Assembly: GCF_003987015.1 (NCBI RefSeq)
Contig: NZ_PIPQ01000003.1
Location: 1 to 64,000, forward strand
Origin: Aliidiomarina taiwanensis
Lineage (GTDB): Bacteria > Pseudomonadota > Gammaproteobacteria > Enterobacterales > Alteromonadaceae
Direction: 5' to 3'
DNA length: 64,000 bases
Of the stretch, positions 1 through 64,000 are shown one piece after another. Within the stretch, counting starts at the first letter, position 1. The number at the start of each line of letters is the position of its first letter. Position numbers and translations under genes: made by a program. Below the pieces are notes generated by a model. That model searched no databases and was not told where the DNA came from. It worked only from the letters and a program-made list of their open reading frames with translations.

Positions 1-69
1 ACCGGTAAGGTCTTTGCCCTCACGCAATTGCGCTAAGGCAGCTTCCATGTCGAAGTTTGGTTTGGTCAT
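1..69 (-). mobile_element. IS256-family transposase, N-terminal fragment cut by window edge
   Basis: The reverse strand reads an open frame from the ATG at 69 to the window edge, 23 codons, beginning MTKPNFDMEAALAQLREGK. This closely resembles the conserved start of IS256-family DDE transposases (acidic residues, then a LREGKDLTG-like stretch). Only the first few percent of the expected roughly 400 residues are visible, so integrity cannot be judged. It lies just inside a candidate terminal inverted repeat. The family call rests on recalled similarity of a short segment. Confidence 0.7.
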
Positions 70-97
70 GTGTCATCTCGTTTTTGCTTAGTTTATC

Positions 98-125
98 GAA
101 ATGACACAGAATTCTGAACACTACC
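98..125. repeat. Candidate terminal inverted repeat of the IS256-type element
   Basis: About 30-55 bases upstream of the transposase start lies ATGACACAGAATTCTGAACA followed by CTACC, which resembles IS256-family ends as I recall them. The position between the transposase start codon and unrelated sequence fits an element end. The other end is outside the window, so neither the repeat pair nor the target duplication can be verified. Confidence 0.45.
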
Positions 126-280
126 GCACAAATTCATCGCTCTGTGACCTGGGGTTTTATTGATTTTGTTAACGGCAACTGTAACAGAGCGCACTACTGT
201 GTATTCCTGCATGTATTCCAATAGCAACATTAATAAAAACAAATCACCAAATATCAAAGCAATAGCATGTCAATTAAACT
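126..280. other. Intergenic stretch with no recognised gene
   Basis: AT-rich sequence between the candidate IS256 end and the first ssrA-like repeat. I see no convincing reading frame, RNA gene or promoter. It may be the outer part of an integrated element. Confidence 0.4.
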
Positions 281-296
281 TCCCCCAGCTCCACCA
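281..296 (+). repeat. tmRNA 3'-end-like direct repeat, copy 1 (candidate att core)
   Basis: TCCCCCAGCTCCACCA matches the 3' acceptor end of tmRNA (AGCTCCACCA) and recurs exactly at 447-462. No TPsiC arm precedes it, so it is not an intact ssrA gene. It is followed directly by a Rho-independent terminator, as a real ssrA end would be. Integrases commonly use the 3' end of ssrA, so this is best read as an attachment-site scar. Confidence 0.55.
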
Positions 297-304
297 AACA
301 AAAT

Positions 305-333
305 AACCCTAAGCCTTTGGCTTGGGTTTTTTT
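305..333 (+). terminator. Rho-independent terminator after repeat copy 1
   Basis: AACCC-AAGCC pairs with GGCTTGGGTT across a TTT loop (one bulged T), followed by seven T residues. It sits nine bases after the ssrA-like end, which suggests it is the original ssrA terminator or a copy of it. Confidence 0.75.
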
Positions 334-375
334 GTTTCTGGGGTGGATGAGAGCCCCCGTAAGGGTTCGCCAAAA

Positions 376-409
376 TGCCGGGAGCATTTTGGTATCAAGG
401 CGAAGCCGC
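376..409. repeat. 34-nt dispersed repeat A, copy 1
   Basis: The 34 bases starting TGCCGGGAGCATTTTGGTAT are repeated exactly at 2118-2151. In this copy, CCAAAATGC at 371-379 pairs with GCATTTTGG at 384-392, giving a 9-bp stem. A second hairpin (GAAAGCC/GGCTTTC) follows at 423-442. This looks like an intergenic structured repeat, not a gene. Confidence 0.75.
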
Positions 410-446
410 AGACCCGAAGGGCGAAAGCCAGGGACGGCTTTCGTAA

Positions 447-462
447 TCCCCCAGCTCCACCA
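447..462 (+). repeat. tmRNA 3'-end-like direct repeat, copy 2 (candidate att core)
   Basis: Exact second copy of the 16-bp sequence at 281-296, 166 bases downstream, again followed by a strong terminator. Two tandem ssrA-like ends suggest successive integration or excision events at ssrA. Confidence 0.55.
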
Positions 463-471
463 CATTCAAAT

Positions 472-504
472 AAAAAAGGCGCTACCTTTCGGTAACGCCT
501 TTTT
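472..504. terminator. Bidirectional Rho-independent terminator
   Basis: GGCGCTACC and GGTAACGCC form a stem with one mismatch around TTTC, with six A residues before and five T residues after, so it can work in both directions. On the minus strand it lies downstream of the MNT/HEPN pair and would end that transcript. Confidence 0.8.
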
Positions 505-518
505 GTTCATAACCCGTA

Positions 519-541
519 GGTAAGGCATTGCCTTACGTTAA
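519..541. repeat. Palindromic repeat B, copy 1
   Basis: GTAAGGCATTGCCTTAC, a palindrome around one central base, with flanking bases that make a 23-bp exact match to 2090-2112. A related palindrome (GTCAGGCAATGCCTGAC) occurs at 46322. Copies 1 and 2 bracket the MNT/HEPN genes and the IS3 remnant. Confidence 0.75.
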
Positions 542-571
542 TGCATCATTTGGTTTTGATGAACGTCGCCA

Positions 572-985
572 CTATTCTAGCTTTAGCTCTTTCACTAAGC
601 CTTGCACTTCTCTAGCTATGTTTAGTAATTCATTTAGTAGCTGAGAGTTCACATCTAATTGCCCTTCATACTCTGCCAGGTTACGCGCATTATGGCATTG
701 ATCCAGAATACGGCACTTTACCCTATCCAGTGCTAGCCTATGCTGTAAACACTGGAACACTATGTAACGACTATCTGCACGATAGCCATGCCAGCGTAAC
801 GCTGCTAAAGAAAAGGTATATGCTGCTCCATAAGCCAGCATAAACTGGCTATCTTCACTTAGCTCTTTAAGCGATGCATCGTTTAATTTGTTATCGCCTG
901 CCCGCAACATGCCAGCAAATTCAACTTCGTCAAACGGCTCTAATTTTAACTGGTTTATTCTTACTAAATTTTTTAGCGCTTCCAT
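572..985 (-). CDS. HEPN-like domain protein, putative toxin partner of MNT
   Basis: A 137-residue protein of mostly helical composition. It resembles HEPN-type small proteins seen beside nucleotidyltransferases: the central AALRWHGYR stretch and the CHNARNLAEYEG motif (about residues 97-108) are typical of that group as I recall it. HEPN proteins in such pairs are usually RNases silenced by the cognate MNT. The canonical Rx4-6H motif is not clear here; RN..EY replaces it, so nuclease activity is unproven. The gene follows the MNT gene by 16 bp on the same strand, which supports co-expression and a toxin-antitoxin reading. Confidence 0.7.
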   Translation of the reverse strand: MEALKNLVRINQLKLEPFDEVEFAGMLRAGDNKLNDASLKELSEDSQFMLAYGAAYTFSLAALRWHGYRADSRYIVFQCLQHRLALDRVKCRILDQCHNARNLAEYEGQLDVNSQLLNELLNIAREVQGLVKELKLE

Positions 986-1001
986 GTGGGCTCCTGCAGT
1001 G

Positions 1002-1574
1002 TTAATCCTTTAACAAATCCAGTCTCGCCTGTGCCAATACTTTAGTCAAAAAGTTTTGGCCTTCGGCTATCCGGGCTGCAAACTCTTTGGCTGTATAAAT
1101 AGTGGGGTTTATAGTGCGTTGCAACTGTTCTTCGGCGGGCTCTAATAATTGTAGTATGTCGCTATAGCTAAGGTTTTCACCAACTAACATAACATCCACA
1201 TCACTGTCTGCATGCTCTGTACCCTTAGCAATAGAGCCATAAATAAAAGCTTGTTCAAGCTGTCCCAGTATAGGTGTTAACGCGTTTTGCATTATGGCGA
1301 CAACACCAAAGGTTTTTTTGACAATCGCAATTAGCTCACTCGCTATGGGCGAAGCTTTGTTAGCTTGGTAATGGTTTTGGTTGCCCTGCTTTTGCATTAT
1401 TAACAGGCCTGCATCGGTAAGCTTATTCAGCTCGCGGCTTATAGCGCCACGCCCCATATCTGCATAGCGCACTATTTCATTCAAATAAAAGCTTTTATCT
1501 GGCTGACCAAATAGCATAGCTAAAACTTTCTGTTGTGCTTTGGTAAAAAGCGCATCACCAATTGTTGTGTTCAC
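1002..1574 (-). CDS. Winged-helix + MNT nucleotidyltransferase (putative antitoxin/regulator)
   Basis: A 190-residue protein. Residues about 10-75 form an ArsR-like winged helix (GAISRELNKLTDAGLL). Residues about 108-160 form a minimal nucleotidyltransferase with Gly113-Ser114 and Asp125/Asp127 in the GS-x10-DxD pattern. In known MNT/HEPN pairs the MNT protein adenylylates and neutralises the HEPN toxin; that is family knowledge, not shown here. The start is GTG at 1574, because the ATG at 1578 is in another frame. An inverted repeat just upstream (1592-1632) is a good site for autoregulation by the winged helix. Confidence 0.8.
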   Translation of the reverse strand: MNTTIGDALFTKAQQKVLAMLFGQPDKSFYLNEIVRYADMGRGAISRELNKLTDAGLLIMQKQGNQNHYQANKASPIASELIAIVKKTFGVVAIMQNALTPILGQLEQAFIYGSIAKGTEHADSDVDVMLVGENLSYSDILQLLEPAEEQLQRTINPTIYTAKEFAARIAEGQNFLTKVLAQARLDLLKD

Positions 1575-1591
1575 TCATAACACCCCAACCA

Positions 1592-1632
1592 AAAGACCCA
1601 TTTTGGGTACTATAAGACCTAAAATGAGTCTT
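1592..1632. promoter_or_regulatory. Candidate operator upstream of the MNT/HEPN pair
   Basis: Two related half-sites face each other: AAGACCCATTTTGGGT at 1592-1607 and AGACCTAAAATGAGTCTT at 1615-1632, which reads AAGACTCATTTTAGGTCT on the other strand. The pair ends 18 bp upstream of the GTG start and fits a winged-helix autoregulatory site. Function is inferred. Confidence 0.5.
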
Positions 1633-1683
1633 GTCGAGCTAAGTTACACAACATGACCAGAAGACCAAAACGTAATTAAAGCC

Positions 1684-2040
1684 ATGAATTTCGACTCGAA
1701 GGAGCGTGACGGAGAAAGCTCTAAGGCCACGCCAATGAAGCCAGAGCAGTTTAGAATACGTGAGCTTGATAAGCGAATTCGCGACATTGAGATGGAAAAA
1801 GACATATTAAAAAAGCTACTGTAGATTCAAATGGTCAATGCAACAGATTCACTATAATACAGGTTTGCATGAGGACTTCTGATGAAACGAGCTACCCAGT
1901 AAAGAAACTGTGTACGGTGTTCAATGTTCACCGCAGCAGAGCAGAGATGGTGACCGCTCAAGATGTACCTTAAAGCCGTTATCGCGCTGGGCGTCTGATG
2001 GAAAGGCTTGGCCTTATTAGCTGTCAGGCTCAGCCACACT
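1684..2040 (+). pseudogene. Degraded IS3-family element (orfA/orfB remnants)
   Basis: From ATG 1684 to TAG 1824 a 46-residue frame ends PEQFRIRELDKRIRDIEMEK and then DILKKLL, the leucine-zipper end of an IS3-family OrfA. Downstream, pieces of OrfB appear in shifting frames: YPVKKLCTVFNVHRS near 1895-1940 and YRAGRLMERLGLISCQ near 1977-2028, both typical OrfB segments. Stops and frameshifts interrupt them and the DDE catalytic core is absent, so this is a dead remnant. No clear terminal repeats were found. Confidence 0.8.
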
Positions 2041-2089
2041 TACTCCACTGGTGAAATGTTAGCTAAACACGTCACCTTGAGAGATACAA

Positions 2090-2112
2090 GGTAAGGCATT
2101 GCCTTACGTTAA
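2090..2112. repeat. Palindromic repeat B, copy 2
   Basis: Exact 23-bp match to 519-541, containing the palindrome GTAAGGCATTGCCTTAC. It follows the IS3 remnant and lies five bases before repeat A copy 2. Confidence 0.75.
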
Positions 2113-2117
2113 AACAT

Positions 2118-2151
2118 TGCCGGGAGCATTTTGGTATCAAGGCGAAGCCGC
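2118..2151. repeat. 34-nt dispersed repeat A, copy 2
   Basis: Exact match to 376-409. It abuts the stop codon of the pirin gene at 2153. The left flank differs from copy 1, so the 9-bp hairpin seen there is mostly lost. Confidence 0.75.
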
Positions 2152-2152
2152 C

Positions 2153-2995
2153 TTATTCCGTTAAGGTACCGTCTCGATAGTCTCGCATCGCTTGCTCTAA
2201 CTCTGCGTGGGTGTTCATAACAAAGGGGCCGTATTGGGCAATGGGCTCGTTAATCGGCTTGCCACTTAAAAGTAAAAAGCGGCTCGCTTGGTTTGCCTGA
2301 ACGGTTAATGTACTCCCTTCTGACAAGATGCTAACAGCGTCTAAGGGGGCCACCTCACCTTCTATGGTTAACTCGCCTTGGTAGCAATATACAAACGCAT
2401 TATGCCCTTCGGGGAGTTCAACGCTTAACTGTGTGGCTTGTTGCATGTCAACGTCAGCCATAATAGCTTCGGTACTTAACCCTTGAATGGCTCCTGAAAA
2501 TTCGGTGTCGGCCATTTGCAGGTTGCCTGCAATCATTTTTACCTGGACGCCCTGGCGAACCGTTTGCCATGGCATACTGCTACTGGGCACATCTTGGTAA
2601 CTGGCCGGTAACATTTTTTCATGGCTAGGTAGGTTTATCCAAAGTTGAAAGCCACGCATGCGGCCTTCTTCCTGCTGTGGCATTTCGCTATGAATAATGC
2701 CTCGTGCAGCATTCATCCATTGCACATCACCAGAGCGTAAGTCGCCTTTGTTTCCTAAGCTGTCTTGGTGCAGCATATGGCCTTCCAGCATGTAAGTCAC
2801 CGTTTGAAAGCCCCTATGCGGGTGCTCTGGAAAGCCTGCAATATAGTCGTTGGCATCGTCTGAGAAAAACTGATCAAGCATTAAAAACGGGTCGAGCCTT
2901 GCTACTTGGCTTTGTCCAAGGCTGCGCTTAATTTTAACACCCGCACCATCACTGGCAGCACGGGCAGAAATGACCTTTGAAATTGTGCGTTGCAT
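2153..2995 (-). CDS. Pirin family protein
   Basis: A 280-residue bicupin protein. The metal ligands expected of pirins are present: His58 and His60 in HPHRGFQTV, and His102 and Glu104 in IIHSEMP, at nearly the positions known for human pirin. Bacterial members (YhhW-like) bind Fe or another metal and some act as quercetin 2,3-dioxygenases; the substrate here is unknown. The C-terminal cupin lacks ligands, as is usual. It is a single-gene unit starting at ATG 2995. Repeat A abuts its 3' end, so the mobile scar region reaches right up to it. Confidence 0.9.
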   Translation of the reverse strand: MQRTISKVISARAASDGAGVKIKRSLGQSQVARLDPFLMLDQFFSDDANDYIAGFPEHPHRGFQTVTYMLEGHMLHQDSLGNKGDLRSGDVQWMNAARGIIHSEMPQQEEGRMRGFQLWINLPSHEKMLPASYQDVPSSSMPWQTVRQGVQVKMIAGNLQMADTEFSGAIQGLSTEAIMADVDMQQATQLSVELPEGHNAFVYCYQGELTIEGEVAPLDAVSILSEGSTLTVQANQASRFLLLSGKPINEPIAQYGPFVMNTHAELEQAMRDYRDGTLTE

Positions 2996-3148
2996 ACAAA
3001 TAACTCCTTTAGGACTGTTTGCTGACTATAAGGAGCAGCTTACTATCTATTTTGTCGTTATAAAATGGCGTTTATTCGCACGGTTCGTTCGAATAATTAG
3101 ATAGGTCGAGAACAGTAAGGTGGGCGTTTTGCTCTTCTGGCATGGGTA

Positions 3149-3697
3149 TTACTTTTCATTAGAATGGGAGCCGTAGGGGCTTTTTCGCTGTAACTTGCGT
3201 TGCAAGGTACGGCGATGCATATTCAGTGCACGCGCTGTTGCGGAAACATTGCCCTTATGTTTTAGCAACGTTTGCTGAATAAGTTCCCACTCCAACGTTT
3301 CCGGAGCAAGTGGCCTCAGCTCTACTGATGGCACACACTGTTTTTCTACTGCATGGTTTAAGCTGTCAAGCAGCGTATGTATTTCAACGGGTTTGCTTAA
3401 ATAGTCATCGGCGCCATTTTTCATAGCATACACAGTCGTGGCAATACTTGCGTAGCCCGTTAACACAATCAAACGGGCCTGGGGCCAACGGTTACGAATG
3501 TCTGGAATAGCATTCAAACTCGAATCGCTTTCTAAATGAAGGTCCAACAGAACAGCATGGCATTTTGTGTTACTTGCTAAGGCACTGGAAATACTTTCAT
3601 GTGGCTCACTGCTCCACTGATGCCGGGCCAGCCGGCGGGCCAATACTCGACTAAATGCGACATCATCATCAATATGGATAAGGTGTTTTTTTTGCAT
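3149..3697 (-). CDS. RegA/PrrA/ActR-type response regulator
   Basis: A 182-residue regulator. The receiver domain has the acidic pair Asp10/Asp11, the phosphoacceptor Asp52 (VLLDLHLE), Thr80 and Lys102. Residues about 141-175 form a Fis-type helix-turn-helix (VSATARALNMHRRTLQRKLQ), the hallmark of the RegA/PrrA/ActR family. It follows the sensor kinase by four bases and is the last gene of a receptor-kinase-regulator operon. RegA proteins classically control redox-responsive genes; the linkage to a copper receptor points to another input here. A RegA-like site lies upstream of the operon at 7049-7063. Confidence 0.88.
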   Translation of the reverse strand: MQKKHLIHIDDDVAFSRVLARRLARHQWSSEPHESISSALASNTKCHAVLLDLHLESDSSLNAIPDIRNRWPQARLIVLTGYASIATTVYAMKNGADDYLSKPVEIHTLLDSLNHAVEKQCVPSVELRPLAPETLEWELIQQTLLKHKGNVSATARALNMHRRTLQRKLQRKSPYGSHSNEK

Positions 3698-3701
3698 CGG
3701 C

Positions 3702-4913
3702 TTATTGGAGTGGGAGGCTCACTGTTTGTTTCAAAATAGGCTCTTGGTAATGCATCGCTAACGAGCCACCAAATCGTTCGAGTGTAGCGTGGCTTAACAA
3801 GGTACCAATACCCAGCCCTTGCGTACTTTTCACTGCCGTTTTACCAAGTTGTTGTAGCAGTGCTTCCGGAAAACTCACTACTTCATTTTCTATAGTGAAA
3901 ATCCAACAGTGTTGGTGTTTCGAGGTGTCAATCCAACTGTGCACCTTTACCCAAGGCTCTTTTGCACTATTATTTTCAATCGCATTACGAAGTAAGTTTA
4001 ACAGTGCCGGCAACAAACTGTAGTCGGCATACATTACTTTATCGCTGTGCTCATCCAGCCCGAACCAGCGTACGTGTGCCTGTGGAAACTGTAAATTCAA
4101 TTGGTTTTTTAATGTGTGCAGTATCGAAGCGACTTTAAAGCTCTCTGCACGCTCTTGATAAATGGCTTGTGTCGTTCGCCTTAAGTCACCTAATAGGTAC
4201 TTCATATGCTGTAACGGTGGTGCAAGCTCCGCTACTTGCTGTTGAGAAGCGTCACCGGTTTCTGTAATTTCATCAACCCAAAGGCTCAACGTATTTAACG
4301 GTGTAGCGAGCTCATGCGTCATTTGTACTGTTGCCGTTGCCAATGCAATAACCTGCTCTTGTCGCAACTGCTCTTCTCGTAACCGTGCCAGTTCTGTTTG
4401 CTGGTCTGCTAAAGCATGCTTCAACAAATAAATAACCACAGCAAGAATAACAGATGCAAGTAAAAAACTAACCGACATGCCGGCATAGTGTGCCTGGTGC
4501 TCATGCGCACTAGTCTCTAGCCATAAGTCACCCACATAATAAAGTTGAAAAGCGAGCAAAGGCAGTGACGTAACTAAAGCTTGCCGCAAGGGTAACGCCA
4601 AATAAATAAGCGCAACTAAAATTAACTGTAGTGCATTGGCGGAGCTCATTGCGCCACCGGCCTTCGCAACCATAAGCCCCCATAGCGTAATGGCTAAACA
4701 AAATTGAACGATTAAAGCATAACGAAACGCGTGCGTTTCAAGCCAATTACTCGTGAACAGCGCACACGCTGCAGCAACGGTAAGCCACAACCATCCAGAC
4801 GGCACTTCTGGGCCAACAAATACCAAGTAGCCACTGACAAAAGAACAAACAGCTACGCTGGCAATGAAAAGTACGCGAAGTAGGAAATTTATACGCTGCT
4901 CACTATTCTGCAA
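3702..4913 (-). CDS. RegB/PrrB-like sensor histidine kinase, atypical
   Basis: A 403-residue membrane kinase with about six transmembrane segments in residues 14-165. The phosphoacceptor is His200 in HELATPLNT, the RegB-type H-box, followed by an N-box (LLNLLRNAIENN) and a G-box (GLGIGTLLSH). Compared with classical RegB, the quinone-binding GGxxNPF motif reads GGAMSSANAL and has lost NPF. No cysteine lies near the H-box where the redox-active Cys sits in RegB. The fold is kept but both known redox inputs appear missing. The gene is 18 bp after the copper-receptor gene and four bases before the regulator gene. Confidence 0.85.
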   Translation of the reverse strand: MQNSEQRINFLLRVLFIASVAVCSFVSGYLVFVGPEVPSGWLWLTVAAACALFTSNWLETHAFRYALIVQFCLAITLWGLMVAKAGGAMSSANALQLILVALIYLALPLRQALVTSLPLLAFQLYYVGDLWLETSAHEHQAHYAGMSVSFLLASVILAVVIYLLKHALADQQTELARLREEQLRQEQVIALATATVQMTHELATPLNTLSLWVDEITETGDASQQQVAELAPPLQHMKYLLGDLRRTTQAIYQERAESFKVASILHTLKNQLNLQFPQAHVRWFGLDEHSDKVMYADYSLLPALLNLLRNAIENNSAKEPWVKVHSWIDTSKHQHCWIFTIENEVVSFPEALLQQLGKTAVKSTQGLGIGTLLSHATLERFGGSLAMHYQEPILKQTVSLPLQ

Positions 4914-4931
4914 ACTAGCTCCTTAGGGGCA

Positions 4932-6986
4932 CTACAATCGATAACTGATATACAACCAACCACTTCGTCCAGGCTCCGGCACCTTCATCAAGCTTGGATA
5001 GCCTGCAATAGTACTGGCATTGCGACTTAAGTGCTCTGCGTATTGTTTGTCAAACACATTGTCGATACCTAGATGAAGCTGTAACTGTGCATTCACATGC
5101 CAAGAAGCATTCAAAGCAACAACAGCGTAACCGGACGTTTCCGTATTGTCTAAGCCAACAATCGTGCCTTGTTGCGGCGCAATACGCGACTGCGCCTGTG
5201 CCGCCCGGACTTGGGCGCCTAATTGCCAATGACTTAACTGGTAAGAAGCGCCAAACTTCATTTCTAATGGCGCCTGTTGAGCTAAAGGTAACCCGTCCGT
5301 TTTATTTTTCCCTCGGGTATAGTTTAAGCTCGCAGTGAATTGCAATACATCACGTATTTGCCATTTGGTGTCAATTTCAATGCCTTGAATTTGTGCATCA
5401 ATGTTTCGGCTCAACTCGGTTGAAGGCGTTTGCTCTATTAAAATATAATCATCAATGTGGTTCCAAAAATAGCTCACCGCGTAACGAAGGTCATGGCCTG
5501 CCTGCGTCGTGGTGTCTTTCATCCAACCAATGTCAAACTGCCGTAGCGTTTCCGGCTTAATATATAGCGCACTCGCACTGGTTTCCGACTCGCGCCCACG
5601 GGCTATCATTTCCCAATAGTCAGGGAAGCGGCTAGCTTGCCCCGCACCGGCATAATAGGTGGCACTTCCCTTTTGCACTTCGAAACGCATAAACCCACTG
5701 TGTAATGTGTCCTCACGTTGTTCATTCGCTGTTGGATTTACTTGAGTTTGCTGCATATCAAGGTGGCTGCGCAAGTCTTCAGCACGCCAGCGATCAGCAC
5801 GATAACCATAATAAAACCTATGCGCTTCAGACAATCTCGATTGACCTTCAATATAAAGACCCATTTGCTCAATTTTAGCGTCCGTAGTGCGCTTCTGCTC
5901 AGGCAAAGGGCGCATATTGACGTTCATGCTCATTCGGTCGCGGTGTGTACTTTGCATCCCATCAAAGCCAACCTCAACGTCATGCGAATACCATGGCTCA
6001 AAACGAACCCGCCCTGACACCCCCCGCGTATATCGATCCGGGTTATGCGCTGCAGGCATGATAACGCCAGCCTCAACCGCCGAAGTATTTCGTAATGAGT
6101 AATTATCCATTATATGGTCAATGTAACCGTAATATACCCGCCCCTGCATGTTGGCAATCAGCGTACTTACATCCTGGGACTGCCAAACCAAGGACAGGTT
6201 TTCACGGTAGAAGGAGCTACCATCCATCATACGGTCAGCATAAGCAGACTCTCCATCACCTAAGCCAACCGAAAGCGTTAACTCCTGTTTGTCGGTTACA
6301 TACAGGCCCGCTACAAGCGCTGCGTGCCACCGTTCATAGTGCGAATGTACGTTTGCTCCCTCACCGTCTGCATAGTTGTCAGAACGAGCAAAGGTATAGT
6401 TACCACGCAAATAACCTTCATCCGTACCCGTTTGTAACTCAGCGTTGGTTTCTGCACGCCCAAAACTTCCACCGGTCATTGAAATGAAGCCGTGCCATGG
6501 TTGTTCAGTGAAATCAGGCTTATTGCGTTCAAAGTTAACCGTTGCCGCTGCTGCAGGAGGGCCCGAGGCCACATTGTAAGGCCCTTTAGTGACGCGAATG
6601 CTATCATAGCTTTGCGGCGACACATACGCCGTTGGCGGGTCCATCCGTGACTCACAGCCCCCCAGCAGTGGCATACCGTCACTCAAAATATTGATGCGCG
6701 AGCCCGCCAACCCACGAAATACAGGATCACTACTAGCTCCTCCTTTTCGAACCACCTGAAACCCAGTAATACCCTTTAAATAATCAGCACCGTCGTGTGC
6801 GGGCAGAGGTTGACGAGGCACTTTTGTATTTTCCACCACAACACTTGGCGATTGCATTACGGTGCCCGTTACTTGAATACGCTCGAAAGACTGTTTGCTT
6901 TGTTCTTTTGTTTCTTCTGGCTCTGCAGCAACCACAGAGCCAACATAAAGCATAGGAATGGTAAGATATAAAATACGTACAACCAT
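4932..6986 (-). CDS. TonB-dependent copper receptor, OprC/NosA-like
   Basis: A 684-residue outer-membrane receptor. I chose ATG 6986 because it gives a normal signal peptide (MVVRILYLTIPMLYVGSVVA); ATG 7010 would add eight residues. The plug domain contains GADYLKGITGFQVVRKGG and GGCESRMDPPTAY, very like OprC. Cys111/Met115 (CxxxM) and His291/Met293 (HIM) match the OprC copper ligands recalled as C143/M147/H323/M325, with the same 180-residue spacing. A Met-rich stretch (MSMNVNM, about 352-358) follows. The barrel ends with a C-terminal aromatic-rich strand. It is the first gene of an operon with a RegBA-like system, which is unusual. Confidence 0.9.
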   Translation of the reverse strand: MVVRILYLTIPMLYVGSVVAAEPEETKEQSKQSFERIQVTGTVMQSPSVVVENTKVPRQPLPAHDGADYLKGITGFQVVRKGGASSDPVFRGLAGSRINILSDGMPLLGGCESRMDPPTAYVSPQSYDSIRVTKGPYNVASGPPAAAATVNFERNKPDFTEQPWHGFISMTGGSFGRAETNAELQTGTDEGYLRGNYTFARSDNYADGEGANVHSHYERWHAALVAGLYVTDKQELTLSVGLGDGESAYADRMMDGSSFYRENLSLVWQSQDVSTLIANMQGRVYYGYIDHIMDNYSLRNTSAVEAGVIMPAAHNPDRYTRGVSGRVRFEPWYSHDVEVGFDGMQSTHRDRMSMNVNMRPLPEQKRTTDAKIEQMGLYIEGQSRLSEAHRFYYGYRADRWRAEDLRSHLDMQQTQVNPTANEQREDTLHSGFMRFEVQKGSATYYAGAGQASRFPDYWEMIARGRESETSASALYIKPETLRQFDIGWMKDTTTQAGHDLRYAVSYFWNHIDDYILIEQTPSTELSRNIDAQIQGIEIDTKWQIRDVLQFTASLNYTRGKNKTDGLPLAQQAPLEMKFGASYQLSHWQLGAQVRAAQAQSRIAPQQGTIVGLDNTETSGYAVVALNASWHVNAQLQLHLGIDNVFDKQYAEHLSRNASTIAGYPSLMKVPEPGRSGWLYISYRL

Positions 6987-7048
6987 GACTACATCCCAAA
7001 TTAGGTACAAAGGTGCTGTATTTTACGAAATAAAAAAGAAAAGAAGAT

Positions 7049-7063
7049 GTGACAAATTGTCGC
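7049..7063. promoter_or_regulatory. Candidate RegA/PrrA-type binding site
   Basis: GTGACAAATTGTCGC (GCGACAATTTGTCAC on the coding strand) is an imperfect inverted repeat GYGAC-N5-GTCRC, close to the published RegA/PrrA consensus of GCGNC-like half-sites. It lies about 60-75 bp upstream of the receptor start, where the RegA-like product of the same operon could bind. Function is inferred. Confidence 0.5.
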
Positions 7064-7154
7064 AGGGGAGCGCCCACCCTATAAATCGTAAACTGCCTCT
7101 GGCTTTTAAAATGTCCGAGGCAAAGGCCTGCTCTTCACTACTTGCTTGTAGCCC

Positions 7155-8002
7155 TTAAGGAAGAATGGTAGCGACAGCAAGTTCAGTCTCAACACCTTCA
7201 GCTACAAGGTTCATACTTTGCCCAAGGGTTATAATCGATTGAGCTAGCAGAGCCTCTTCAGCTTCCACATCTAAACTCCTGATAAACATTCGGTCTACCT
7301 TTAACTCATCCAATGGCAGGCGTGTCAAATAGGCCAAAGAGGCATAGCCTGTGCCGAAGTCATCCAGCGAAATGGACACGCCTAGTTCCCGTAGCCTGTT
7401 CATTTGCTGTACAACAAAGTCTATATCTTCCGCAAGCATGTTTTCCGTGAGTTCAAAGCGGAGCTTACTCGCTGGTGCGCCCGTTTTATCTAGGGTTTGT
7501 TTTACTCGCGGCACTAGGACGACACTGCGAAATTGGACAGGACTTACATTGACAGATATGCGTAAATGTTGTTTGTCACTTTGCCCACGCCAAAGCGCCA
7601 GCTTTTGACAGCTTTGTTCTAGAACCCACTCGCCAATGCTGATAATGCTTCCTGTTGCTTCCGCTATGGGAATAAAGTCATTCGGGGGAATAGAGCCTAT
7701 GTCAGCATGCTGCCATCTTTATGTTTTAAACTGAGTCGAGCAGGAGGGATCTCTTTGCGGTTCTCAAACATCCAAGCAACTGACTTCTTAACGTCGTCAC
7801 GCATTTCTTCGGGAATAATAAGGTCGTATAGTGTTTTTTCTAAAGCTCCATTAATGGAGTAGCCGTAAATTCTTTCCGACGCTGCATTCCAATAAACAAC
7901 GGAACCGTCCATACGATAACCTTGTATCGACATGGACTGTGTGTCTTCAAAAAGCTTATGAAAACGTGTCTCATGTGTTTTATTGCTGGAAGTGTTCGTC
8001 AT
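7155..8002 (-). pseudogene. Broken PAS-(GGDEF)-EAL protein: internal deletion and truncated C-terminus
   Basis: The start at 8002 opens a PAS domain (YRMDGSVVYWNAASERIYGYS) that stops at 7697 after KHKDGSMLT. In another frame an EAL domain continues from WQHADIGSIPPNDFIPIAEA near 7716 to 7155, with LRFELTENM, SLDDFGTGYASL, LKVDRMFI and VAEGVETE. The GGDEF domain and the EAL start (including the EAL motif) are missing, and the EAL end after VAEGVETE is lost too. The junction GATGGCAGCATGCTGAC (minus strand, 7717-7701) codes for DGSML in one frame and WQHAD in the other, suggesting deletion at a short shared sequence. No working phosphodiesterase is expected. Confidence 0.85.
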
Positions 8003-8029
8003 AAACAGTCTGTTGCTCCAAGCCCACTC

Positions 8030-8464
8030 TTAATTTAAATTCTTTGCCTTCCTTTTAAACACACCTGAAAATTGGAAAATGAGAAAGCCAACCAAAGAAA
8101 GGACGATGGCTATTTCGTAGCGGGAATAAGCCACTGAAACCCCGATAGCCCCTGTATTCCAAATACCTGCTGCTGTCGCTGTTCCATTGACACTGCCACT
8201 TTGCTTAAAAATGGCCCCACCCCCAATAAAACCCATGCCGGTAATTAGCCCGTACATCACCCTAGCTTCGGCGTCGGAGCCTTGGTACACGTCCATACCC
8301 ACTAACATAAAAGCACAGGTAGCAATGGACACCAAGGGAAAAGTCCGCAGCCCTGCCCCACTGTCATGCAATTCGCGGTTGAAGGCAATGGGCAAGGCCA
8401 GTACAAAGGCTATGCCAATTTGATACAAGCTAAATATGATGAGCGAAATATCAAGCTCCGGCAT
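8030..8464 (-). CDS. MgtC/SapB family inner-membrane protein
   Basis: A 144-residue protein with four or five membrane segments. It carries the MgtC signatures GLRTFPLVSIATCAF, GLITGMGFIGGGAIF and VNGTATAAGIWNTGAIGV. The C-terminal soluble domain of Salmonella MgtC is absent, so this is the short SapB-like form. MgtC proteins affect growth in low magnesium and inhibit F1Fo-ATPase in some pathogens; the role of the short form is not settled. It stands between a pseudogene and a TM2 gene, with 15 bp to the latter on the same strand. Confidence 0.85.
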   Translation of the reverse strand: MPELDISLIIFSLYQIGIAFVLALPIAFNRELHDSGAGLRTFPLVSIATCAFMLVGMDVYQGSDAEARVMYGLITGMGFIGGGAIFKQSGSVNGTATAAGIWNTGAIGVSVAYSRYEIAIVLSLVGFLIFQFSGVFKRKAKNLN

Positions 8465-8479
8465 AGGCGCTCCTTACTT

Positions 8480-8809
8480 TTACCCGTACTTACGGTTAAA
8501 CTCTTCGTCGCTCATTACCAGGTAAATTATAAACTCGATAAAGGCAATAATGGATGGAATAAAAGTCCAGCAAAACAGTAAATATAAGACTCCTTGGCCA
8601 ATGCGCCCCAAGTAAAACTTATGCACGCCTAAACCACCCAAAAAGAAGGCAAAGAGCGCTGCCGCTACTCTGTTTTTCCCACTTGCCGTAGTTGGCCCAA
8701 ACACATTCGGGGGCGGGCTTTGACGCACACCACACTTGGGGCATATTTCAGCTTTCGCTTTAATAATTTCACCACACTCAGAGCAAAATACCTCGTCACT
8801 ATTTTTCAT
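8480..8809 (-). CDS. Zinc-ribbon + TM2 domain protein
   Basis: A 109-residue protein. Residues 9-29 form a zinc ribbon with two CxxC pairs (CSECGE and CPKCGV). Residues about 45-103 form a TM2 domain (AALFAFFLGGLGVHKFYLGR, two membrane helices around a conserved charged turn). No biochemical function is established for this family. It is 15 bp upstream of the mgtC-like gene and probably shares its transcript. Confidence 0.85.
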   Translation of the reverse strand: MKNSDEVFCSECGEIIKAKAEICPKCGVRQSPPPNVFGPTTASGKNRVAAALFAFFLGGLGVHKFYLGRIGQGVLYLLFCWTFIPSIIAFIEFIIYLVMSDEEFNRKYG

Positions 8810-8932
8810 TCTTCATTCCATTTTTTTGTTTTAGTTATTAGCCTATAACGGCGGTTTTATTTGAGCTACTAGTCTAATGTAGCACCGTTTTTTAAAAAAC
8901 CGCAAACATTCCATAACGAACCTTATTAGTGA

Positions 8933-9850
8933 CTATGTTAATACTCGAGCTCGTTTTCCGTCCCGCAGGCCCTCAAAAAACATGAGCAGCCCTACAACCA
9001 CTAAAAACACAGTCGCCGAGCGCTCTAGCTGCGCCACGGAAAACAGCCCAGACGCTGCTTCTGCCTGGTGCAGCAAAAGCGGGTTTAAACGAGCCGTGTA
9101 TAATGCAATACCCCCTAGCAGTACATTGACCACAGCATTCAGGAACAAACTCTTTTGACTCCATAATCGGGTTCGCAACTGCCATACGCTAGCCACCATG
9201 CCAAGCAAAATAACCGGGGTTGCCCAATAGAAAGCGGCTAATGCTTGGGCGCTAAACAGCATGGAGTGCGGGGACCATATAACCACGAGAAAGAAAATAT
9301 AGCTGGCTAAGTTCATAAAGATATCGTGTAACTTTATATGTTGCCAAGCAGGCCCTACTGCCGGCAGTTCGGTTGGTTGCCAAGACTTAGAACAAGCCAA
9401 GGTGGGTTGTTTTTGCTGCCGCGACATCAACCAATAGGTAATTGTAATAGCAGTAAACGCAAAGTACCCTTGTTCAAGAAAACCTTGCAATACACTGAGC
9501 ATAAACCTGAAAATGCTAAAGGTGTCATGGCTTGTCCAAGCCATTGCGCTGCTGAACACTTGCAATACAAACAATAAACCAAGCACTAAGCCCAATGTAT
9601 TCTTGTACAGGCCCATATACGCCGTATGGATAAATGGGCTTGGCGGCACAAACTGATGCGCAACCTCGCGCGGATGCCCCAGTTTTTTTAATACCCGTGC
9701 TATTTCTTGATCCGTTAACTGACTCTGTTCAGACTTTATAGCGTCTAGCTCGTCAAGAATATTGGCCTTCAGTTCACGCCCTATTTCGTCACGTTTTTTC
9801 TCGGGTAATTCCCGTTGTACTGCTGCTATATATCGCTCCACAAGATTCAT
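8933..9850 (-). CDS. HAAS-domain membrane protein partnered with PadR
   Basis: A 305-residue protein. Residues 1-75 carry a HAAS/DUF1700-like helical domain (VERYIAAVQRELPEKKRDEI, DELDAI, LKKLGHPREVAHQF), followed by about six membrane helices. I chose ATG 9850, six bases after GGAG; ATG 9853 is equally in frame and an open frame extends to 9937 without a better start. HAAS proteins are typically encoded next to PadR regulators and are thought to be controlled by them; this gene follows a PadR gene on the same strand. Its function is unknown. Confidence 0.8.
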   Translation of the reverse strand: MNLVERYIAAVQRELPEKKRDEIGRELKANILDELDAIKSEQSQLTDQEIARVLKKLGHPREVAHQFVPPSPFIHTAYMGLYKNTLGLVLGLLFVLQVFSSAMAWTSHDTFSIFRFMLSVLQGFLEQGYFAFTAITITYWLMSRQQKQPTLACSKSWQPTELPAVGPAWQHIKLHDIFMNLASYIFFLVVIWSPHSMLFSAQALAAFYWATPVILLGMVASVWQLRTRLWSQKSLFLNAVVNVLLGGIALYTARLNPLLLHQAEAASGLFSVAQLERSATVFLVVVGLLMFFEGLRDGKRARVLT

Positions 9851-9896
9851 CATCTTCTCCCTTCGGCTGATTGGTTGGCCGAGGCTGTTTAGTCCA

Positions 9897-10259
9897 TTAT
9901 GATACGTTAGGCGTTGTTTGCTGCCCCATGGTCTCACTTAGTACATCTGTTAATGCGCTATTCAAGCCTTGCCACTCCTCAATTAAAGGAGCTAATAGCG
10001 TATGGCCATGGGCAGAAAGCTGGTAATAACGTCGCTCCCGGCCTTCTGCATGACGCCATTCACTTTCTAACAAGCCTTGATCGGCTAAACGCCGAACCAA
10101 GGGGTACAAGGTACCTTCGTCAATGTCTATTCCTTTTGCCTGCAGCTGTTGCCGCAAGGAATAGCCGTAATGGGGCTGCTGCAGTGAACTCAGCACCGCT
10201 AGCACCAACACCCCCCGGCGTAATTCCAATCGTATTTTGTCGAGTTGTGCCGCTGTCAT
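9897..10259 (-). CDS. PadR family transcriptional regulator
   Basis: A 120-residue winged-helix repressor with the PadR signature: LRRGVLVLAVLSSL at the start, HYGYSLRQQL, DEGTLYPLVRRLADQGLLES in the recognition helix and wing, and EGRERRYYQLS. PadR proteins are ligand-responsive repressors, here probably acting on its own operon with the downstream HAAS-type membrane protein. Inverted repeats lie just upstream (10290-10343). The inducing signal is unknown. Confidence 0.9.
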   Translation of the reverse strand: MTAAQLDKIRLELRRGVLVLAVLSSLQQPHYGYSLRQQLQAKGIDIDEGTLYPLVRRLADQGLLESEWRHAEGRERRYYQLSAHGHTLLAPLIEEWQGLNSALTDVLSETMGQQTTPNVS

Positions 10260-10289
10260 GTTATTGCCCTTTTCGTTTCTTCGCTCATA

Positions 10290-10343
10290 CTATGCGCCAC
10301 ATACTGTGCATCGCATAGCAATATACTAGACGCCGCACAGTAT
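10290..10343. promoter_or_regulatory. Interleaved inverted repeats upstream of padR (candidate operator)
   Basis: Two perfect inverted repeats are interleaved: CTATGCG (10290-10296) with CGCATAG (10312-10318), and ATACTGTGC (10301-10309) with GCACAGTAT (10335-10343). They lie 30-85 bp upstream of the PadR start, where autorepression would be expected. No match to a known PadR consensus was tested. Confidence 0.5.
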
Positions 10344-10457
10344 CAGTGCAAGTTTTTCTTTCTTCTTTAAACTGAATAAAGGTTGAACATGAGAAAGTTG
10401 TGGTAGACTAGCCCTGACTTACAAAATATCAACTAATAGGTATGGTCTTTTTCGAAT

Positions 10458-12017
10458 ATGCAGCACCACTGGTATAAAAAAATTAAACTTCGTAGCTTAA
10501 TTTTATCTCTTGGGGTATTAAGCATATTATTGACTCTCGCAAGTAGTTACCTCGCTGCCTATAAAGTACAGCGGCAGCTACTTATTGAAAATACTCTCGA
10601 GTCAAACCGAGTTTATTCCGCCAAGCTTGCCAATGTTGCCGCAACCTTTGTTAAAACCAGCTTAGGCCATTTAGGCTATTCAGCCTCTATGTTGACCAAC
10701 AATATGGATAACAGACAGCGTTTGACTGCCGAGGTGGAACGCTTACATAAGCAGTCGGGTCAATTTAACTCTGTCGTGGTCGTCGACAAAGAAGGTCGAA
10801 TTATTGCGTCCTCACCTGCGGTGTTTGCCGAGAACAACCTGACTGTGTCCACACCCAGTGCTAGCCAGTCTTTAAATGCTAAACGTCCTTTGGTGACAGA
10901 CCCCTTTTTATCGCCCGCTGGCAACTACCTTGTTAGTTTGTCGCAACCTATCTTTTCAGAAGCAGGCGACTATTTAGGTTACATTTCCGGTTCTATTTAT
11001 TTAGAGAAACAAAACATACTCAACTTTTTGCTTGGTTCACACGACTACAAAGACGGTTCCTACTTATATGTGGTCGATCGCAATCGCACCATAATATACC
11101 ACCCAGAGGCAAGCAGAGTAGGTGAACTTGTGTCCATAAACGACGCTGTTAATACTGTGACACAAGGCACCCATGGCGCTACCCCCATTGTCAATTCCAA
11201 GGGCATTGATATGTTGGCGGGCTTTGCCCCTGTAGAACTTGCTGGCTGGGGTATTGTGGCGCAGCGCCCGTTAACAGCAACACTAGCGCCATTAAATAGC
11301 CACATGAAGCAGGTGATATTGCAAAATAGCCCTTTAATTCTTCTAATTCTTTTAGGTGTATGGCTTGCTTCTACTCTAATTTCTAGACCACTTTGGCACT
11401 TAGCAAAAAGCACCAGCCCTCAAGACCCTACCCCTCGCCAACATATTAATGTCATTCGTGCTTGGTACTTTGAGGCAGCACAACTGAAGTCGGCCATTAT
11501 CAAAAGCACGGAACTCCTTAACCAGCGTATTCAAGAACTCTATAACGACAGCCAAACCGACCCCATGACAGGCTTATTGAATCGCCGCGGCATGCAGCAT
11601 GTATTAGAGCAATACGAGCTCAATGAAACACCATTTGCCGTGATGATGTGTGACCTAGACCACTTTAAAGTTATTAATGACACGTACGGTCACGACATTG
11701 GTGATCAGGTCATTATTACCTTCGCGGCACTCCTAAAGCAGCTTGATGTTGCAGGCATTACCTTATGCCGTAGTGGTGGCGAAGAGTTTATTGTGCTCAT
11801 TCCGCACAGCACAAAAGCAGAGGCTTGCACCCACGCCCAGTCGCTACATGCACACTTAGCTCAAACCAGCTTGCCGCTAAATGCCCCTGTTACCGTGTCG
11901 ATTGGCGTAGCGGAATGGACGGGGCCTACAGACACAGTGCATAGTGTTCTTAAAGTAGCAGACCAAGCCTTATACAAAGCCAAGGAACAAGGTCGAAATA
12001 CCACTGTCAGCGCTTAA
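10458..12017 (+). CDS. dCache-type sensor diguanylate cyclase
   Basis: A 519-residue membrane protein. One helix lies at about 14-34, a periplasmic double Cache domain follows at about 40-275 (GHLGYSASM, YLYVVDRNRTIIYHPE), a second helix at about 290-308, then a GGDEF domain from about 365. The active site reads GGEEF, which is catalytically competent in the family. The RxxD inhibitory site that should lie five residues upstream is absent (VAGI there), so product feedback is unlikely. It should make c-di-GMP in response to an unknown small ligand. It stands alone, divergent from padR, with a weak ribosome site. Confidence 0.88.
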   Translation: MQHHWYKKIKLRSLILSLGVLSILLTLASSYLAAYKVQRQLLIENTLESNRVYSAKLANVAATFVKTSLGHLGYSASMLTNNMDNRQRLTAEVERLHKQSGQFNSVVVVDKEGRIIASSPAVFAENNLTVSTPSASQSLNAKRPLVTDPFLSPAGNYLVSLSQPIFSEAGDYLGYISGSIYLEKQNILNFLLGSHDYKDGSYLYVVDRNRTIIYHPEASRVGELVSINDAVNTVTQGTHGATPIVNSKGIDMLAGFAPVELAGWGIVAQRPLTATLAPLNSHMKQVILQNSPLILLILLGVWLASTLISRPLWHLAKSTSPQDPTPRQHINVIRAWYFEAAQLKSAIIKSTELLNQRIQELYNDSQTDPMTGLLNRRGMQHVLEQYELNETPFAVMMCDLDHFKVINDTYGHDIGDQVIITFAALLKQLDVAGITLCRSGGEEFIVLIPHSTKAEACTHAQSLHAHLAQTSLPLNAPVTVSIGVAEWTGPTDTVHSVLKVADQALYKAKEQGRNTTVSA

Positions 12018-12052
12018 CATAGTGAAAAGTAATTCACTCTACCTAACCCTAT

Positions 12053-13189
12053 TTAACGCCCAAACCGCGCCAGCTGCATTTCTTGTAAGCGGCTATACGT
12101 CCGTTGAAACGGGAATAACAAGGCACCCTGTGTATAGAGTTCGTCCAACGGCACAGCAGCATTGATATAAAGAGGAACGCCCCGGTCGTAGCACTCGTCT
12201 ACCAAGGCTATAAACCTTCGCACGCCGTCGTCTTTCCGCGACAACTGAGGTAAGGTGCGGTCCCCTGCTTTCACTTGCATCACACCGTCTTCGGTACCAC
12301 GCGCTATATGGGTGGACTTTGAGTCACAGGTGAGCTGCGGCAGCTGGTCTAAAAAGATGGCGCTGAATTGATCGCACAACGCAATAAAGTCAACGGCAGC
12401 AAGTGGCTGCTCGCACAAGTCCGAATACTCACACCAAAGGATATGTTCGCTCCGTTGTTGCACCGTTATAGCAACCGGGCCCAGTGTGAGCTCAGGGCCT
12501 TGCAACAGGTGCTCTTGCTGCTTTTCCACTGCCTCATAAAACTGCTGGGCAAAGGCGTCCGCATTGTTCACCCAATACTTCTGTAGCACTTCACCTGGGT
12601 GCAGCCGATGGTCTTCCCCGCCATCTACGGACAGGACCTGCATATGCTGCTTGAGCGCTGCAATGGCTGGTAACAAACGCTCGCGGTTAAAACCGTCTTC
12701 GTAGAGCTGGTCTGGGTGTTGGTTGGAGGTGGCCACCATAACTAACCCTTGTGCAAACAACTCTTGCACCAAACCACTAATCAAAATAGCGTCGCCAATG
12801 TCACTCACAAACAACTCGTCAAAGCACAGTACCTTAACCTCACTGGCAAGCTCGTGAGCTAAAACGGTGAGCGGGTTTTCCTGCCCTGTTAACTGAAATA
12901 AACGCTGGTGCACCCAGCGCATAAAATGATGAAAGTGTTGGCGCTTCGCGGGCACTGCTAAGCTTTCATAAAATCGGTCCATCAGCCAGGTTTTACCCCG
13001 CCCGACTGGGCCATATAAATACACACCCTGTACTTGTTCATGGCCTGAATGTAATGCTTTATAGCAAGCCTGCAGGCTTTTAACCGCGGCTGCTTGTGCT
13101 GCGTCTGGTTTAAAACCACTCGCCAGGGCCTGCTGGTATGCCTCAAGCGGGCTTAGTTTCTCCGTTGAGGGCAAGACAGAAGATGTCAT
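12053..13189 (-). CDS. zapE: Cell division protein ZapE (AFG1-like ATPase)
   Basis: A 378-residue AAA-type ATPase. The Walker A is GPVGRGKTWLMDRFY (residues about 64-78), followed by RQHFHHFMRWVHQRL and a Walker B, VLCFDELFVSD, then TSNQHPDQLY and the FNRERLLPAI box typical of the AFG1/ZapE family. In E. coli ZapE associates with the Z-ring during constriction and stress. An open frame extends to 13384, but the conserved family start corresponds to ATG 13189 (AAGGA upstream). It is divergent from the MFS gene at 13352. Confidence 0.92.
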   Translation of the reverse strand: MTSSVLPSTEKLSPLEAYQQALASGFKPDAAQAAAVKSLQACYKALHSGHEQVQGVYLYGPVGRGKTWLMDRFYESLAVPAKRQHFHHFMRWVHQRLFQLTGQENPLTVLAHELASEVKVLCFDELFVSDIGDAILISGLVQELFAQGLVMVATSNQHPDQLYEDGFNRERLLPAIAALKQHMQVLSVDGGEDHRLHPGEVLQKYWVNNADAFAQQFYEAVEKQQEHLLQGPELTLGPVAITVQQRSEHILWCEYSDLCEQPLAAVDFIALCDQFSAIFLDQLPQLTCDSKSTHIARGTEDGVMQVKAGDRTLPQLSRKDDGVRRFIALVDECYDRGVPLYINAAVPLDELYTQGALLFPFQRTYSRLQEMQLARFGR

Positions 13190-13351
13190 AAAATCAAATA
13201 TTCCTTTTTCATATGAACAACGGGCACACGGGAATGGGCCTATGGTACACAGAACAACACCAAAGCCAACCAAGGGTACAGGCATATGGGGGTGAAAGTA
13301 TGTTAAGTTGAGCCTGCTAAATCCTTCTACTTTTATTCTTACGGAGTCCGT

Positions 13352-14842
13352 GTGTCCCAAAAGCAAGAAACAACCCATAAGCACAGGCCTTGGGTACTCG
13401 CCGCCCTCATGTTGTTTATGATGCTGGCCGCTATGGATGTGACCATAGTGTCTACGGCAGTACCACAGGTTGTGGCTGACCTTGGCGACTTTTCTTTGTT
13501 TACTTGGGTGTTTTCTATTTACCTTTTAGCCCAAACCGTCACTATCCCCATTTATGGAAAGCTCGCCGATGTGTATGGCCGCAAACCTATTTTACTAACC
13601 GGCAGCGTTGTTTTTCTGATGTCTTCTGCCGCAGCAGCCGCTGCTTGGAATATGCATTCCCTCATTTTGTTTCGGGGCATTCAAGGGTTAGGTGCGGGGG
13701 CTATGGTGGCCACTATTACCACCCTCGCTGGCGATTTATATTCCTTGCGAGAACGGGCAAAAATTCAAGGCTTTTTGTCCAGTGTTTGGGGGGTTGCCGC
13801 GATAGCTGGCCCCTTACTTGGTGGTACTTTCACCGAGTTTATTTCTTGGCGTTGGATTTTCTTGGTGAATGTGCCCATTGGCATTGTGGCGATCAGCTTG
13901 CTCGTCGCCTTTCTGCATGAGCAGCGTGAACCAAAGCAACACCAAGTGGACTATTTAGGATCTGCCGCCATTTTAGCAGCCGTTAGCACCCTTATTTTAG
14001 CGCTATTAGAGGGCGGACAAGCGTGGCCTTGGCTGTCCTTCCAGAGCGTGGCCATTTTTACTTTGGCTTTGGTGTTTATTGCTTTTGCAGTGTGGACCCA
14101 GCGCCGAGCGGCCGAGCCTATTATGCCCGGCTGGCTGTGGCGGCGCCCGTCCCTCGCCGGGGCGAATATTTCCATGATTGGCATGGGCTTTATGGTCATG
14201 GGCCCCGTTGCTTACTTACCCACCTTTGCTCAGTCTGTGTATGGCGTGAATGCTATAACAGCTGGCTTGGTATTAGCTGTCATGAGCCTAAGTTGGCCCA
14301 CGGCTTCCGCCTTGTCGGGCCGCTTATATTTGCGCATTGGATTTCGCAACACAGCGCTTATTGGCAGCAGCTTAGCCTGTACTGCCGCCCTGCTATTTCT
14401 CTTGTTGCCTTACCAAGCGCCCTTGTGGCGAGTTGCCGCTATTCAAGTGCTCATAGGCGCAGGCTTCGGCTTAATGTCCACTTCAACCCTGGTAGGCGCT
14501 CAGTCCTCGGTAGATTGGGGACGGCGCGGTGTAGTAACCGGAGCGAATATGTTTGCGCGATTTTTAGGGCAAAGTTTGGGGGTTGCTGTGTTTGGGGCTT
14601 TGTTTAATGCCAGCTTAAAGCGTGCAATTCAAAACCCACCGGCTCATTTACACACCAGCTTACCCGCTGAGCTCGACTCTATTTTAAGTGTGCTCAATAC
14701 TGCAGGTATAAGCCTACCGGTTAAAGAGTACCTGCGTCAGGCCGTGTATAACGCAACCCACGACCTGTATACAGGCTTGTTTGTGGTGGCCACCCTCACG
14801 CTCTTTACCATTTGGGCCAGCCCGAAGCACTTTAGCTCTTAA
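13352..14842 (+). CDS. MFS multidrug exporter, DHA2 (EmrB/QacA-like) family
   Basis: A 496-residue membrane transporter starting at GTG 13352 after GGAG. It has the MFS motif A loop GKLADVYGRKPILL, the early acidic MDVTIVSTAVP segment typical of DHA2 proteins, and the motif C-like VAAIAGPLLGGTF of drug/proton antiporters. The length and hydrophobic pattern fit 14 helices. The substrate cannot be predicted. It ends overlapping a convergent Bcr/CflA gene by four bases, giving a pair of unrelated exporters tail to tail. Confidence 0.9.
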   Translation: MSQKQETTHKHRPWVLAALMLFMMLAAMDVTIVSTAVPQVVADLGDFSLFTWVFSIYLLAQTVTIPIYGKLADVYGRKPILLTGSVVFLMSSAAAAAAWNMHSLILFRGIQGLGAGAMVATITTLAGDLYSLRERAKIQGFLSSVWGVAAIAGPLLGGTFTEFISWRWIFLVNVPIGIVAISLLVAFLHEQREPKQHQVDYLGSAAILAAVSTLILALLEGGQAWPWLSFQSVAIFTLALVFIAFAVWTQRRAAEPIMPGWLWRRPSLAGANISMIGMGFMVMGPVAYLPTFAQSVYGVNAITAGLVLAVMSLSWPTASALSGRLYLRIGFRNTALIGSSLACTAALLFLLLPYQAPLWRVAAIQVLIGAGFGLMSTSTLVGAQSSVDWGRRGVVTGANMFARFLGQSLGVAVFGALFNASLKRAIQNPPAHLHTSLPAELDSILSVLNTAGISLPVKEYLRQAVYNATHDLYTGLFVVATLTLFTIWASPKHFSS

Positions 14843-16020
14843 GCTGGATCTGCTGGCGTCAATTGCTTACCCAGAATGCAGAACACCAAAGCTGCAAAAC
14901 CCAGTACTGCGAAGGACAAAGGTAACCAAATAATGTGCGGGGTGAACAAGCTCACCACATAGCCTAAACCACCACCAATGCTAAACTGCATCACGCCCAG
15001 CAAGGCAGACGCGGTACCAGCGTTTTCTTTTACGCTGGCCATGGTAGCAGCAAACATATTCCCGGTAATAAAGCCTGTGGTTCCTATGCTCAGAGCAAGC
15101 AGTAAAGCGTAGCTCCAGAGGTTCACCTGGCCCCACTGAATAACGGCCGATAAGGCTAAACCGCAGGCGACAAAGGCTAGTAAACCTGCATACAGCAGCT
15201 GATTGGCGCTAAAGCGTTTGAGTAAGCGCATGTTCACCTGGCTCATAGCGATCATGGTGGCGGCATTGGCAGCAAACAAGAAACTAAACTGCGTCGGCGA
15301 CAAGTTAAAACTGTCGATAAAGGCAAAGGGGGCGGAGCCCACATAGATAAAAATAAATCCGAAGGTTGCGCCTATGGCCATTGTGTAGAAAAAGAACCCT
15401 GGTTGAATGAGCTGACGAAGGTAGCCATGGATAATGGTCACCAGCGACAGGGGCACACGTTTTTCCACCGCCAGCGTTTCCGGTAAATGACGCATGGTCA
15501 GTAACAAGCTCACCGCACCAATCGCGGCCATAACCCAGAAGATCACTTGCCAATCGGCGTAGATCAACACCAAACCACCAATCATTGGCGCTAATATGGG
15601 CGCTAGCATCATCACTTGCCCTAAAATAGAAAACACCCGTGCCGACTCTTGTGTGTCACAGGTATCAGAAACCACAGCTCGCCCAGCTACCGAGCCTGCA
15701 CTAGCCCCGAGCGCCTGAACAAAGCGTGCAATCAATAAAGTTTCAAAGCTATTACTGAAGGCCGCTGCAATTGAGCCAATAACAAACAAAGCCAAACCGC
15801 CAAGCAAGGGAGCTTTGCGTCCGAACCGGTCCAGCAAGGGGCCATAAATAGCCTGCCCTACCCCTAGACCAATCAGAAAGACAGTTAATGTTTGCTGTAC
15901 TTGGCCAACGCTTATTTCTAGTTTTTCAGCAACCGTTGGAAACGCAGGTAAATACATATCAATTGCGGCCGCAACTAAAGCACTTAAAGAAGCTAGTAAA
16001 ATAATGACCGCAAAGGGCAA
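14839..16020 (-). CDS. Bcr/CflA family drug:H+ antiporter
   Basis: A 393-residue, 12-helix MFS transporter of the DHA1 Bcr/CflA subfamily: DMYLPAFPTVAEKL near residue 22, GPLLDRFGRKAPLL in the motif A loop, and VAGRAVVSDTCD after helix 4. In E. coli Bcr exports bicyclomycin and other compounds; the substrate here is open. It is separated from the upstream Tsx-like gene by a strong terminator, so it should have its own promoter in 16021-16063. Confidence 0.9.
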   Translation of the reverse strand: MPFAVIILLASLSALVAAAIDMYLPAFPTVAEKLEISVGQVQQTLTVFLIGLGVGQAIYGPLLDRFGRKAPLLGGLALFVIGSIAAAFSNSFETLLIARFVQALGASAGSVAGRAVVSDTCDTQESARVFSILGQVMMLAPILAPMIGGLVLIYADWQVIFWVMAAIGAVSLLLTMRHLPETLAVEKRVPLSLVTIIHGYLRQLIQPGFFFYTMAIGATFGFIFIYVGSAPFAFIDSFNLSPTQFSFLFAANAATMIAMSQVNMRLLKRFSANQLLYAGLLAFVACGLALSAVIQWGQVNLWSYALLLALSIGTTGFITGNMFAATMASVKENAGTASALLGVMQFSIGGGLGYVVSLFTPHIIWLPLSFAVLGFAALVFCILGKQLTPADPA

Positions 16021-16063
16021 GTTGTTTTTAGGGATGCTGGTTTTAATAATGAAAATCCTTCAT

Positions 16064-16092
16064 GACAAAAAGCCAGGCAAGTGCCTAGCTTT
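16064..16092 (-). terminator. Rho-independent terminator of the MCP/Tsx-like operon
   Basis: On the minus strand AAAGCTAGGC pairs with GCCTGGCTTT (one T-G wobble) around a four-base loop, followed by T residues. It lies about 90 bp after the end of the Tsx-like gene. Confidence 0.75.
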
Positions 16093-16183
16093 AGAAACGG
16101 TTCGTTCTATCAACGTGGTTTTGGTACGGCCCGCATAATACGCTTTCCGCGCTTTTAGCTCAAGAACTAAAGCCGTACAAAGC

Positions 16184-16930
16184 TTAGAAGTGAACTTTCA
16201 CCAAAAGGTTCATGTTCGACTCGTTGGTACGGAAAAATGGATTGTCAGCAATGCCGTACTTGTTGCGCCAATACACATATTCAAGGCCCATATAAAGCGG
16301 CTGAGACAGTCCCAGCAATGGGTGAAGACCCCATTTCAGTTGTATGTTGGTATTGAAGCTTGAACGCTGATCAGCGGTGGTATTCGTCCAGTCAAAAAAG
16401 CCATCAAACAAAAAGCTTTGTTGGCCCAGCGCAAATGGCACAGCCCAAACACCGGTTAATTGCCAGTTATTGGTTTGGTGGTCATTCACTCGACGGTAGG
16501 CATTCAGTTGTGCAAATTGAAATCCAGGTACGCTGAAATCGGCTCCCACGCCATATAGAAAATTGGTTTGTAACTCGGACATTTCCACCGTAGTACTCAA
16601 AAGCAAGTCATCTACAAAGCCGTAGCTGTAGCTTTTTCCTGTGAGCTTCGACGCACTTAAGCGTGGCGCCCATTCGGCATAGTTACTTCTGCTTCCATCG
16701 GTTTCGCGCGCGTGGTCAAGAAAGAAAAAACTGTCGCCCCAGCTGGTCGCTGCAGCATGCTCTATGGTGTACACCTGCTGAGTCGGTGTTCCTACACGGT
16801 AATGATGACCTTTCAAATACGTTACACTGAAATCCTGCCATAGAACCTCAGCACTGAGTGGTAGAGCTGCCGAGCTTGCGATAACACCCGCCATAAAACA
16901 AAAAGAAACATGCTTACTACTTTTATTCAT
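16184..16930 (-). CDS. Tsx/OmpK-like outer-membrane channel (nucleoside-specific porin family)
   Basis: A 248-residue protein with a signal peptide ending near ALPLSAEV and a predicted beta-barrel finishing in a C-terminal phenylalanine (LLVKVHF). The pattern WQDFSVTYLKGHHY, TIEHAAATSWGDSFFFLDHA fits the Tsx/OmpK family, whose E. coli member passes nucleosides. The start codon lies one base after the chemoreceptor stop, and the AAGG before it is inside the receptor's last codons, so translation is probably coupled. Substrate assignment is by family only. Confidence 0.8.
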   Translation of the reverse strand: MNKSSKHVSFCFMAGVIASSAALPLSAEVLWQDFSVTYLKGHHYRVGTPTQQVYTIEHAAATSWGDSFFFLDHARETDGSRSNYAEWAPRLSASKLTGKSYSYGFVDDLLLSTTVEMSELQTNFLYGVGADFSVPGFQFAQLNAYRRVNDHQTNNWQLTGVWAVPFALGQQSFLFDGFFDWTNTTADQRSSFNTNIQLKWGLHPLLGLSQPLYMGLEYVYWRNKYGIADNPFFRTNESNMNLLVKVHF

Positions 16931-16931
16931 C

Positions 16932-18878
16932 TTATACCTTGAATTGATTTACCAATACACGCAAATGCTCTGCTCGCTGCTGGAGAGCGCTAATAGCTTC
17001 AAGCTGCTTCTCTGCATCCATATGGATTGTACTTGCACTATCTGAAATAGACTGTGCCGATTTATTGATATGTTCGACAACGGAGCCTTGTTCTTCTGTA
17101 GCGGCTGCTACTTGGTGGTTACTCGAGCTTATATTGTCAAACTTTTCTTTAATGCTCACAAGCCCTAACGCCGATTCTTTTGTACTTATTGCTACTCGTT
17201 GGCTATTCGCAGTTCCTTCATCTATCGCTTGCGTTGACTTATGTGCTGTTTCTTGAAGGTGCGCAACTTGGTCCCGAATCTTCAAGGTAGAGTCTTGTGT
17301 TCGTTTCGCTAAATTACGAACTTCGTCAGCCACAACCGCGAAACCTCGCCCTTGCTCACCCGCTCGTGCAGCTTCAATAGCGGCATTTAACGCAAGTAAG
17401 TTGGTTTGCTCGGAGATGTCGTTAATCACCTCAACCACAGAGTTGATTGCTGCGGCTTGCTCTGCAAAGTCCATAATAGTTGACTGAATAGCGCTCATAA
17501 CAGAGTTAAGCTCCTGCATGGTGCTTGATGTTAGCTCCATCCGGTCATTAGTCTGATGCGTTTCCTCTACTGCATTTTCCGTGTCTGTAGCTGTTTGCTG
17601 AGCAATGCCTGTCACTTCACGGATGGTTTGTCCCATTTCGGTAATAGCGGTAGCGACTAAATCCGTTTCAGCTCGCTGTGCATCCGTCGCATTGAACGTA
17701 TTATGTGCAAGCTCTGCAAGCTCTTCTATGCTTGCCTTCATTTCTGCTTCTGTGTTCTGAATTTCTGCAACGAGTTCTCGGATACGTTCGAGAATGGCAT
17801 TGAAACCTTTGGCTAGCTGCCCTAGCTCATTATCGTGGTTGTCATCCAGCCGATTCGTCAAGTCCCCACCAGCGCCTGACATTTCTACCAGACGATCTCC
17901 AACTCGGCGTATCGACTGACTTAGTGAGTTTGCAAACAGGACAGCTAAAAATACGCAAATAATCGCCAGCACAATACTGATAACAACAGAGAATGACACT
18001 GCGCTATTGATGGTACTGCTTATTTCACGTTCTGGTTGCACTGCGACCAGCTTTAACCCAGTGTTTGAAATCTGTTGAGTTGCAATATAAGCCGACTCAC
18101 CACCGACTTCAGCCTTTATCAACGAGAATGCTTGTTCCCCACTTTGTTGCGTATGACTAATCGAAGCATAAGCATTCGTACCTCCCAACATACGGCCAGC
18201 ATAAGAGTTATTAGGGTGAACAACTATTTGATTGTTCTGATCAACAACAAACAAATAACCATTTTGGCCCAACGTATGCCCTGTGACCATTTCAGTCACA
18301 TCAGACACATCGATTCCTATCCCTGTTACCGCGGCAATCTTGCCGTCTAGGTAAACAGGCATATTGACAAACAAAGTGAGTTTGCCAGTACGTTCATCGC
18401 GATCAAGCGTGACTAAATTATATGGCTTCCCATCGACAATGGTATAAAACCAGTCATCACGCTCATCGCTTCGTGAAACCTGCTTATATATGCCTGCATC
18501 TGTATAATATTTTTGGGTTTTTGCCGAAACCCAAAAAAGAGTGTCTGCATCCGCATCTTCCTTCTGTTGCTTGAAGTATTCCATTACGCTACTCGACAGG
18601 CGAGAGCTCTGCTCGCCTTCACGCACCCATTCTTTCAGCATGCTATTTTGAGCCATATATTGAGCTGTATATATAGCGGGCATAAGTTCATTGCGAACTT
18701 CCTCAGCGATCCGTCCAACGCTATTCGGTATATACTCCGACTCCGTTTGTTCATAGTACAAACCAGAGAAGTTATACACATTCACAACTGTGGACACTAA
18801 GGTGAGTAACCCGAGTGATATAGCTGTAAAAGCAATAAATAATGTACGTAAGGTGTATTTGTTCATGGTATTACTCAC
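16932..18878 (-). CDS. Methyl-accepting chemotaxis protein with dCache sensor
   Basis: A 648-residue chemoreceptor: N-terminal helix about 12-33, periplasmic dCache domain about 45-280 ([20 protein letters not shown]), second helix about 290-315, HAMP domain about 316-370, and a cytoplasmic signalling domain with the invariant hairpin tip [20 protein letters not shown]. It should signal to CheA/CheW at the pole. dCache receptors bind small ligands such as amino acids or purines. The coupled Tsx-like channel gene downstream suggests the ligand may cross the outer membrane by that route. Confidence 0.92.
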
Positions 18879-18960
18879 AATTAAAGGACGAGAGGCTTAA
18901 AAATTTTACTCGTAAACTCTTTATCGGGTTGCATTCAACAGACTTGAAGAAAAACTCTTT

Positions 18961-20868
18961 TTAATGTGCAATAAATGGGCAAAACTTAACTTGCTTTCCT
19001 CCTGCATTTTTTGCCTCGTACAAACGCTCGTCGGCACGGCGAATCACATCTTCCGGTGAGTCTCCTGGTAATAAAGGAGCCACTCCAAAGCTCACCCCTA
19101 AAAACGGGTGCGGCCGGGAACTGAATTCATGGGGAATTTCTAAGCACTCAATATCATGAATCATACTTAAAATGGCTTCCCGCTGCGCTTGTGTGTCACT
19201 AACCGGTAGCAACAAAGCTAGTTCTTCGCCACCATAACGGTAAGCATGTCCATGAAACTTACTATTTAAGTAACCGGCTATGGTTTGTAAAGCCACATCA
19301 CCTGCTTCATGACCGTAGTTGTCATTAAATAATTTAAAGTCGTCAATGTCGCCAAGCACTAACCAATAATGACCTTCTTCACGCAGGTGATTGCGTAAAT
19401 CACGGTCGAACGAGCGCCTATTTAATAAGGAGGTTAACCCGTCTAAGTGAGCTAAACGGTCCAGTTCTTTATTTGCTTCTTCAAGCTCTGCGGTACGCTC
19501 CTTCACTTCATGCTCTAGCTGCTCTTGCGCTCGAATAAAACGGGCTGCAACGGTTCGGAATGCTTGCAGAACCAGCTCTACTTCACCCCGAGCATGCACT
19601 TTTTCTTTACTTTCTCGAACCACTTCGTTGTAGTTCTTTGCGTCTACCATGTTGGCAACCTTCGATAAATAGCGCAGGGGTTTTGACACGTCGCGCCGAA
19701 TCAGCCAGTACACAACGACTAAAATAAAAAGCACAAGAATAACGCCACCAATAGTGAATTGCAGAGGCGCAATCAGTGCTTTACTGCGAATTTCCCCCAG
19801 TGGATATGCTGTGATATACCACCAGCCTGCATTCTCAATATGCTGCACAATTAATATTTGTTCGGAAAGAAAGCCATACACAACGGCATTTTCTTTCAGT
19901 TTATTCGCTGCCTCCAGGGCATGAAACATGGCCGTTGCTTGCGCGTCCTTATAGCTTGTCGCTTCACCAATAACCGGCACGCTTAAGCTTTGAAAACGAA
20001 TGTTTGAAGCCCCTACCACTTCCCCTTTGCTGTTCAACACAAAGTGCTCTGCATTCGGCTTTGGCCGTGCTGTTAAGTTATTTATCAACCAGTCTAAACG
20101 CACATCAAAGCTCGCATTCACCAAGTGCTGTCCATCACGGTCAACGGGCTTTTGGTAAGTAAGCGTCCAATAACCTGCTGTGGTGTCGTGGTATAGCCCG
20201 GTCCAACCCGGCCGACGCTCTGGGTTTTCTGATTGCAATGTAGACTTCACCACAGAAAAGTCGGTAATGACTAGGTTCTTGTCGGCTAACAAGCCCCATG
20301 GGTGTTCTAGGGAGTATTGAATGAGTGCGTTTTCAGGCAATGAAAAATGCGTACCGGCCACTAAGCCTTCCCAAGCTGGGCCCAGTTTATTAAGTGTATG
20401 CTGCGCAGCAAGAATACGTAGTTTAAATTCTTGAGTTAAGGGCTGTTGGTGAGGACCAATAAATGAAGTAACCCCACGAAAATACCCTTCGTAAAAGCTG
20501 ACTCCGTGGTAAAAGTCGCTTTTTAGGCGCAATACACCAGGCGACGTTTCTTCGTACCAAGCGTCGAATCGTTCTGCCCAATCCGGATGATCTAGAAAAA
20601 TATCATAGCGACGTAAGAACTCTTTTTCTAAGTTTTCGGCATTTTTTTCAATATACGAAAGGAACAGTTGTGAGCGTTCAAGGCGGCTGTCGATGTCAAA
20701 CTGAAGTGTTTGAATAATCGATGTTTTTGCACGCTCGTAAGTTAAGAAAAAATGAATCGTTGAAGCACATAAAAGGACTACACATGCCCAGCCACTAATT
20801 TGCAATAAAAGTTTAGTGGTAACGGTTTTTTTTGCCTGTTGCGCCCGATCATGCTTGCGTCTATCCAT
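18961..20868 (-). CDS. Membrane GGDEF protein with large periplasmic sensor domain
   Basis: A 635-residue protein: helix about 20-42, a periplasmic sensor of about 310 residues with Cache-like features, a second helix about 370-390, HAMP-like and coiled-coil segment (EHEVKERTAELEEANKELD), and a GGDEF domain from about 470. The active site is GGEEL in place of GGDEF/GGEEF, and no RxxD inhibitory site precedes it. Many GGEEF enzymes are active, but the final F-to-L change makes activity uncertain. It follows the P450 gene on the same strand after about 90 bp. Confidence 0.85.
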   Translation of the reverse strand: MDRRKHDRAQQAKKTVTTKLLLQISGWACVVLLCASTIHFFLTYERAKTSIIQTLQFDIDSRLERSQLFLSYIEKNAENLEKEFLRRYDIFLDHPDWAERFDAWYEETSPGVLRLKSDFYHGVSFYEGYFRGVTSFIGPHQQPLTQEFKLRILAAQHTLNKLGPAWEGLVAGTHFSLPENALIQYSLEHPWGLLADKNLVITDFSVVKSTLQSENPERRPGWTGLYHDTTAGYWTLTYQKPVDRDGQHLVNASFDVRLDWLINNLTARPKPNAEHFVLNSKGEVVGASNIRFQSLSVPVIGEATSYKDAQATAMFHALEAANKLKENAVVYGFLSEQILIVQHIENAGWWYITAYPLGEIRSKALIAPLQFTIGGVILVLFILVVVYWLIRRDVSKPLRYLSKVANMVDAKNYNEVVRESKEKVHARGEVELVLQAFRTVAARFIRAQEQLEHEVKERTAELEEANKELDRLAHLDGLTSLLNRRSFDRDLRNHLREEGHYWLVLGDIDDFKLFNDNYGHEAGDVALQTIAGYLNSKFHGHAYRYGGEELALLLPVSDTQAQREAILSMIHDIECLEIPHEFSSRPHPFLGVSFGVAPLLPGDSPEDVIRRADERLYEAKNAGGKQVKFCPFIAH

Positions 20869-20956
20869 TGAGCCTGCTCAATGTGTGTAAGCCTTTTTAT
20901 ATTATTAGTCATACACAAACACATCACAACCTTTTTTCACGGGTGGAAATAACCAA

Positions 20957-22108
20957 CTAAATGAAATGGACTGGTACCCGTTCGTAGCCACCTAATGGAG
21001 CAACTTCACGTATACACTGTAAACTGTCGTCTGCTCTCAGCTGGGGCGTTTGGCGTATCAGTTGCATAAGGACAATACGCAACTGCCACGTTGCTAAAAC
21101 TTGCCCAGGGCACACATGTTTGCCGACACCATATACAAGGTTATTCGCAGCATGCCCCTTCGGGTCAAATTCGTTTTTTGCAAAAACAGACTCATCCCGA
21201 TTTGCCGACGTCCAATTCAATTTAACTCGAGCACCAGCAGGTATATGGACGCCCGCAACATGCACGGGGCTTCGAGTGACACGGCGGTTCGAAACAAAAG
21301 GGCAGTCTATTCGCAACACTTCATTAATGAATTGCTCTTGCTGTTGTAATGAAAACTCTGCTATTTCAGAAAACAAATGGGGGTTGGTTTCCTTTGCTTG
21401 CACCAAGTAGGCCACCAAAACGCCAATGCAAAGAGCCATCGAGCCTAAGTCACCGCCTGTCCAGTTACGTAATATGGAAACAACTTCAGCCTCCGTTAAC
21501 AACCGACCGTCAAGACAAGCCTGTTGCAACTTCTGAGTAACCGAAAGCGCTTCCTGCTTTTGTGCTGTGTGCTCTAATGCTGCCTTAATCATGTTGTCAA
21601 AGTCTTGCGCAACCTTTGCTTTCTCGTCATCACTCCCCGACCGCGTGGCTGCATGGTTGTTCTTCATCCACTGCAGAAGTGGCTGCTCTAAGTGACTAGG
21701 CCAACCAAGCCAGGCACATTGAGCCCGCACTGCAAACACAGCTCCTAAGTCGTTTACAGCGTCAATGGGTCCTTTTTGCTGCATCAGCTCTTGAACGAGT
21801 TCTGCAGCTATTTCTTCGAATACTGGAACAAAGGGTTGCAAGGCGGCGGGGGTTAAGAAGGTATCGATTAATGCTCGATAGCGGCTATGCTCTTCTCCAT
21901 CTAAGCCGTTGGGTATTTGTAAAAAACGGGACACGGCACTAGAAAAGCGGCTATCGTCTTTTGCGGCTGCCACCACGTCCTTGTGACGCAGCAGCACCCA
22001 CTCCCCTAAGTTGTTTTTCACCACTGCATGCTGGCTTCTTAGCTCGTCGGTAAAGGCCCTTAAGTCGCGGCCAACAGCTGAAAGGTCTTCAGGCATATGG
22101 TCTGGCAT
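20957..22108 (-). CDS. Cytochrome P450
   Basis: A 383-residue soluble P450. The heme-cysteine motif reads YGVGKHVCPGQ (Tyr for the usual Phe), the ExxR motif is EVLR, and NRRVTRSPV lies after it. The I-helix reads WTGGDLGSMALC, lacking the acid-threonine pair of the AGxDTT oxygen-activation motif. That could mean an altered activation mechanism or a peroxygenase-like reaction. No ferredoxin or reductase gene is adjacent. It lies 23 bp after a dienelactone hydrolase gene on the same strand, so the two are probably co-transcribed. Substrate unknown. Confidence 0.9.
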   Translation of the reverse strand: MPDHMPEDLSAVGRDLRAFTDELRSQHAVVKNNLGEWVLLRHKDVVAAAKDDSRFSSAVSRFLQIPNGLDGEEHSRYRALIDTFLTPAALQPFVPVFEEIAAELVQELMQQKGPIDAVNDLGAVFAVRAQCAWLGWPSHLEQPLLQWMKNNHAATRSGSDDEKAKVAQDFDNMIKAALEHTAQKQEALSVTQKLQQACLDGRLLTEAEVVSILRNWTGGDLGSMALCIGVLVAYLVQAKETNPHLFSEIAEFSLQQQEQFINEVLRIDCPFVSNRRVTRSPVHVAGVHIPAGARVKLNWTSANRDESVFAKNEFDPKGHAANNLVYGVGKHVCPGQVLATWQLRIVLMQLIRQTPQLRADDSLQCIREVAPLGGYERVPVHFI

Positions 22109-22131
22109 GCTGTGCTCCTGTACTTAATGGA

Positions 22132-22815
22132 TTATTGGCTTAGCTCTTGTCGGAAGAATGTAAGGGTTTTGTCCCATGCGTCCTCAGCATAAGCTTGGTG
22201 GTACACCTCGGGGCGGGTGTTATTGAAAAATGCATGATCTGCATTCGGGTAAATATGGATGCTGACCTTTTTCCCTGCCGCTTTTAAGTCCGCTTCTAAC
22301 TGCTTGGCGGCACTTGGCGGTACCGAGCTGTCGTTTTCAGCAAAAAACCCAAGCACTGGCGCTTCTAAGCTTGCAATATCTGGGGTTACGTCTGGGTGAA
22401 TACCATAAAAGTTTACACACGCCCCCACTTGTTCATTACTGCATGCAGCAAACAACGAAAGCTGGCCGCCCATACAAAAACCGACGGTGCCTACGCTTTT
22501 ACTGGTATTGCCTGCATGGCTTAATAAATACTGTACAGCGCCACGTAAGTCATTCGCTGTCCGCTCAATATTAATGGCCATCATCATGCGGCCCGCGTCA
22601 TCTGGGCTGCTCGTCGACTCACCATGGTATAAGTCTGGAGCGAGGGCAATGAAGCCAGCAGCAGCAAAGCGGTCACAAATTTCTTTAATGTGGTCCACTA
22701 ACCCCCACCACTCCTGCAACACAATGACACTTGGCCCCTTCCCACTCTCAGGTAAGGCTAAATAGCCTTGGCAAGTCCCACTCTGACTTTCAAAGGTTAT
22801 CATTTCACCTTGCAT
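22132..22815 (-). CDS. Dienelactone hydrolase family protein
   Basis: A 227-residue alpha/beta hydrolase with the DLH triad: Cys114 in VGFCMGGQLS, an Asp in FFAENDSSVPP, and His in NADHAFFN; Glu35 in LQEWWGL matches the glutamate that modulates the DLH cysteine. Family members open lactones in chlorocatechol breakdown, but many are general esterases. No aromatic-degradation genes surround it. It is the first gene of a probable two-gene unit with the P450. Confidence 0.9.
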   Translation of the reverse strand: MQGEMITFESQSGTCQGYLALPESGKGPSVIVLQEWWGLVDHIKEICDRFAAAGFIALAPDLYHGESTSSPDDAGRMMMAINIERTANDLRGAVQYLLSHAGNTSKSVGTVGFCMGGQLSLFAACSNEQVGACVNFYGIHPDVTPDIASLEAPVLGFFAENDSSVPPSAAKQLEADLKAAGKKVSIHIYPNADHAFFNNTRPEVYHQAYAEDAWDKTLTFFRQELSQ

Positions 22816-22895
22816 TATAGACGCTCCTCATAAAGTAAACGCTTGAAATATATAGCTCTTACTTTAGCAGCTTCTTTATTTTTTGCAGCTGTGGC

Positions 22896-23120
22896 CTATC
22901 TTAACGCTAGACCCAGTTCGTCTTGGGCTATCAGGCGCAACACATAAGAAAGTTTAAATAAGCCGGCGAACACTATTTGCAGCATGTGCATAATAGCCAC
23001 TGTTCGCAGCGGCAGCGCGTCACCTTGTATCCATGCCAGGTAAGCGGCTACAAGGAAACACAGTAACGTGAAAACCATAGCACTATTCGCTGCCATCAGA
23101 AGTTTGTTCGCTTTCGCCAT
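22896..23120 (-). CDS. Small two-helix membrane protein divergent from nsrR-like gene
   Basis: A 74-residue protein from ATG 23120, chosen because AGGA sits nine bases upstream; ATG 23129 would leave one base. Two hydrophobic segments (about 10-30 and 42-62) are connected by a short loop. I do not recognise the family. Its promoter region is shared with the divergent NsrR-like regulator and contains two candidate boxes, one abutting this start codon, so it is likely a target in a nitric-oxide or iron-sulfur-stress response. Confidence 0.65.
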   Translation of the reverse strand: MAKANKLLMAANSAMVFTLLCFLVAAYLAWIQGDALPLRTVAIMHMLQIVFAGLFKLSYVLRLIAQDELGLALR

Positions 23121-23143
23121 AATATACATTCCTAATGTTTATT
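23121..23143. promoter_or_regulatory. Candidate NsrR-type box 1
   Basis: AATATACATT-CCT-AATGTTTATT is a 23-bp near-palindrome, the same overall length as the 11-1-11 NsrR consensus, with about 15 of 22 half-site positions matching it as I recall it. It abuts the start of the small membrane gene. Confidence 0.5.
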
Positions 23144-23146
23144 TAT

Positions 23147-23169
23147 ATTGCGCATTATTAATGTATATT
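23147..23169. promoter_or_regulatory. Candidate NsrR-type box 2
   Basis: A second 23-bp site with half-sites ATTGCGCATTA and TAATGTATATT lies three bases after box 1. The right half is the exact reverse complement of AATATACATTA. It lies 35 bp upstream of the nsrR-like start, suited to autoregulation. Confidence 0.4.
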
Positions 23170-23204
23170 AAGTAGAATTCAACCCCTAGCGCTGACGAAA
23201 TTGT

Positions 23205-23645
23205 ATGCAATTAAAAAAATATACCGACTATGGTCTCCGGGTTTTAATGTACCTTGGGTGCCAGCCAAAAGAGCACAGGGCCAATGTCCGCTTAATTTGC
23301 GAAGTGTTCAATTTGTCGGCTAACCATGTCAACAAAGTTGTACACCACTTAGCGAAGCTAGAGCTTATTGCAACCCGCCGGGGTAAACACGGTGGCTTTA
23401 GCTTAGCCAAGCCCATTGAGTCGATTCGACTAGACTATGTCGTGAGGCAATTAGAAGGTGATGAAGAATGGATTGAGTGTCGCACACCTGAGTGCGTCGC
23501 CCTGCCAGCTTGTAAGCTCAACAGTATTGTGGGGGAAGGAAAAGCTCTGTTTTACCAGCATTTAAGCCAGTTTACCGTAGCGGACTTAGTCGCAGACAAT
23601 AAAACAGAGCTACAACAACTTTTTGTGGTTAACCTGCAAGCTTAG
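23205..23645 (+). CDS. nsrR: NsrR-like Rrf2 family regulator
   Basis: A 146-residue Rrf2-family winged-helix protein ([46 protein letters not shown]). Cys92, Cys97 and Cys103 match the three iron-sulfur cluster ligands of E. coli NsrR (91, 96, 102), so this is probably the NO-sensing repressor rather than IscR or RirA. No hmp or other classical target is in the window. Two candidate boxes lie upstream. It overlaps the convergent wrbA gene by 17 bases. Confidence 0.85.
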
Positions 23646-24228
23646 CCGCGAGCTTGGCAATATGCTCACCTTGGAAGCGGGCTCCATCAAGCTCGTTGTC
23701 GCTCGGTTGACGGCTATTGTCAGCACCTGCAATGGTGCTTGCACCATAGGGCGTGCCACCGGTTATTTCGTCCATACGAGTTTGGCCAGTAAAGCTATAA
23801 GGTAAACCCGAAACCACAAAACCAAAGTGTAATAACACAGTGTGGAAATTCAATAAGGTCGCTTCTTGGCCACCATGCTGGGTGCCCGTTGAGGTGAACA
23901 CACCACCGACCTTCCCTACCAAGCTTCCGTTAGCCCATAAGCTACCGCATTGGTCGAGAAAGTTTTTCATTTGTGACGCCATCATGCCAAAGCGCGTTGG
24001 AGTACCGAAAATAACTGCATCGTAACGAGCCAAGTCAGCGGGTTTCGCCACCGGGGCTGCTTGGTCTTTCTTGTACCCTGAAGCGTCCATAACGTCCTCG
24101 GGAACTAACTCAGGTACCCGCATAATGTCCACGTCAGCGCCGCCTTGCTGTGCACCTTCTGCAACGGCCTGCGCCATGCTTTCGATATGTCCGTAACTGG
24201 AATAATATAAAACTAATACCTTCGCCAT
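23629..24228 (-). CDS. wrbA: NAD(P)H:quinone oxidoreductase WrbA
   Basis: A 199-residue flavodoxin-like protein: the FMN phosphate loop is [12 protein letters not shown], followed by [20 protein letters not shown] and [12 protein letters not shown], all diagnostic of WrbA. It reduces quinones by two electrons, limiting semiquinone and superoxide formation. Its start overlaps the stop of the upstream GNAT-C39 gene as TAATG, so the two are translationally coupled. Confidence 0.93.
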
Positions 24229-25358
24229 TATGTATCCTTCTTGTAATAGACAACCACTGCAGCACGTAACTTGCTTGTGCCATAGCTAAACGCCCGCATG
24301 AACCGCGCCAAAGGAACAGGCATGTACTGCCGCTCTGTTGTAGTTTGCCATGGAAGTAGGTCGTCATCCGGGTCATTGATATAAACAAAATAGTCATCCA
24401 CCGATGTAATCAACACCCAATGAGGCGACTTCGTGCGATCAAACTGGTACATGCTGATCAAAGCAAGCACTAACTTTCCTTCAGCTAGGTCGGAGCGTAA
24501 CCTTTCAAGACTGTAGGCAGCTTGAAACATTGGCACTTTTGCTAGTTTAAGTTTTTTAATGTCGTGCTTTTGAATACGCGCCATCACCTCACGCTTTTCC
24601 TGACTACGCACCGACTCTAGCATGACAGGCCCGGCTTGACTAACCCAAACCTCTGCCTGCAAGAAACGCTTAATTGCCGCCCCTGCTAAGCCATGTGGGC
24701 CACAACCACCGTGGCCTGAGGTCATAAATATCGTGGTCGCTTCACGCCATATCTCTAACTCTTCGTGACCAGGCTCTGCGCAAGGCAAGTTATAATAAGC
24801 AAGGGCCATGAGTAAGCACGCAGGTCCACAAGTGAAGCCGGTGGTTTGCGTCAAGAGTGGTACGACACGTGGCACGCAAGCCGTATCAAAAAAATGCAGC
24901 TGCTTTTGTAAAACCCATGCATCGGACAAGTCTTGGTAGTAAGCAGGCTTCAAGCGCAGCAACACATAGTTCCGTTGGCGGCAAAAATCTAGAACGGCTT
25001 CTTCTCGAATGCTCACTTCAAGCCTTAAAAACACGCGATGTTGATGACGAGCTTGTTGCTCTGCATATTCTAACAAAGCAGAGCCCAGACCCTGCTGCTG
25101 CCAGCTAGGGTCAATAACTAAGGAATAGAGGCGTGCCAACTGTGACCCTTTTCGGTACAGCAAAATACCATAGCCCACACATAACCAATGCTCACCAACA
25201 AGCACCTCTAACACAAACAGCGCCCCCTGCTCATGCTGAATAAAGCGCTTAAAACTACGGCGACTGATAACGTCGTAAGGTACCCCACGTTTATGAATAG
25301 ACTGCAATGCATCGATATGATGCAGCTGGCCGGGAAGAATACGATGAACATATGCCAT
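24228..25358 (-). CDS. GNAT acetyltransferase-C39-like peptidase fusion
   Basis: A 376-residue two-domain protein. Residues about 1-150 are a GNAT domain with the acetyl-CoA loop [10 protein letters not shown] and the RxN-like CRQRNYVLL segment. Residues about 165-350 resemble C39/papain-like peptidases: Cys177 in [13 protein letters not shown], His313 in [10 protein letters not shown] and Asp329 in INDPD form a plausible triad. The same architecture is known in other gammaproteobacteria, without a firm function. It could modify and cut a small peptide, but no peptide gene or ABC exporter is adjacent. It is coupled to wrbA. Confidence 0.8.
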
Positions 25359-25527
25359 AGAGTGGCGCCTTCAGGCTTAAAAACAACAATATTTGACGCT
25401 AGAAATGCAAGCTTGGCAATAGAAATAAAAAATATCTTCGCTTTACCATTCAAGCTTGGCTCGACTGCTGTTAAAATGCCCATCCGATAAAGCCACCCTG
25501 CCTGCGAAGGCTAATTGAGGACTTCTC

Positions 25528-26568
25528 GTGAGCGAACAAAAATCGTCGTTAAGTTATAAAGATGCTGGTGTTGATATTGACGCTGGTAATGCCCTGGTAG
25601 AACGTATTAAGCATGTGACACGCCGCACACACCGCCCTGAAGTGATGGGAAGCATTGGCGGCTTTGGCGCTCTTTGTGAGCTACCGACAGGCTACAAGCA
25701 GCCCGTGTTGGTTTCGGGTACCGACGGTGTAGGCACCAAGTTACGCCTCGCCATCGACTTGAAGCAACACGACACCGTTGGTATTGACCTGGTTGCTATG
25801 TGTGTCAACGACTTGATCGTGCAAGGCGGTGAACCCCTATTTTTCCTTGACTACTATGCCACCGGCAAACTCAATGTGGACGTTGCCGCCGCTGTTGTAA
25901 GCGGTATTGGCGAAGGCTGTGTGCAAGCAGGTTGCGCTCTGATAGGTGGTGAAACGGCTGAAATGCCGGGCATGTACGAAGGCGACGACTACGACCTTGC
26001 CGGTTTCTGTGTAGGTGTGGTTGAAAAAAGCGAAATTATTGACGGCAGTAAAGTGGCCGCTGGCGACGCCTTAATTGCCGTTGCCTCGAGTGGTCCCCAC
26101 TCGAACGGTTACTCGCTGATTCGTAAGGTAATTGAAGTTAGCAATGCCGATGTTAATGCCGATTTAAATGGCAAGCCTTTGTGGCAACACCTTATGGCAC
26201 CCACCCGAATTTATGTAAAGCCAGTGCTTGAATTGATTAAGCAACTGCCTGTCCATGCTATTTCTCATATTACCGGCGGTGGCTTCCAAGAAAACATTCC
26301 ACGTGTATTACCAGAAGGGACAAAAGCGGTTGTAGATCGCAGCAGCTGGACGTGGCCAGATGTCTTTAGCTGGCTACAGGAAAACGGCAACATCGCACGC
26401 GACGAAATGTTCCGTACCTTTAACTGTGGTGTTGGTTTGGCTATTGCTGTGCCTGCAGACCAGGCTGAAGCTGCAGTGGCTTTCTTAAATGATGCCGGCG
26501 AGCAAGCCTGGATTTTAGGCCATATCGCCGAAAAAGCCGACCATGAAGAGTCAGTGGAATTCGTTTAA
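25528..26568 (+). CDS. purM: Phosphoribosylformylglycinamidine cyclo-ligase
   Basis: A 346-residue PurM (AIR synthetase), step five of de novo purine synthesis. Signatures: [60 protein letters not shown] and the C-terminal [13 protein letters not shown]. It starts at GTG 25528 after GAGG. The stop overlaps the purN start as TAATG, forming the conserved purMN operon. I could not find a clear PurR box in the 169 bp upstream. Confidence 0.97.
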
Positions 26569-27212
26569 TGAAACGTATTGTTATTCTTATTTCTGGTTCG
26601 GGCAGTAATATGGTCAACATTGCTGAGCAATGCGCGAATCAGCGCATTGCCGGTCTGGTTGTTGCTGTGATTGCGAATAAGGCAGGTGCAGCGGGCATAA
26701 AAAAAGCAGAAGCTCTCGGCATTGACACTGCGGTGCTTTCCCACCGCGACTTTGAAAGCCGTGAAAGCTATGACCAAGCCTTAGCAGCCTTGGTTGAAGA
26801 GTATCAACCCGATGTGGTCGTACTGGCTGGCTTTATGCGTATTCTTACGGCTGACTTTGTCCAGCAGTTCCAAGGTCGGCTGTTGAACATCCACCCGTCG
26901 CTACTGCCTAAATACAAAGGGTTAAATACGCATGCCCGCGCCCTTGAAAATGGCGACACGGAGCACGGTGTTAGTGTTCACTTTGTCACCGAGGAGCTAG
27001 ACGGCGGGCCCGTTGTATTGCAAGCGAAGGTCCCTATTTTCCCTGGCGACACGGAAGAAGAGCTTCAGCAACGGGTGCATGAACAGGAATACCGTATTTA
27101 CCCCTTGGTGGTGCATTGGCTCTGTACCGACCGACTTCGACTAACAGCACAGGGCGCAGAGCTAGACGGGCAACTGCTCGGCGCTTCAGGCTACGCCGCC
27201 GAAGACGACTAA
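26568..27212 (+). CDS. purN: Phosphoribosylglycinamide formyltransferase 1
   Basis: A 214-residue PurN: SGSGSNM near the start, GFMRIL, the NIHPSLLPKYKGLNTH catalytic segment with Asn and His, and HFVTEELDGGPVV with the catalytic Asp. It uses 10-formyl-tetrahydrofolate to formylate GAR. Coupled to purM; its 3' end overlaps the convergent DUF3108 gene by four bases. Confidence 0.96.
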   Translation: MKRIVILISGSGSNMVNIAEQCANQRIAGLVVAVIANKAGAAGIKKAEALGIDTAVLSHRDFESRESYDQALAALVEEYQPDVVVLAGFMRILTADFVQQFQGRLLNIHPSLLPKYKGLNTHARALENGDTEHGVSVHFVTEELDGGPVVLQAKVPIFPGDTEEELQQRVHEQEYRIYPLVVHWLCTDRLRLTAQGAELDGQLLGASGYAAEDD

Positions 27213-27979
27213 CCTTGCCAATTGAGTGCGCGAAGCACCAGTTTCGCCTGCTCTTTCCCTTCTTTTAACTGTTGCATTTGGACCAATGTAAAGTGGTGCA
27301 AAGGCGAAAACCAAAAATAGGTTTCTCTGCGGTTGGTTTCACGCACACGCATTACTTTTACCGTGTCCATCAAACCGAATGGCACTTCCAAGGTTTCTTT
27401 GCCCACCACTCGAAATGTATATTCTGTGAGCCGCCCGCTTTCATCGATCAATGGGTATGTCCATTCATTCAACCCGCTCAGCGGCCGCAATGCCACGTCT
27501 ATCTGCAATTGGTGCAACACCGCATTGGCATCGAGTAAGCCCGCTTGCCAAGGTGCGCTAATAGGCTCTCCTGCAAGCTGTTGTAAGCTTTCATTGTGAT
27601 AGTCAAACTGAATAGCTAAAGACTTATTCGAGCCTGTTCCGGTACGCTGGTAATGAAACTCCAAGGGTTTCACCTGGGTACCTTCTAGAATAAATTCCGT
27701 TATGTGCTCACGTCTATCACTCAAAAACAGCATGGCTGCGTCTGTATAGGTGTCGTACACCCACACTCCATTTTCTTCTTTGCGCAAGGCTCGCCCTGCT
27801 TCACCCCGCTTGGTGCCACGCCGCGTTAACTCATACATGGCTTCATACGCCTGCGTCAGACGCTCGGCACGGGCCACTTGTTCCGTGTCTGGTGCGGTAG
27901 CTAGTGGGCTTGCCATGACTTGGGCCCCCATAAATAAAACCATTGGTATTACAATGGCCTTGTACCAAAACTGCGCCAT
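27209..27979 (-). CDS. DUF3108 periplasmic protein
   Basis: A 256-residue protein with a signal peptide (MVLFMGAQVMASPLA region). It matches the DUF3108 pattern: TRRGTKRGEAGRALR, PLEFHYQRTGTGSNKSLAIQ, DANAVLHQLQIDVAL and TVKVMRVRETNRRETYFWFS. Members are predicted secreted beta-rich proteins often found convergent to purMN in gammaproteobacteria; no function is established. Confidence 0.85.
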   Translation of the reverse strand: MAQFWYKAIVIPMVLFMGAQVMASPLATAPDTEQVARAERLTQAYEAMYELTRRGTKRGEAGRALRKEENGVWVYDTYTDAAMLFLSDRREHITEFILEGTQVKPLEFHYQRTGTGSNKSLAIQFDYHNESLQQLAGEPISAPWQAGLLDANAVLHQLQIDVALRPLSGLNEWTYPLIDESGRLTEYTFRVVGKETLEVPFGLMDTVKVMRVRETNRRETYFWFSPLHHFTLVQMQQLKEGKEQAKLVLRALNWQG

Positions 27980-28123
27980 AAGATGTCCTTTTCGTGTGCG
28001 CTTCTCGAGCGCTTAGTGTGCTAAAAGCTTGCCACAGCTTAGCAAAGAAATATAGACAGGAAACGACAGCCTAAGTTCCTACAAACACTTGCAAAGGAAT
28101 TGTAATTGTTCTAACGTGCACCT

Positions 28124-28140
28124 GACTGGTCAGACCTCGA
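28124..28140. promoter_or_regulatory. FadR-type operator upstream of fadE
   Basis: GACTGGTCAGACCTCGA closely matches the FadR consensus (CTGGTCNGACC core, with a central ACTGGTCAGACCT). It lies 16 bp upstream of the start of fadE, a classical FadR-repressed gene, in a position suited to repression. Confidence 0.7.
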
Positions 28141-28156
28141 AATTAGGAGAATACCA

Positions 28157-30586
28157 ATGAGTGTCACTTTCTGGTGTATTGCCACTTTTATTGTATTAAG
28201 TGGATTAATTTATCACCGAGCTTCATTAATAACCTTTACCATCGGAACCCTAGTAATGCTAATTATTGGGTCGTCCGTTGGTCTATTCCAATGGGTGCCT
28301 TGGGCAATTGCAGGTGTTGTTTTATTGCCTTTGCTGATAACCCCTTTTCGCCGTTCACTTATCACCAACCCAATTCTTAAGACATTTCGCAAAATCATGC
28401 CGGAAATGTCGGAAACCGAAAGTGATGCCCTCGAAGCGGGTACCGTTTGGTGGGAAGGTGACGTGTTTCGCGGTAACCCTGACTGGAAAAAATTACACGA
28501 AATTCCAGCCCCTGGTTTAACCGCTGAAGAACAAGCGTTTTTAGACGGCCCCTGTGAAGAAGTTTGCAAAATGACCAGCGACTGGGAAGCAACCCACGAG
28601 CTTGCAGACTTACCTGAACATGTTTGGCAGTACTTAAAAGACAACAAGTTCTTCGCCATGATCATTAAAAAAGAATATGGCGGCCTAGAGTTTTCTGCTT
28701 ATGCACAATCCCGTGTACTGCAAAAAATTGCGGGGCATTCCACTATTTTGGCCACAACCGTCGGTGTACCTAACTCCCTGGGTCCAGGTGAGTTATTGCA
28801 AATGTACGGCACGGACGAGCAAAAGAACCATTACTTGCCACGCCTAGCCAAGGGCTTAGAAATTCCGTGTTTCGCCTTAACCAGCCCAGAAGCTGGCTCT
28901 GACGCAGGCTCTATTCCTGACACAGGTATTGTTTGTAAGGGCGAGTGGGAAGGCAAAGAAATTGTCGGTATTAAACTAAACTTCAGCAAACGTTACATTA
29001 CCTTAGCACCTGTTGCTACGGTCATTGGTTTAGCCTTTAAAATGTATGACCCTGAAGGCTTATTAGGTGACAAAGAAGACATTGGCATTACCTCTGCCCT
29101 GTTGCCACGAGATATTCCTGGTATGGACATTGGCCGCCACCATTTACCGCTCAACGTGCCCTTTAATAACGGCCCTATTTTCGGTAAAGACGTGTTTATT
29201 CCTCTCGACTTTATTATTGGTGGCCCTGCCATGGCAGGGAAAGGCTGGCGCATGCTGGTAGAATGCCTGTCGGTAGGCCGTGCTATTACTCTGCCTTCAA
29301 CCAGTGCTGGCGGCGCCAAGTCACTTGCCCTAGTAACAGGTGCTTACTCACGCATTCGTCGCCAGTTCAAAACGCCTATCGGTAAAATGGAAGGGGTTGA
29401 AGAAGCTCTTGGCCGCATGGGTGGTAACGCCTACCTCATGGACGCTGTCACTAAAATGTCAACCACAGGGATTGATATTGGTGAAAAGCCTTCGGTTATT
29501 TCGGCCATTGCTAAATACCATATGACTGAGCGTCTGCGCACATGCATGAATGACGCCATGGATATTCACGGCGGTAAAGGTATTTGCTTAGGACCAAATA
29601 ACTACTTAGGGCGCGGCTACCAAGGCGTACCTGTCGCAATTACGGTAGAAGGAGCGAACATTCTTACCCGTAACCTGATGATTTACGGCCAAGGTGCCAT
29701 TCGCTGTCATCCGTATGTATTGGAAGAAATGCAGTCAGCTCATTCAAGTAACCAGAAAGAAGGCTTAGCTCGCTTCGATAAAGCCTTGTTTGGCCATATT
29801 GGTTTTGCCATGAGCAACTTCTTCCGTTCCGTTTGGTTAGGTTTAGGTGGCTATCGTTTTGTTAGCGCTCCTGTGTCGGGCGAAACCGCTAAGTACTACA
29901 AACAAATGACCCGTTTTAGTAGCAACCTCGCCCTGCTTTCCGACGTGGCTATGGGGCTTTATGGCGGTGACTTAAAGCGTAAAGAGCGCGTTTCTGCTCG
30001 CTTAGGCGACATGCTCAGCTACTTGTATATTGGTTCAGCCGTGCTGAAACGCTATGAAGACGAGGGGCGCCCAAAAGGCGACTTGCCTTTCGTTCATTGG
30101 GCCATGCAAGACACCCTATACCGTTTACAAGAAAGCCAGCGTGCTTTATTCGAAAACTTTGCTCCTGTGGGCGGTTTAATGAAGCTGATCATGTATCCGT
30201 TTGGGCGCTTTGTAAAAGCTCCTTCTGATATGCTTGAACATAAAATTTCACGCATTTTAATGGAGCCGAACGAAACCCGTTCACGTTTAGGTGCAGGTCA
30301 ATGTTTGTCAAAAGACAGTGCCTTTGGCTACGTGGAAAGTGTACTTGCTGATATTATTGCCTGTGAACCACTGCACGCTAAAATTGTGAAGGCAGCCGGC
30401 GAACGCTTGCCATTTGTCTTCTTAGACAAGCTAGCGGCTAAAGGCAAAGAACTAGGCGTGCTCAGCAATGAAGAAGTAGAACTGCTTGAACGCGCTGAAC
30501 AAGGTCGTATTAAAGTGATTAGTGTAGACAACTTTGATATTGACTACATTAAAGCCGGTGTTAACGGTAAAGACATCGCCGCTTAA
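28157..30586 (+). CDS. fadE: Acyl-CoA dehydrogenase FadE
   Basis: An 809-residue enzyme (E. coli FadE is 814) with two or three N-terminal membrane helices, then the acyl-CoA dehydrogenase fold: [15 protein letters not shown] in the flavin-binding region, [10 protein letters not shown], and [15 protein letters not shown] near the catalytic region. It performs the first step of fatty-acid beta-oxidation at the inner membrane. A FadR-type operator immediately upstream indicates fatty-acid-responsive repression. A strong terminator follows. Confidence 0.96.
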
Positions 30587-30601
30587 CCACTAGCTAGGCA
30601 A

Positions 30602-30646
30602 GAAAAAAAACCGCTCACCTGCTAAGCACGTGAGCGGTTTTTTATA
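30602..30646. terminator. Bidirectional Rho-independent terminator
   Basis: CCGCTCAC (30611-30618) pairs with GTGAGCGG (30630-30637), with eight A residues before and T residues after. It ends fadE and, from the other strand, the thioesterase transcript. Confidence 0.9.
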
Positions 30647-30660
30647 TTAAAGCGTTGCTT

Positions 30661-31221
30661 TTACTGAGAACCTGCAGCCCGCTCTCGGCGTGACCGTTCT
30701 GAAAGTTCACTTAAGCCCTGGGCCCACGTTTGCACCCACTCGGGCAACTCTGGCGCTTCCATATGACCATTGCCGGTCGCGTCTAATAGCTCTTGTGGCT
30801 TCATACCTCCGGTTTTTTTATTCCAGAACATGCCACGAATAACCACAATGGCAGCGACCCTGTCGTGTTTGTCGAGTATTTTGTGTTCTAGGTACGCCCA
30901 TTTCTGATCCCAGCCCAATAAACGCGACTCCACATAAAAACGGTCAAACGCTTTTAATTGCCGAATAAAGCGCGCGGTCACGTCGCCAATGACTGGAATG
31001 CATTTTTGCGCACGAGCCACCTGAAAGCAGCCAGTGCGAATAAACCAGTCCATGCGTCCTAAATCTGCAAAGGTTAAATAACGACCGTTATTTACATGCA
31101 TATTCAAGTCTAAGTCGTGCGGCAACGCCCGTGACTGAACCCGTAATGTGTCGAGAGGATTACAACGGGGCGTGCGCGACCGTTTGAGCAAAATCCAAAT
31201 TAAGCGTCCTAGTAAACTCAT
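30661..31221 (-). CDS. THEM6-like acyl-CoA thioesterase
   Basis: A 186-residue hot-dog-fold protein: ALPHDLDLNMHVNNGRYLTF is the THEM6/4HBT signature with the catalytic Asp-x-NxHxN pattern, followed by YVESRLLGWDQKWAYLEH and a C-terminal segment. It probably hydrolyses acyl-CoAs. It overlaps the upstream 2OG-oxygenase gene by four bases (ATGA), so the two are co-translated. Confidence 0.85.
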   Translation of the reverse strand: MSLLGRLIWILLKRSRTPRCNPLDTLRVQSRALPHDLDLNMHVNNGRYLTFADLGRMDWFIRTGCFQVARAQKCIPVIGDVTARFIRQLKAFDRFYVESRLLGWDQKWAYLEHKILDKHDRVAAIVVIRGMFWNKKTGGMKPQELLDATGNGHMEAPELPEWVQTWAQGLSELSERSRRERAAGSQ

Positions 31222-32150
31222 TTAATTAAACCTATTTCCCGTAAGCGTTCCATTAAGTAGTCATTTGCAGTAATGGGTTCGTCTTTCTTCGGATTCTCCG
31301 GCGTAACACAGCTGTCTAAAGCGTCGATCATCACCTCGGAGTTAAAGTGCAAGAAAAACGGAATAGAATAACGGCTTTTGCTGCTATAAGGGGCGGGCGG
31401 GTTCACCACTCGGTGCGTGGTCGAAGGCAACACACCATTGGTCAGACGCTGCAGCATATCGCCCACGTTACACACAATAGCCCCTTCTAAAATGGTCACT
31501 GGAATCCAAGCGCCTGACTTTGACAGCACTTCAAGCCCTGGCTCGCGCGAACCAATTAATAAGGTAATCACGTTAATGTCTTCGTGAGCTGCCGCTCGCA
31601 CTGACGGCGTGCCTTCATCAATAATGGGTGGGTAGTGCAGCGGACGAAGAATGGAGTTCCCCATATTAGTGCGAGTTTTGAAGTAGTCTCGCGGCTGCTT
31701 TAAGTAGACTGCAATACCTTCTAGCACCCGGCTACCTAGAGCATCAAGCGCCTTAAACAGACTTAACATTTGATTTTTAAACTCAGGCAGCTCTTCAGGC
31801 CACACATTCGGTAGTAACGCTGGATCCGTTTGTGGACCTTCAAGCTCACGGCCAACATGCCAAAACTCTTTTAAGTCAACATGTTCTGCATCTTTAGCTA
31901 TTTCTGTCCCAAAAGGGGTATAGCCACGCGCACCACCGCCCCCTTCTTGATGGTATTTTTTCTTCACATCTTCCGGCAAATCAAACAATCGTGCGGTAAT
32001 GTCGAGCGCACGATGAATGTCATCTGCAGGAATACCATGGTTGGTTAAGGCGACAAAACCATTCCCTTCATAGCCTTCACCAAGGGTTTGTACAAAAGAC
32101 GCAAAGTCTTTTTCATATAAAGCCACATCTACGTGAGGAATTGAACTCAT
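31218..32150 (-). CDS. Isopenicillin-N-synthase-like 2OG-Fe(II) oxygenase
   Basis: A 310-residue non-heme iron oxygenase. The DIOX_N region (VALTNHGIP, ALDITARLFDLPEDVKKKY) precedes a jelly-roll with the iron triad His-x-Asp in AAHEDINVITLL and distal His in PSTTHRVVNPP, then RYSIPFFLHF with the Arg-x-Ser that binds 2-oxoglutarate. Such bacterial homologues oxidise diverse small molecules; true IPNS activity is not implied. Operon partner is an acyl-CoA thioesterase, which may hint at a lipid-like or acyl substrate. Confidence 0.9.
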   Translation of the reverse strand: MSSIPHVDVALYEKDFASFVQTLGEGYEGNGFVALTNHGIPADDIHRALDITARLFDLPEDVKKKYHQEGGGGARGYTPFGTEIAKDAEHVDLKEFWHVGRELEGPQTDPALLPNVWPEELPEFKNQMLSLFKALDALGSRVLEGIAVYLKQPRDYFKTRTNMGNSILRPLHYPPIIDEGTPSVRAAAHEDINVITLLIGSREPGLEVLSKSGAWIPVTILEGAIVCNVGDMLQRLTNGVLPSTTHRVVNPPAPYSSKSRYSIPFFLHFNSEVMIDALDSCVTPENPKKDEPITANDYLMERLREIGLIK

Positions 32151-32456
32151 TGCTACTACCTTTCAAGTCATAAGTTAACCAAACGATCCTATACCGCAGA
32201 TACGTAAGGTACAAGCGCATCCTACGCTAAGAGTGGAAAACTCAGCTCTATTTTCGGTGTTCACTGCATTAAAGCATCTGCCCTACATTTACAATTTGTT
32301 ACAAGATCAGGCAGAAAAAACACAATACTAACAACCAACCCCTTCCTTTTGCTGCGCGTTTTGCCTACATTACCTACTGCGGTAGACAAGATGTAACCGC
32401 ATTCCAAGACAACCATAACAAATGCAACAGCCATTCTTTAAAGGGAAGGATAGAGT
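32151..32456. other. Intergenic region upstream of the S8 protease
   Basis: A 306-base non-coding stretch between the divergent oxygenase and protease genes. It holds a short hairpin (CTAC-TGCG-GTAG near 32376) and a ribosome site, GGGAAGGA, before ATG 32457. No operator or RNA gene could be supported. Confidence 0.5.
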
Positions 32457-35400
32457 ATGAAACCTACTAAGAAGAGCTCGCATAAGCTCAGTCTGGTGGC
32501 TACTGTTGTTGCGTCGGCATTATCGCTCGGCGTTTCAGCAAGTACACTGACACCAGTACAAACTGAGCTTGCAGCCTCCATGGTCGAGCGTGCAAACGCT
32601 GACGAAAAAGTAAAACGGCAACTCGCCCAACAAGAATTTCCAACCTACTATATTGTTGAGCTGCAGGACGCCCCCGTTGCAACCTATAAAGGGGGTATTG
32701 AAAACTTACCCGCCACTCACCGTAGTGCTACAGGCACAGAATTACTCGACGTAAATTCAGCTGAAGTGCAGTCTTACGCCGCCTATCTAGAAGCCCGTCA
32801 GAATGAACTTGTCAGTGTTCTTTCTGAGAAGTTTCCTCAAATTAACGTTGAGCGTAACTTAAGCTTATTGATGAACGGCCTTATTGTTTCACTTCCAGGC
32901 CAAGTTGACGTAAAAAGTCAGCTAAGTGCCATCCCAGGTGTGAAGCGCGTATATGAACATGAAATGTTCTATGCAAACACAGACGTCTCTCTCGACCTCA
33001 TTAACGCACCAGATGTATGGGAAGCCATCAATGAGGGCGTTGCCGGCCAAGAACGGGCCGGTGAAGGTGTAAAAGTAGCCATTATCGACGGTGGTATTCG
33101 CGCTGAACACGCTATGTTCCAAAGTAATGGACATGTTCGTCCGGAAGGTCTACCAAACGACGACTACTGTTCAACTATTGAACCTACTTTCTGTAACGAC
33201 AAGCTTGTGCTTGCCCGTTATTACACCCCAACCTTTGCGGTACACCCGGATGAGTACTTAAGCCCACTCGACCTAGGTGGCCACGGTACGCACGTTGCGG
33301 GTACTGCCGTTGGTAATCCAGTAGCAACCAACTACCAAGGCGTAGATGTGAATATCTCAGGTGTGGCACCGGGTGCTACGCTGATGGTGTACAAGGCTCT
33401 CTTTAGAACGCCTACCAGTCCAGGTGGTGGTTCTAACATTATGCTAGTTTCAGCACTGGAAGATGCAGTAGCTGACGGCGCCCAAGTGATCAACAACTCT
33501 TGGGGTGGTGGTGGTGGTGCAGACCCTGCAAATAGCGCCTACACGCCTATTTTTGAAGCTGCTGAAGAAGCCGGTGTGCTTATGGTTACCGCAGCCGGTA
33601 ACGACGGTCCTGGCGACACGTCCATTGGTTGCCCTGCCTGTGCCGAATCTGGTTTAGCGGTAGCCAATACACAAACGGGTCGTTTCTTTGCCGACTTTAC
33701 CACCACAGCACCCGGCTTAGATGGCGCACCATCTATCATGGGCTCAGGTGATTTCGACTGGCCAACAGACCCTGAAGTTGAAGAAAACGCGCCACGCATT
33801 GCTATTACTGCAGAAATTAATTTTGCCGGTGCTGTTGACGCTGAAAACGTAGAAGGTTGTAATGCTTTCGCAGAAGGTGCATTTGAAGGGCAAATCGCAC
33901 TCATTTCACGTGGTACCTGTGCTTTTACCGACAAAGCCAATAATGCAGAAGCAGCAGGTGCCGTAGCTATGGTGCTATATGACAATGCTGAAACAGGCGT
34001 TATCAGTATGTCCATGCCAGGTGCAGCCCTGCCTTCTGTTGCTATTTCGAAAGCAGATGGCGAGGCCATTGTTGCCGCCTGGCAAGAAGGTGACACAGCC
34101 ACTATATCGCCTGATCCAATGAGCTTCGTTGACGAAGGCTCTGTTGACATTATGGCTGCCACTAGTTCGCGTGGACCAAATGGCGACGCTAGCTTCCTGA
34201 AACCAGACTTAGCAGCACCGGGCACTAACATCTTATCTGCTTATGTTCCGCAAGGTGAGCAAGATGGTTTCGGCGCTATCTCGGGTACTAGTATGGCAAG
34301 CCCACACGTTGCAGGTGCTGCCGCGCTGGTTCGTCAGTTTATGCCGAACCTAGATGCTAAGCAGTTAAAGTCTGTTCTTATGAGCTCGACAGACTCAGGC
34401 GTTAAGATGCAAGACGCAGAAACTGCAGCAGGTCCTTTCGACCGTGGTGCAGGCCGCTTGAATGTTGCCAACGCAATTAACACGGCAATCACCTTCGACT
34501 CGCCTTCATTTGCTTCAGTAAGCTGTGTGATTAGCTGTGAGTTCGAACGCACAGTAACCAACTTGCTTGACACGGAAGGCACTTGGAACGGCACCGTTAG
34601 CTTCTCATCTGAAGGCGTTTACGGCACATTAAGTGAACCAACGCTAACACTCGACGCTGAAGGTGAAGCAAGCTTCACGCTAGCTGTTGATGTTAACTAC
34701 GCGGAGCCAGGCTGGGTATTTGGTGAAGTACTCTGGCAAGACGCATCGGGTCAGTTCGCTGACGCGCGCATGCCTATTGCTCTTGTTGCCCAGCACACAG
34801 CTGACGCACAAGTACTTTCAACCACCGTTGAAGATAACGCGAACCTAACCACGGCTGCCCCGGCAACCGTCCGTTCACGCTTAGGTAGTAGCGACGATCA
34901 GTACCCTGTAAGTTTCACGATGCTGGTACCGGAAGGCACTGCTCTTGACTCAAGCTCTATCACTGTTGACGCTCGTCACTCAAGTGAAGTTGGCTTCAGT
35001 GTTGCGCAAGACGGCCGTTCCATGACTTGGGCGGGCGTAGTCAATGACTTGCCTAGCAATATTACCTTGGCGAACAACCCGTTCCCATATGCAGGTTTGT
35101 CTCTCACAGACTTACCAGTTGAGAACTTTGCTCTACCATGTGATACCGGCTGTGATGAAGTAACCTATAGCCTACCAATAGGCGCTTTAGGTGGTTTCAC
35201 TTACGACGGTACTCCAGTCGAAAGTCTCTACTTCAGTGAAAACGGGATGACCACGGCTGACCAACCATTTGGTTTCTCATTCATAAACCAGCCAATGCCA
35301 CACCCTGCTAACCCGAACGCAGTAATAGCACCATTCTGGTCTGACTTTGCAGTTGGTGGTGGCGATGGTGGTACCGTGTTGTACAACCTACTCAATGACA

Positions 35401-36521
35401 ATATAGACGACTGGCTTGTTATTGAGTGGAATGACGTTGCGCAATGGGGTGACACCTCTGGTAAGCGTTACAGCTTCGCAGTTTGGTTTGCTTTAGGTAG
35501 CGACCGTGTGTACTTCAACTACATCGACATGCCTGCTGACTTAGGCTTTGGGAGTGTTGGTTTTGAAGACGTAGCGGGTGAAGCAGGCTTTACAGCTTAC
35601 TATGACGGTGAAGGCCAAGCGCCAATGTCAGGTGACGCACTGCAAGTGATGTTCGACCGTGGTGAAAAAGGGTACGTTGAGTTCTCATACGATGTAACCC
35701 CTGAAACCATTGGCCAGGCCAGTGACGTAACGGCCACTGTGGTTGAAAATGAAACGGTTGAAATTGACTTCGCTGAAAGCTTTGAGCTGGGTGTGAAAAC
35801 CCTGTCTCAAGTTCGCTTAACAGGCGATGAAAGCGTGCGTGAAGCCGTGCAACCTATGACCTTTAAAGCAGAAGGTGAAGGTACGGTTGAAATCGTGACC
35901 CAGCCTGAGAATGGTACTGTTGTTTCGGCGCAAGCTGAAGAAGAACCAGCACCAGGTGAAGGTGAAGAAGGCCCAGCCGCTGAAGAAGAAGCACCTGAAG
36001 AAGCGCCAGGTCCGTTTGCATTCGTGTACACGCCTGAAGCCGACTTTGTGGGCGAAGACAGCTTCACATACCGCATTGTCGACGCCAATGGTGCAACCAC
36101 GTCAACAGGTACTGTCACAGTAACCGTTGAGTCGAGTAACGTAGCTCCAGTAGCAAGCGCAACAGGCGGTGGTACTGTGAACGCAGGTGACACGGTTCAA
36201 TTAAGCGCAGCGGGTAGCTCCGACGAAAACGGAGACGAGCTCAGCTTCACTTGGACCCAAACCGGCGGTACGTCTGTGACCTTAACAGGTGCCGACACAG
36301 CCACAGCTTCGTTTGAAGCGCCAGCGCTGAAAACAGAAGGCACGCTCACCTTTACAGTAACGGTTTCTGACGGTGAACTCACCGACACAGCCACTGTAAG
36401 CGTGAAAGTGAACCCTGTGAAGAGCGACAAAAAGTGGTACGAAGGTAGCTTCGGAATTTTCGCAGCTTTACTTGCATTACCATTGGCAATTATTCGTCGC
36501 CGTCGTAAGCTAACAGCTTAA
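32457..36521 (+). CDS. Secreted subtilisin-like S8 protease with PA domain and GlyGly-CTERM-like tail
   Basis: A 1354-residue exoprotease: signal peptide to about residue 28, an I9-type propeptide (about 62-172), and an S8 domain with Asp211 (VAIIDGGIRAEH), His276 (GGHGTHVAGT) and Ser612 (SGTSMASPHVAG). A PA domain is inserted at about 455-560. C-terminal beta-sandwich domains, an acidic linker (about 1160-1185), a cadherin-like repeat and a PKD-like domain follow. The last 25 residues read GSFGIFAALLALPLAIIRRR, a GlyGly-CTERM-like sorting tail with one Gly of the pair replaced by Glu. A rhombosortase gene at 38173 is the expected processing enzyme. Confidence 0.92.
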   Translation: MKPTKKSSHKLSLVATVVASALSLGVSASTLTPVQTELAASMVERANADEKVKRQLAQQEFPTYYIVELQDAPVATYKGGIENLPATHRSATGTELLDVNSAEVQSYAAYLEARQNELVSVLSEKFPQINVERNLSLLMNGLIVSLPGQVDVKSQLSAIPGVKRVYEHEMFYANTDVSLDLINAPDVWEAINEGVAGQERAGEGVKVAIIDGGIRAEHAMFQSNGHVRPEGLPNDDYCSTIEPTFCNDKLVLARYYTPTFAVHPDEYLSPLDLGGHGTHVAGTAVGNPVATNYQGVDVNISGVAPGATLMVYKALFRTPTSPGGGSNIMLVSALEDAVADGAQVINNSWGGGGGADPANSAYTPIFEAAEEAGVLMVTAAGNDGPGDTSIGCPACAESGLAVANTQTGRFFADFTTTAPGLDGAPSIMGSGDFDWPTDPEVEENAPRIAITAEINFAGAVDAENVEGCNAFAEGAFEGQIALISRGTCAFTDKANNAEAAGAVAMVLYDNAETGVISMSMPGAALPSVAISKADGEAIVAAWQEGDTATISPDPMSFVDEGSVDIMAATSSRGPNGDASFLKPDLAAPGTNILSAYVPQGEQDGFGAISGTSMASPHVAGAAALVRQFMPNLDAKQLKSVLMSSTDSGVKMQDAETAAGPFDRGAGRLNVANAINTAITFDSPSFASVSCVISCEFERTVTNLLDTEGTWNGTVSFSSEGVYGTLSEPTLTLDAEGEASFTLAVDVNYAEPGWVFGEVLWQDASGQFADARMPIALVAQHTADAQVLSTTVEDNANLTTAAPATVRSRLGSSDDQYPVSFTMLVPEGTALDSSSITVDARHSSEVGFSVAQDGRSMTWAGVVNDLPSNITLANNPFPYAGLSLTDLPVENFALPCDTGCDEVTYSLPIGALGGFTYDGTPVESLYFSENGMTTADQPFGFSFINQPMPHPANPNAVIAPFWSDFAVGGGDGGTVLYNLLNDNIDDWLVIEWNDVAQWGDTSGKRYSFAVWFALGSDRVYFNYIDMPADLGFGSVGFEDVAGEAGFTAYYDGEGQAPMSGDALQVMFDRGEKGYVEFSYDVTPETIGQASDVTATVVENETVEIDFAESFELGVKTLSQVRLTGDESVREAVQPMTFKAEGEGTVEIVTQPENGTVVSAQAEEEPAPGEGEEGPAAEEEAPEEAPGPFAFVYTPEADFVGEDSFTYRIVDANGATTSTGTVTVTVESSNVAPVASATGGGTVNAGDTVQLSAAGSSDENGDELSFTWTQTGGTSVTLTGADTATASFEAPALKTEGTLTFTVTVSDGELTDTATVSVKVNPVKSDKKWYEGSFGIFAALLALPLAIIRRRRKLTA

Positions 36522-36545
36522 TTCGGCTCGAATTGTCATATAACC

Positions 36546-36569
36546 AAGGGGCCTTACGGGGCCCCTTTT
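36546..36569 (+). terminator. Rho-independent terminator after the S8 protease
   Basis: AAGGGGCC (36546-36553) pairs perfectly with GGCCCCTT (36560-36567), followed by T residues, 25 bp after the protease stop. Confidence 0.85.
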
Positions 36570-36593
36570 CATTGCAATAAAAGGACATTCATT

Positions 36594-37052
36594 ATGAAAA
36601 AAACACGACGTTTTGTTACCGCTTGTGTGCTGAGCCCGTTTGTTTTTCTTGCTGCTTGCTCTCAAGAGGCTCCCCAACCCAAACAAGAAACGCCAAACTT
36701 GTCCGTTATCGACACGCCTGTGTTCGCTCCCGTGCAACCGGCTGCTGAAGGGCTAGAAGACATGCTCGCAGAAATTCGCGCCACCGCCGGTATTGCTAGA
36801 GCACAAAACCCTGCCAGCTGTAAGCTTGCAGAAGTAGGCGTAAAGCCTTGTGGTGGGCCTGAGCGCTACATTGTGTATTCAACAGAAACCGCCGATGAGA
36901 GCAAGTTACTCGAACTGATTGAACATTATAATGCGGCTAGCCAAGCTTATAATGAAAAGCATCAGCTTGTTTCTGACTGCAGCATTCAACCACGCCCACG
37001 TGTTATTTTGAACCAAGGCCTTTGCGTTCCTCAAGCCACCCAAACCCATTAG
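36594..37052 (+). CDS. Small lipoprotein of unknown function
   Basis: A 152-residue protein with a lipoprotein signal: MKKTRR basic start, hydrophobic core, lipobox LAAC with Cys22. The mature part begins with a Pro/Gln-rich linker and has four more cysteines (near CKLAEVGVKPCGG, and two near the C-terminus), which may form disulfides in the periplasm. I do not recognise the family. It is 11 bp before a 2OG oxygenase gene on the same strand. Confidence 0.8.
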   Translation: MKKTRRFVTACVLSPFVFLAACSQEAPQPKQETPNLSVIDTPVFAPVQPAAEGLEDMLAEIRATAGIARAQNPASCKLAEVGVKPCGGPERYIVYSTETADESKLLELIEHYNAASQAYNEKHQLVSDCSIQPRPRVILNQGLCVPQATQTH

Positions 37053-37063
37053 AGCAGCTACCC

Positions 37064-37759
37064 ATGAAAGACTTTATAGGTATATACGACAACGCCCTTT
37101 CCCCCGAGTTTTGCGAGGGCCTCATACAGCGTTTTAATGCTAGCCCTCATCGGCAACCGGGTCGAACGGGTCACGGTGTTGACCCGGCAAAAAAACGCAG
37201 TGAAGACCTGTATCTCGAGCATTACCCTGAGTATCAGGCAGACCTCGAAGTCATTCGGAATGCCACCCGCACCCATGTGCTTGAGTACTTTAAAACCTAT
37301 CACTTTGGCTTAATTGCGCCGGTTGCTTTAAAGGTAAAACACCCACAAACAGGCAAGGGGGTCGACTTAACCCATGAAAACTTTGCAGAGCTTGGCACTG
37401 GTAATGAAGAGGGGTATATGCGTTTGCTGTACCGACTAGGCCCCATTCAAGCACAAAAGTACCTCGCCGAAAAAGGCAACTATAACTACTGGCACTGCGA
37501 AGTGTACCCGCAAAAAGGCTCAGTAGAAGCCTTGCATCGTACCCTTTTATTTATGTTCTATTTAAACGACGTAGAAGAAGGAGGTACCACCGACTTCTAC
37601 TACCAAGACAAGCAAATTAAGCCTAAGCAAGGGCGTATGGTGATTGCTCCGGCTTACTTTACTCATACTCACAGGGGCACTACACCGGTCAGTAACGACA
37701 AATACATCCTGACCAGTTGGGTGCTTATGAATACGGGCGAGTCTCTATTTGGAGGTTGA
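37064..37759 (+). CDS. 2OG-Fe(II) oxygenase (prolyl-4-hydroxylase-like)
   Basis: A 231-residue protein from ATG 37064; an open frame from 37022 would overlap the lipoprotein gene. It starts with IGIYDNALSPEFCEGLIQRF, as in bacterial P4H-like enzymes. The likely iron triad is His-Cys-Glu in YWHCEVYP (Glu in place of the usual Asp) with distal His in FTHTHRGTTP, and a Lys in NDKYILTSW as the 2OG contact. The substrate is unknown. The HxE variation should be noted when predicting activity. Confidence 0.8.
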   Translation: MKDFIGIYDNALSPEFCEGLIQRFNASPHRQPGRTGHGVDPAKKRSEDLYLEHYPEYQADLEVIRNATRTHVLEYFKTYHFGLIAPVALKVKHPQTGKGVDLTHENFAELGTGNEEGYMRLLYRLGPIQAQKYLAEKGNYNYWHCEVYPQKGSVEALHRTLLFMFYLNDVEEGGTTDFYYQDKQIKPKQGRMVIAPAYFTHTHRGTTPVSNDKYILTSWVLMNTGESLFGG

Positions 37760-37833
37760 CGCTGCTATATAAATAAACAATGAAAATTATGTTAAACTTA
37801 ACTTATTGTTAACAGGCAACAGGAACGCGGCAG

Positions 37834-38181
37834 GTGTCGAAAAGTAAAGCCAAGAAACAAAAAAACACAGGGTTACCAAGCTCCGTGCGGACCTTTACTT
37901 GGTCTCTGGCCGCAAGCTTTATCATTGCTCTCGGCTTGCCTTTACTCTTTGACGTTTATCTAAGCCTGACTCCTCAGTTGGAGCCTCACCTAGAGCGTGA
38001 GAGCACAGTAATCGCCCTGTACACTGCTCGCAGCATTGCCCTTGCGGTATTTGTTATGGGCAGTTTATTAGCTTACAGGCGCTGGCGTGAAGAACAAAAA
38101 CTGAAAGTTATCCAGCAAAAAGTACGAGCTTTTCGCAAGCGAAAGCAACAAGAAAAGCAAGAGTCCAACACGTTAAGCTAA
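37834..38181 (+). CDS. Small membrane protein with basic coiled C-terminus
   Basis: A 115-residue protein starting at GTG 37834. It has a basic N-terminus, two membrane helices (about 22-43 and 63-82) and a highly charged Lys/Gln/Arg tail (about 88-112). No family was recognised. Its 3' end overlaps the convergent rhombosortase gene by nine bases. Confidence 0.65.
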   Translation: MSKSKAKKQKNTGLPSSVRTFTWSLAASFIIALGLPLLFDVYLSLTPQLEPHLERESTVIALYTARSIALAVFVMGSLLAYRRWREEQKLKVIQQKVRAFRKRKQQEKQESNTLS

Positions 38182-38763
38182 CTTGACGGGCTTTTGCAGT
38201 AGCCCCAACACTCCACCCGCTAACACCCCATAAAAATGAGCTGAAACAGCTAACGCATCTACCTCCGAACCGCCTAAAGAAACAGCCCCAACAAACATAT
38301 CGTAGGCCACCTTTGCGCATACACCGATGAGTAATAACCAACCAAACGCAGCTTTTTGCCGCACATCTTGCACCGCTCCCCAAGCGAAAAGGCCATAGAT
38401 AGTGCCGGAAAATCCAACGTAATAGGCTACCTGGGAGTCAAATAAATACATGCCCAGGTTACTCATCATAGCGACACCAAGAATAGCGAATACATACCGC
38501 TTGCCTTGGGCGTATTCAGCAAACAGTAACCAGAGCAAAAAAACACCCGCCACATTCATCACAAAGTGGCCAAGCCCCCAGTGCACCCACTGGCCTGTTA
38601 GTAAGCGCCATACTTGTCCTTGTCCAATAAGGTCTCGCTCGTAGGTCAACAACAGCTTGACTGGCTCAGGCAATATAAACACCAGCAGCAACAAAAGTAC
38701 CACCGCTACGGGTGGTACTGTGTATTGCTTTGCCACTGGCACGCTTTTTAAAAAGTCCGGCAC
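38173..38763 (-). CDS. rrtA: Rhombosortase (rhomboid-like serine protease)
   Basis: A 196-residue membrane protease with six helices. The rhomboid features are GQWVHWGLGHFVMN (His66, Asn70), the serine motif GFSGTIYG (Ser119), and His176 in VSAHFYGVLAGG. The short size and HWGLGH signature fit the rhombosortase family, which cuts GlyGly-CTERM tails of exported proteins before they are released or modified at the surface. A fitting substrate, the S8 protease, is 1.7 kb away. The gene is three bases after the S9 peptidase gene on the same strand, so they form an operon. Confidence 0.88.
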   Translation of the reverse strand: MPDFLKSVPVAKQYTVPPVAVVLLLLLVFILPEPVKLLLTYERDLIGQGQVWRLLTGQWVHWGLGHFVMNVAGVFLLWLLFAEYAQGKRYVFAILGVAMMSNLGMYLFDSQVAYYVGFSGTIYGLFAWGAVQDVRQKAAFGWLLLIGVCAKVAYDMFVGAVSLGGSEVDALAVSAHFYGVLAGGVLGLLQKPVKLA

Positions 38764-38766
38764 CTG

Positions 38767-41208
38767 TTACTCACTTCTTGGGTGTAAATAATTCCACCAT
38801 TCTGGCTGGCCTTTTAAGTGCTTGTCAAAAAACGCCATGTAGGTATCCCACCAGCGGAAACGCGCGTCGCGGGGAATAATATGGTGGTCTGCGCCTTTAA
38901 ACTCGACCAGCTCAACTTCCTTGCCAAGAATTTTTAATGCCGTGTACATATGGTGGCTTTCACCTGGCGGCACATTCGTGTCCGCATCGCCATGAATCAG
39001 AAGCATAGGGGCTGTCACTTTATCCGCATGGAATACTGGGCTGTGCTCCGTATACAGTTCAGGGTTATTCCAAGGGAATGAGCCTTTACTTGCTTCGCCT
39101 GAATACAAGAAGCCCCACCAACCTTCCCCCCAGTACGAGGTGATATTACTTATACCTGCATGGGACATAGACGCACTAAAAATGTCTGTTTTCGTGGCTA
39201 ACAGCATGGTCATGAAACCACCATAGGAAGCACCTAAGTGCCCTACCCGGTCTGCGTCAACGAAGGAGTGGGCGGCTAAAAACTGCTTAGTACCATCAAT
39301 AATGTCTTCCGCCGTATAGTCGCCCCACGCATTCACATGGCGAGCTGAAAATTCTTGGCCAAAACCTGTAGCTCCGGAAGGCTGAATAACATACACCACA
39401 TACCCTTGCGCCGCCCACTGGTTAAACGGGTAGCGTCCGGTAAACGCCCGCTGCACCGGTGAAGTACCGCCATAGTAATAAACTAAAGCTGGGTAGCTGG
39501 CTTCCGGGTTAAAATTAGGCGGCAAGTGCACACGGCCGTATATGGTGTCACCCGCTTTGTTCTTAAAGTTCCACTCACGAATGTCGTGAATTTTATAGTC
39601 TTGATACTGGCTAGCACTGTCCCACAATACAGTCGGCTCGCTTGCTGTTACCGGCATATAAGCCATGCGGCTTGGTGCCGTCGCTCCCGTGCCGGCAAAA
39701 TACACCCGGGGCTCTGCTTGGTCACTCACGCTAAAACTTGAAATAACATCCAAGCCCGTGGCCAGTTTTTGAAAGGTGCCTTGTTCAACCTCATAAGTAT
39801 ACAGCTGCGTGGTGTCGCGTTCAGTGACTGAAAGCAACACATTGCCATTTGCTAGGGCTTCTATACCACCAATGGCAGGGTCAAAGTCTAAACTCAACGC
39901 AGTAACCTGGCCATTACGCTGCAACTGGTATAGCTGTCCGTCATAGTTATTGGCTAACCAGCCTTCAGGTAAATTGCGCCCCGCTCCGTTTCCAAACTCA
40001 GGGCCTGCCACCACATAAATAGCGTCCCCCACATAGGTCACAGCACCTAATGTACGGTGCTCACCCAACTCCAGCAACTCTCCGGTTTCTAAGTTGAGCT
40101 CTTGCAGCTTTGTTAAGCTATGAGCTGGCTCTGCATAGTCTAGCAAGCGCTGGCTCAGTAACACCTGTTTACCGTTAGCATGCACACTGCGTAAGCTCAC
40201 ACTAGAGCTACCTTGAGTTAATTGCTGCAACACCTGCGTGCGCGTATTCAATGCATACACTTGGCTGTTGTCGCGGAAATAACTCCAACGGTCTTCTAAG
40301 GCCCGGTAATGCTTGATCATGTCACCGTCTTGCTCACCTTTTTTTGTCCAGTTGAACAACAAGGTGGTGTCGTCGGCCCAAAGCAGGTTACCTACGCCTG
40401 GCAATTCAGCGGTCAGGGTGGTGAGTTCTAAGCTTGCTACATCAAGCAGTTTAATGTGGCTGCCTTGCACAAAGGCAAGCTTTTCACTGCTGCCATGCCA
40501 AGCGAAACGGCGACTGTCACCACCTTCCCAACGGTAAACAGTACGGTTTGCCGCCACATCAAACAGCTGTAAGTCCACTTGCGCTTTATTGCCTGTAGCC
40601 GGCGTGTAGTGTGCTTTTCGCCACACGAGATACTGGCCATTCGGTGATGCTTCTACCAAAGTCGTGGTTTCCGTATCAAACACTTTTTCTTGGCTTAAGC
40701 GCAAGCTATCAGGCCGCTGTGTGTCAATTTGGTCATGCTCGGCTTTGCCTTCCCACTGCAAAGTTAGGTCATCCCAGCGCTTAGCTCCTTCCACTAACAC
40801 AAGTACTTGGTGGTCGCCCGTGCGCAGCGCTAATTCAGCGGTTGTTCCTTTCGCTTCAATGCGCTCGCCATTTACATAAAAGGTTACCTGTTCTGCACCT
40901 TCCACGCTTAAACTTCCTTGGGTAAAACGCTGGGTTGCTATAGGCAACTGCAATACAGGCACGCTTTGTACTTCACCTGACTCATCTGCCAGTTTGCTCC
41001 CCGTGGGCAATTGATACATCCACTGCTGCACCAGTGAGTCACGAAGAGCATGGGTCTGAGCACTATCGGCAAGGGCCACACCCGCCAAGTTGGTGTGCAC
41101 CTTTTGCACCCATACGTGGTCACGCTCCACAGCCGCAGCAGAAAAAGCAAACCATAAACTTGCCGCCAAGGCAGAGCGTTTTAAAAATGATTTTTTTGTT
41201 TTTATCAT
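38767..41208 (-). CDS. S9 family (DPP-IV-like) prolyl peptidase
   Basis: An 813-residue protein with a signal peptide (SALAASLWFAFSAAAVE), a beta-propeller (about 150-500) and a C-terminal alpha/beta hydrolase with Ser in HLGASYGGFMTML, Asp in HGDADTNVPP and His in GADHHIIP. Such enzymes release dipeptides or cleave after proline in the periplasm. It complements the S8 exoprotease in peptide use and sits in an operon with the rhombosortase. Confidence 0.92.
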   Translation of the reverse strand: MIKTKKSFLKRSALAASLWFAFSAAAVERDHVWVQKVHTNLAGVALADSAQTHALRDSLVQQWMYQLPTGSKLADESGEVQSVPVLQLPIATQRFTQGSLSVEGAEQVTFYVNGERIEAKGTTAELALRTGDHQVLVLVEGAKRWDDLTLQWEGKAEHDQIDTQRPDSLRLSQEKVFDTETTTLVEASPNGQYLVWRKAHYTPATGNKAQVDLQLFDVAANRTVYRWEGGDSRRFAWHGSSEKLAFVQGSHIKLLDVASLELTTLTAELPGVGNLLWADDTTLLFNWTKKGEQDGDMIKHYRALEDRWSYFRDNSQVYALNTRTQVLQQLTQGSSSVSLRSVHANGKQVLLSQRLLDYAEPAHSLTKLQELNLETGELLELGEHRTLGAVTYVGDAIYVVAGPEFGNGAGRNLPEGWLANNYDGQLYQLQRNGQVTALSLDFDPAIGGIEALANGNVLLSVTERDTTQLYTYEVEQGTFQKLATGLDVISSFSVSDQAEPRVYFAGTGATAPSRMAYMPVTASEPTVLWDSASQYQDYKIHDIREWNFKNKAGDTIYGRVHLPPNFNPEASYPALVYYYGGTSPVQRAFTGRYPFNQWAAQGYVVYVIQPSGATGFGQEFSARHVNAWGDYTAEDIIDGTKQFLAAHSFVDADRVGHLGASYGGFMTMLLATKTDIFSASMSHAGISNITSYWGEGWWGFLYSGEASKGSFPWNNPELYTEHSPVFHADKVTAPMLLIHGDADTNVPPGESHHMYTALKILGKEVELVEFKGADHHIIPRDARFRWWDTYMAFFDKHLKGQPEWWNYLHPRSE

Positions 41209-41386
41209 AACCGAAACCTATTTCAATATCGTTGACAGCATCATACCGTAAAGGGACACAATTTGGGTATGCCACTGGTCTTTCAAAGGCTCCCTCTGAA
41301 CGTAAGCCTTTGGTAAGTCCCGTCACTTAAAACAGAAGCATGTTATACTTCTGCATTCTTTGAACGCTTTACTTTGGAGTTTTCCG

Positions 41387-41974
41387 ATGCAGGTTAAAAC
41401 TTATGCGCGACGCTCGCTTGGCGCACTCGCCGCCAGCTTACTTGCTACCTTTAGCATCACCAGCCAAGCCATCACGTTGACACAGCCAAGTTATACCCAT
41501 GTGTCTGCAGCTTATACCAACAGTAACAACAATACCCGTGGCCTCTTTATCGACGTAGAATACGAACTGCAACATAAATTTTATGTCACGGGTACGTTTC
41601 AAAACAGCAAATACACGACGCAAGGGCACACCTCTCGTGAATCTATTATCGACTTAGGCTTAGGTAAATATTTCACCATAGCAGACGGGCTCACCCTCGA
41701 CGCCTCGGCTTCCCTGGGACGCTACACGCCCAGCAGCAGCTTATTCGACAGCGGCAACAACTTTTATACCCTGAATACAGGCTTTAGAAACCGCTTTGAA
41801 GCCTTTGAAACGCGTCTGGGCTATCGCCATATTAAGTTTTCAGGGCAACAAGCAGACCAAGGCATTGTCGCCTCCGCTTGGTATTACCCCACCCCCCAAA
41901 TGTCCATTGGCATTACCTTTAACGACGTCTACTCCAAGTCCACGTGGGGCTTTGGCGCACGCATTCTGTTCTAA
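41387..41974 (+). CDS. Small outer-membrane beta-barrel protein
   Basis: A 195-residue protein from ATG 41387, seven bases after GGAG; a longer frame from 41360 lacks such a site. Signal peptide ends near SITSQA. The rest alternates polar and hydrophobic residues and ends in FGARILF, as in eight-strand barrels. No family is named with certainty. It lies between the divergent S9 peptidase gene and the AbgT gene. Confidence 0.75.
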   Translation: MQVKTYARRSLGALAASLLATFSITSQAITLTQPSYTHVSAAYTNSNNNTRGLFIDVEYELQHKFYVTGTFQNSKYTTQGHTSRESIIDLGLGKYFTIADGLTLDASASLGRYTPSSSLFDSGNNFYTLNTGFRNRFEAFETRLGYRHIKFSGQQADQGIVASAWYYPTPQMSIGITFNDVYSKSTWGFGARILF

Positions 41975-42089
41975 CAGGCTACTTTTTAACCAACTCGCTC
42001 TACCCCTAGCGCACTGTTCAATGTATTCTTAATCGGTTATGTTAACTATTCATGTATAAGAACACGTGCGCTAACCACGGGGAACAACA

Positions 42090-43664
42090 ATGAGCACTGA
42101 TAATAATGTTACAGGGAGTAACCAGAACACACGTTTAAATCGCATTTTAAACAAAGTGGAAAAAGCTGGTAACAAACTTCCAGATCCTGCCGTCATGTTC
42201 GCAGGCCTGATACTGATTATTTGGGGGCTAAGCTATGCCCTCTCCTTTTACACGTTTAAGTCACCGCTACCGGGCTCTACGGAACCCGTGCAAGTGGTGA
42301 ACTTACTCGCACCCGATCGTCTCGCCGAATTCCTTTCAACCATGGTCACCACCTTTACCGGCTTTGCGCCTTTAGGCGTGGTGCTTGTGGCTATGCTAGG
42401 TGTGGGAGTGGCCGAGCGCAGTGGTTTTATTAATGTCGCCATTAAGCTGATGATCGACTCCACAGCGAAAAAGCTGCTCACACCTGTACTCATTTTGGTC
42501 GCCATTATCAGCCACACGGCTGTTGATGCAGGGTACGTATTGGTTATTCCACTCGGTGGTATGATCTTCTACGCTGCTGGGCGTCACCCTCTAGCCGGTA
42601 TAGCCGCTGCCTTTGCGGGGGTGTCCGGTGGCTTTAGCGCCAACTTTATCCCGAGCGCTATCGACCCCATGATTATGTCGTTTACCCAGGTTGCTGCGGA
42701 AATGATGGATGAAAGCATTCAGCTCAACCCGCTCAACAACTGGTTCTTTACCGCTGCGTCCTCATTCTTAGTGGTTGCAGTCGGTTGGTGGTTAACCGAC
42801 AAGGTCATCGAGCCACGCTTGCAAAATACCGCCATCGACGGTGACACAGACGATATTCCTGAAATTGCAGAAGTTAGCAAACAAGACCGCAAAGCGTTCC
42901 GCGCAGCCGTATTAACTATGCTTGCCGGTATTGTCTTGCTTGTGGCTATTAGTATACCAGAAGGCTCTGCCCTGCGTGATGCGGACGGTGAGTTGGCGTC
43001 ATTTACAGCCCCTCTCATGCAGTCTATTGTGCCCCTCATTTTCCTCTTTTTCTGGATACCCGGCATAGTGCATGGCTATGTGGCAGGTGTTTTTAAAGAA
43101 ACCCGCGACGTCATTGCAGCCATGACCAAAGCTATGGAAGGGATGGCCTACTACGTCGTCATGGCCTTTTTCTGTGCGCTCTTTATTAAGGCCTTTGGCG
43201 ACTCTAAAATTGGTATTATTATGTCCATTAATGGTGCCAACTTCCTTAAAGCCTTGGCTTTACCTGGTAGTGTCACCTTGGTGGGTATTATCTTTTTGGT
43301 TGCCTTTATTAACTTGTTTGTGGGCTCTGCTTCCGCCAAGTGGGCGCTGATTGCACCTATCTTTGTCCCTATGCTCATGCAACTCGGTTACTCACCTGAC
43401 TTAACCCAGGCCGCTTACCGAGTAGGTGACTCAGCCAGTAACATTATTACCCCGCTGCTGCCCTACTTCCCGTTAGTCGTGGTTTACTGTCAGCGCTACG
43501 TAAAAGGCACCGGCATTGGCACCTTGGTGTCCATTATGCTGCCTTACTCTATTGCGCTTCTGGTAACTTGGTCCGCCTTCCTTATTTTGTACTGGACTGT
43601 GGGCTCGCTGATTGGCTTACCATTAGGTATTCAAGCCAACTATTTATACCCAATGGCGGGTTAA
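42090..43664 (+). CDS. AbgT family transporter
   Basis: A 524-residue membrane protein of the AbgT family: NKVEKAGNKLPDPAVMFAGL, GVGVAERSGFI, AFAGVSGGFSAN, NLFVGSASAKWALIAPIFVP and GDSASNIITPLLPYFPL are family signatures. E. coli AbgT takes up p-aminobenzoyl-glutamate; other members (e.g. YdaH, MtrF) export sulfonamides. The direction here is open. A terminator separates it from argE. Confidence 0.92.
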   Translation: MSTDNNVTGSNQNTRLNRILNKVEKAGNKLPDPAVMFAGLILIIWGLSYALSFYTFKSPLPGSTEPVQVVNLLAPDRLAEFLSTMVTTFTGFAPLGVVLVAMLGVGVAERSGFINVAIKLMIDSTAKKLLTPVLILVAIISHTAVDAGYVLVIPLGGMIFYAAGRHPLAGIAAAFAGVSGGFSANFIPSAIDPMIMSFTQVAAEMMDESIQLNPLNNWFFTAASSFLVVAVGWWLTDKVIEPRLQNTAIDGDTDDIPEIAEVSKQDRKAFRAAVLTMLAGIVLLVAISIPEGSALRDADGELASFTAPLMQSIVPLIFLFFWIPGIVHGYVAGVFKETRDVIAAMTKAMEGMAYYVVMAFFCALFIKAFGDSKIGIIMSINGANFLKALALPGSVTLVGIIFLVAFINLFVGSASAKWALIAPIFVPMLMQLGYSPDLTQAAYRVGDSASNIITPLLPYFPLVVVYCQRYVKGTGIGTLVSIMLPYSIALLVTWSAFLILYWTVGSLIGLPLGIQANYLYPMAG

Positions 43665-43687
43665 CCCAACACCAAAGCCCTCTCAAC

Positions 43688-43719
43688 AAAAAGGAGTCCC
43701 TTAGCGGCTCCTTTTTTTT
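43688..43719 (+). terminator. Rho-independent terminator after abgT-like gene
   Basis: AAAAAGGAG and CTCCTTTTTT flank an 11-base central segment with partial extra pairing, 24 bp after the transporter stop. Confidence 0.75.
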
Positions 43720-43767
43720 ATGCTAAGTGCTACTATGAGTACTTCCATGTTTTAGTAAGAGACTCCT

Positions 43768-44943
43768 ATGGCACAGATACCCGCATTTTTAGATATGTAC
43801 CGCGCACTCGTGGCCACCCCCTCCGTGTCCTGTTTAAATCCTGAATGGGATATTTCCAATAAGGCCGTTATTGACCAGCTCGCTGTATGGCTGACTGACT
43901 TTGGCTTTCAAGTCAGCATTCAAGAGCTTGAAGCGCAGCCGGGTAAGTACAACTTACTAGCACGCATTGGCCCTAAACACCTGTCCGGTGGTTTATTGCT
44001 GTCGGGCCATACAGACACAGTTCCTTGGGACGAGGGGCGCTGGAGCAAGAACCCTTTTGAATTAACCGAAGCCGACAACAAACTCTATGGTTTAGGCAGC
44101 GCCGATATGAAGGGTTTCTTTGCTTTTGTGCTGGAAGCTTTGCGTGACATGGACCTAACGCAGCTAAGTAAGCCCCTGTATATTTTAGCCACGGCTGACG
44201 AAGAAACCACCATGTCAGGAGCCCGTGAGTTACATCGTTTTGCCAATTTAAAGCCGGAATTTGCCATTATTGGCGAACCCACCAGCATGATGCCCGTGCG
44301 CATGCACAAGGGCCACATTACCGACAGCATTCGGGTGACCGGCCGCAGTGGCCATAGCTCCAACCCAGACGCTGGCTTAAATGCTATTGAAGTGATGCAC
44401 AAAGTCACCCACGAGCTGCTACAACTACAACAGCACCTACGCGACAACTACCATGAGCCCGCGCTAGAAGTGCCTTACCCCACGCTAAACCTGGGGTATA
44501 TTCAAGGGGGCGACGCTGCCAACCGAATTTGTGCCTGCTGTGAACTGCACATGGATATGCGTCCTTTACCAGGCATGGGCATCGACTACTTAGACAATTT
44601 ACTGGTCAAGCAGCTCAGTGAACTAACCAAGCAATACCCAGGCGCCATTGATATTACCCCCATGCATCCACCAATTCCTGGCTATAGCTGCCCAGCCGAC
44701 GCCAGCTTGGTAAAACTTGCTGAAGAGATTAGTGGGCACCCTGCTGCCCCGGCCAATTACTGCACAGAGGCACCTTTTATTAACGACCTCGGCTGTGAAA
44801 CCATTGTGATGGGGCCAGGCTCTATTGCACAAGCCCACCAGCCCGATGAGTTTATTCGACTGGATGAAATTAAGCCTTCCTTAGACAAGTTGCAGCAAAT
44901 GATTCAGCGACTGTGCTTTAACCAAGCCCAGGAGGTTTCATGA
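43768..44943 (+). CDS. argE: Acetylornithine deacetylase
   Basis: A 391-residue M20 metallohydrolase: [13 protein letters not shown] and [12 protein letters not shown] carry the first zinc ligands, [12 protein letters not shown] the catalytic and bridging glutamates, IIGEPTSM and RMHKGHI the ArgE-type signature. It releases ornithine and acetate in arginine synthesis. The other arg genes are not in the window. It overlaps rnhB by four bases (ATGA), first of three coupled genes. Confidence 0.93.
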
Positions 44944-45545
44944 CAGTTCGTGAAGAAGTCCTTATTTGTGGTGTTGACGAAGCCGGTCGTGGTCCCATTG
45001 CAGGCCCTGTGGTTGCCGCAGCGGTCATTTTAAACCCCGCGTCCCCTATAGAAGGACTGAACGACTCTAAGAAACTTAGTGAGAAAAAACGCCTCGCCCT
45101 GAGCGAAGACATTAAAACCAATGCTTTAGCCTGGGCTATTGCCCAATGCGACGCCGACGAAATTGACCAGTTAAATATTCTGCAAGCGTCCTTAGTGGCC
45201 ATGAAACGAGCAGTACATGCTCTTAGCCCGCAAGCAGAGCGCGCGTTGATTGACGGCAACCATGTACCTAAAGGTTTAACCATACCTGCGCACGCAATTG
45301 TTGGCGGTGACGCCAGCGAGCCGGCGATTGCCGCCGCCTCGATTTTAGCGAAAGTAGAACGCGACCGACAAATGCTGGAGTGGCATGAAAAGTACCCCCA
45401 GTATAACTTCAAACAACATAAGGCTTACCCTACCAAGCAGCATTTAGAGCTTATTCAGGAGCATGGTATTTGCCCTATTCACCGAAAAAGCTTTGCTCCC
45501 GTTAAACGACAGCTAGAACGAGATCACGGAGAAATAAAAGCATGA
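44940..45545 (+). CDS. rnhB: Ribonuclease HII
   Basis: A 201-residue RNase [21 protein letters not shown] with Asp and Glu of the active site, [12 protein letters not shown], and [16 protein letters not shown]. It removes ribonucleotides misinserted in DNA. In E. coli rnhB lies upstream of dnaE; here it is separated and coupled to argE and an SDR gene by ATGA overlaps. Confidence 0.95.
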
Positions 45546-46321
45546 GTATGTTACAAGGAAAAACCGTCTGGTTAACGGGGGCTTCGTCAGGCATTGGCTT
45601 AGCTCTCGCTGAGGCCCTGGCCGCTAAGGGCGCACGCCTTATATTAACAGCGCGCTCAAAAGACACCCTCAATGCATTGGCCGCGCGCTTACCTGGTGAA
45701 CACCAAGTTGTTCCCATGGACTTAATGCAGCCTGAGTCCGCCTTAGCGCAAGCACAGCAGCTTGCTGCCAGCCAGCCTATCCATTACCTCATTAACAATG
45801 CGGGCGTGTCACAGCGAAGCTTAGCGCTCGAAACCAATTTCCAGGTATACCGCGACCTAATGGAAATAAACTATTTTAGCGTTGTGGCGCTCACCAAGGG
45901 TGTGTTGCCACACATGGTACAACAAGGCCATGGCCATATTGTCACGGTTTCGTCTGTTGCAGGTAAGGTAGGTACAAAATTACGCAGCGGTTATGCAGGT
46001 GCTAAGTTTGGTGTTATTGGCTTTATGGACTCGCTCCGAGCAGAAGTAGCCGACAAAAACATTCGCTGCACCACTATCTGCCCGGGCTTTATTCACACGC
46101 AAGTGGCCCACAACGCACTGGGTGCCGACGGCAATAAGCGCAATCAAGCAGACCCTGACAACGCTGGGGGCATTTCTGCTGAACAATGTGCCAAGGAAAT
46201 TATAATAGCCATTGAGAAAAACAAAGCGGAAGCCGTGATAGGTTCAGGGGTTAGTAAGTTGGCGCCGTTACTTCAACGCTTCTTCCCTGGTTTGGTGCGC
46301 CGCATGGTGGCTAAGCGGTAG
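45542..46321 (+). CDS. Short-chain dehydrogenase/reductase
   Basis: A 259-residue SDR with the nucleotide-binding [22 protein letters not shown], catalytic Ser in [11 protein letters not shown] and the YAGAKF Tyr-x3-Lys pair; CPGFIHT follows. It is a DHRS7-like member; the substrate is unknown. The start overlaps the rnhB stop by four bases. Confidence 0.92.
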
Positions 46322-46357
46322 GTCAGGCAATGCCTGACGGAGAAGGCAATGCCTGAC
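46322..46357. repeat. Palindromic repeats related to repeat B
   Basis: GTCAGGCAATGCCTGAC (46322-46338) and a partial copy AAGGCAATGCCTGAC (46343-46357) share the AGGCAWTGCCT core with the palindromes at 519 and 2090, 44 kb away, and follow the SDR stop directly. Confidence 0.65.
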
Positions 46358-46374
46358 TTTCGTAAAATTACACT

Positions 46375-46407
46375 GCCTGTATGGACAGTAATATCGTCCA
46401 TACAGGC
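46375..46407. other. Strong intergenic hairpin between convergent genes
   Basis: GCCTGTATGGAC and GTCCATACAGGC form a perfect 12-bp stem with a nine-base loop, without a T tract on either side. It lies between the convergent SDR and bkdB genes and could be a factor-assisted terminator or 3'-end stabiliser. Confidence 0.5.
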
Positions 46408-46415
46408 CCGCCTTA

Positions 46416-47990
46416 TTAGCGCATCACGGTCAACATTTGCATTGGTGACTCTAAGAACTGCTGCCAACGTTTGTTGAAGTTAGCAATGGTGGCGCCGTCA
46501 ATAATGCGGTGATCACCGGACCAACTCGCTGTCATTATTTCACGAGCCACCACAGAGCCGTCGTCCGCAAAACGAGGTAACTTTTGCACCTTGCCTAAGG
46601 CTACAATGGCTGCTTCTGGCTTGTTAATAATAGGTGTGGTTACTGTTCCACCCACAACGCCAATATTCGAGATGGTAATAGTACCGCCCTTCATATCAGC
46701 AGGCGCTACCTTGCCTTCTCGCGCACTTGCGGTGAGTCGGTTCACTTCTTCTGCCACTTCGAGTAACGACTTGGTTTGCACCGACTTAATATTCGGCACC
46801 ATTAAACCAACCTTCGTTGCTACAGCCATACCAATATTGTGGTCGTCGAAATAAGTAATTTCCGTTGCGTCACTATTTAGCTGTGCATTCATAATAGGGA
46901 ATTCGCTCAGCGCCAGTGACATGGCTTTAATAAAGAAAGGCATCAAAGTGAGTCGAATACCTTGTTCTGCATACTGGGCTTTTAGCTGCGCATGCAAGGC
47001 GCGCAACTCGGTTAAGTCAAACTCTTCCGCATAAGTGAAGTGAGGAATCGTCTGCACCGACTCGGTCATTAAGCGGGCCATGGCAGCGCGCACGCCTCGC
47101 ATAGGCTCTGTGCGCGTACCGCCTGATGAAACAGCCGCGGTTGCTTTAGAAGACACAGGCGTCGCTTGCGCCGCTGTTTGCGGCTGTGACTGAGCCTGAG
47201 CCAAGTCTTCTTTTAAAATACGCCCTTTTTTCCCCGAGCCTTTTACCTGGGTCAGGTCAATGTCTTGCTCCCGAGCTAAGCGGCGTACTGCTGGGCTGGC
47301 CAATACTTTGCCAGGTGCAGCTGCTTGCGGTGCTTCAAACGCGCCACCCGCTGCGCGGGTCGTAGGTGCCGCTGGGGTGGTTGCAGAGGCTTGTTCTGTC
47401 GCTACCGGAGCCGCAGGTTCGCCCGTGCCAGACAATGCAAAGAGGGGCTCTCCCACTTTCGCAATATCTCCTTTCTTGTAATACAGGGTGCTAACAACTC
47501 CATCGGACTTAGCTGGTATTTCTACTACCGCTTTGTCCGTCATCACTTCAACGACCACTTGGTCTTCAACCACCTGCTCGCCTTCAGCTACACGCCACTC
47601 AACAATTTCGCACTCAACAATACCTTCACCAATGTCTGGCAAAATAAAGTCGTTACCGGGTGCTGCTGCAACCACAGCTTTGCTTTCTGCTTCGGTGGCC
47701 GAGTCTGATACCTCAGGCTCGCTCGCGGCTGGTGCAGCGGGTGCGGAAGCGCCCTCACTGTTAATGGCAAACAGTGGCTCGCCTACTTTGGCGATATCGC
47801 CCTTGCTGTAATACAGCTTCGCTACAGTGCCGTCGAATTTAGCAGGTATTTCTACCACGGCTTTATCGGTCATTACTTCAACAACCACTTGGTCTTCCTG
47901 AATGGCGTCGCCTTCTTTCACTAACCATTCAACAATTTCGCATTCCACAATGCCTTCGCCAATATCTGGCAGAATAAAGTCTGTGCTCAT
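46416..47990 (-). CDS. bkdB: Branched-chain alpha-keto acid dehydrogenase E2 (two lipoyl domains)
   Basis: A 524-residue acyltransferase. Two near-identical lipoyl domains (about 3-78 and 113-190), each with the lipoylated Lys in VMTDKAVVEIPAK, an E3-binding domain (about 243-280, ASPAVRRLAREQDIDL) and the catalytic domain ending with DHRIIDGATIANF. Bacterial BkdB usually has one lipoyl domain, so the duplication is notable; the two repeats share the sequence DIGEGIVECEIVEW. It ends the bkdA1-A2-B operon. No E3 (lpd) gene is present, so E3 must come from elsewhere. Confidence 0.93.
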   Translation of the reverse strand: MSTDFILPDIGEGIVECEIVEWLVKEGDAIQEDQVVVEVMTDKAVVEIPAKFDGTVAKLYYSKGDIAKVGEPLFAINSEGASAPAAPAASEPEVSDSATEAESKAVVAAAPGNDFILPDIGEGIVECEIVEWRVAEGEQVVEDQVVVEVMTDKAVVEIPAKSDGVVSTLYYKKGDIAKVGEPLFALSGTGEPAAPVATEQASATTPAAPTTRAAGGAFEAPQAAAPGKVLASPAVRRLAREQDIDLTQVKGSGKKGRILKEDLAQAQSQPQTAAQATPVSSKATAAVSSGGTRTEPMRGVRAAMARLMTESVQTIPHFTYAEEFDLTELRALHAQLKAQYAEQGIRLTLMPFFIKAMSLALSEFPIMNAQLNSDATEITYFDDHNIGMAVATKVGLMVPNIKSVQTKSLLEVAEEVNRLTASAREGKVAPADMKGGTITISNIGVVGGTVTTPIINKPEAAIVALGKVQKLPRFADDGSVVAREIMTASWSGDHRIIDGATIANFNKRWQQFLESPMQMLTVMR

Positions 47991-48001
47991 GGGTGCTCCT
48001 G

Positions 48002-48979
48002 TTAGTAGTTCAGTGAACGTTTAATGGCTTCGTACGTTTTCAGGTGATCTGAAAAATACTCTTTTTCATGGGCCAATGGATATGGCGTGTCGATACCCGA
48101 CGCACGCATGACCGGCGACTCCAAGTACAAGAAACATTTTTCTTGAATGGTCGCTGCCACTTCACTACCGAATGCCATGGTATGGGGGGCTTCTTGGCTT
48201 ACCACCAAACGGCCTGTTTTCATGACCGACTCAGCCACCGTGTCCACATCCCAAGGTAAAATACTGCGTAGGTCAATAATTTCAGCGTTGACTCCATCTT
48301 TCTCAGCCAGGGCTACGGCTTTTTCAATCACTTCTACCTGAGCACCCCAGCCTACAATGGTGACATCTGTCCCTTCTTTTACCACTTCTGCTTTACCTAG
48401 AGGCAGCGTGTATTCGTCTTCGGGAACCTCACCCACTGCTGCACGGTATAAACGCTTCGGCTCGAGAAAAAGCACTGGGTTCGGGTCGAAAATCGCGCTG
48501 AGTAGCAAGCCTTTCGCTTGATACGGGTTACGCGGCATAACAATTTTCAAGCCTGGCGTATGGGCAAAGTAGGCTTCTGGCGACTGAGAATGATAATGTC
48601 CGCCGTGAATACCACCACCATACGGAGTCCGAATGGTCAGTCCGCCCACATTGAATTCGTTACCCGAACGGTAACGGAATTTCGCCGTCTCGTTCACTAT
48701 TTGGTCAAAGGCTGGGAATATGTAGTCACCAAATTGAATTTCTGCCACAGGGAATGAACCCTGTGCCGCTAAACCATTGGCAAAACCAATAATACCCTGT
48801 TCTACCAAGGGGGTGTTAAAGCAACGCTCACGCCCGTATTTTTCTTGTAAACCACTGGTTGCACGGAAAACACCGCCAAAATGGCCCACATCCTCACCAA
48901 AAACGCTTACTTTGTCGTTTTTAGCCATGGCAATGTCGAGCGCACTATTAACGGCTTGTAATAAGTTCATCTTGGCCAT
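48002..48979 (-). CDS. bkdA2: Branched-chain keto acid dehydrogenase E1 beta
   Basis: A 325-residue transketolase-type beta subunit: [52 protein letters not shown] and [17 protein letters not shown]. It pairs with the alpha subunit to decarboxylate keto acids from Val, Leu and Ile. Its start overlaps the alpha-subunit stop as TAATG. Confidence 0.95.
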
Positions 48980-50163
48980 TATTTTACTCCCGCCGCAGTT
49001 GCTGGGTAAGCATCTGGGTACTTACGAATATGTTCTTTTAATGCTTCAAGCTGTTCTTTTTGTAGCTGTGTTGGCGTGTCATACACATCGGTAATAATTT
49101 CGTCGATATGTGGCGCAGGCACAGTTTCAGCTTTTTTCAGCGCTGCAAGCACTGCTTTTTTATGCGCTTCCATTTGCTCTGCGGCCGCTTCTTCAGTCAT
49201 CCAGCCTTTGCCTTCTAACCACTTCTGGAAGCGAGCCATAGGGTCTTTAACGCGCCACTTGGCTTCTTCTTCTTTCGTTCGGTAACCGGAAGGGTCGTCC
49301 GACGTTGAATGCCCCGCCATACGGTACGACATGGCTTCAATCAGCACAGGCTCACCCTCTTCTAAAGCAATGCGGCGTGCTTCCTGAGTCGCCTGATACA
49401 CAGCTAAAATATCGTTTCCGTCCACACGAATGGCCTTCATACCATAGCCTGTGGCTCGCGGCGCAATACCGTCACCGGCAAACTGTTCTGTGGCCGGTGT
49501 TGAAATGGCATAGCCGTTGTTACGGCAGAAGAAAATGACCGGTGCTTTATACACAGCCGCCATATTGAGGCCCGCGTGGAAGTCTCCTTCAGAAGCTGCC
49601 CCTTCACCAAAATAGACAAGCGTACAGTTCTTATTACCGTCCAGCTTTTGCCCATAGGCATAGCCAGCTGCTTGCGGTATTTGTGTGCCAAGCGGAGAAG
49701 AAATGGTCATAAAGTTCAAAGCTGCAGAACCGTAATGCACCGGCATCTGGCGTCCTTTACCTAAGTCCAGCTCGTTGGAAAAAAGCTGGTTCATAAAGTC
49801 GTCTACGGTAAAGCCTCTGAACGCCAAGGCGCCTTGTTCGCGGTACTGGCTCATGATCATGTCGTTAAAATCGATGGCCGCTGCCGAACCAATACTTGCG
49901 GCTTCTTCGCCAAGGGATGATAAGTAAAAGCTGATGCGACCTTGTCGCTGGGCAGCAAACATTCGTTCGTCAAGTAAACGAATGAATTGCATGGTGTTAA
50001 ACATTTTCAGCGCCAGCTCTTTGTCGATCTCAGGTAACGCTGCGCCCTTATGCACAGTACCGTCTTCTTTAAGCAGCTGGAACATGGGAATGTTCACCGC
50101 ATGTGCGGGGATTACCGTTAATTCGGAGGTAATCTGAGTTTTAGGTGTCGTTTCCTTTGCCAT
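48979..50163 (-). CDS. bkdA1: Branched-chain keto acid dehydrogenase E1 alpha
   Basis: A 394-residue thiamine-diphosphate subunit with the TPP/Mg motif [15 protein letters not shown]...[25 protein letters not shown] with the phosphorylation-loop-like Ser, and [11 protein letters not shown]. First gene of the bkd operon. A perfect 16-bp palindrome lies 35 bp upstream (50198-50213). Confidence 0.95.
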
Positions 50164-50197
50164 AATATACTCTCACTTAATTCTTTGCGGGCACTTT

Positions 50198-50213
50198 ACC
50201 TTTACGTAAAGGT
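50198..50213. promoter_or_regulatory. 16-bp palindrome upstream of bkdA1 (candidate operator)
   Basis: ACCTTTACGTAAAGGT is a perfect palindrome in the bkd promoter region. Its TTTACGTAAA core recalls LiuR-type sites of leucine-degradation regulons in proteobacteria, but the match is from memory and the regulator is not in the window. Confidence 0.5.
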
Positions 50214-50311
50214 CGTTGCAAACTTCGCGATTAAACAAACCTATAACAAACTGTTCATTTGTGCGTACACTTGCGGGCTAACACTGTTTGTTACAAGCAT
50301 TCAGCAACAAC

Positions 50312-51349
50312 TCAGACCAGCTTCATGCTGTCGACTGCTATGGGCACAACCGTTAGTAACGCACGCTGCCCGAGCGCTACTTTAGCATTCGGGAAGACAA
50401 TCGCTTCTCCTTCCGCTTCCACCTTGTAGCGCGTCTCGCCATCGCGCGCTAGCTCATATCCCACAGGGAAACTGGTAAAGTTTGCCACTTCGTTAGGAAA
50501 GTTCAGCTCGAAGTCGGTTTCGGTACGGTTGATATTGCGACACACTTGGTAAATATGCAGTGCTTCAGGCTGCAAAGGCGCAAGCTCCAATGTGTCCCTT
50601 AGTAGCTGCTCGAGCATGCTTTTTACCTGCGCAAAACGGCTCATGTCGTTTTGTCCGAAGGGCCGTACTTTACCCAGCTCAACAGTAAACGCATCTGCTC
50701 CAAACTCATTCACTGAAAAATAAGAGAAGGTAGTGGTGGGGCCGTCATGTAAAAGCACCACGGGCACGCCCATGGCGTGTAACAATTGTAACTGCTTCTT
50801 TTTGTATGGTTTGCCATTCGTGTAAGGATAAATAGCAAACTTCTCATGGGCTGAGTCGCGTATGGCTGTGTGCATATCGTAGTGCAAGCGTTCGCGAGGC
50901 TGCCCTTCTTGGTTTGGGGCACTTTCAAAGAAACGTGCCACATACTGTTCAAGCTGCTTGGCTCGCTCTCGTTCTTTATTCACAAGGCCAGGCTCTTGGC
51001 TATGCTCCCCACTGAATAAACGGTTCATGTTTTCTTCTACAAACCGACGACCCACATTTATTGCACCTGGGTTGGCAATTAAAAACATCACCCGCGACTT
51101 TGTTTCTAGCTCACCTGCCCGTAGTCGTTCAATCAAGTCGTCGCAAATTTCAATGGGTGCTGTTTCATCTCCATGCACCGCACAGGATAAAATAATATCG
51201 CGCTCATTCGGTTGTGCTGGCGTAAACACAATGACGCCTGTATCCCAAATGTCCACTTGGGTGCCATTGTCCAAAGTTACAGCTTGCTGAGCCGGAGCTG
51301 ACCATTCGTGGTCGCGTGTCCAACGCAAAAAATTTTTTACTAATGTCAA
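50312..51349 (-). CDS. astE: Succinylglutamate desuccinylase
   Basis: A 345-residue M14-like zinc enzyme: VHGDETAPIE (His and Glu zinc ligands), LHYDMHTAIRDS (second His), NPGAINVGRRFVEENMNRLF. It is the last step of arginine succinyltransferase degradation. No other ast genes are adjacent. The DUF599 gene lies 24 bp upstream on the same strand. Confidence 0.92.
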   Translation of the reverse strand: MTLVKNFLRWTRDHEWSAPAQQAVTLDNGTQVDIWDTGVIVFTPAQPNERDIILSCAVHGDETAPIEICDDLIERLRAGELETKSRVMFLIANPGAINVGRRFVEENMNRLFSGEHSQEPGLVNKERERAKQLEQYVARFFESAPNQEGQPRERLHYDMHTAIRDSAHEKFAIYPYTNGKPYKKKQLQLLHAMGVPVVLLHDGPTTTFSYFSVNEFGADAFTVELGKVRPFGQNDMSRFAQVKSMLEQLLRDTLELAPLQPEALHIYQVCRNINRTETDFELNFPNEVANFTSFPVGYELARDGETRYKVEAEGEAIVFPNAKVALGQRALLTVVPIAVDSMKLV

Positions 51350-51373
51350 ACCAATATCTCCCTCATTGTGCGC

Positions 51374-52105
51374 TTAGATATCGCCCTTCGCTTTTGGGCC
51401 TGGCACATAGTTTTGAGTTGCTAATAATGCTTTTAATACGCGCGAGTGATATTCCCGACGAAACAAAACGCCCATCACCACTACGGCTGCTATCATTAAC
51501 AGCCATGGGCTGACAAACCAACACAAGTAGCCCAAGGCAAAATAGTAAGCGCGTAAACCATAATTATATTCATGACCTGCTTGATCAATCACTTTTGCCG
51601 TATTCACGGCGTAGCGCATTTTCCCTTCTTCATCAACGGCCGCCTTACTCACTGAGGGTGCCATACCCAGTAAAATAGAAACAAAACCAAACTTTCGGAC
51701 CGCCCACGTGAACTTAAAAAATGCATACACCATGATCATGGCTAGTACGCCAAGTTTAATTAAAACCAAGGTATGGCTTTGCTGGGTGACAAAGGGTAGC
51801 TCATGTAATACACGTACAAAGGCATCGTTCGATGCGGTGACTGTCAGTACCCCTGCTAATACAAAAATAGTTGACGAAGCAAAAAAGGTAACGGTTCGCT
51901 CAACATTGCCAATAAGGGAAGCATCGGCAATATGTAATTCTTTATAAGCTACAGCCTTCATCCACTCTACACGCAGCGTGCACAAAATACTCGACAAGCA
52001 ATGGTGGGTTTTAGCCCGCTTACGAGCAAAGCGGGTATAGCCAAACCAAATTGTAAAAAACCAAACAAAAGCAATTACATCCAATAATGGAATATGTGCC
52101 ATCAC
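51374..52105 (-). CDS. DUF599 inner-membrane protein
   Basis: A 243-residue protein with about four to five membrane helices matching DUF599: VDVIAFVWFFTIWFGYT-like start, ASLIGNVERTVTFFASSTIF and NYGLRAYYFALGYLCWFVSP. Function unknown. Likely co-transcribed with astE. Confidence 0.82.
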   Translation of the reverse strand: MMAHIPLLDVIAFVWFFTIWFGYTRFARKRAKTHHCLSSILCTLRVEWMKAVAYKELHIADASLIGNVERTVTFFASSTIFVLAGVLTVTASNDAFVRVLHELPFVTQQSHTLVLIKLGVLAMIMVYAFFKFTWAVRKFGFVSILLGMAPSVSKAAVDEEGKMRYAVNTAKVIDQAGHEYNYGLRAYYFALGYLCWFVSPWLLMIAAVVVMGVLFRREYHSRVLKALLATQNYVPGPKAKGDI

Positions 52106-52284
52106 GTACTCATCCTTTCTAGTCTGGACAAAATAAGAAAGCGTCCTACCAATATTTCTGCTTTCTATTACAACAAAAGAAAGCTTGTCTATTTAACCAC
52201 ATGCGCCGTCAAATAAATAACACAAATTATGGCAGGTTATTTGCATAAAGCTCTTCAAGCACCACACAAGTAAAGGATATTCAC

Positions 52285-53190
52285 GTGCATATTATTGAAC
52301 AAGAAGACAGGAGCGTCGTTCAAGTGATGGCCTATTCACAGCGGCTACAGCAAGAAGGTAAGTTGGCCGAGCGTCTCCAAACCACCTTAGAGTTAGAGTC
52401 GCTGCTTGCCATCTATGGTTCTGAAGTGCGGCAAGCCATGGGTGTCACCAGCCTGGCATTTGCCGCTGAAGAGACCGTATTTGCCGTATTTGGCCATATT
52501 GAGCAGCAACCACAGCACCAAGCAGCTTTACACGCGGACAACCAATACTTAGGTGAACTGGTTTACAGTAAGCAGCAAGGCTTCTCTGCCGCTGACTTAA
52601 AACGGTTAGCCAAGTACCATCAGCAGCTTGTGTTTCCACTGCGCAATGCACTGCAATATGCAAAGTTACGACGCCAAGCCATGTTCGACCCTATGACAGG
52701 TGCCGGTAATCGTTTGTTACTCACCGAGACTTTGCAGCGCGCTATTGTCACAAAGCAACGAGCCAAACTCGACACGACTTTACTCCTGCTCGACCTCGAC
52801 GGCTTCAAACAAGTGAATGACACAGCCGGTCACCTAGTCGGCGACGCAATTCTTAAGCGCTTTGTTGAAGTGGTCAAAGCGCAGCTACGTGGGTACGACA
52901 GTCTTTACCGTTACGGCGGAGACGAGTTTGTAGTACTGCTACAGGAAGCGGACGCATCGAGCTCTCAGCTCGTCTTTACGCGTATAAAACAAGCAGTTCT
53001 GCAAGACCCCCTACTTAGTAAGCACAAGGTGGGTTGTAGTGCAGGTGCCGTTGCTCTGTCCGATACATGCGACGAGCGCAGTTTAATGGCCCAAGCTGAC
53101 AGTGCTTTGTATAGAGCAAAACGGAGCGGTAAAGGGGTTGTTAAGTTTGCCAAACAAGACAACAACGAAGCCACACCTTGTGTAGGTTAA
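52285..53190 (+). CDS. Soluble diguanylate cyclase with intact inhibitory site
   Basis: A 301-residue protein from GTG 52285 with an N-terminal region (about 1-130) that may be a GAF-like sensor, and a GGDEF domain with TTLLLLDLDGFKQVNDTAGH and active site RYGGDEF. RGYD five residues upstream gives the RxxD inhibitory site, so product feedback is expected. It overlaps the convergent tilS gene by four bases. Confidence 0.88.
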   Translation: MHIIEQEDRSVVQVMAYSQRLQQEGKLAERLQTTLELESLLAIYGSEVRQAMGVTSLAFAAEETVFAVFGHIEQQPQHQAALHADNQYLGELVYSKQQGFSAADLKRLAKYHQQLVFPLRNALQYAKLRRQAMFDPMTGAGNRLLLTETLQRAIVTKQRAKLDTTLLLLDLDGFKQVNDTAGHLVGDAILKRFVEVVKAQLRGYDSLYRYGGDEFVVLLQEADASSSQLVFTRIKQAVLQDPLLSKHKVGCSAGAVALSDTCDERSLMAQADSALYRAKRSGKGVVKFAKQDNNEATPCVG

Positions 53191-54155
53191 TTGCAGCTAA
53201 GGTGTAAGCTTCGTTTCACCCGCTGCACCTGCCATTGGCCCCAACGCACCCCCACCTTCCCTTGCGGTAGTCGTTGCAACTGCTGAATAAGCTCTGCAAG
53301 CACCGCTGCGCTTGGCATTCTTGCCTCATTCAATTCAAACCAGCGCCGTAACAAAGCTTTTTGCATTGGCACAGAACGGGTTGTCCAGCCGGTTAGGTCT
53401 AACACCTGCCCTTGCATGATGCCGTTTAACACTGTGTCTAACAGCTCTGACAACAAGGCGTGCTGCTCGGCACACAGCTGCGTCGAGCGCAGCACCGTTT
53501 GCTCTATAGCAGGCCATCGAGACTTTAACCGAGGTACAATGTCGTGGCGTAAAAAATTACGCTCTATGCGCGTGTCGTAGTTGGTGTCATCCTCTATCCA
53601 CTGCACACCAAAGGATTCACCATAAGCATACAGTTCCGACTTACTAACCCCTAGTAACGGCCGGCAAAGCCGCCTTTGCCCCACAAATGGCGCAATAAAC
53701 GCCATGGCCGACAAGCCTTTCGGCCCCGCCCCACGTTTTAATTGGAGAAAGAAGGTTTCAATTTGATCCGACCTATGTTGGCCCAATAAAATCACGGCGT
53801 CTGCTTCCGTCAGCTCAGCCATACGGGAATAGCGGGCGTCACGACCAAGCTCTTCCAAGCTTTCACGGGCCCCCTGAACAATATTTAACGGCTCAATATG
53901 GTAAGGAAATTGTCGGCGTTCGCAGTCACTTGCCAGAAACTCGGCCCATGCGCCTGACTTCGGGTGAAAGGCGTGGTCTAAGTGAATAGCAAGGTAACGA
54001 AATTCTGGATGTTCGCGACGGAAGCGATCGGTCAAGTCTAATACGGTTTGGGAGTCAACCCCACCGCCAAGCGCAACAACAATTTGCTGGTTCGGCTGCA
54101 GTTGCAACCGAGCCAGCTCATGGGTAAAGGTCGAATAGAGATCAACAGTAGCCAA
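53187..54155 (-). CDS. tilS: tRNA(Ile)-lysidine synthase, short form
   Basis: A 322-residue PP-loop ATPase that lysidinylates the AUA-reading tRNA-Ile. Family features: [11 protein letters not shown] in place of the usual SGGxDS (Ser to Gly), [16 protein letters not shown] in place of HxxDDQxET (first Asp to Ser), and KGLSAMA. The C-terminal domain of E. coli-type TilS is missing, giving a length like Aquifex-type TilS. The start overlaps accA by 14 bases, in the conserved dnaE-accA-tilS order. The motif changes should be checked before assuming full activity. Confidence 0.85.
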
Positions 54156-55098
54156 AGTTCATTAGCTTTTGGTAACGCCCTTCTATCAGCTCGTCTTCTG
54201 ACAAACCTTGTAGTGACTCGAGATCCGCCAGAATCTGTGCTTTTACACGCTCTGTTGTGGTCGCAAAGTCACGATGAGCACCACCGAGAGGCTCCTCAAT
54301 AATTGCATCAATTAAACCAAGCTCAAGGGAACGCTGTGCTGTCACACCCATAGCCGCTGCGGCAAGGTCTGCTTTGGTGGCACTTTTCCATAAAATAGAG
54401 GCACAGCCTTCCGGTGAAATCACAGAATAGGTACTGTACTGCAACATGTTTACGCGATCACCTACGCCTATAGCTAACGCCCCACCTGAGCCGCCTTCAC
54501 CAATAACGGTGCAAATCGTAGGTACTTTTAAGCGCGACATGACTTTTAGGTTGCGGGCAATGGCTTCGCTTTGCCCACGCTCTTCTGCACCAATACCAGG
54601 GTAAGCACCTGGCGTGTCAATGAAAGTAATAATGGGCATGTTAAAGCGTTCTGCCATTTCCATTAGGCGCAATGCTTTGCGGTACCCTTCCGGTTTCGGC
54701 ATACCAAAGTTACGACGAACCTTTTCGCGCGTTTCCCGCCCTTTTTGCTGACCTATGACCATGACAGGCTGCCCGTTTAAACGGGCAACACCGCCTACAA
54801 TGGCTTTATCGTCTGCGTAAGCACGGTCACCAGCTAGTTCGTCAAAGTCAGTGAAAATAGCTTCAATATAGTCCAAGGTGTAGGGACGCTGTGGGTGACG
54901 TGCAAGCTGGGCCACTTGCCATGGACCTAAGTTCGAAAATATTTTATTCGTTAACTCAGAACGTTTTTTCCGTAGTAATTTTACTTCGGTTTCTAAATCT
55001 ATGTCTAAACCACCTTTAGCACCAACCGCTTGTAGTTCATCGATTTGTGCTTGCAGTTCTGCAATAGGCTTTTCAAACTCTAAAAAACTCTGTTTCAT
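54142..55098 (-). CDS. accA: Acetyl-CoA carboxylase carboxyltransferase subunit alpha
   Basis: A 318-residue Acc[67 protein letters not shown] and [17 protein letters not shown]. With AccD it transfers the carboxyl group from biotin to acetyl-CoA for fatty-acid synthesis. It is 14 bp downstream of dnaE and overlaps tilS. Confidence 0.97.
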
Positions 55099-55112
55099 TT
55101 GTACGTGTCCGA

Positions 55113-58100
55113 TTAAGATTCAAAGTTCAGACGCACATTCCCTTCACCAACCAATTGTTCTACCTGGTAAAGTAAATCGTCTGTGGGTTCGACGTACCAC
55201 TGAGCTGGCGTCATTAAACTAACGCTTGCTCCCTCAATGTAACAATCCAACTGTATTGGGCAAGTCCCTCGAGGCGCTTGCTGTAATGTTTCTATCAAGC
55301 GCACACTCAAACGACTTTTCCCTTTGTCGCCTGCCGTGTCTAAGTGTACAGACACTTGAATTGATTTGACAAATTGTGCGCGGGCTTGTTCCAGTGTCAT
55401 GGCTTCACTTGCGGTCATTGTATTCCCACCGCTGAAGTGATCAAACCCGACCTCTCCTTTAATCCACACAACTTGGTCTTTTGCCAGCAAGGTTTCGTAT
55501 TTTTCAAACACATCGGCGTAAAAACGTACATCAATACGAGCCGACTTGTCATCGAGTGTCACTAAGCCCCAACGCTGGCCTTTTTTATTCACTAAAGAGC
55601 GGATATCAAGAATTAATCCTGCAATAGCCACTTGATTTCCACGGCCCGTTTCGCTGATATCGCTTAGCCGCCCACGAGTATAATGCTTAAGCTCTTCACG
55701 GTACCGGTTCACCGGGTGGCCCGTTAAGTATAGCCCCAAGGTTTCCCGTTCGCCTTCAAGCCATACGCCTTCTGGCCAATGGGGTACCTTCACAAAGGCA
55801 CATTCAGCCGTTTCCGTAGCAACCGGCATGAGCCCAAATAAGTCTGCCTGGCCGGCTGCATCGTCTTTTGCAGCTTGTTCGGCTTGGCGCATGGCTTTCT
55901 CTAAACTCGCCATAAGCGCAGCCCGATGCGGACCCAGTTTATCTAACGCGCCCGCTTTAATCAGCCGCTCCATAACCCGACGGTTTAATTTCTTTAAATC
56001 AACGCGGCGGCAAAAATCAAACAAGTCGGTGAAAGGGCCGTCTTGGCGCGCTTGAATAATCGACTCAATTGGGCCTTCCCCTACCCCTTTAATAGCCCCT
56101 ATACCATACACAATATGGAGATTTTCATCGACGGTAAACTTATACTCCCCCGTATTCACATCCGGCGGCAATATGGTTAACTTCATACGTTCACATTCGT
56201 CAACTAAGGTGACTATCTTGTCCGTGTTATCCATATCCGCTGACATCACCGCAGCCATATACTCTGATGGATAATGCACCTTCATCCACAAGGTTTGGTA
56301 GGCTACTAAGGCGTAGGCGGCCGAGTGAGACTTGTTAAACCCATAGCCGGCAAACTTTTCTACAAGGTCAAATATCTTAATAGCCAGTTCTGGGTCAATC
56401 CCATTTTGCTGTGCGCCCGTTTCAAAAAGTTCACGCTGGGCGGCCATTTCTTCCGGCTTCTTCTTGCCCATAGCTCGACGCAACAAGTCAGCGCCCCCTA
56501 AAGTATAACCCGCCATTTCTCGCGCAATTTGCATCACCTGCTCTTGGTACAAAATAATGCCGTACGTTGGTTCAAGAATAGGCTTTAAACATTCATGCTG
56601 GTACTTAGGATCAGGGTACGATATTTCTTCCCGCCCATGTTTCCGGTCAATAAAGTTGTCTACCATGCCCGACTGTAAAGGCCCTGGGCGGAAAAGGGCT
56701 ACCAAGGCGATAATGTCTTCAAAATTGTCCGGCAACTGACGTTTAATCAGCTCCTTCATACCCCGCGACTCTAATTGGAAAACCGCGGTAGTTTCCGCTT
56801 TTTTCAATGACCGATAGCACTTAGGGTCGTCCAGCGGGATATTTTCAATTCGAATAGGCTCCGCCCCTTGCTTTTGCAGGCGCTCATTGGCCATATCCAC
56901 TGCCCATTGAATAATAGTCAGGGTGCGTAAGCCCAAGAAGTCAAACTTCACCAAACCGGCTGTTTCTACGTCGTCTTTATCAAACTGGGTAACGGGGTGG
57001 TTGCCTTCTTCATCACAATATAAAGGTGCAAAGTCGATAATTTTGGTGGGGGCTATAACCACCCCACCCGCATGTTTACCCGCGTTTCTATTCACCCCTT
57101 CTAAGCGCCGCGCCATATCAATCAGCTCTTTTACTTCATTGTCTTCCGCATACATCTGCGGTAACCGTGGCTCGGCCTCAAAAGCTGCTTCAAGGGTCAT
57201 GCCGGGTGGCATGGCCGGAATGAGTTTAGAAATACGATCAACAAAACCATAAGGGTGGCTGAGTACCCGACCCACATCGCGCACCACAGCTTTTGCCGCC
57301 ATGGTTCCAAAAGTAATAATTTGTGATACAGCTTCGCGCCCATATAGCTCTGCCACGTGCTCTATCACCTCGTCCCGTCTGTCCATACAAAAGTCCACGT
57401 CGAAGTCGGGCATAGACACACGTTCTGGGTTCAAAAAACGCTCAAATAGCAGGTCAAATTCAAGGGGATCTAGGTCGGTTATTTTAAGCGCATAGGCCAC
57501 CAAGGAGCCGGCCCCTGAGCCTCGGCCTGGGCCCACGGGAATCCCGTTGTCTTTACTCCATTGAATAAACTCCATGACCACCAGGAAGTACCCTGGAAAA
57601 CCCATGTCGTTGATCACTTTTAGCTCTATATCCAGCCGCTCTTGGTAAGCGGGACGTTTTGCTTCCCGTACCTCGGGGTCTGGAAATAAAAAGTTTAACC
57701 GCTCTTCCAAGCCTTCTTGTGATTTCAGCACCAAGTATTCACCGGTTTCTAACCCTCCCGTAGGGAAGTTCGGTAAATAATAAGTGCCAAGCTCAAGCTC
57801 TACGTTGCATCGTTTCGCTATTTCAACGGTATTTGCCAAGGCTTCTGGAATGTCGGCAAAGAGCGCCTGCATTTCTTCAGTGCTGCGTAAGTATTGCTGT
57901 TCACTGTAGTTTTGTGGTCGACGCGGGTCAGCTAACACACAACCGTCATGAATAGCCACTCGTATTTCGTGGGCTTCGAAGTCTTCTGGTGCTAAAAACA
58001 CCACTTCGTTCGTAGCCACAACGGGTAAGTTGTACTGTTGTGCTAAAGCCACCGCTTCATGAATATACTCGTCTTCACGTGCACGGCCTGTGCGGGTTAA

Positions 58101-58607
58101 CTCAATATAAAAGCGGTCCGAAAAATGTGTTTGGTAGAAATGAAGGGAGCTTTCAAGCGCTCTTTTGTTGTTCTTCAGTAACCCTTGGCCTATGTCACCT
58201 TCACGACCACCCGATAACAGAATAACCCCCTCTGCTAAGTCCGTTAACCATGTTTGGTCGACACAAGGTGTTCCGAATTTATGGCCGCGTAAATAAGCTT
58301 TCGAAATGAGAGCAGTAATACTTTTATAGCCCGCCATGTTCATGGCCAATGCAGTTAAACGTAAAGGCGTTTCTGGCCAATGCTCATTCAGCACCCGCAA
58401 GTCAACGCCTATAATAGGTTTAATGCCCAGCTTACGTGCTTGCTGGTAGTAGCGAATTAAACCAAACATATTCATTTCATCGGTTAAAGCCATGGCAGGC
58501 ATATTTAGGTTGGCCACACTTTTACACAAAGGTCCTACTTTCTGTAGGCCGTCTACCATGGAGAAATCACTATGAATACGTAAATGAACAAATGCAGGCT
58601 GACTCAT
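55113..58607 (-). CDS. dnaE: DNA polymerase III subunit alpha
   Basis: A 1164-residue replicative polymerase (E. coli 1160). N-terminal PHP domain ([16 protein letters not shown]), then catalytic aspartates in [32 protein letters not shown], the fingers [18 protein letters not shown], and OB-fold and C-terminal regions. First gene of dnaE-accA-tilS. Confidence 0.98.
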
Positions 58608-58852
58608 TAACTCGTCTTTCGTTAGATTTATTAGATACCTTCATTGTGCCTTAAAGCTTCGGCAGGTAAAAGGTACATTACACCCGGCTGCGTGTGAAAT
58701 GGGCGATAAAAATTAAACTCGCCTTTAATTAACAATGCATATACTATTTAGTTAACACCTAACCCACATAGCTATGTATATGCGAATATGCGCTGCGTGT
58801 ACATTTAGCTATTCAATGAAGAGTCAGTTTTACACGCCCTGGTACCCTTTGT

Positions 58853-60880
58853 ATGGAAAGGTTAAATATTGATGAAAGCGCCGCTGTTCTCTACAGCATG
58901 CTTGTTAAGGAAAACAATGCGCAGGCCACTTGGGTCAGTGAAAATGTGGAAAGCATTACAGGCTATTCTGCTGCGCAAATACTTCAGCCCGGTTGGTGGG
59001 AAAGTATTATTCACCCCGAAGACCGCCAAGTTGAGCAAGATGTAACGAGCCGGTTGCAGCATCAAGGCTATATTACCTACGAATACCGTGTGCTTTTTTC
59101 CGACGGAAGATACCACTGGATACGTGACCAAATTCGCGTCATGCCAAGTGAGTCAACAAATGAAACTGAACTCCTGGGTGTTTGGCGCGATATTACCCAG
59201 GAGCGCGAAATACAAGCCCTGCTGCAACAAGAACATGAACGACTGGAATATACACTTGAAGCCACTGGTGACGGCATGTGGGACTGGTGTCCTGACACTG
59301 CTACTTCATTTTGGACAGACAATAACTGGTATATGCTGGGGCTCACACCAACATCCGACGGTTTGATCGATGCCTCTCTGTGGAAATCCCTTTGCCATCC
59401 GGACGATTTCTGCTCAGTGGAACAATCTATCCAAGACATTTGCCAGCAAAGGAAACACTCTATTCACATAGAGTATCGACTTCGACACCAAGCCGGCCAC
59501 TGGGTTTGGGTATTGGTCAGGGGGAAAGTGGTGGAATGGCACCCTGACGGTCGACCAGCCCGAGTGATGGGGTTGCATACCAACGTTACCGAGAAAAAGC
59601 AGGCCGAGCTGGAGTTACACCAGCAAAAACAAATGCTCGACCAATTAACCCATCAAGTACCGGGCATGCTTTCGCAATTTACCCTACACCCCAGTGGGGA
59701 CGTTGAAATGACGTACATTGATGGTCAAATAACGGCTTTATTTGGCGTGACCGCGGAAGAAGCGCGGGCAAACCCCATGCTGCTTGCCAAAAATATACAC
59801 CCAGACGACCTAGCGAGTTTAATCGCTTCCCGGACAGAAGCCGCGGCCCACATGGAGAACTGGGAATACAGGTACCGATTAATGTCTGAAAGTGGCGAGG
59901 TACGCTGGTTGGAAGGCGTATCTCGGTTCATCCCCCAAAGCGACGGTAGCACCGTTTGGTATGGCTACACCGCCGACGTAACAGACTCTGTACTCGCTGA
60001 ACAAAAGCAACGACTTGCCGCCAGCGTGTTTGCCCATACGCATGAAGCAATTTTTATCACAGATGCTGATAGTAAGATTATCGAAATCAACCCCATGTTC
60101 ACTCAAATCACCGGTTATTCCGCTGCTGAAATAGTCGGTCAGCATGTATCGGCTCTTTTATCTAGTGTTCTGGACGAGGCTTTGTATCATCAGGTAGAAA
60201 AGTGTTTGGAACAAAATGGTTTTTGGCAAGGAGAAGCATGGGGTACGAAAAAATGTGGCACGTTATATTGTCAGCGAATAACCGTGTCAGCCATTTATGA
60301 CAATAGCGGAGCCCCCACGCATTTTATTGCTTTATTTTCTGATATTACAGGCTTCAAACAGCAACAACAGAAACTTGAGTATCAAGCGTATCACGATAGC
60401 TTAACAGGGCTGCCAAATCGCACGCTGCTGTTCGACCGTTTAGAGCAAGCTCTCGCTGCTGGCCGCAGAAATCATACCTATGTCAGTTTAATCTACATTG
60501 ACTTAGATGACTTTAAACCTATTAACGATAAGTATGGTCACGCTACCGGTGACATGGTCTTAAAAACCATTGCGAAGCGAATTACCGAGTGCTTACGCGA
60601 CACAGACACGGCGTCACGTATTGGCGGTGATGAGTTTATTGTCTTAGTAAACAGCGACACGAAGGCAGGCTATCAGTGCATTCTCGAACGTCTAGGTACG
60701 GCTATTAACACGCCTGTCGTCATAGATAGCGCTATGGTGACCGTTTCTGCCTGTGTAGGAATTACGCATGCGAAAAGCTCAGACACCAGCCCTGAAACTA
60801 TGATTAAGCAAGCCGATGAGGCTATGTACTTAGCGAAGCGCGATGGGAAAAACAAGTCGGTAGAATATACTGGCACGTAA
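58853..60880 (+). CDS. Multi-PAS diguanylate cyclase
   Basis: A 675-residue soluble protein with about four PAS/PAC units (about 10-120, 130-250, 265-380, 390-505; each with the W-R/G-V-W-x-D-I/V-T pattern) and a C-terminal GGDEF domain. The active site is RIGGDEF, and RDTD five residues before GG gives an intact RxxD inhibitory site. It has no EAL domain. Multiple PAS units suggest redox, light or small-molecule sensing, but no cofactor ligand could be assigned. It ends 24 bp before tRNA-Asp genes on the opposite strand. Confidence 0.9.
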   Translation: MERLNIDESAAVLYSMLVKENNAQATWVSENVESITGYSAAQILQPGWWESIIHPEDRQVEQDVTSRLQHQGYITYEYRVLFSDGRYHWIRDQIRVMPSESTNETELLGVWRDITQEREIQALLQQEHERLEYTLEATGDGMWDWCPDTATSFWTDNNWYMLGLTPTSDGLIDASLWKSLCHPDDFCSVEQSIQDICQQRKHSIHIEYRLRHQAGHWVWVLVRGKVVEWHPDGRPARVMGLHTNVTEKKQAELELHQQKQMLDQLTHQVPGMLSQFTLHPSGDVEMTYIDGQITALFGVTAEEARANPMLLAKNIHPDDLASLIASRTEAAAHMENWEYRYRLMSESGEVRWLEGVSRFIPQSDGSTVWYGYTADVTDSVLAEQKQRLAASVFAHTHEAIFITDADSKIIEINPMFTQITGYSAAEIVGQHVSALLSSVLDEALYHQVEKCLEQNGFWQGEAWGTKKCGTLYCQRITVSAIYDNSGAPTHFIALFSDITGFKQQQQKLEYQAYHDSLTGLPNRTLLFDRLEQALAAGRRNHTYVSLIYIDLDDFKPINDKYGHATGDMVLKTIAKRITECLRDTDTASRIGGDEFIVLVNSDTKAGYQCILERLGTAINTPVVIDSAMVTVSACVGITHAKSSDTSPETMIKQADEAMYLAKRDGKNKSVEYTGT

Positions 60881-60904
60881 TCTTGAAAGGTAAAGTGTAA
60901 ATAC

Positions 60905-60981
60905 TGGCGGAACGGACGGGATTCGAACCCGCGACCTCCGGCGTGACAGGCCGGCATTCTAACCAACTGAACTACCGCTCC
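60905..60981 (-). tRNA. tRNA-Asp(GTC), copy 3 in transcription order
   Basis: 77 nt including the encoded CCA. The reverse strand begins GGAGCGGTAGTTCAGTTGG, has the anticodon loop CTGTCAC (GTC) and GGTTCGAACCC in the T arm. All stems pair. Identical to the middle copy. Confidence 0.97.
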
Positions 60982-61006
60982 AACGGTATTTACTTTATTC
61001 CAGCAG

Positions 61007-61083
61007 TGGCGGAACGGACGGGATTCGAACCCGCGACCTCCGGCGTGACAGGCCGGCATTCTAACCAACTGAACTACCGCTCC
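61007..61083 (-). tRNA. tRNA-Asp(GTC), middle copy
   Basis: Same 77-nt sequence as 60905-60981, with CCA encoded. 25 bases separate the two, suggesting one precursor transcript. Confidence 0.97.
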
Positions 61084-61124
61084 ACTGCGGAATAATACAT
61101 TCACAAAACGTCAGCCTAAGTTAC

Positions 61125-61201
61125 TGGCGGAACGGACGGGATTCGAACCCGCGACCTCCGGCGTGACAGGCCGGCATTCTAACCAGCTGAACTACCGCTC
61201 C
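61125..61201 (-). tRNA. tRNA-Asp(GTC), first copy
   Basis: Differs from the other two at one position in the D loop/stem region (CAGCTGG in place of CAGTTGG). Nearest to the expected promoter. E. coli also has a tRNA-Asp gene beside dnaQ. Confidence 0.97.
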
Positions 61202-61339
61202 ATTTCTAGTAACTGCGGCAAAGTCTTGCTTAATGCGGCGAGGATAATACGAGTACAGCGCATGGGAGTCAACCCCTTTTTAACCAAGAATGGCCTGTTT
61301 GTTCATCTTTGCAGCAATCTGTTCGTTTTTAGTCTCTTT

Positions 61340-62599
61340 TTACAGGTTGTCTGGTGTTTTCTTTCCGTGCCTGCCGCGTTTGGGACTTTTGCTCAGTAGC
61401 ATAATAAGCATCCAAATGGCCACAATCGCTAAGTTTGTTGCCACAACAATCAATATTTTTGTTTGGTGTGTCATACCTGTCTCTTCAGGTGGCGCTTCTT
61501 CTAGTTCCTGCTCAGCTACTAATTCTTCAACCACTGGAGCAGGCGGCACAATACGCTGAGCCTGAAATGCATACTCGCTTAATGTCGCCACGAACTCTCG
61601 CCCTGTTACATCCGTCGCCGCTAAAGTACCCGTCAGTTCAAATACCCCAAAGCTGTAGTTGGGCACTGAGACCTCTAGGCTATCTCCCTGAGCAGTACTG
61701 ATATGAATGGGTTGTCGCTCGCCATTCGGGTAATTTAACTGCGCAGATAGAACCACACTTTGTGGGTCAATTAAGGTCTCATCCATATGAAACGCTAATG
61801 TGTGCGGAGCACCTTCTTCTTCCGCAACCCTTGCATGGGCTTGCACGGGCTGTTCGTGCACCACAAGCGTGTCGCCTTTAACCAAGCGTTGATGCAGTGG
61901 TGTTTTCACCACATAACGGGGGGCATACTCGCCTGGCACCATGTCAAGCGTTAACATGCCAGTAAAAATGCCGTCTTTTGGCACTTCATCCATCCCTTTG
62001 CCATCATCCAAAAACTCGCCCACATGCACAGGCTCTACCCCAAAGTTTTGATACTCAGCATTGTTGGTGCTGTAAAACATGACGTCGAGCTGCACAATAC
62101 TACGCAAATTATGCTGCTCAACGGAATGACCGTCTTGCTGCAAGTACCCCGTTACTTTAATTTTTTCGCCAATAAACGCCATCGCTGGCAGTGGCTCTGG
62201 GTGAAAGGTCAACTCGGTTAACACCATAACGCGGCTTTCCGGCAGTATGTCTCCTGTTACTTGCCAAGGGCCCGGCATAGGCTTGGTAATACGAATTAGG
62301 TCAAAGTCGTCCCCTGTCTGCCAATTCACTGTGTCCGTTGGAAATCGGCTGGAATACCATTTGCGGCCATCGGGCAAAATAAGAATGACAGGCGGTGTGT
62401 CTATTTTGCGATAAAACACTAAAGTCACTTCGTCGACTGCATAGTCAATACGAAAGCGCTCGTCGGCAAGGGGTATTTGCTGCTCGAAGGGCGAAGCTAA
62501 AGGAGTCACTGCTGTTTCCGTAGGCAGCGCTGACTCTTGTGGAAATGCTTGCCCCAGTGTCAGGCTAGTCAAAACCACAGCCGTAACCAGCTGACGCAT
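61340..62599 (-). CDS. TIGR03503-type membrane-anchored protein
   Basis: A 419-residue protein. The start is ATG 62599, overlapping the dnaQ stop as TAATG and giving a good signal peptide ([19 protein letters not shown]); an open frame to 62728 lies inside dnaQ. The mature part is beta-rich (PPVILILPDGRKWYSSRFP, VPKDGIFTGML), followed by a Glu/Pro-rich linker and one C-terminal membrane helix with a basic tail. It matches the TIGR03503 family as I recall it, of unknown function, common in Alteromonadales. Confidence 0.75.
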   Translation of the reverse strand: MRQLVTAVVLTSLTLGQAFPQESALPTETAVTPLASPFEQQIPLADERFRIDYAVDEVTLVFYRKIDTPPVILILPDGRKWYSSRFPTDTVNWQTGDDFDLIRITKPMPGPWQVTGDILPESRVMVLTELTFHPEPLPAMAFIGEKIKVTGYLQQDGHSVEQHNLRSIVQLDVMFYSTNNAEYQNFGVEPVHVGEFLDDGKGMDEVPKDGIFTGMLTLDMVPGEYAPRYVVKTPLHQRLVKGDTLVVHEQPVQAHARVAEEEGAPHTLAFHMDETLIDPQSVVLSAQLNYPNGERQPIHISTAQGDSLEVSVPNYSFGVFELTGTLAATDVTGREFVATLSEYAFQAQRIVPPAPVVEELVAEQELEEAPPEETGMTHQTKILIVVATNLAIVAIWMLIMLLSKSPKRGRHGKKTPDNL

Positions 62600-63327
62600 T
62601 AATGTTTTAGTTGTTGCCAAATGGGTTCTCCATGCTGTGCCATGTCGCTTAAATACTTTTCGTGGGCAGCCTCTTCTTCGGCATTTGCAGGTAAAACCTT
62701 TAGCGCTGGCCTGTCTTTTGTGACCCACTGCGGCGCCCCGTCGCTTGTCTGGCCCTCTTTGTCTTGACTCGACTGAAAACCAAGCTTTTTTTGCCCGCCT
62801 GTTAGGAAAATATAAACGTCGGCTAGTATTTCCGCATCCAATAATGCGCCGTGTAAAACACGGTGCGTATTATCTATGTCGTAACGACGACACAAGGCAT
62901 CGAGGGAGTTTCGTTGGCCTGGGTATTTTTTCCGCGCGTAGGCTAAGGTGTCAAACACCGTGGCGTAGTCAGACAGTTGACCAAGGGAGGGCTTAAGTAA
63001 ACCCAACTCCATCTCTAAAAAACCCACGTCAAAAGGCGCGTTATGGATCACCAGTTCAGAGCCGCGTATAAACTCTAAAAAGTCTTTGGCCACTTGGGCA
63101 AAAACGGGTTTGTCTTCCAGAAACTCATTGCTTATGCCGTGTACGTCCATGGCGCCCTGCTCAATCACACGGCCGGGGTTGAGGTACACATGAAAACTTT
63201 CTCCCGTTAATTTACGGTCAATCATTTCCACACACCCAATTTCAATAATACGGTGCCCTTCGGCCAAACTAATCCCGGTGGTTTCTGTATCCAGGATGAT
63301 TTTACGGGTTTGCTCTGTTTGTGTCAT
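62599..63327 (-). CDS. dnaQ: DNA polymerase III epsilon subunit (proofreading exonuclease)
   Basis: A 242-residue DEDDh exonuclease: [20 protein letters not shown] (Exo I), [15 protein letters not shown] (Exo II) and [18 protein letters not shown] (Exo III with His and Asp). The C-terminus carries the alpha-binding tail. Divergent from rnhA, as in E. coli. Confidence 0.97.
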
Positions 63328-63381
63328 AGGCTCCTGCCACGTATACTCGCACGTTCAATTTTAATTATGGTACCAGTATCC

Positions 63382-63861
63382 ATGGCCGGGGAAAAAGAAG
63401 TTGTTATATATACAGATGGGTCTTGCTTGGGTAATCCCGGGCCAGGCGGTTATGGTATTGTTTTGCTCTATGGTAAACACCGCAAGGAATTAGCTCAAGG
63501 GTATAAACTAACAACGAACAACCGCATGGAGTTGCTAGCCGCTGCCGTAGCGCTGGAAACCCTCACCCGCCCATGTCAGGTGGAGTTGTGGACTGACAGT
63601 CAATATGTACGCCAAGGCGTTACTCAATGGTTAGCTGGTTGGAAGCAAAAAAATTGGCGCACTGCCGCTAAAAAACCCGTAAAAAACGTCGATCTCTGGC
63701 AGCGCCTAGACGCAGCGCAAAGCCGCCACAAGGTGAATTGGCACTGGGTGAAGGGCCATTCAGGCCACCCGGAAAACGAGCGCTGTGACGAACTAGCTCG
63801 ACACGAGGCAACCCACGCAGCAGTCCACGAAGACACAGGCTACCTCGCTGAGCAAACCTAA
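63382..63861 (+). CDS. rnhA: Ribonuclease HI
   Basis: A 159-residue RNase [18 protein letters not shown] (Asp10-type residue), [30 protein letters not shown], and [20 protein letters not shown] with the catalytic His and Asp. I chose ATG 63382; ATG 63367 is in frame and possible, while the frame back to 63253 overlaps dnaQ. It degrades RNA in RNA/DNA hybrids. Confidence 0.95.
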
Positions 63862-63869
63862 GCCGCGTC

Positions 63870-64000
63870 TTACTCCTGTACGACCACAAGGTCACCCACC
63901 TCGACTCCTGAATGAACTTCGAACCAAAGCATACCCGCATGCTCTAGCTGGGTGTCACCTAAGCGTACTAAGCGACGCTCAAGGCGCTGCTGTTTCGCCA
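63870..64000 (-). CDS. C-terminal fragment, possibly an efflux adaptor or FlgA-like protein
   Basis: The reverse strand encodes about 43 residues ending at TAA 63870. The end reads GMLWFEVHSGVEVGDLVVVQ and then Glu, resembling the C-terminus of HlyD/RND periplasmic adaptor proteins (GLKAGDRVVV-like). The rest lies beyond the window, so the family is tentative. Confidence 0.4.
   Translation of the reverse strand, partial: AKQQRLERRLVRLGDTQLEHAGMLWFEVHSGVEVGDLVVVQE

Follow-up and report, generated by a model that had tools for sequence, protein, structure and literature searches.

The window, the whole 64,000-nucleotide stretch of Aliidiomarina taiwanensis DNA that was analysed, carries on its minus strand three adjoining open reading frames in the order receptor, kinase, regulator. 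The gap between receptor and kinase is 18 bp (4914-4931) and that between kinase and regulator 4 bp (3698-3701), so that the one-strand trio described in a first-pass annotation is borne out by the ORF coordinates, and the association of a copper receptor with a RegBA-like two-component system (TCS) is confirmed as a real observation. The flanking genes that were scanned comprise a pirin and PAS/EAL pieces, neither of which is senC/SCO. The features are as follows.

4932 to 7010, minus strand: TonB-dependent copper receptor, OprC/NosA type (TIGR01778, 568 bits against a cut-off of 472; OprC 6fok, E 1.8e-132)
6642 to 6656, minus strand: codons Cys119 to Met123, CxxxM half of the copper site, in the plug (alignment with OprC C143/M147)
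6108 to 6116, minus strand: codons His299 to Met301, HxM half of the copper site, in the barrel (alignment with OprC H323/M325)
3702 to 4913, minus strand: RegB-like sensor kinase lacking the redox cysteine, its quinone motif degraded to GGAMSSAN (best family ActS/PrrB/RegB, 37 bits against 350; HATPase_c above the Pfam cut-off)
4476 to 4541, minus strand: predicted periplasmic kinase loop with an HxxxM pair, H142 and M146 (pair invariant in an 11-row alignment; placement inferred from RegB topology)
4314 to 4316, minus strand: codon of the putative phospho-acceptor His200, kinase H-box (invariant column)
3149 to 3697, minus strand: RegA-like response regulator, receiver plus Fis-type HTH (ActR/PrrA/RegA, 127 bits against 250; Response_reg and HTH_8)
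3185 to 3301, minus strand: HTH_8 DNA-binding region with a conserved RegA-type recognition helix (domain scan and alignment)
7049 to 7063, minus strand: RegA-type palindrome GCGACAATTTGTCAC, 15 bp, 5' of the receptor (motif scans; likeness to published RegA sites, PMC5359404)
7020 to 7025, minus strand: -10-like hexamer TAAAAT, 38 nt from the box start (promoter comparison across operons)

The receptor exceeds the curated cut-off of the TonB-copper profile, contains the Pfam Plug and TonB_dep_Rec_b-barrel domains above cut-off, and has as its closest solved structure OprC, which it matches over the full length. In the HMMER alignment its Cys/Met and His/Met pairs fall on the OprC copper ligands, all four in register. 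Since those ligands are C143, M147, H323 and M325 (PMC8610252), the 180-residue spacing between CxxxM and HxM given by the first-pass annotation is correct, and the alignment to OprC that it had proposed places the residues on the OprC site and not away from it. The residues it named are likewise right, but its numbering (Cys111/Met115 and His291/Met293) fits the likely start, an ATG at 6986; from the listed TTG at 7010 the same residues are numbered 119, 123, 299 and 301. The tetrad occurs at the aligned positions in none of 25 other TonB-receptor rows, five of which come from the window's own genome (one a fragment, and two by their coordinates a single receptor), and it is therefore not a product of chance. 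The sequence points to a putative copper transporter of the OprC type. It differs from OprC/NosA receptors at large in standing first in an operon that includes a RegBA-like TCS and is preceded by a RegA-type box; of the sampled receptors above the TIGR01778 cut-off, most are unlinked to such a TCS.

In regards to the TCS, the RegB-like and RegA-like labels of the first-pass annotation hold as best family matches, but neither protein reaches the cut-off of its family (NF033792 for the kinase, NF033791 for the regulator) and the redox cysteines are absent, so that we regard the pair as relatives and not as RegBA proper. Eight related kinases that were scanned are likewise below the NF033792 cut-off (41-168 bits), and the NF033791 cut-off was passed in none of 369 class genomes. 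The features shared with RegB/RegA systems (PrrBA, ActSR, RoxSR) are the Fis-type HTH with its recognition helix, the RegA-type DNA site, the H-box and the His/Met loop. The window kinase retains the invariant H-box histidine and HATPase_c, and has QHMKY at the column of RegB Cys265. The RegB quinone motif is GGxxNPF; its NPF/NPY is kept in seven aligned A-type kinases and in that of locus L067 but is lost in the window. Given the loss of both cysteine and quinone motif, the window kinase probably does not sense oxygen in the usual RegB manner. A His/Met-rich loop is general to the RegB-like kinases compared here and no peculiarity of the cysteine-less branch; its His/Met share is 18% in the window against an average of 28%.

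The regulator carries KHKGN where RegA has Cys156, the residue of the copper/oxygen disulfide, which among 66 aligned regulators occurs only at loci L121 and L122; RegA-style copper sensing through Cys156 is thus ruled out for the window. A CopRS-type system was also rejected. CopRS and CusRS are, like the reading developed below, TCSs tied to copper, but their regulators are OmpR-type, whereas the window regulator is Fis-type (HTH_8) and reaches 31 bits with the CopR/CusR profile TIGR01387, whose cut-off is 279.

RegBA is known as a global redox regulator. The first-pass annotation added that it is no partner of metal receptors, a premise that needs some correction. In one group regBA shares a transcript with the gene of the copper protein senC, and copper bound by R. 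capsulatus RegA promotes the disulfide at Cys156 (PMC9147068); in Methylomonas, RegBA raises a TonB receptor for iron (PMC13274454). The locus would share with R. capsulatus a link of the RegA family to copper, though without Cys156, and with Methylomonas the control of a metal TonB receptor, there for iron and here of a copper type lying within the TCS operon itself. In many RegBA-like loci a neighbour of about 183 aa was considered as a senC/SCO partner and rejected, being MsrA in the two that were tested.

A search of genomes for the same three-gene order, as the first-pass annotation had suggested, recovered 34 distinct same-strand receptor-kinase-regulator operons, so receptor and TCS are by no means always apart. 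The CxxxM-HxM tetrad is present in every one of the 34 receptors, of which five are OprC-type and 29 are not; these counts are not independent, since several operons belong to close relatives. The 80 named loci were found with a kinase profile built mainly from receptor-linked kinases, and the share of linked loci among them is consequently no census; 10 of the 80 kinases are identical to kinases of the earlier set, and the seven of these ten that belong to operon loci were excluded from the 34. In the family sample only 2 of 12 receptors above the cut-off are TCS-linked. Within the genus, some kinases of this branch have no receptor next to them (L031, L182, L186), others adjoin heme- or siderophore-type receptors (L187-L189, of which two have no box), and two OprC-type receptors (L184, L185) are unlinked and lack the box. 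A single clade for the regulators of the five OprC-type operons was rejected (AU p 1.7e-05), which fits repeated pairing; on the simplest reading of the tree OprC-type receptors joined the TCS at least twice, although one old pairing followed by losses and swaps may also account for it. We found no publication, within the open-licence literature, on an operon of a copper receptor with a RegBA-like TCS.

The palindrome 5' of the receptor is predicted to be a RegA-type binding site at the receptor promoter. The 15-mer form recurs among published RegA sites, for example as GTGACAATTTGTCCC at cydA, and many of those sites match the palindrome poorly (PMC5359404). The box GYGACNNNNNGTCRC, with at most one mismatch, precedes 32 of the 34 operon receptors against 26 of 610 control genes, and the stricter form GCGACNNNNNGTCGC 27 against 20 of the same sets. 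In 31 of the 34 operons a TANNNT hexamer follows at 38 or 39 nt, counted from the start of the box. This spacing was first noticed in 20 of 28 receptor promoters of the first genome-search locus set, and recurs in 21 of 22 further named operon sites, which were absent from the first 28 and were selected for a box with at most one mismatch. The spacing is absent from the Idiomarina OprC-type operons L067, L257 and L262, and the boxes of L262 and L183 have two mismatches.

Exact GYGACAWNWTGTCRC occurs twice in the window's genome (reversed control 0), once as the window box and once at C1:608207, by coordinates inside an ORF, and a wider regulon in this genome was rejected on that ground; the one-mismatch count (23) is uninformative, being near that of the reversed control (17). 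In the class sample, where receptors were taken at a TIGR01778 match of E 1e-60 and are not all above the cut-off, the box stands at receptors in 5 of 15 RegA-positive genomes (match E at most 1e-28) against 1 of 29 RegA-negative ones, a modest contrast (Fisher p 0.013, or 0.004 if a degenerate site at L122 is counted, relatedness ignored). Of its 50 receptor loci 44 were scored, six having no complete receptor ORF, and G357 was left out. In the five box-positive RegA-positive genomes the RegA gene lies on another contig; L121 and L122, the TCS-linked loci among the 15, are not among these matches. Ten unlinked OprC-type family loci yielded a clear site only in three (L093, L094, L098), under a scan that allowed gaps of 3-9 and R/Y at two positions and is a different measure from the class, background and 34-operon counts; the genomes of the boxless unlinked loci L096 and L099 do have a kinase match.

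Taken together, we favour, at a probability of roughly 0.6, a copper-acquisition operon assembled from RegBA parts and run by its own regulator through positive autoregulation, perhaps in response to copper shortage. The RegB-like kinase would phosphorylate the RegA-like regulator, which would then bind the box and activate the receptor promoter, giving both more copper import and more regulator. The least certain step is that copper shortage switches the kinase on, whether directly through the His/Met-containing periplasmic loop or indirectly, as starved copper oxidases alter the respiratory state. The local copper circuit proposed by the first-pass annotation is in this sense partly supported: the operons recur and the ligands match OprC, but most receptors above the cut-off are unlinked and the RegB and RegA cut-offs were failed.

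The alternative that fares best is that the TCS reads redox or quinone state, copper itself not being the signal, and that the receptor is one output feeding copper oxidases. The NPF/NPY retained in the seven A-type kinases and L067 would suit this, as would the R. capsulatus RegA sites at ccoN and cydA (PMC5359404) and the service of CrtA, another copper receptor, to respiratory oxidases (PMC12914433). We nevertheless consider it unlikely, since the redox cysteine is gone in all 30 named operon kinases, and the window kinase has lost the quinone motif as well. Of the kinases at the 80 named loci, 38 have no such cysteine and 30 of these lie in operons, against none of the 42 that carry it; this grouping by cysteine makes no use of the receptor. 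It is very unlikely that the TCS instead responds to excess copper by switching the receptor off, as a CopRS-type guard on import: copper represses OprC and NosA in Pseudomonas (PMC8610252) and the box would overlap the -35 region, also a repressor position, but the TCS genes lie downstream of the very promoter they would silence, and the stretch from box to start codon yielded no consensus sigma-70 promoter in a scan, in keeping with a promoter that depends on an activator. Least likely is an accidental adjacency in which the TCS governs unrelated genes; the receptor-free and heme- or siderophore-receptor versions in the genus and the many unlinked receptors lean that way, but chance is rejected by the tetrad background, by the scatter of OprC-type operons over the regulator tree, by the 34 distinct operons and by the box at its set distance from the hexamer.

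To our knowledge, the copper TCSs known so far answer excess. The means by which Gram-negative bacteria detect a lack of copper and step up its import have been little characterised (PMC12914433). The RegBA-like cassette, whose predicted DNA site lies at a fixed distance in the promoter, is a concrete candidate, found with several copper-site receptors and in culturable marine genera; Idiomarina rhizosphaerae and I. aquatica have the operon with an OprC-type receptor, I. baltica and Shewanella fodinae with one of the other type. Such a cassette would also turn RegBA, known as a global redox regulator, into a supplier of local switches for metal uptake, and receptors distant from OprC would, as a set, become likely copper receptors. 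A bolder and tentative extension, which we hold to be possible but would not bet on, is that the RegB branch lacking the cysteine serves as a dedicated sensor of copper starvation, its kinases reading periplasmic copper through the His/Met loop and its regulators driving copper receptors through the RegA box, with OprC-type and other CxxxM-HxM receptors as interchangeable outputs of one cassette and related RegBA-like systems serving MbnP-MauG in the same way.

CrtA offers a parallel in TonB-dependent copper import tied to respiratory oxidases and in its PepSY_TM partners, which also occur beside the RegBA-like loci L049 and L082, but it is without conserved Cys or Met, and cruR leads more than 40% of its operons; the main text of that study does not mention RegA (PMC12914433). 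The L049 and L082 receptors were not named CrtA, since their closest solved relatives are YncD/PqqU. The association with copper genes is wider than the first-pass annotation had it, other tetrad receptors and MbnP-MauG genes adjoining the same kind of TCS: among the 80 named loci MbnP-MauG is the neighbour in six and PCuAC/PepSY in two, and the kinase beside MbnP carries the redox cysteine in five of the six.

The receptor, kinase and regulator genes lie in this order on one strand of the window, confirming the arrangement described in the first-pass annotation, with a box and a hexamer upstream:

4932-7010, minus strand, receptor gene, first of three, likely ATG at 6986
3702-4913, minus strand, kinase gene, second, 18 bp after the receptor
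3149-3697, minus strand, regulator gene, third, 4 bp after the kinase
7049-7063, minus strand, RegA-type box GCGACAATTTGTCAC, upstream of the receptor
7025-7020, minus strand, -10-like hexamer TAAAAT

By its sequence the receptor belongs to the OprC family, as it scored 568 bits with the TonB-dependent copper receptor profile TIGR01778 (cut-off 472) and OprC is its closest match among solved structures (E 1.8e-132). The copper ligands given for OprC in PMC8610252 (C143, M147, H323 and M325) align with Cys119, Met123, His299 and Met301 in TTG numbering, so that the proposed match of the Cys/Met and His/Met pairs to the OprC copper site holds at all four positions. Of the further proposal, a copper circuit built from RegBA parts, the recurrent copper-receptor unit stood, but the two-component system (TCS), judged RegBA-like in its working, falls outside both families: the kinase is nearest RegB with 37 bits (cut-off 350) and the regulator nearest RegA with 127 bits (cut-off 250). 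The second-best RegA-family match in the same genome reached 74 bits and covered the receiver only. The recurrent three-gene unit is most likely a functional copper-uptake cassette, whose expression, DNA binding and copper transport are predicted. OprC/NosA and RegBA are among its nearest precedents, together with RegA as a copper-binding protein (PMC9147068), an iron receptor under RegBA control (PMC13274454) and the CrtA receptors (PMC12914433); among the papers listed by searches of the open-licence literature, none describes a copper receptor sharing an operon with a RegBA-like system. Adjoining the operon, a PAS piece (7697-8002) and an EAL piece (7155-7514), in different frames with intervening stops and together spanning 7155-8002 on the minus strand, look like a broken signalling gene.

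The same gene order recurs in other genomes. Pooling the sampled-genome loci with the best 80 of 181 named loci gave 41 same-strand operons, or 34 without 7 duplicates, several of them closely related Alteromonas loci; five, the window's own among them, have an OprC-type receptor (the other four scoring at least 525 bits against that of the window) and 29 do not (43-76 bits). In the kinase-profile scan of named genomes (best 80 of 181 loci kept, neighbours classed within 4.5 kb), 27 operons had a non-OprC receptor with the Cys/Met/His/Met tetrad and three an OprC-type receptor (L190, the G495 locus; L257, Idiomarina rhizosphaerae; L262, I. aquatica). A receptor with Gly replacing Cys (GMHM) was nearby at nine loci, a divergent OprC-type receptor at one (L229, Ferrimonas senticii), MbnP and MauG at six, PCuAC/PepSY at two, and none of these neighbours at 32.

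Within the family of the window, 12 of 118 genomes had an over-cut-off receptor and 66 a kinase match, the two being side by side, by coordinates, in only the window and G028 of those 12. From this sample 62 kinase neighbourhoods were inspected, and the first 40 held seven loci besides G028 with the three genes on a single strand and ordered as in the window (L036, L040, L042, L045, L051, L052 and L057). Their receptors are not OprC-type (TIGR01778 100-148 bits in the five scanned) and keep the full tetrad, which at the aligned positions was found in 0 of 25 rows of other TonB receptors; the single one compared with solved structures (L036) matched OprC chains only (best E 6.6e-20). A third group of seven receptors, with GMHM, stands beside kinase-regulator pairs in opposite orientation. 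In the genus sample (17 genomes; kinase E <=1e-25, receptor E <=1e-60) the kinase was matched in nine and the receptor in six genomes, and the same-strand operon occurs in four, with an OprC-type receptor in the window and G495 (L183) and the non-OprC tetrad type in G059 (L045) and G487 (L181); in G496 and G497 the OprC-type receptor and the kinase lie apart. Outside the family, 369 genomes of the class gave a receptor match in 52, a RegA-family match in 122 and, judged from coordinates, two further cases of receptor and TCS side by side, each divergent (G199, and G351 with its receptor below cut-off). At L104 a partial OprC-type receptor (6628-7599, plus strand) lies near a RegA-like regulator on the opposite strand (5965-6492, minus), a kinase match being absent from the stretch examined.

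Some R. capsulatus RegA ChIP-seq 15-mers tabulated in PMC5359404 have the form of the box (GTGACAATTTGTCCC at cydA, GCGACCGTTCGTCGC at ccoN) and others resemble it just loosely. With at most one mismatch, GYGACNNNNNGTCRC was found at 32 of 34 operons (best 80 of 181 named loci included) versus 26 of 610 control genes drawn from sampled-genome neighbourhoods, and GCGACNNNNNGTCGC at 27 of 34 versus 20 of 610. Some of these 20 are copper genes, PCuAC (L049) and MbnP (L048, L064), and another is the L082 receptor adjoining a PepSY_TM gene. A -10-like TANNNT starts 38 or 39 nt past the box start in 31 of 34 operons, the exceptions (L067, L257, L262) being Idiomarina OprC-type operons; in the family sample the box also precedes all seven GMHM receptors, without this spacing. 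Taking TAAAAT as the -10 would centre the window box near -43, a position from which, we infer, an activator could contact polymerase; a repressor could also sit there. The promoter scan found no consensus sigma-70 promoter in this region.

Among the scored receptors of the class sample, a box with no more than one mismatch to GCGACNNNNNGTCGC lies upstream of 5 of the 15 in RegA-positive genomes versus 1 of the 29 in RegA-negative ones. A clear site occurs at three of ten unlinked OprC-type family loci (L093, L094, L098), all in genomes with a kinase match, and at neither L096 nor L099, although their genomes hold one too. This pattern fits RegA as the binder, the contrast being modest. Counting against the reading of the unit as a copper cassette, L184, the nearest tree relative of the window receptor, is unlinked and has no box.

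The RegB redox cysteine is missing from 38 kinases of the 80 named loci kept (best of 181); 30 of these kinases are in an operon, versus 0 of the 42 that have the cysteine (Fisher p 5.5e-15, relatedness ignored). The kinases without it that were placed on trees, which leave out the receptor-less L207, L223 and L233, form one branch (support 100/99). Since on this branch a single grouping of the regulators from the five OprC-type operons is rejected (AU p 1.7e-05) and the receptors of these operons fall in at least two places, receptor and TCS were, most simply, joined at least twice, long branches urging caution. In 65 sampled kinases, with and without the cysteine alike, His and Met make up on average 28% of the loop preceding the final membrane helix, versus 5.5% of the whole kinase (18% of the loop in the window), and HxxxM is invariant in the 11 kinases of the branch that were aligned; from RegB topology and composition, our guess is that it is periplasmic and copper-binding. 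The quinone motif NPF/NPY is kept in seven aligned A-type kinases and L067 and lost in the window. The RegB-like L070 kinase (6651-8075, minus strand) has a sensor-loop stretch with 9 His and 12 Met, a candidate metal-binding loop.

Two more observations weigh against the cassette reading. In the genus, members of the kinase branch also stand without a receptor (L031, L182 and L186) or next to receptors of the heme or siderophore type (L187-L189, two without box), so the branch is not exclusive to copper. Where MbnP is the neighbour, the kinase has the cysteine in five of six (best 80 of 181 named loci).

Other neighbourhoods were also seen. MbnP and a MauG-type di-heme protein lie beside RegBA-like pairs at L048, L064, L196, L208, L232, L239, L242 and L252, seven of the eight also having a protein of ~400 aa, which in the two cases scanned matched no Pfam family; at L048 and L064 a RegA-type box is close to the MbnP start. 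A TonB receptor and a PepSY_TM-type gene accompany the pair at L049, L082, L084, L092, L187 and L248, with PCuAC additionally in L049 and L248; this layout resembles that described for CrtA, although the receptors of L049 and L082, the two that were tested, are closest to YncD/PqqU instead. Finally, a conserved protein of ~183 aa adjoins 12 pairs (L032-L035, L037, L043, L046, L047, L053, L054, L071, L072); at L033 and L035, the two loci tested, it is MsrA, which places methionine repair next to a Met-rich sensor.
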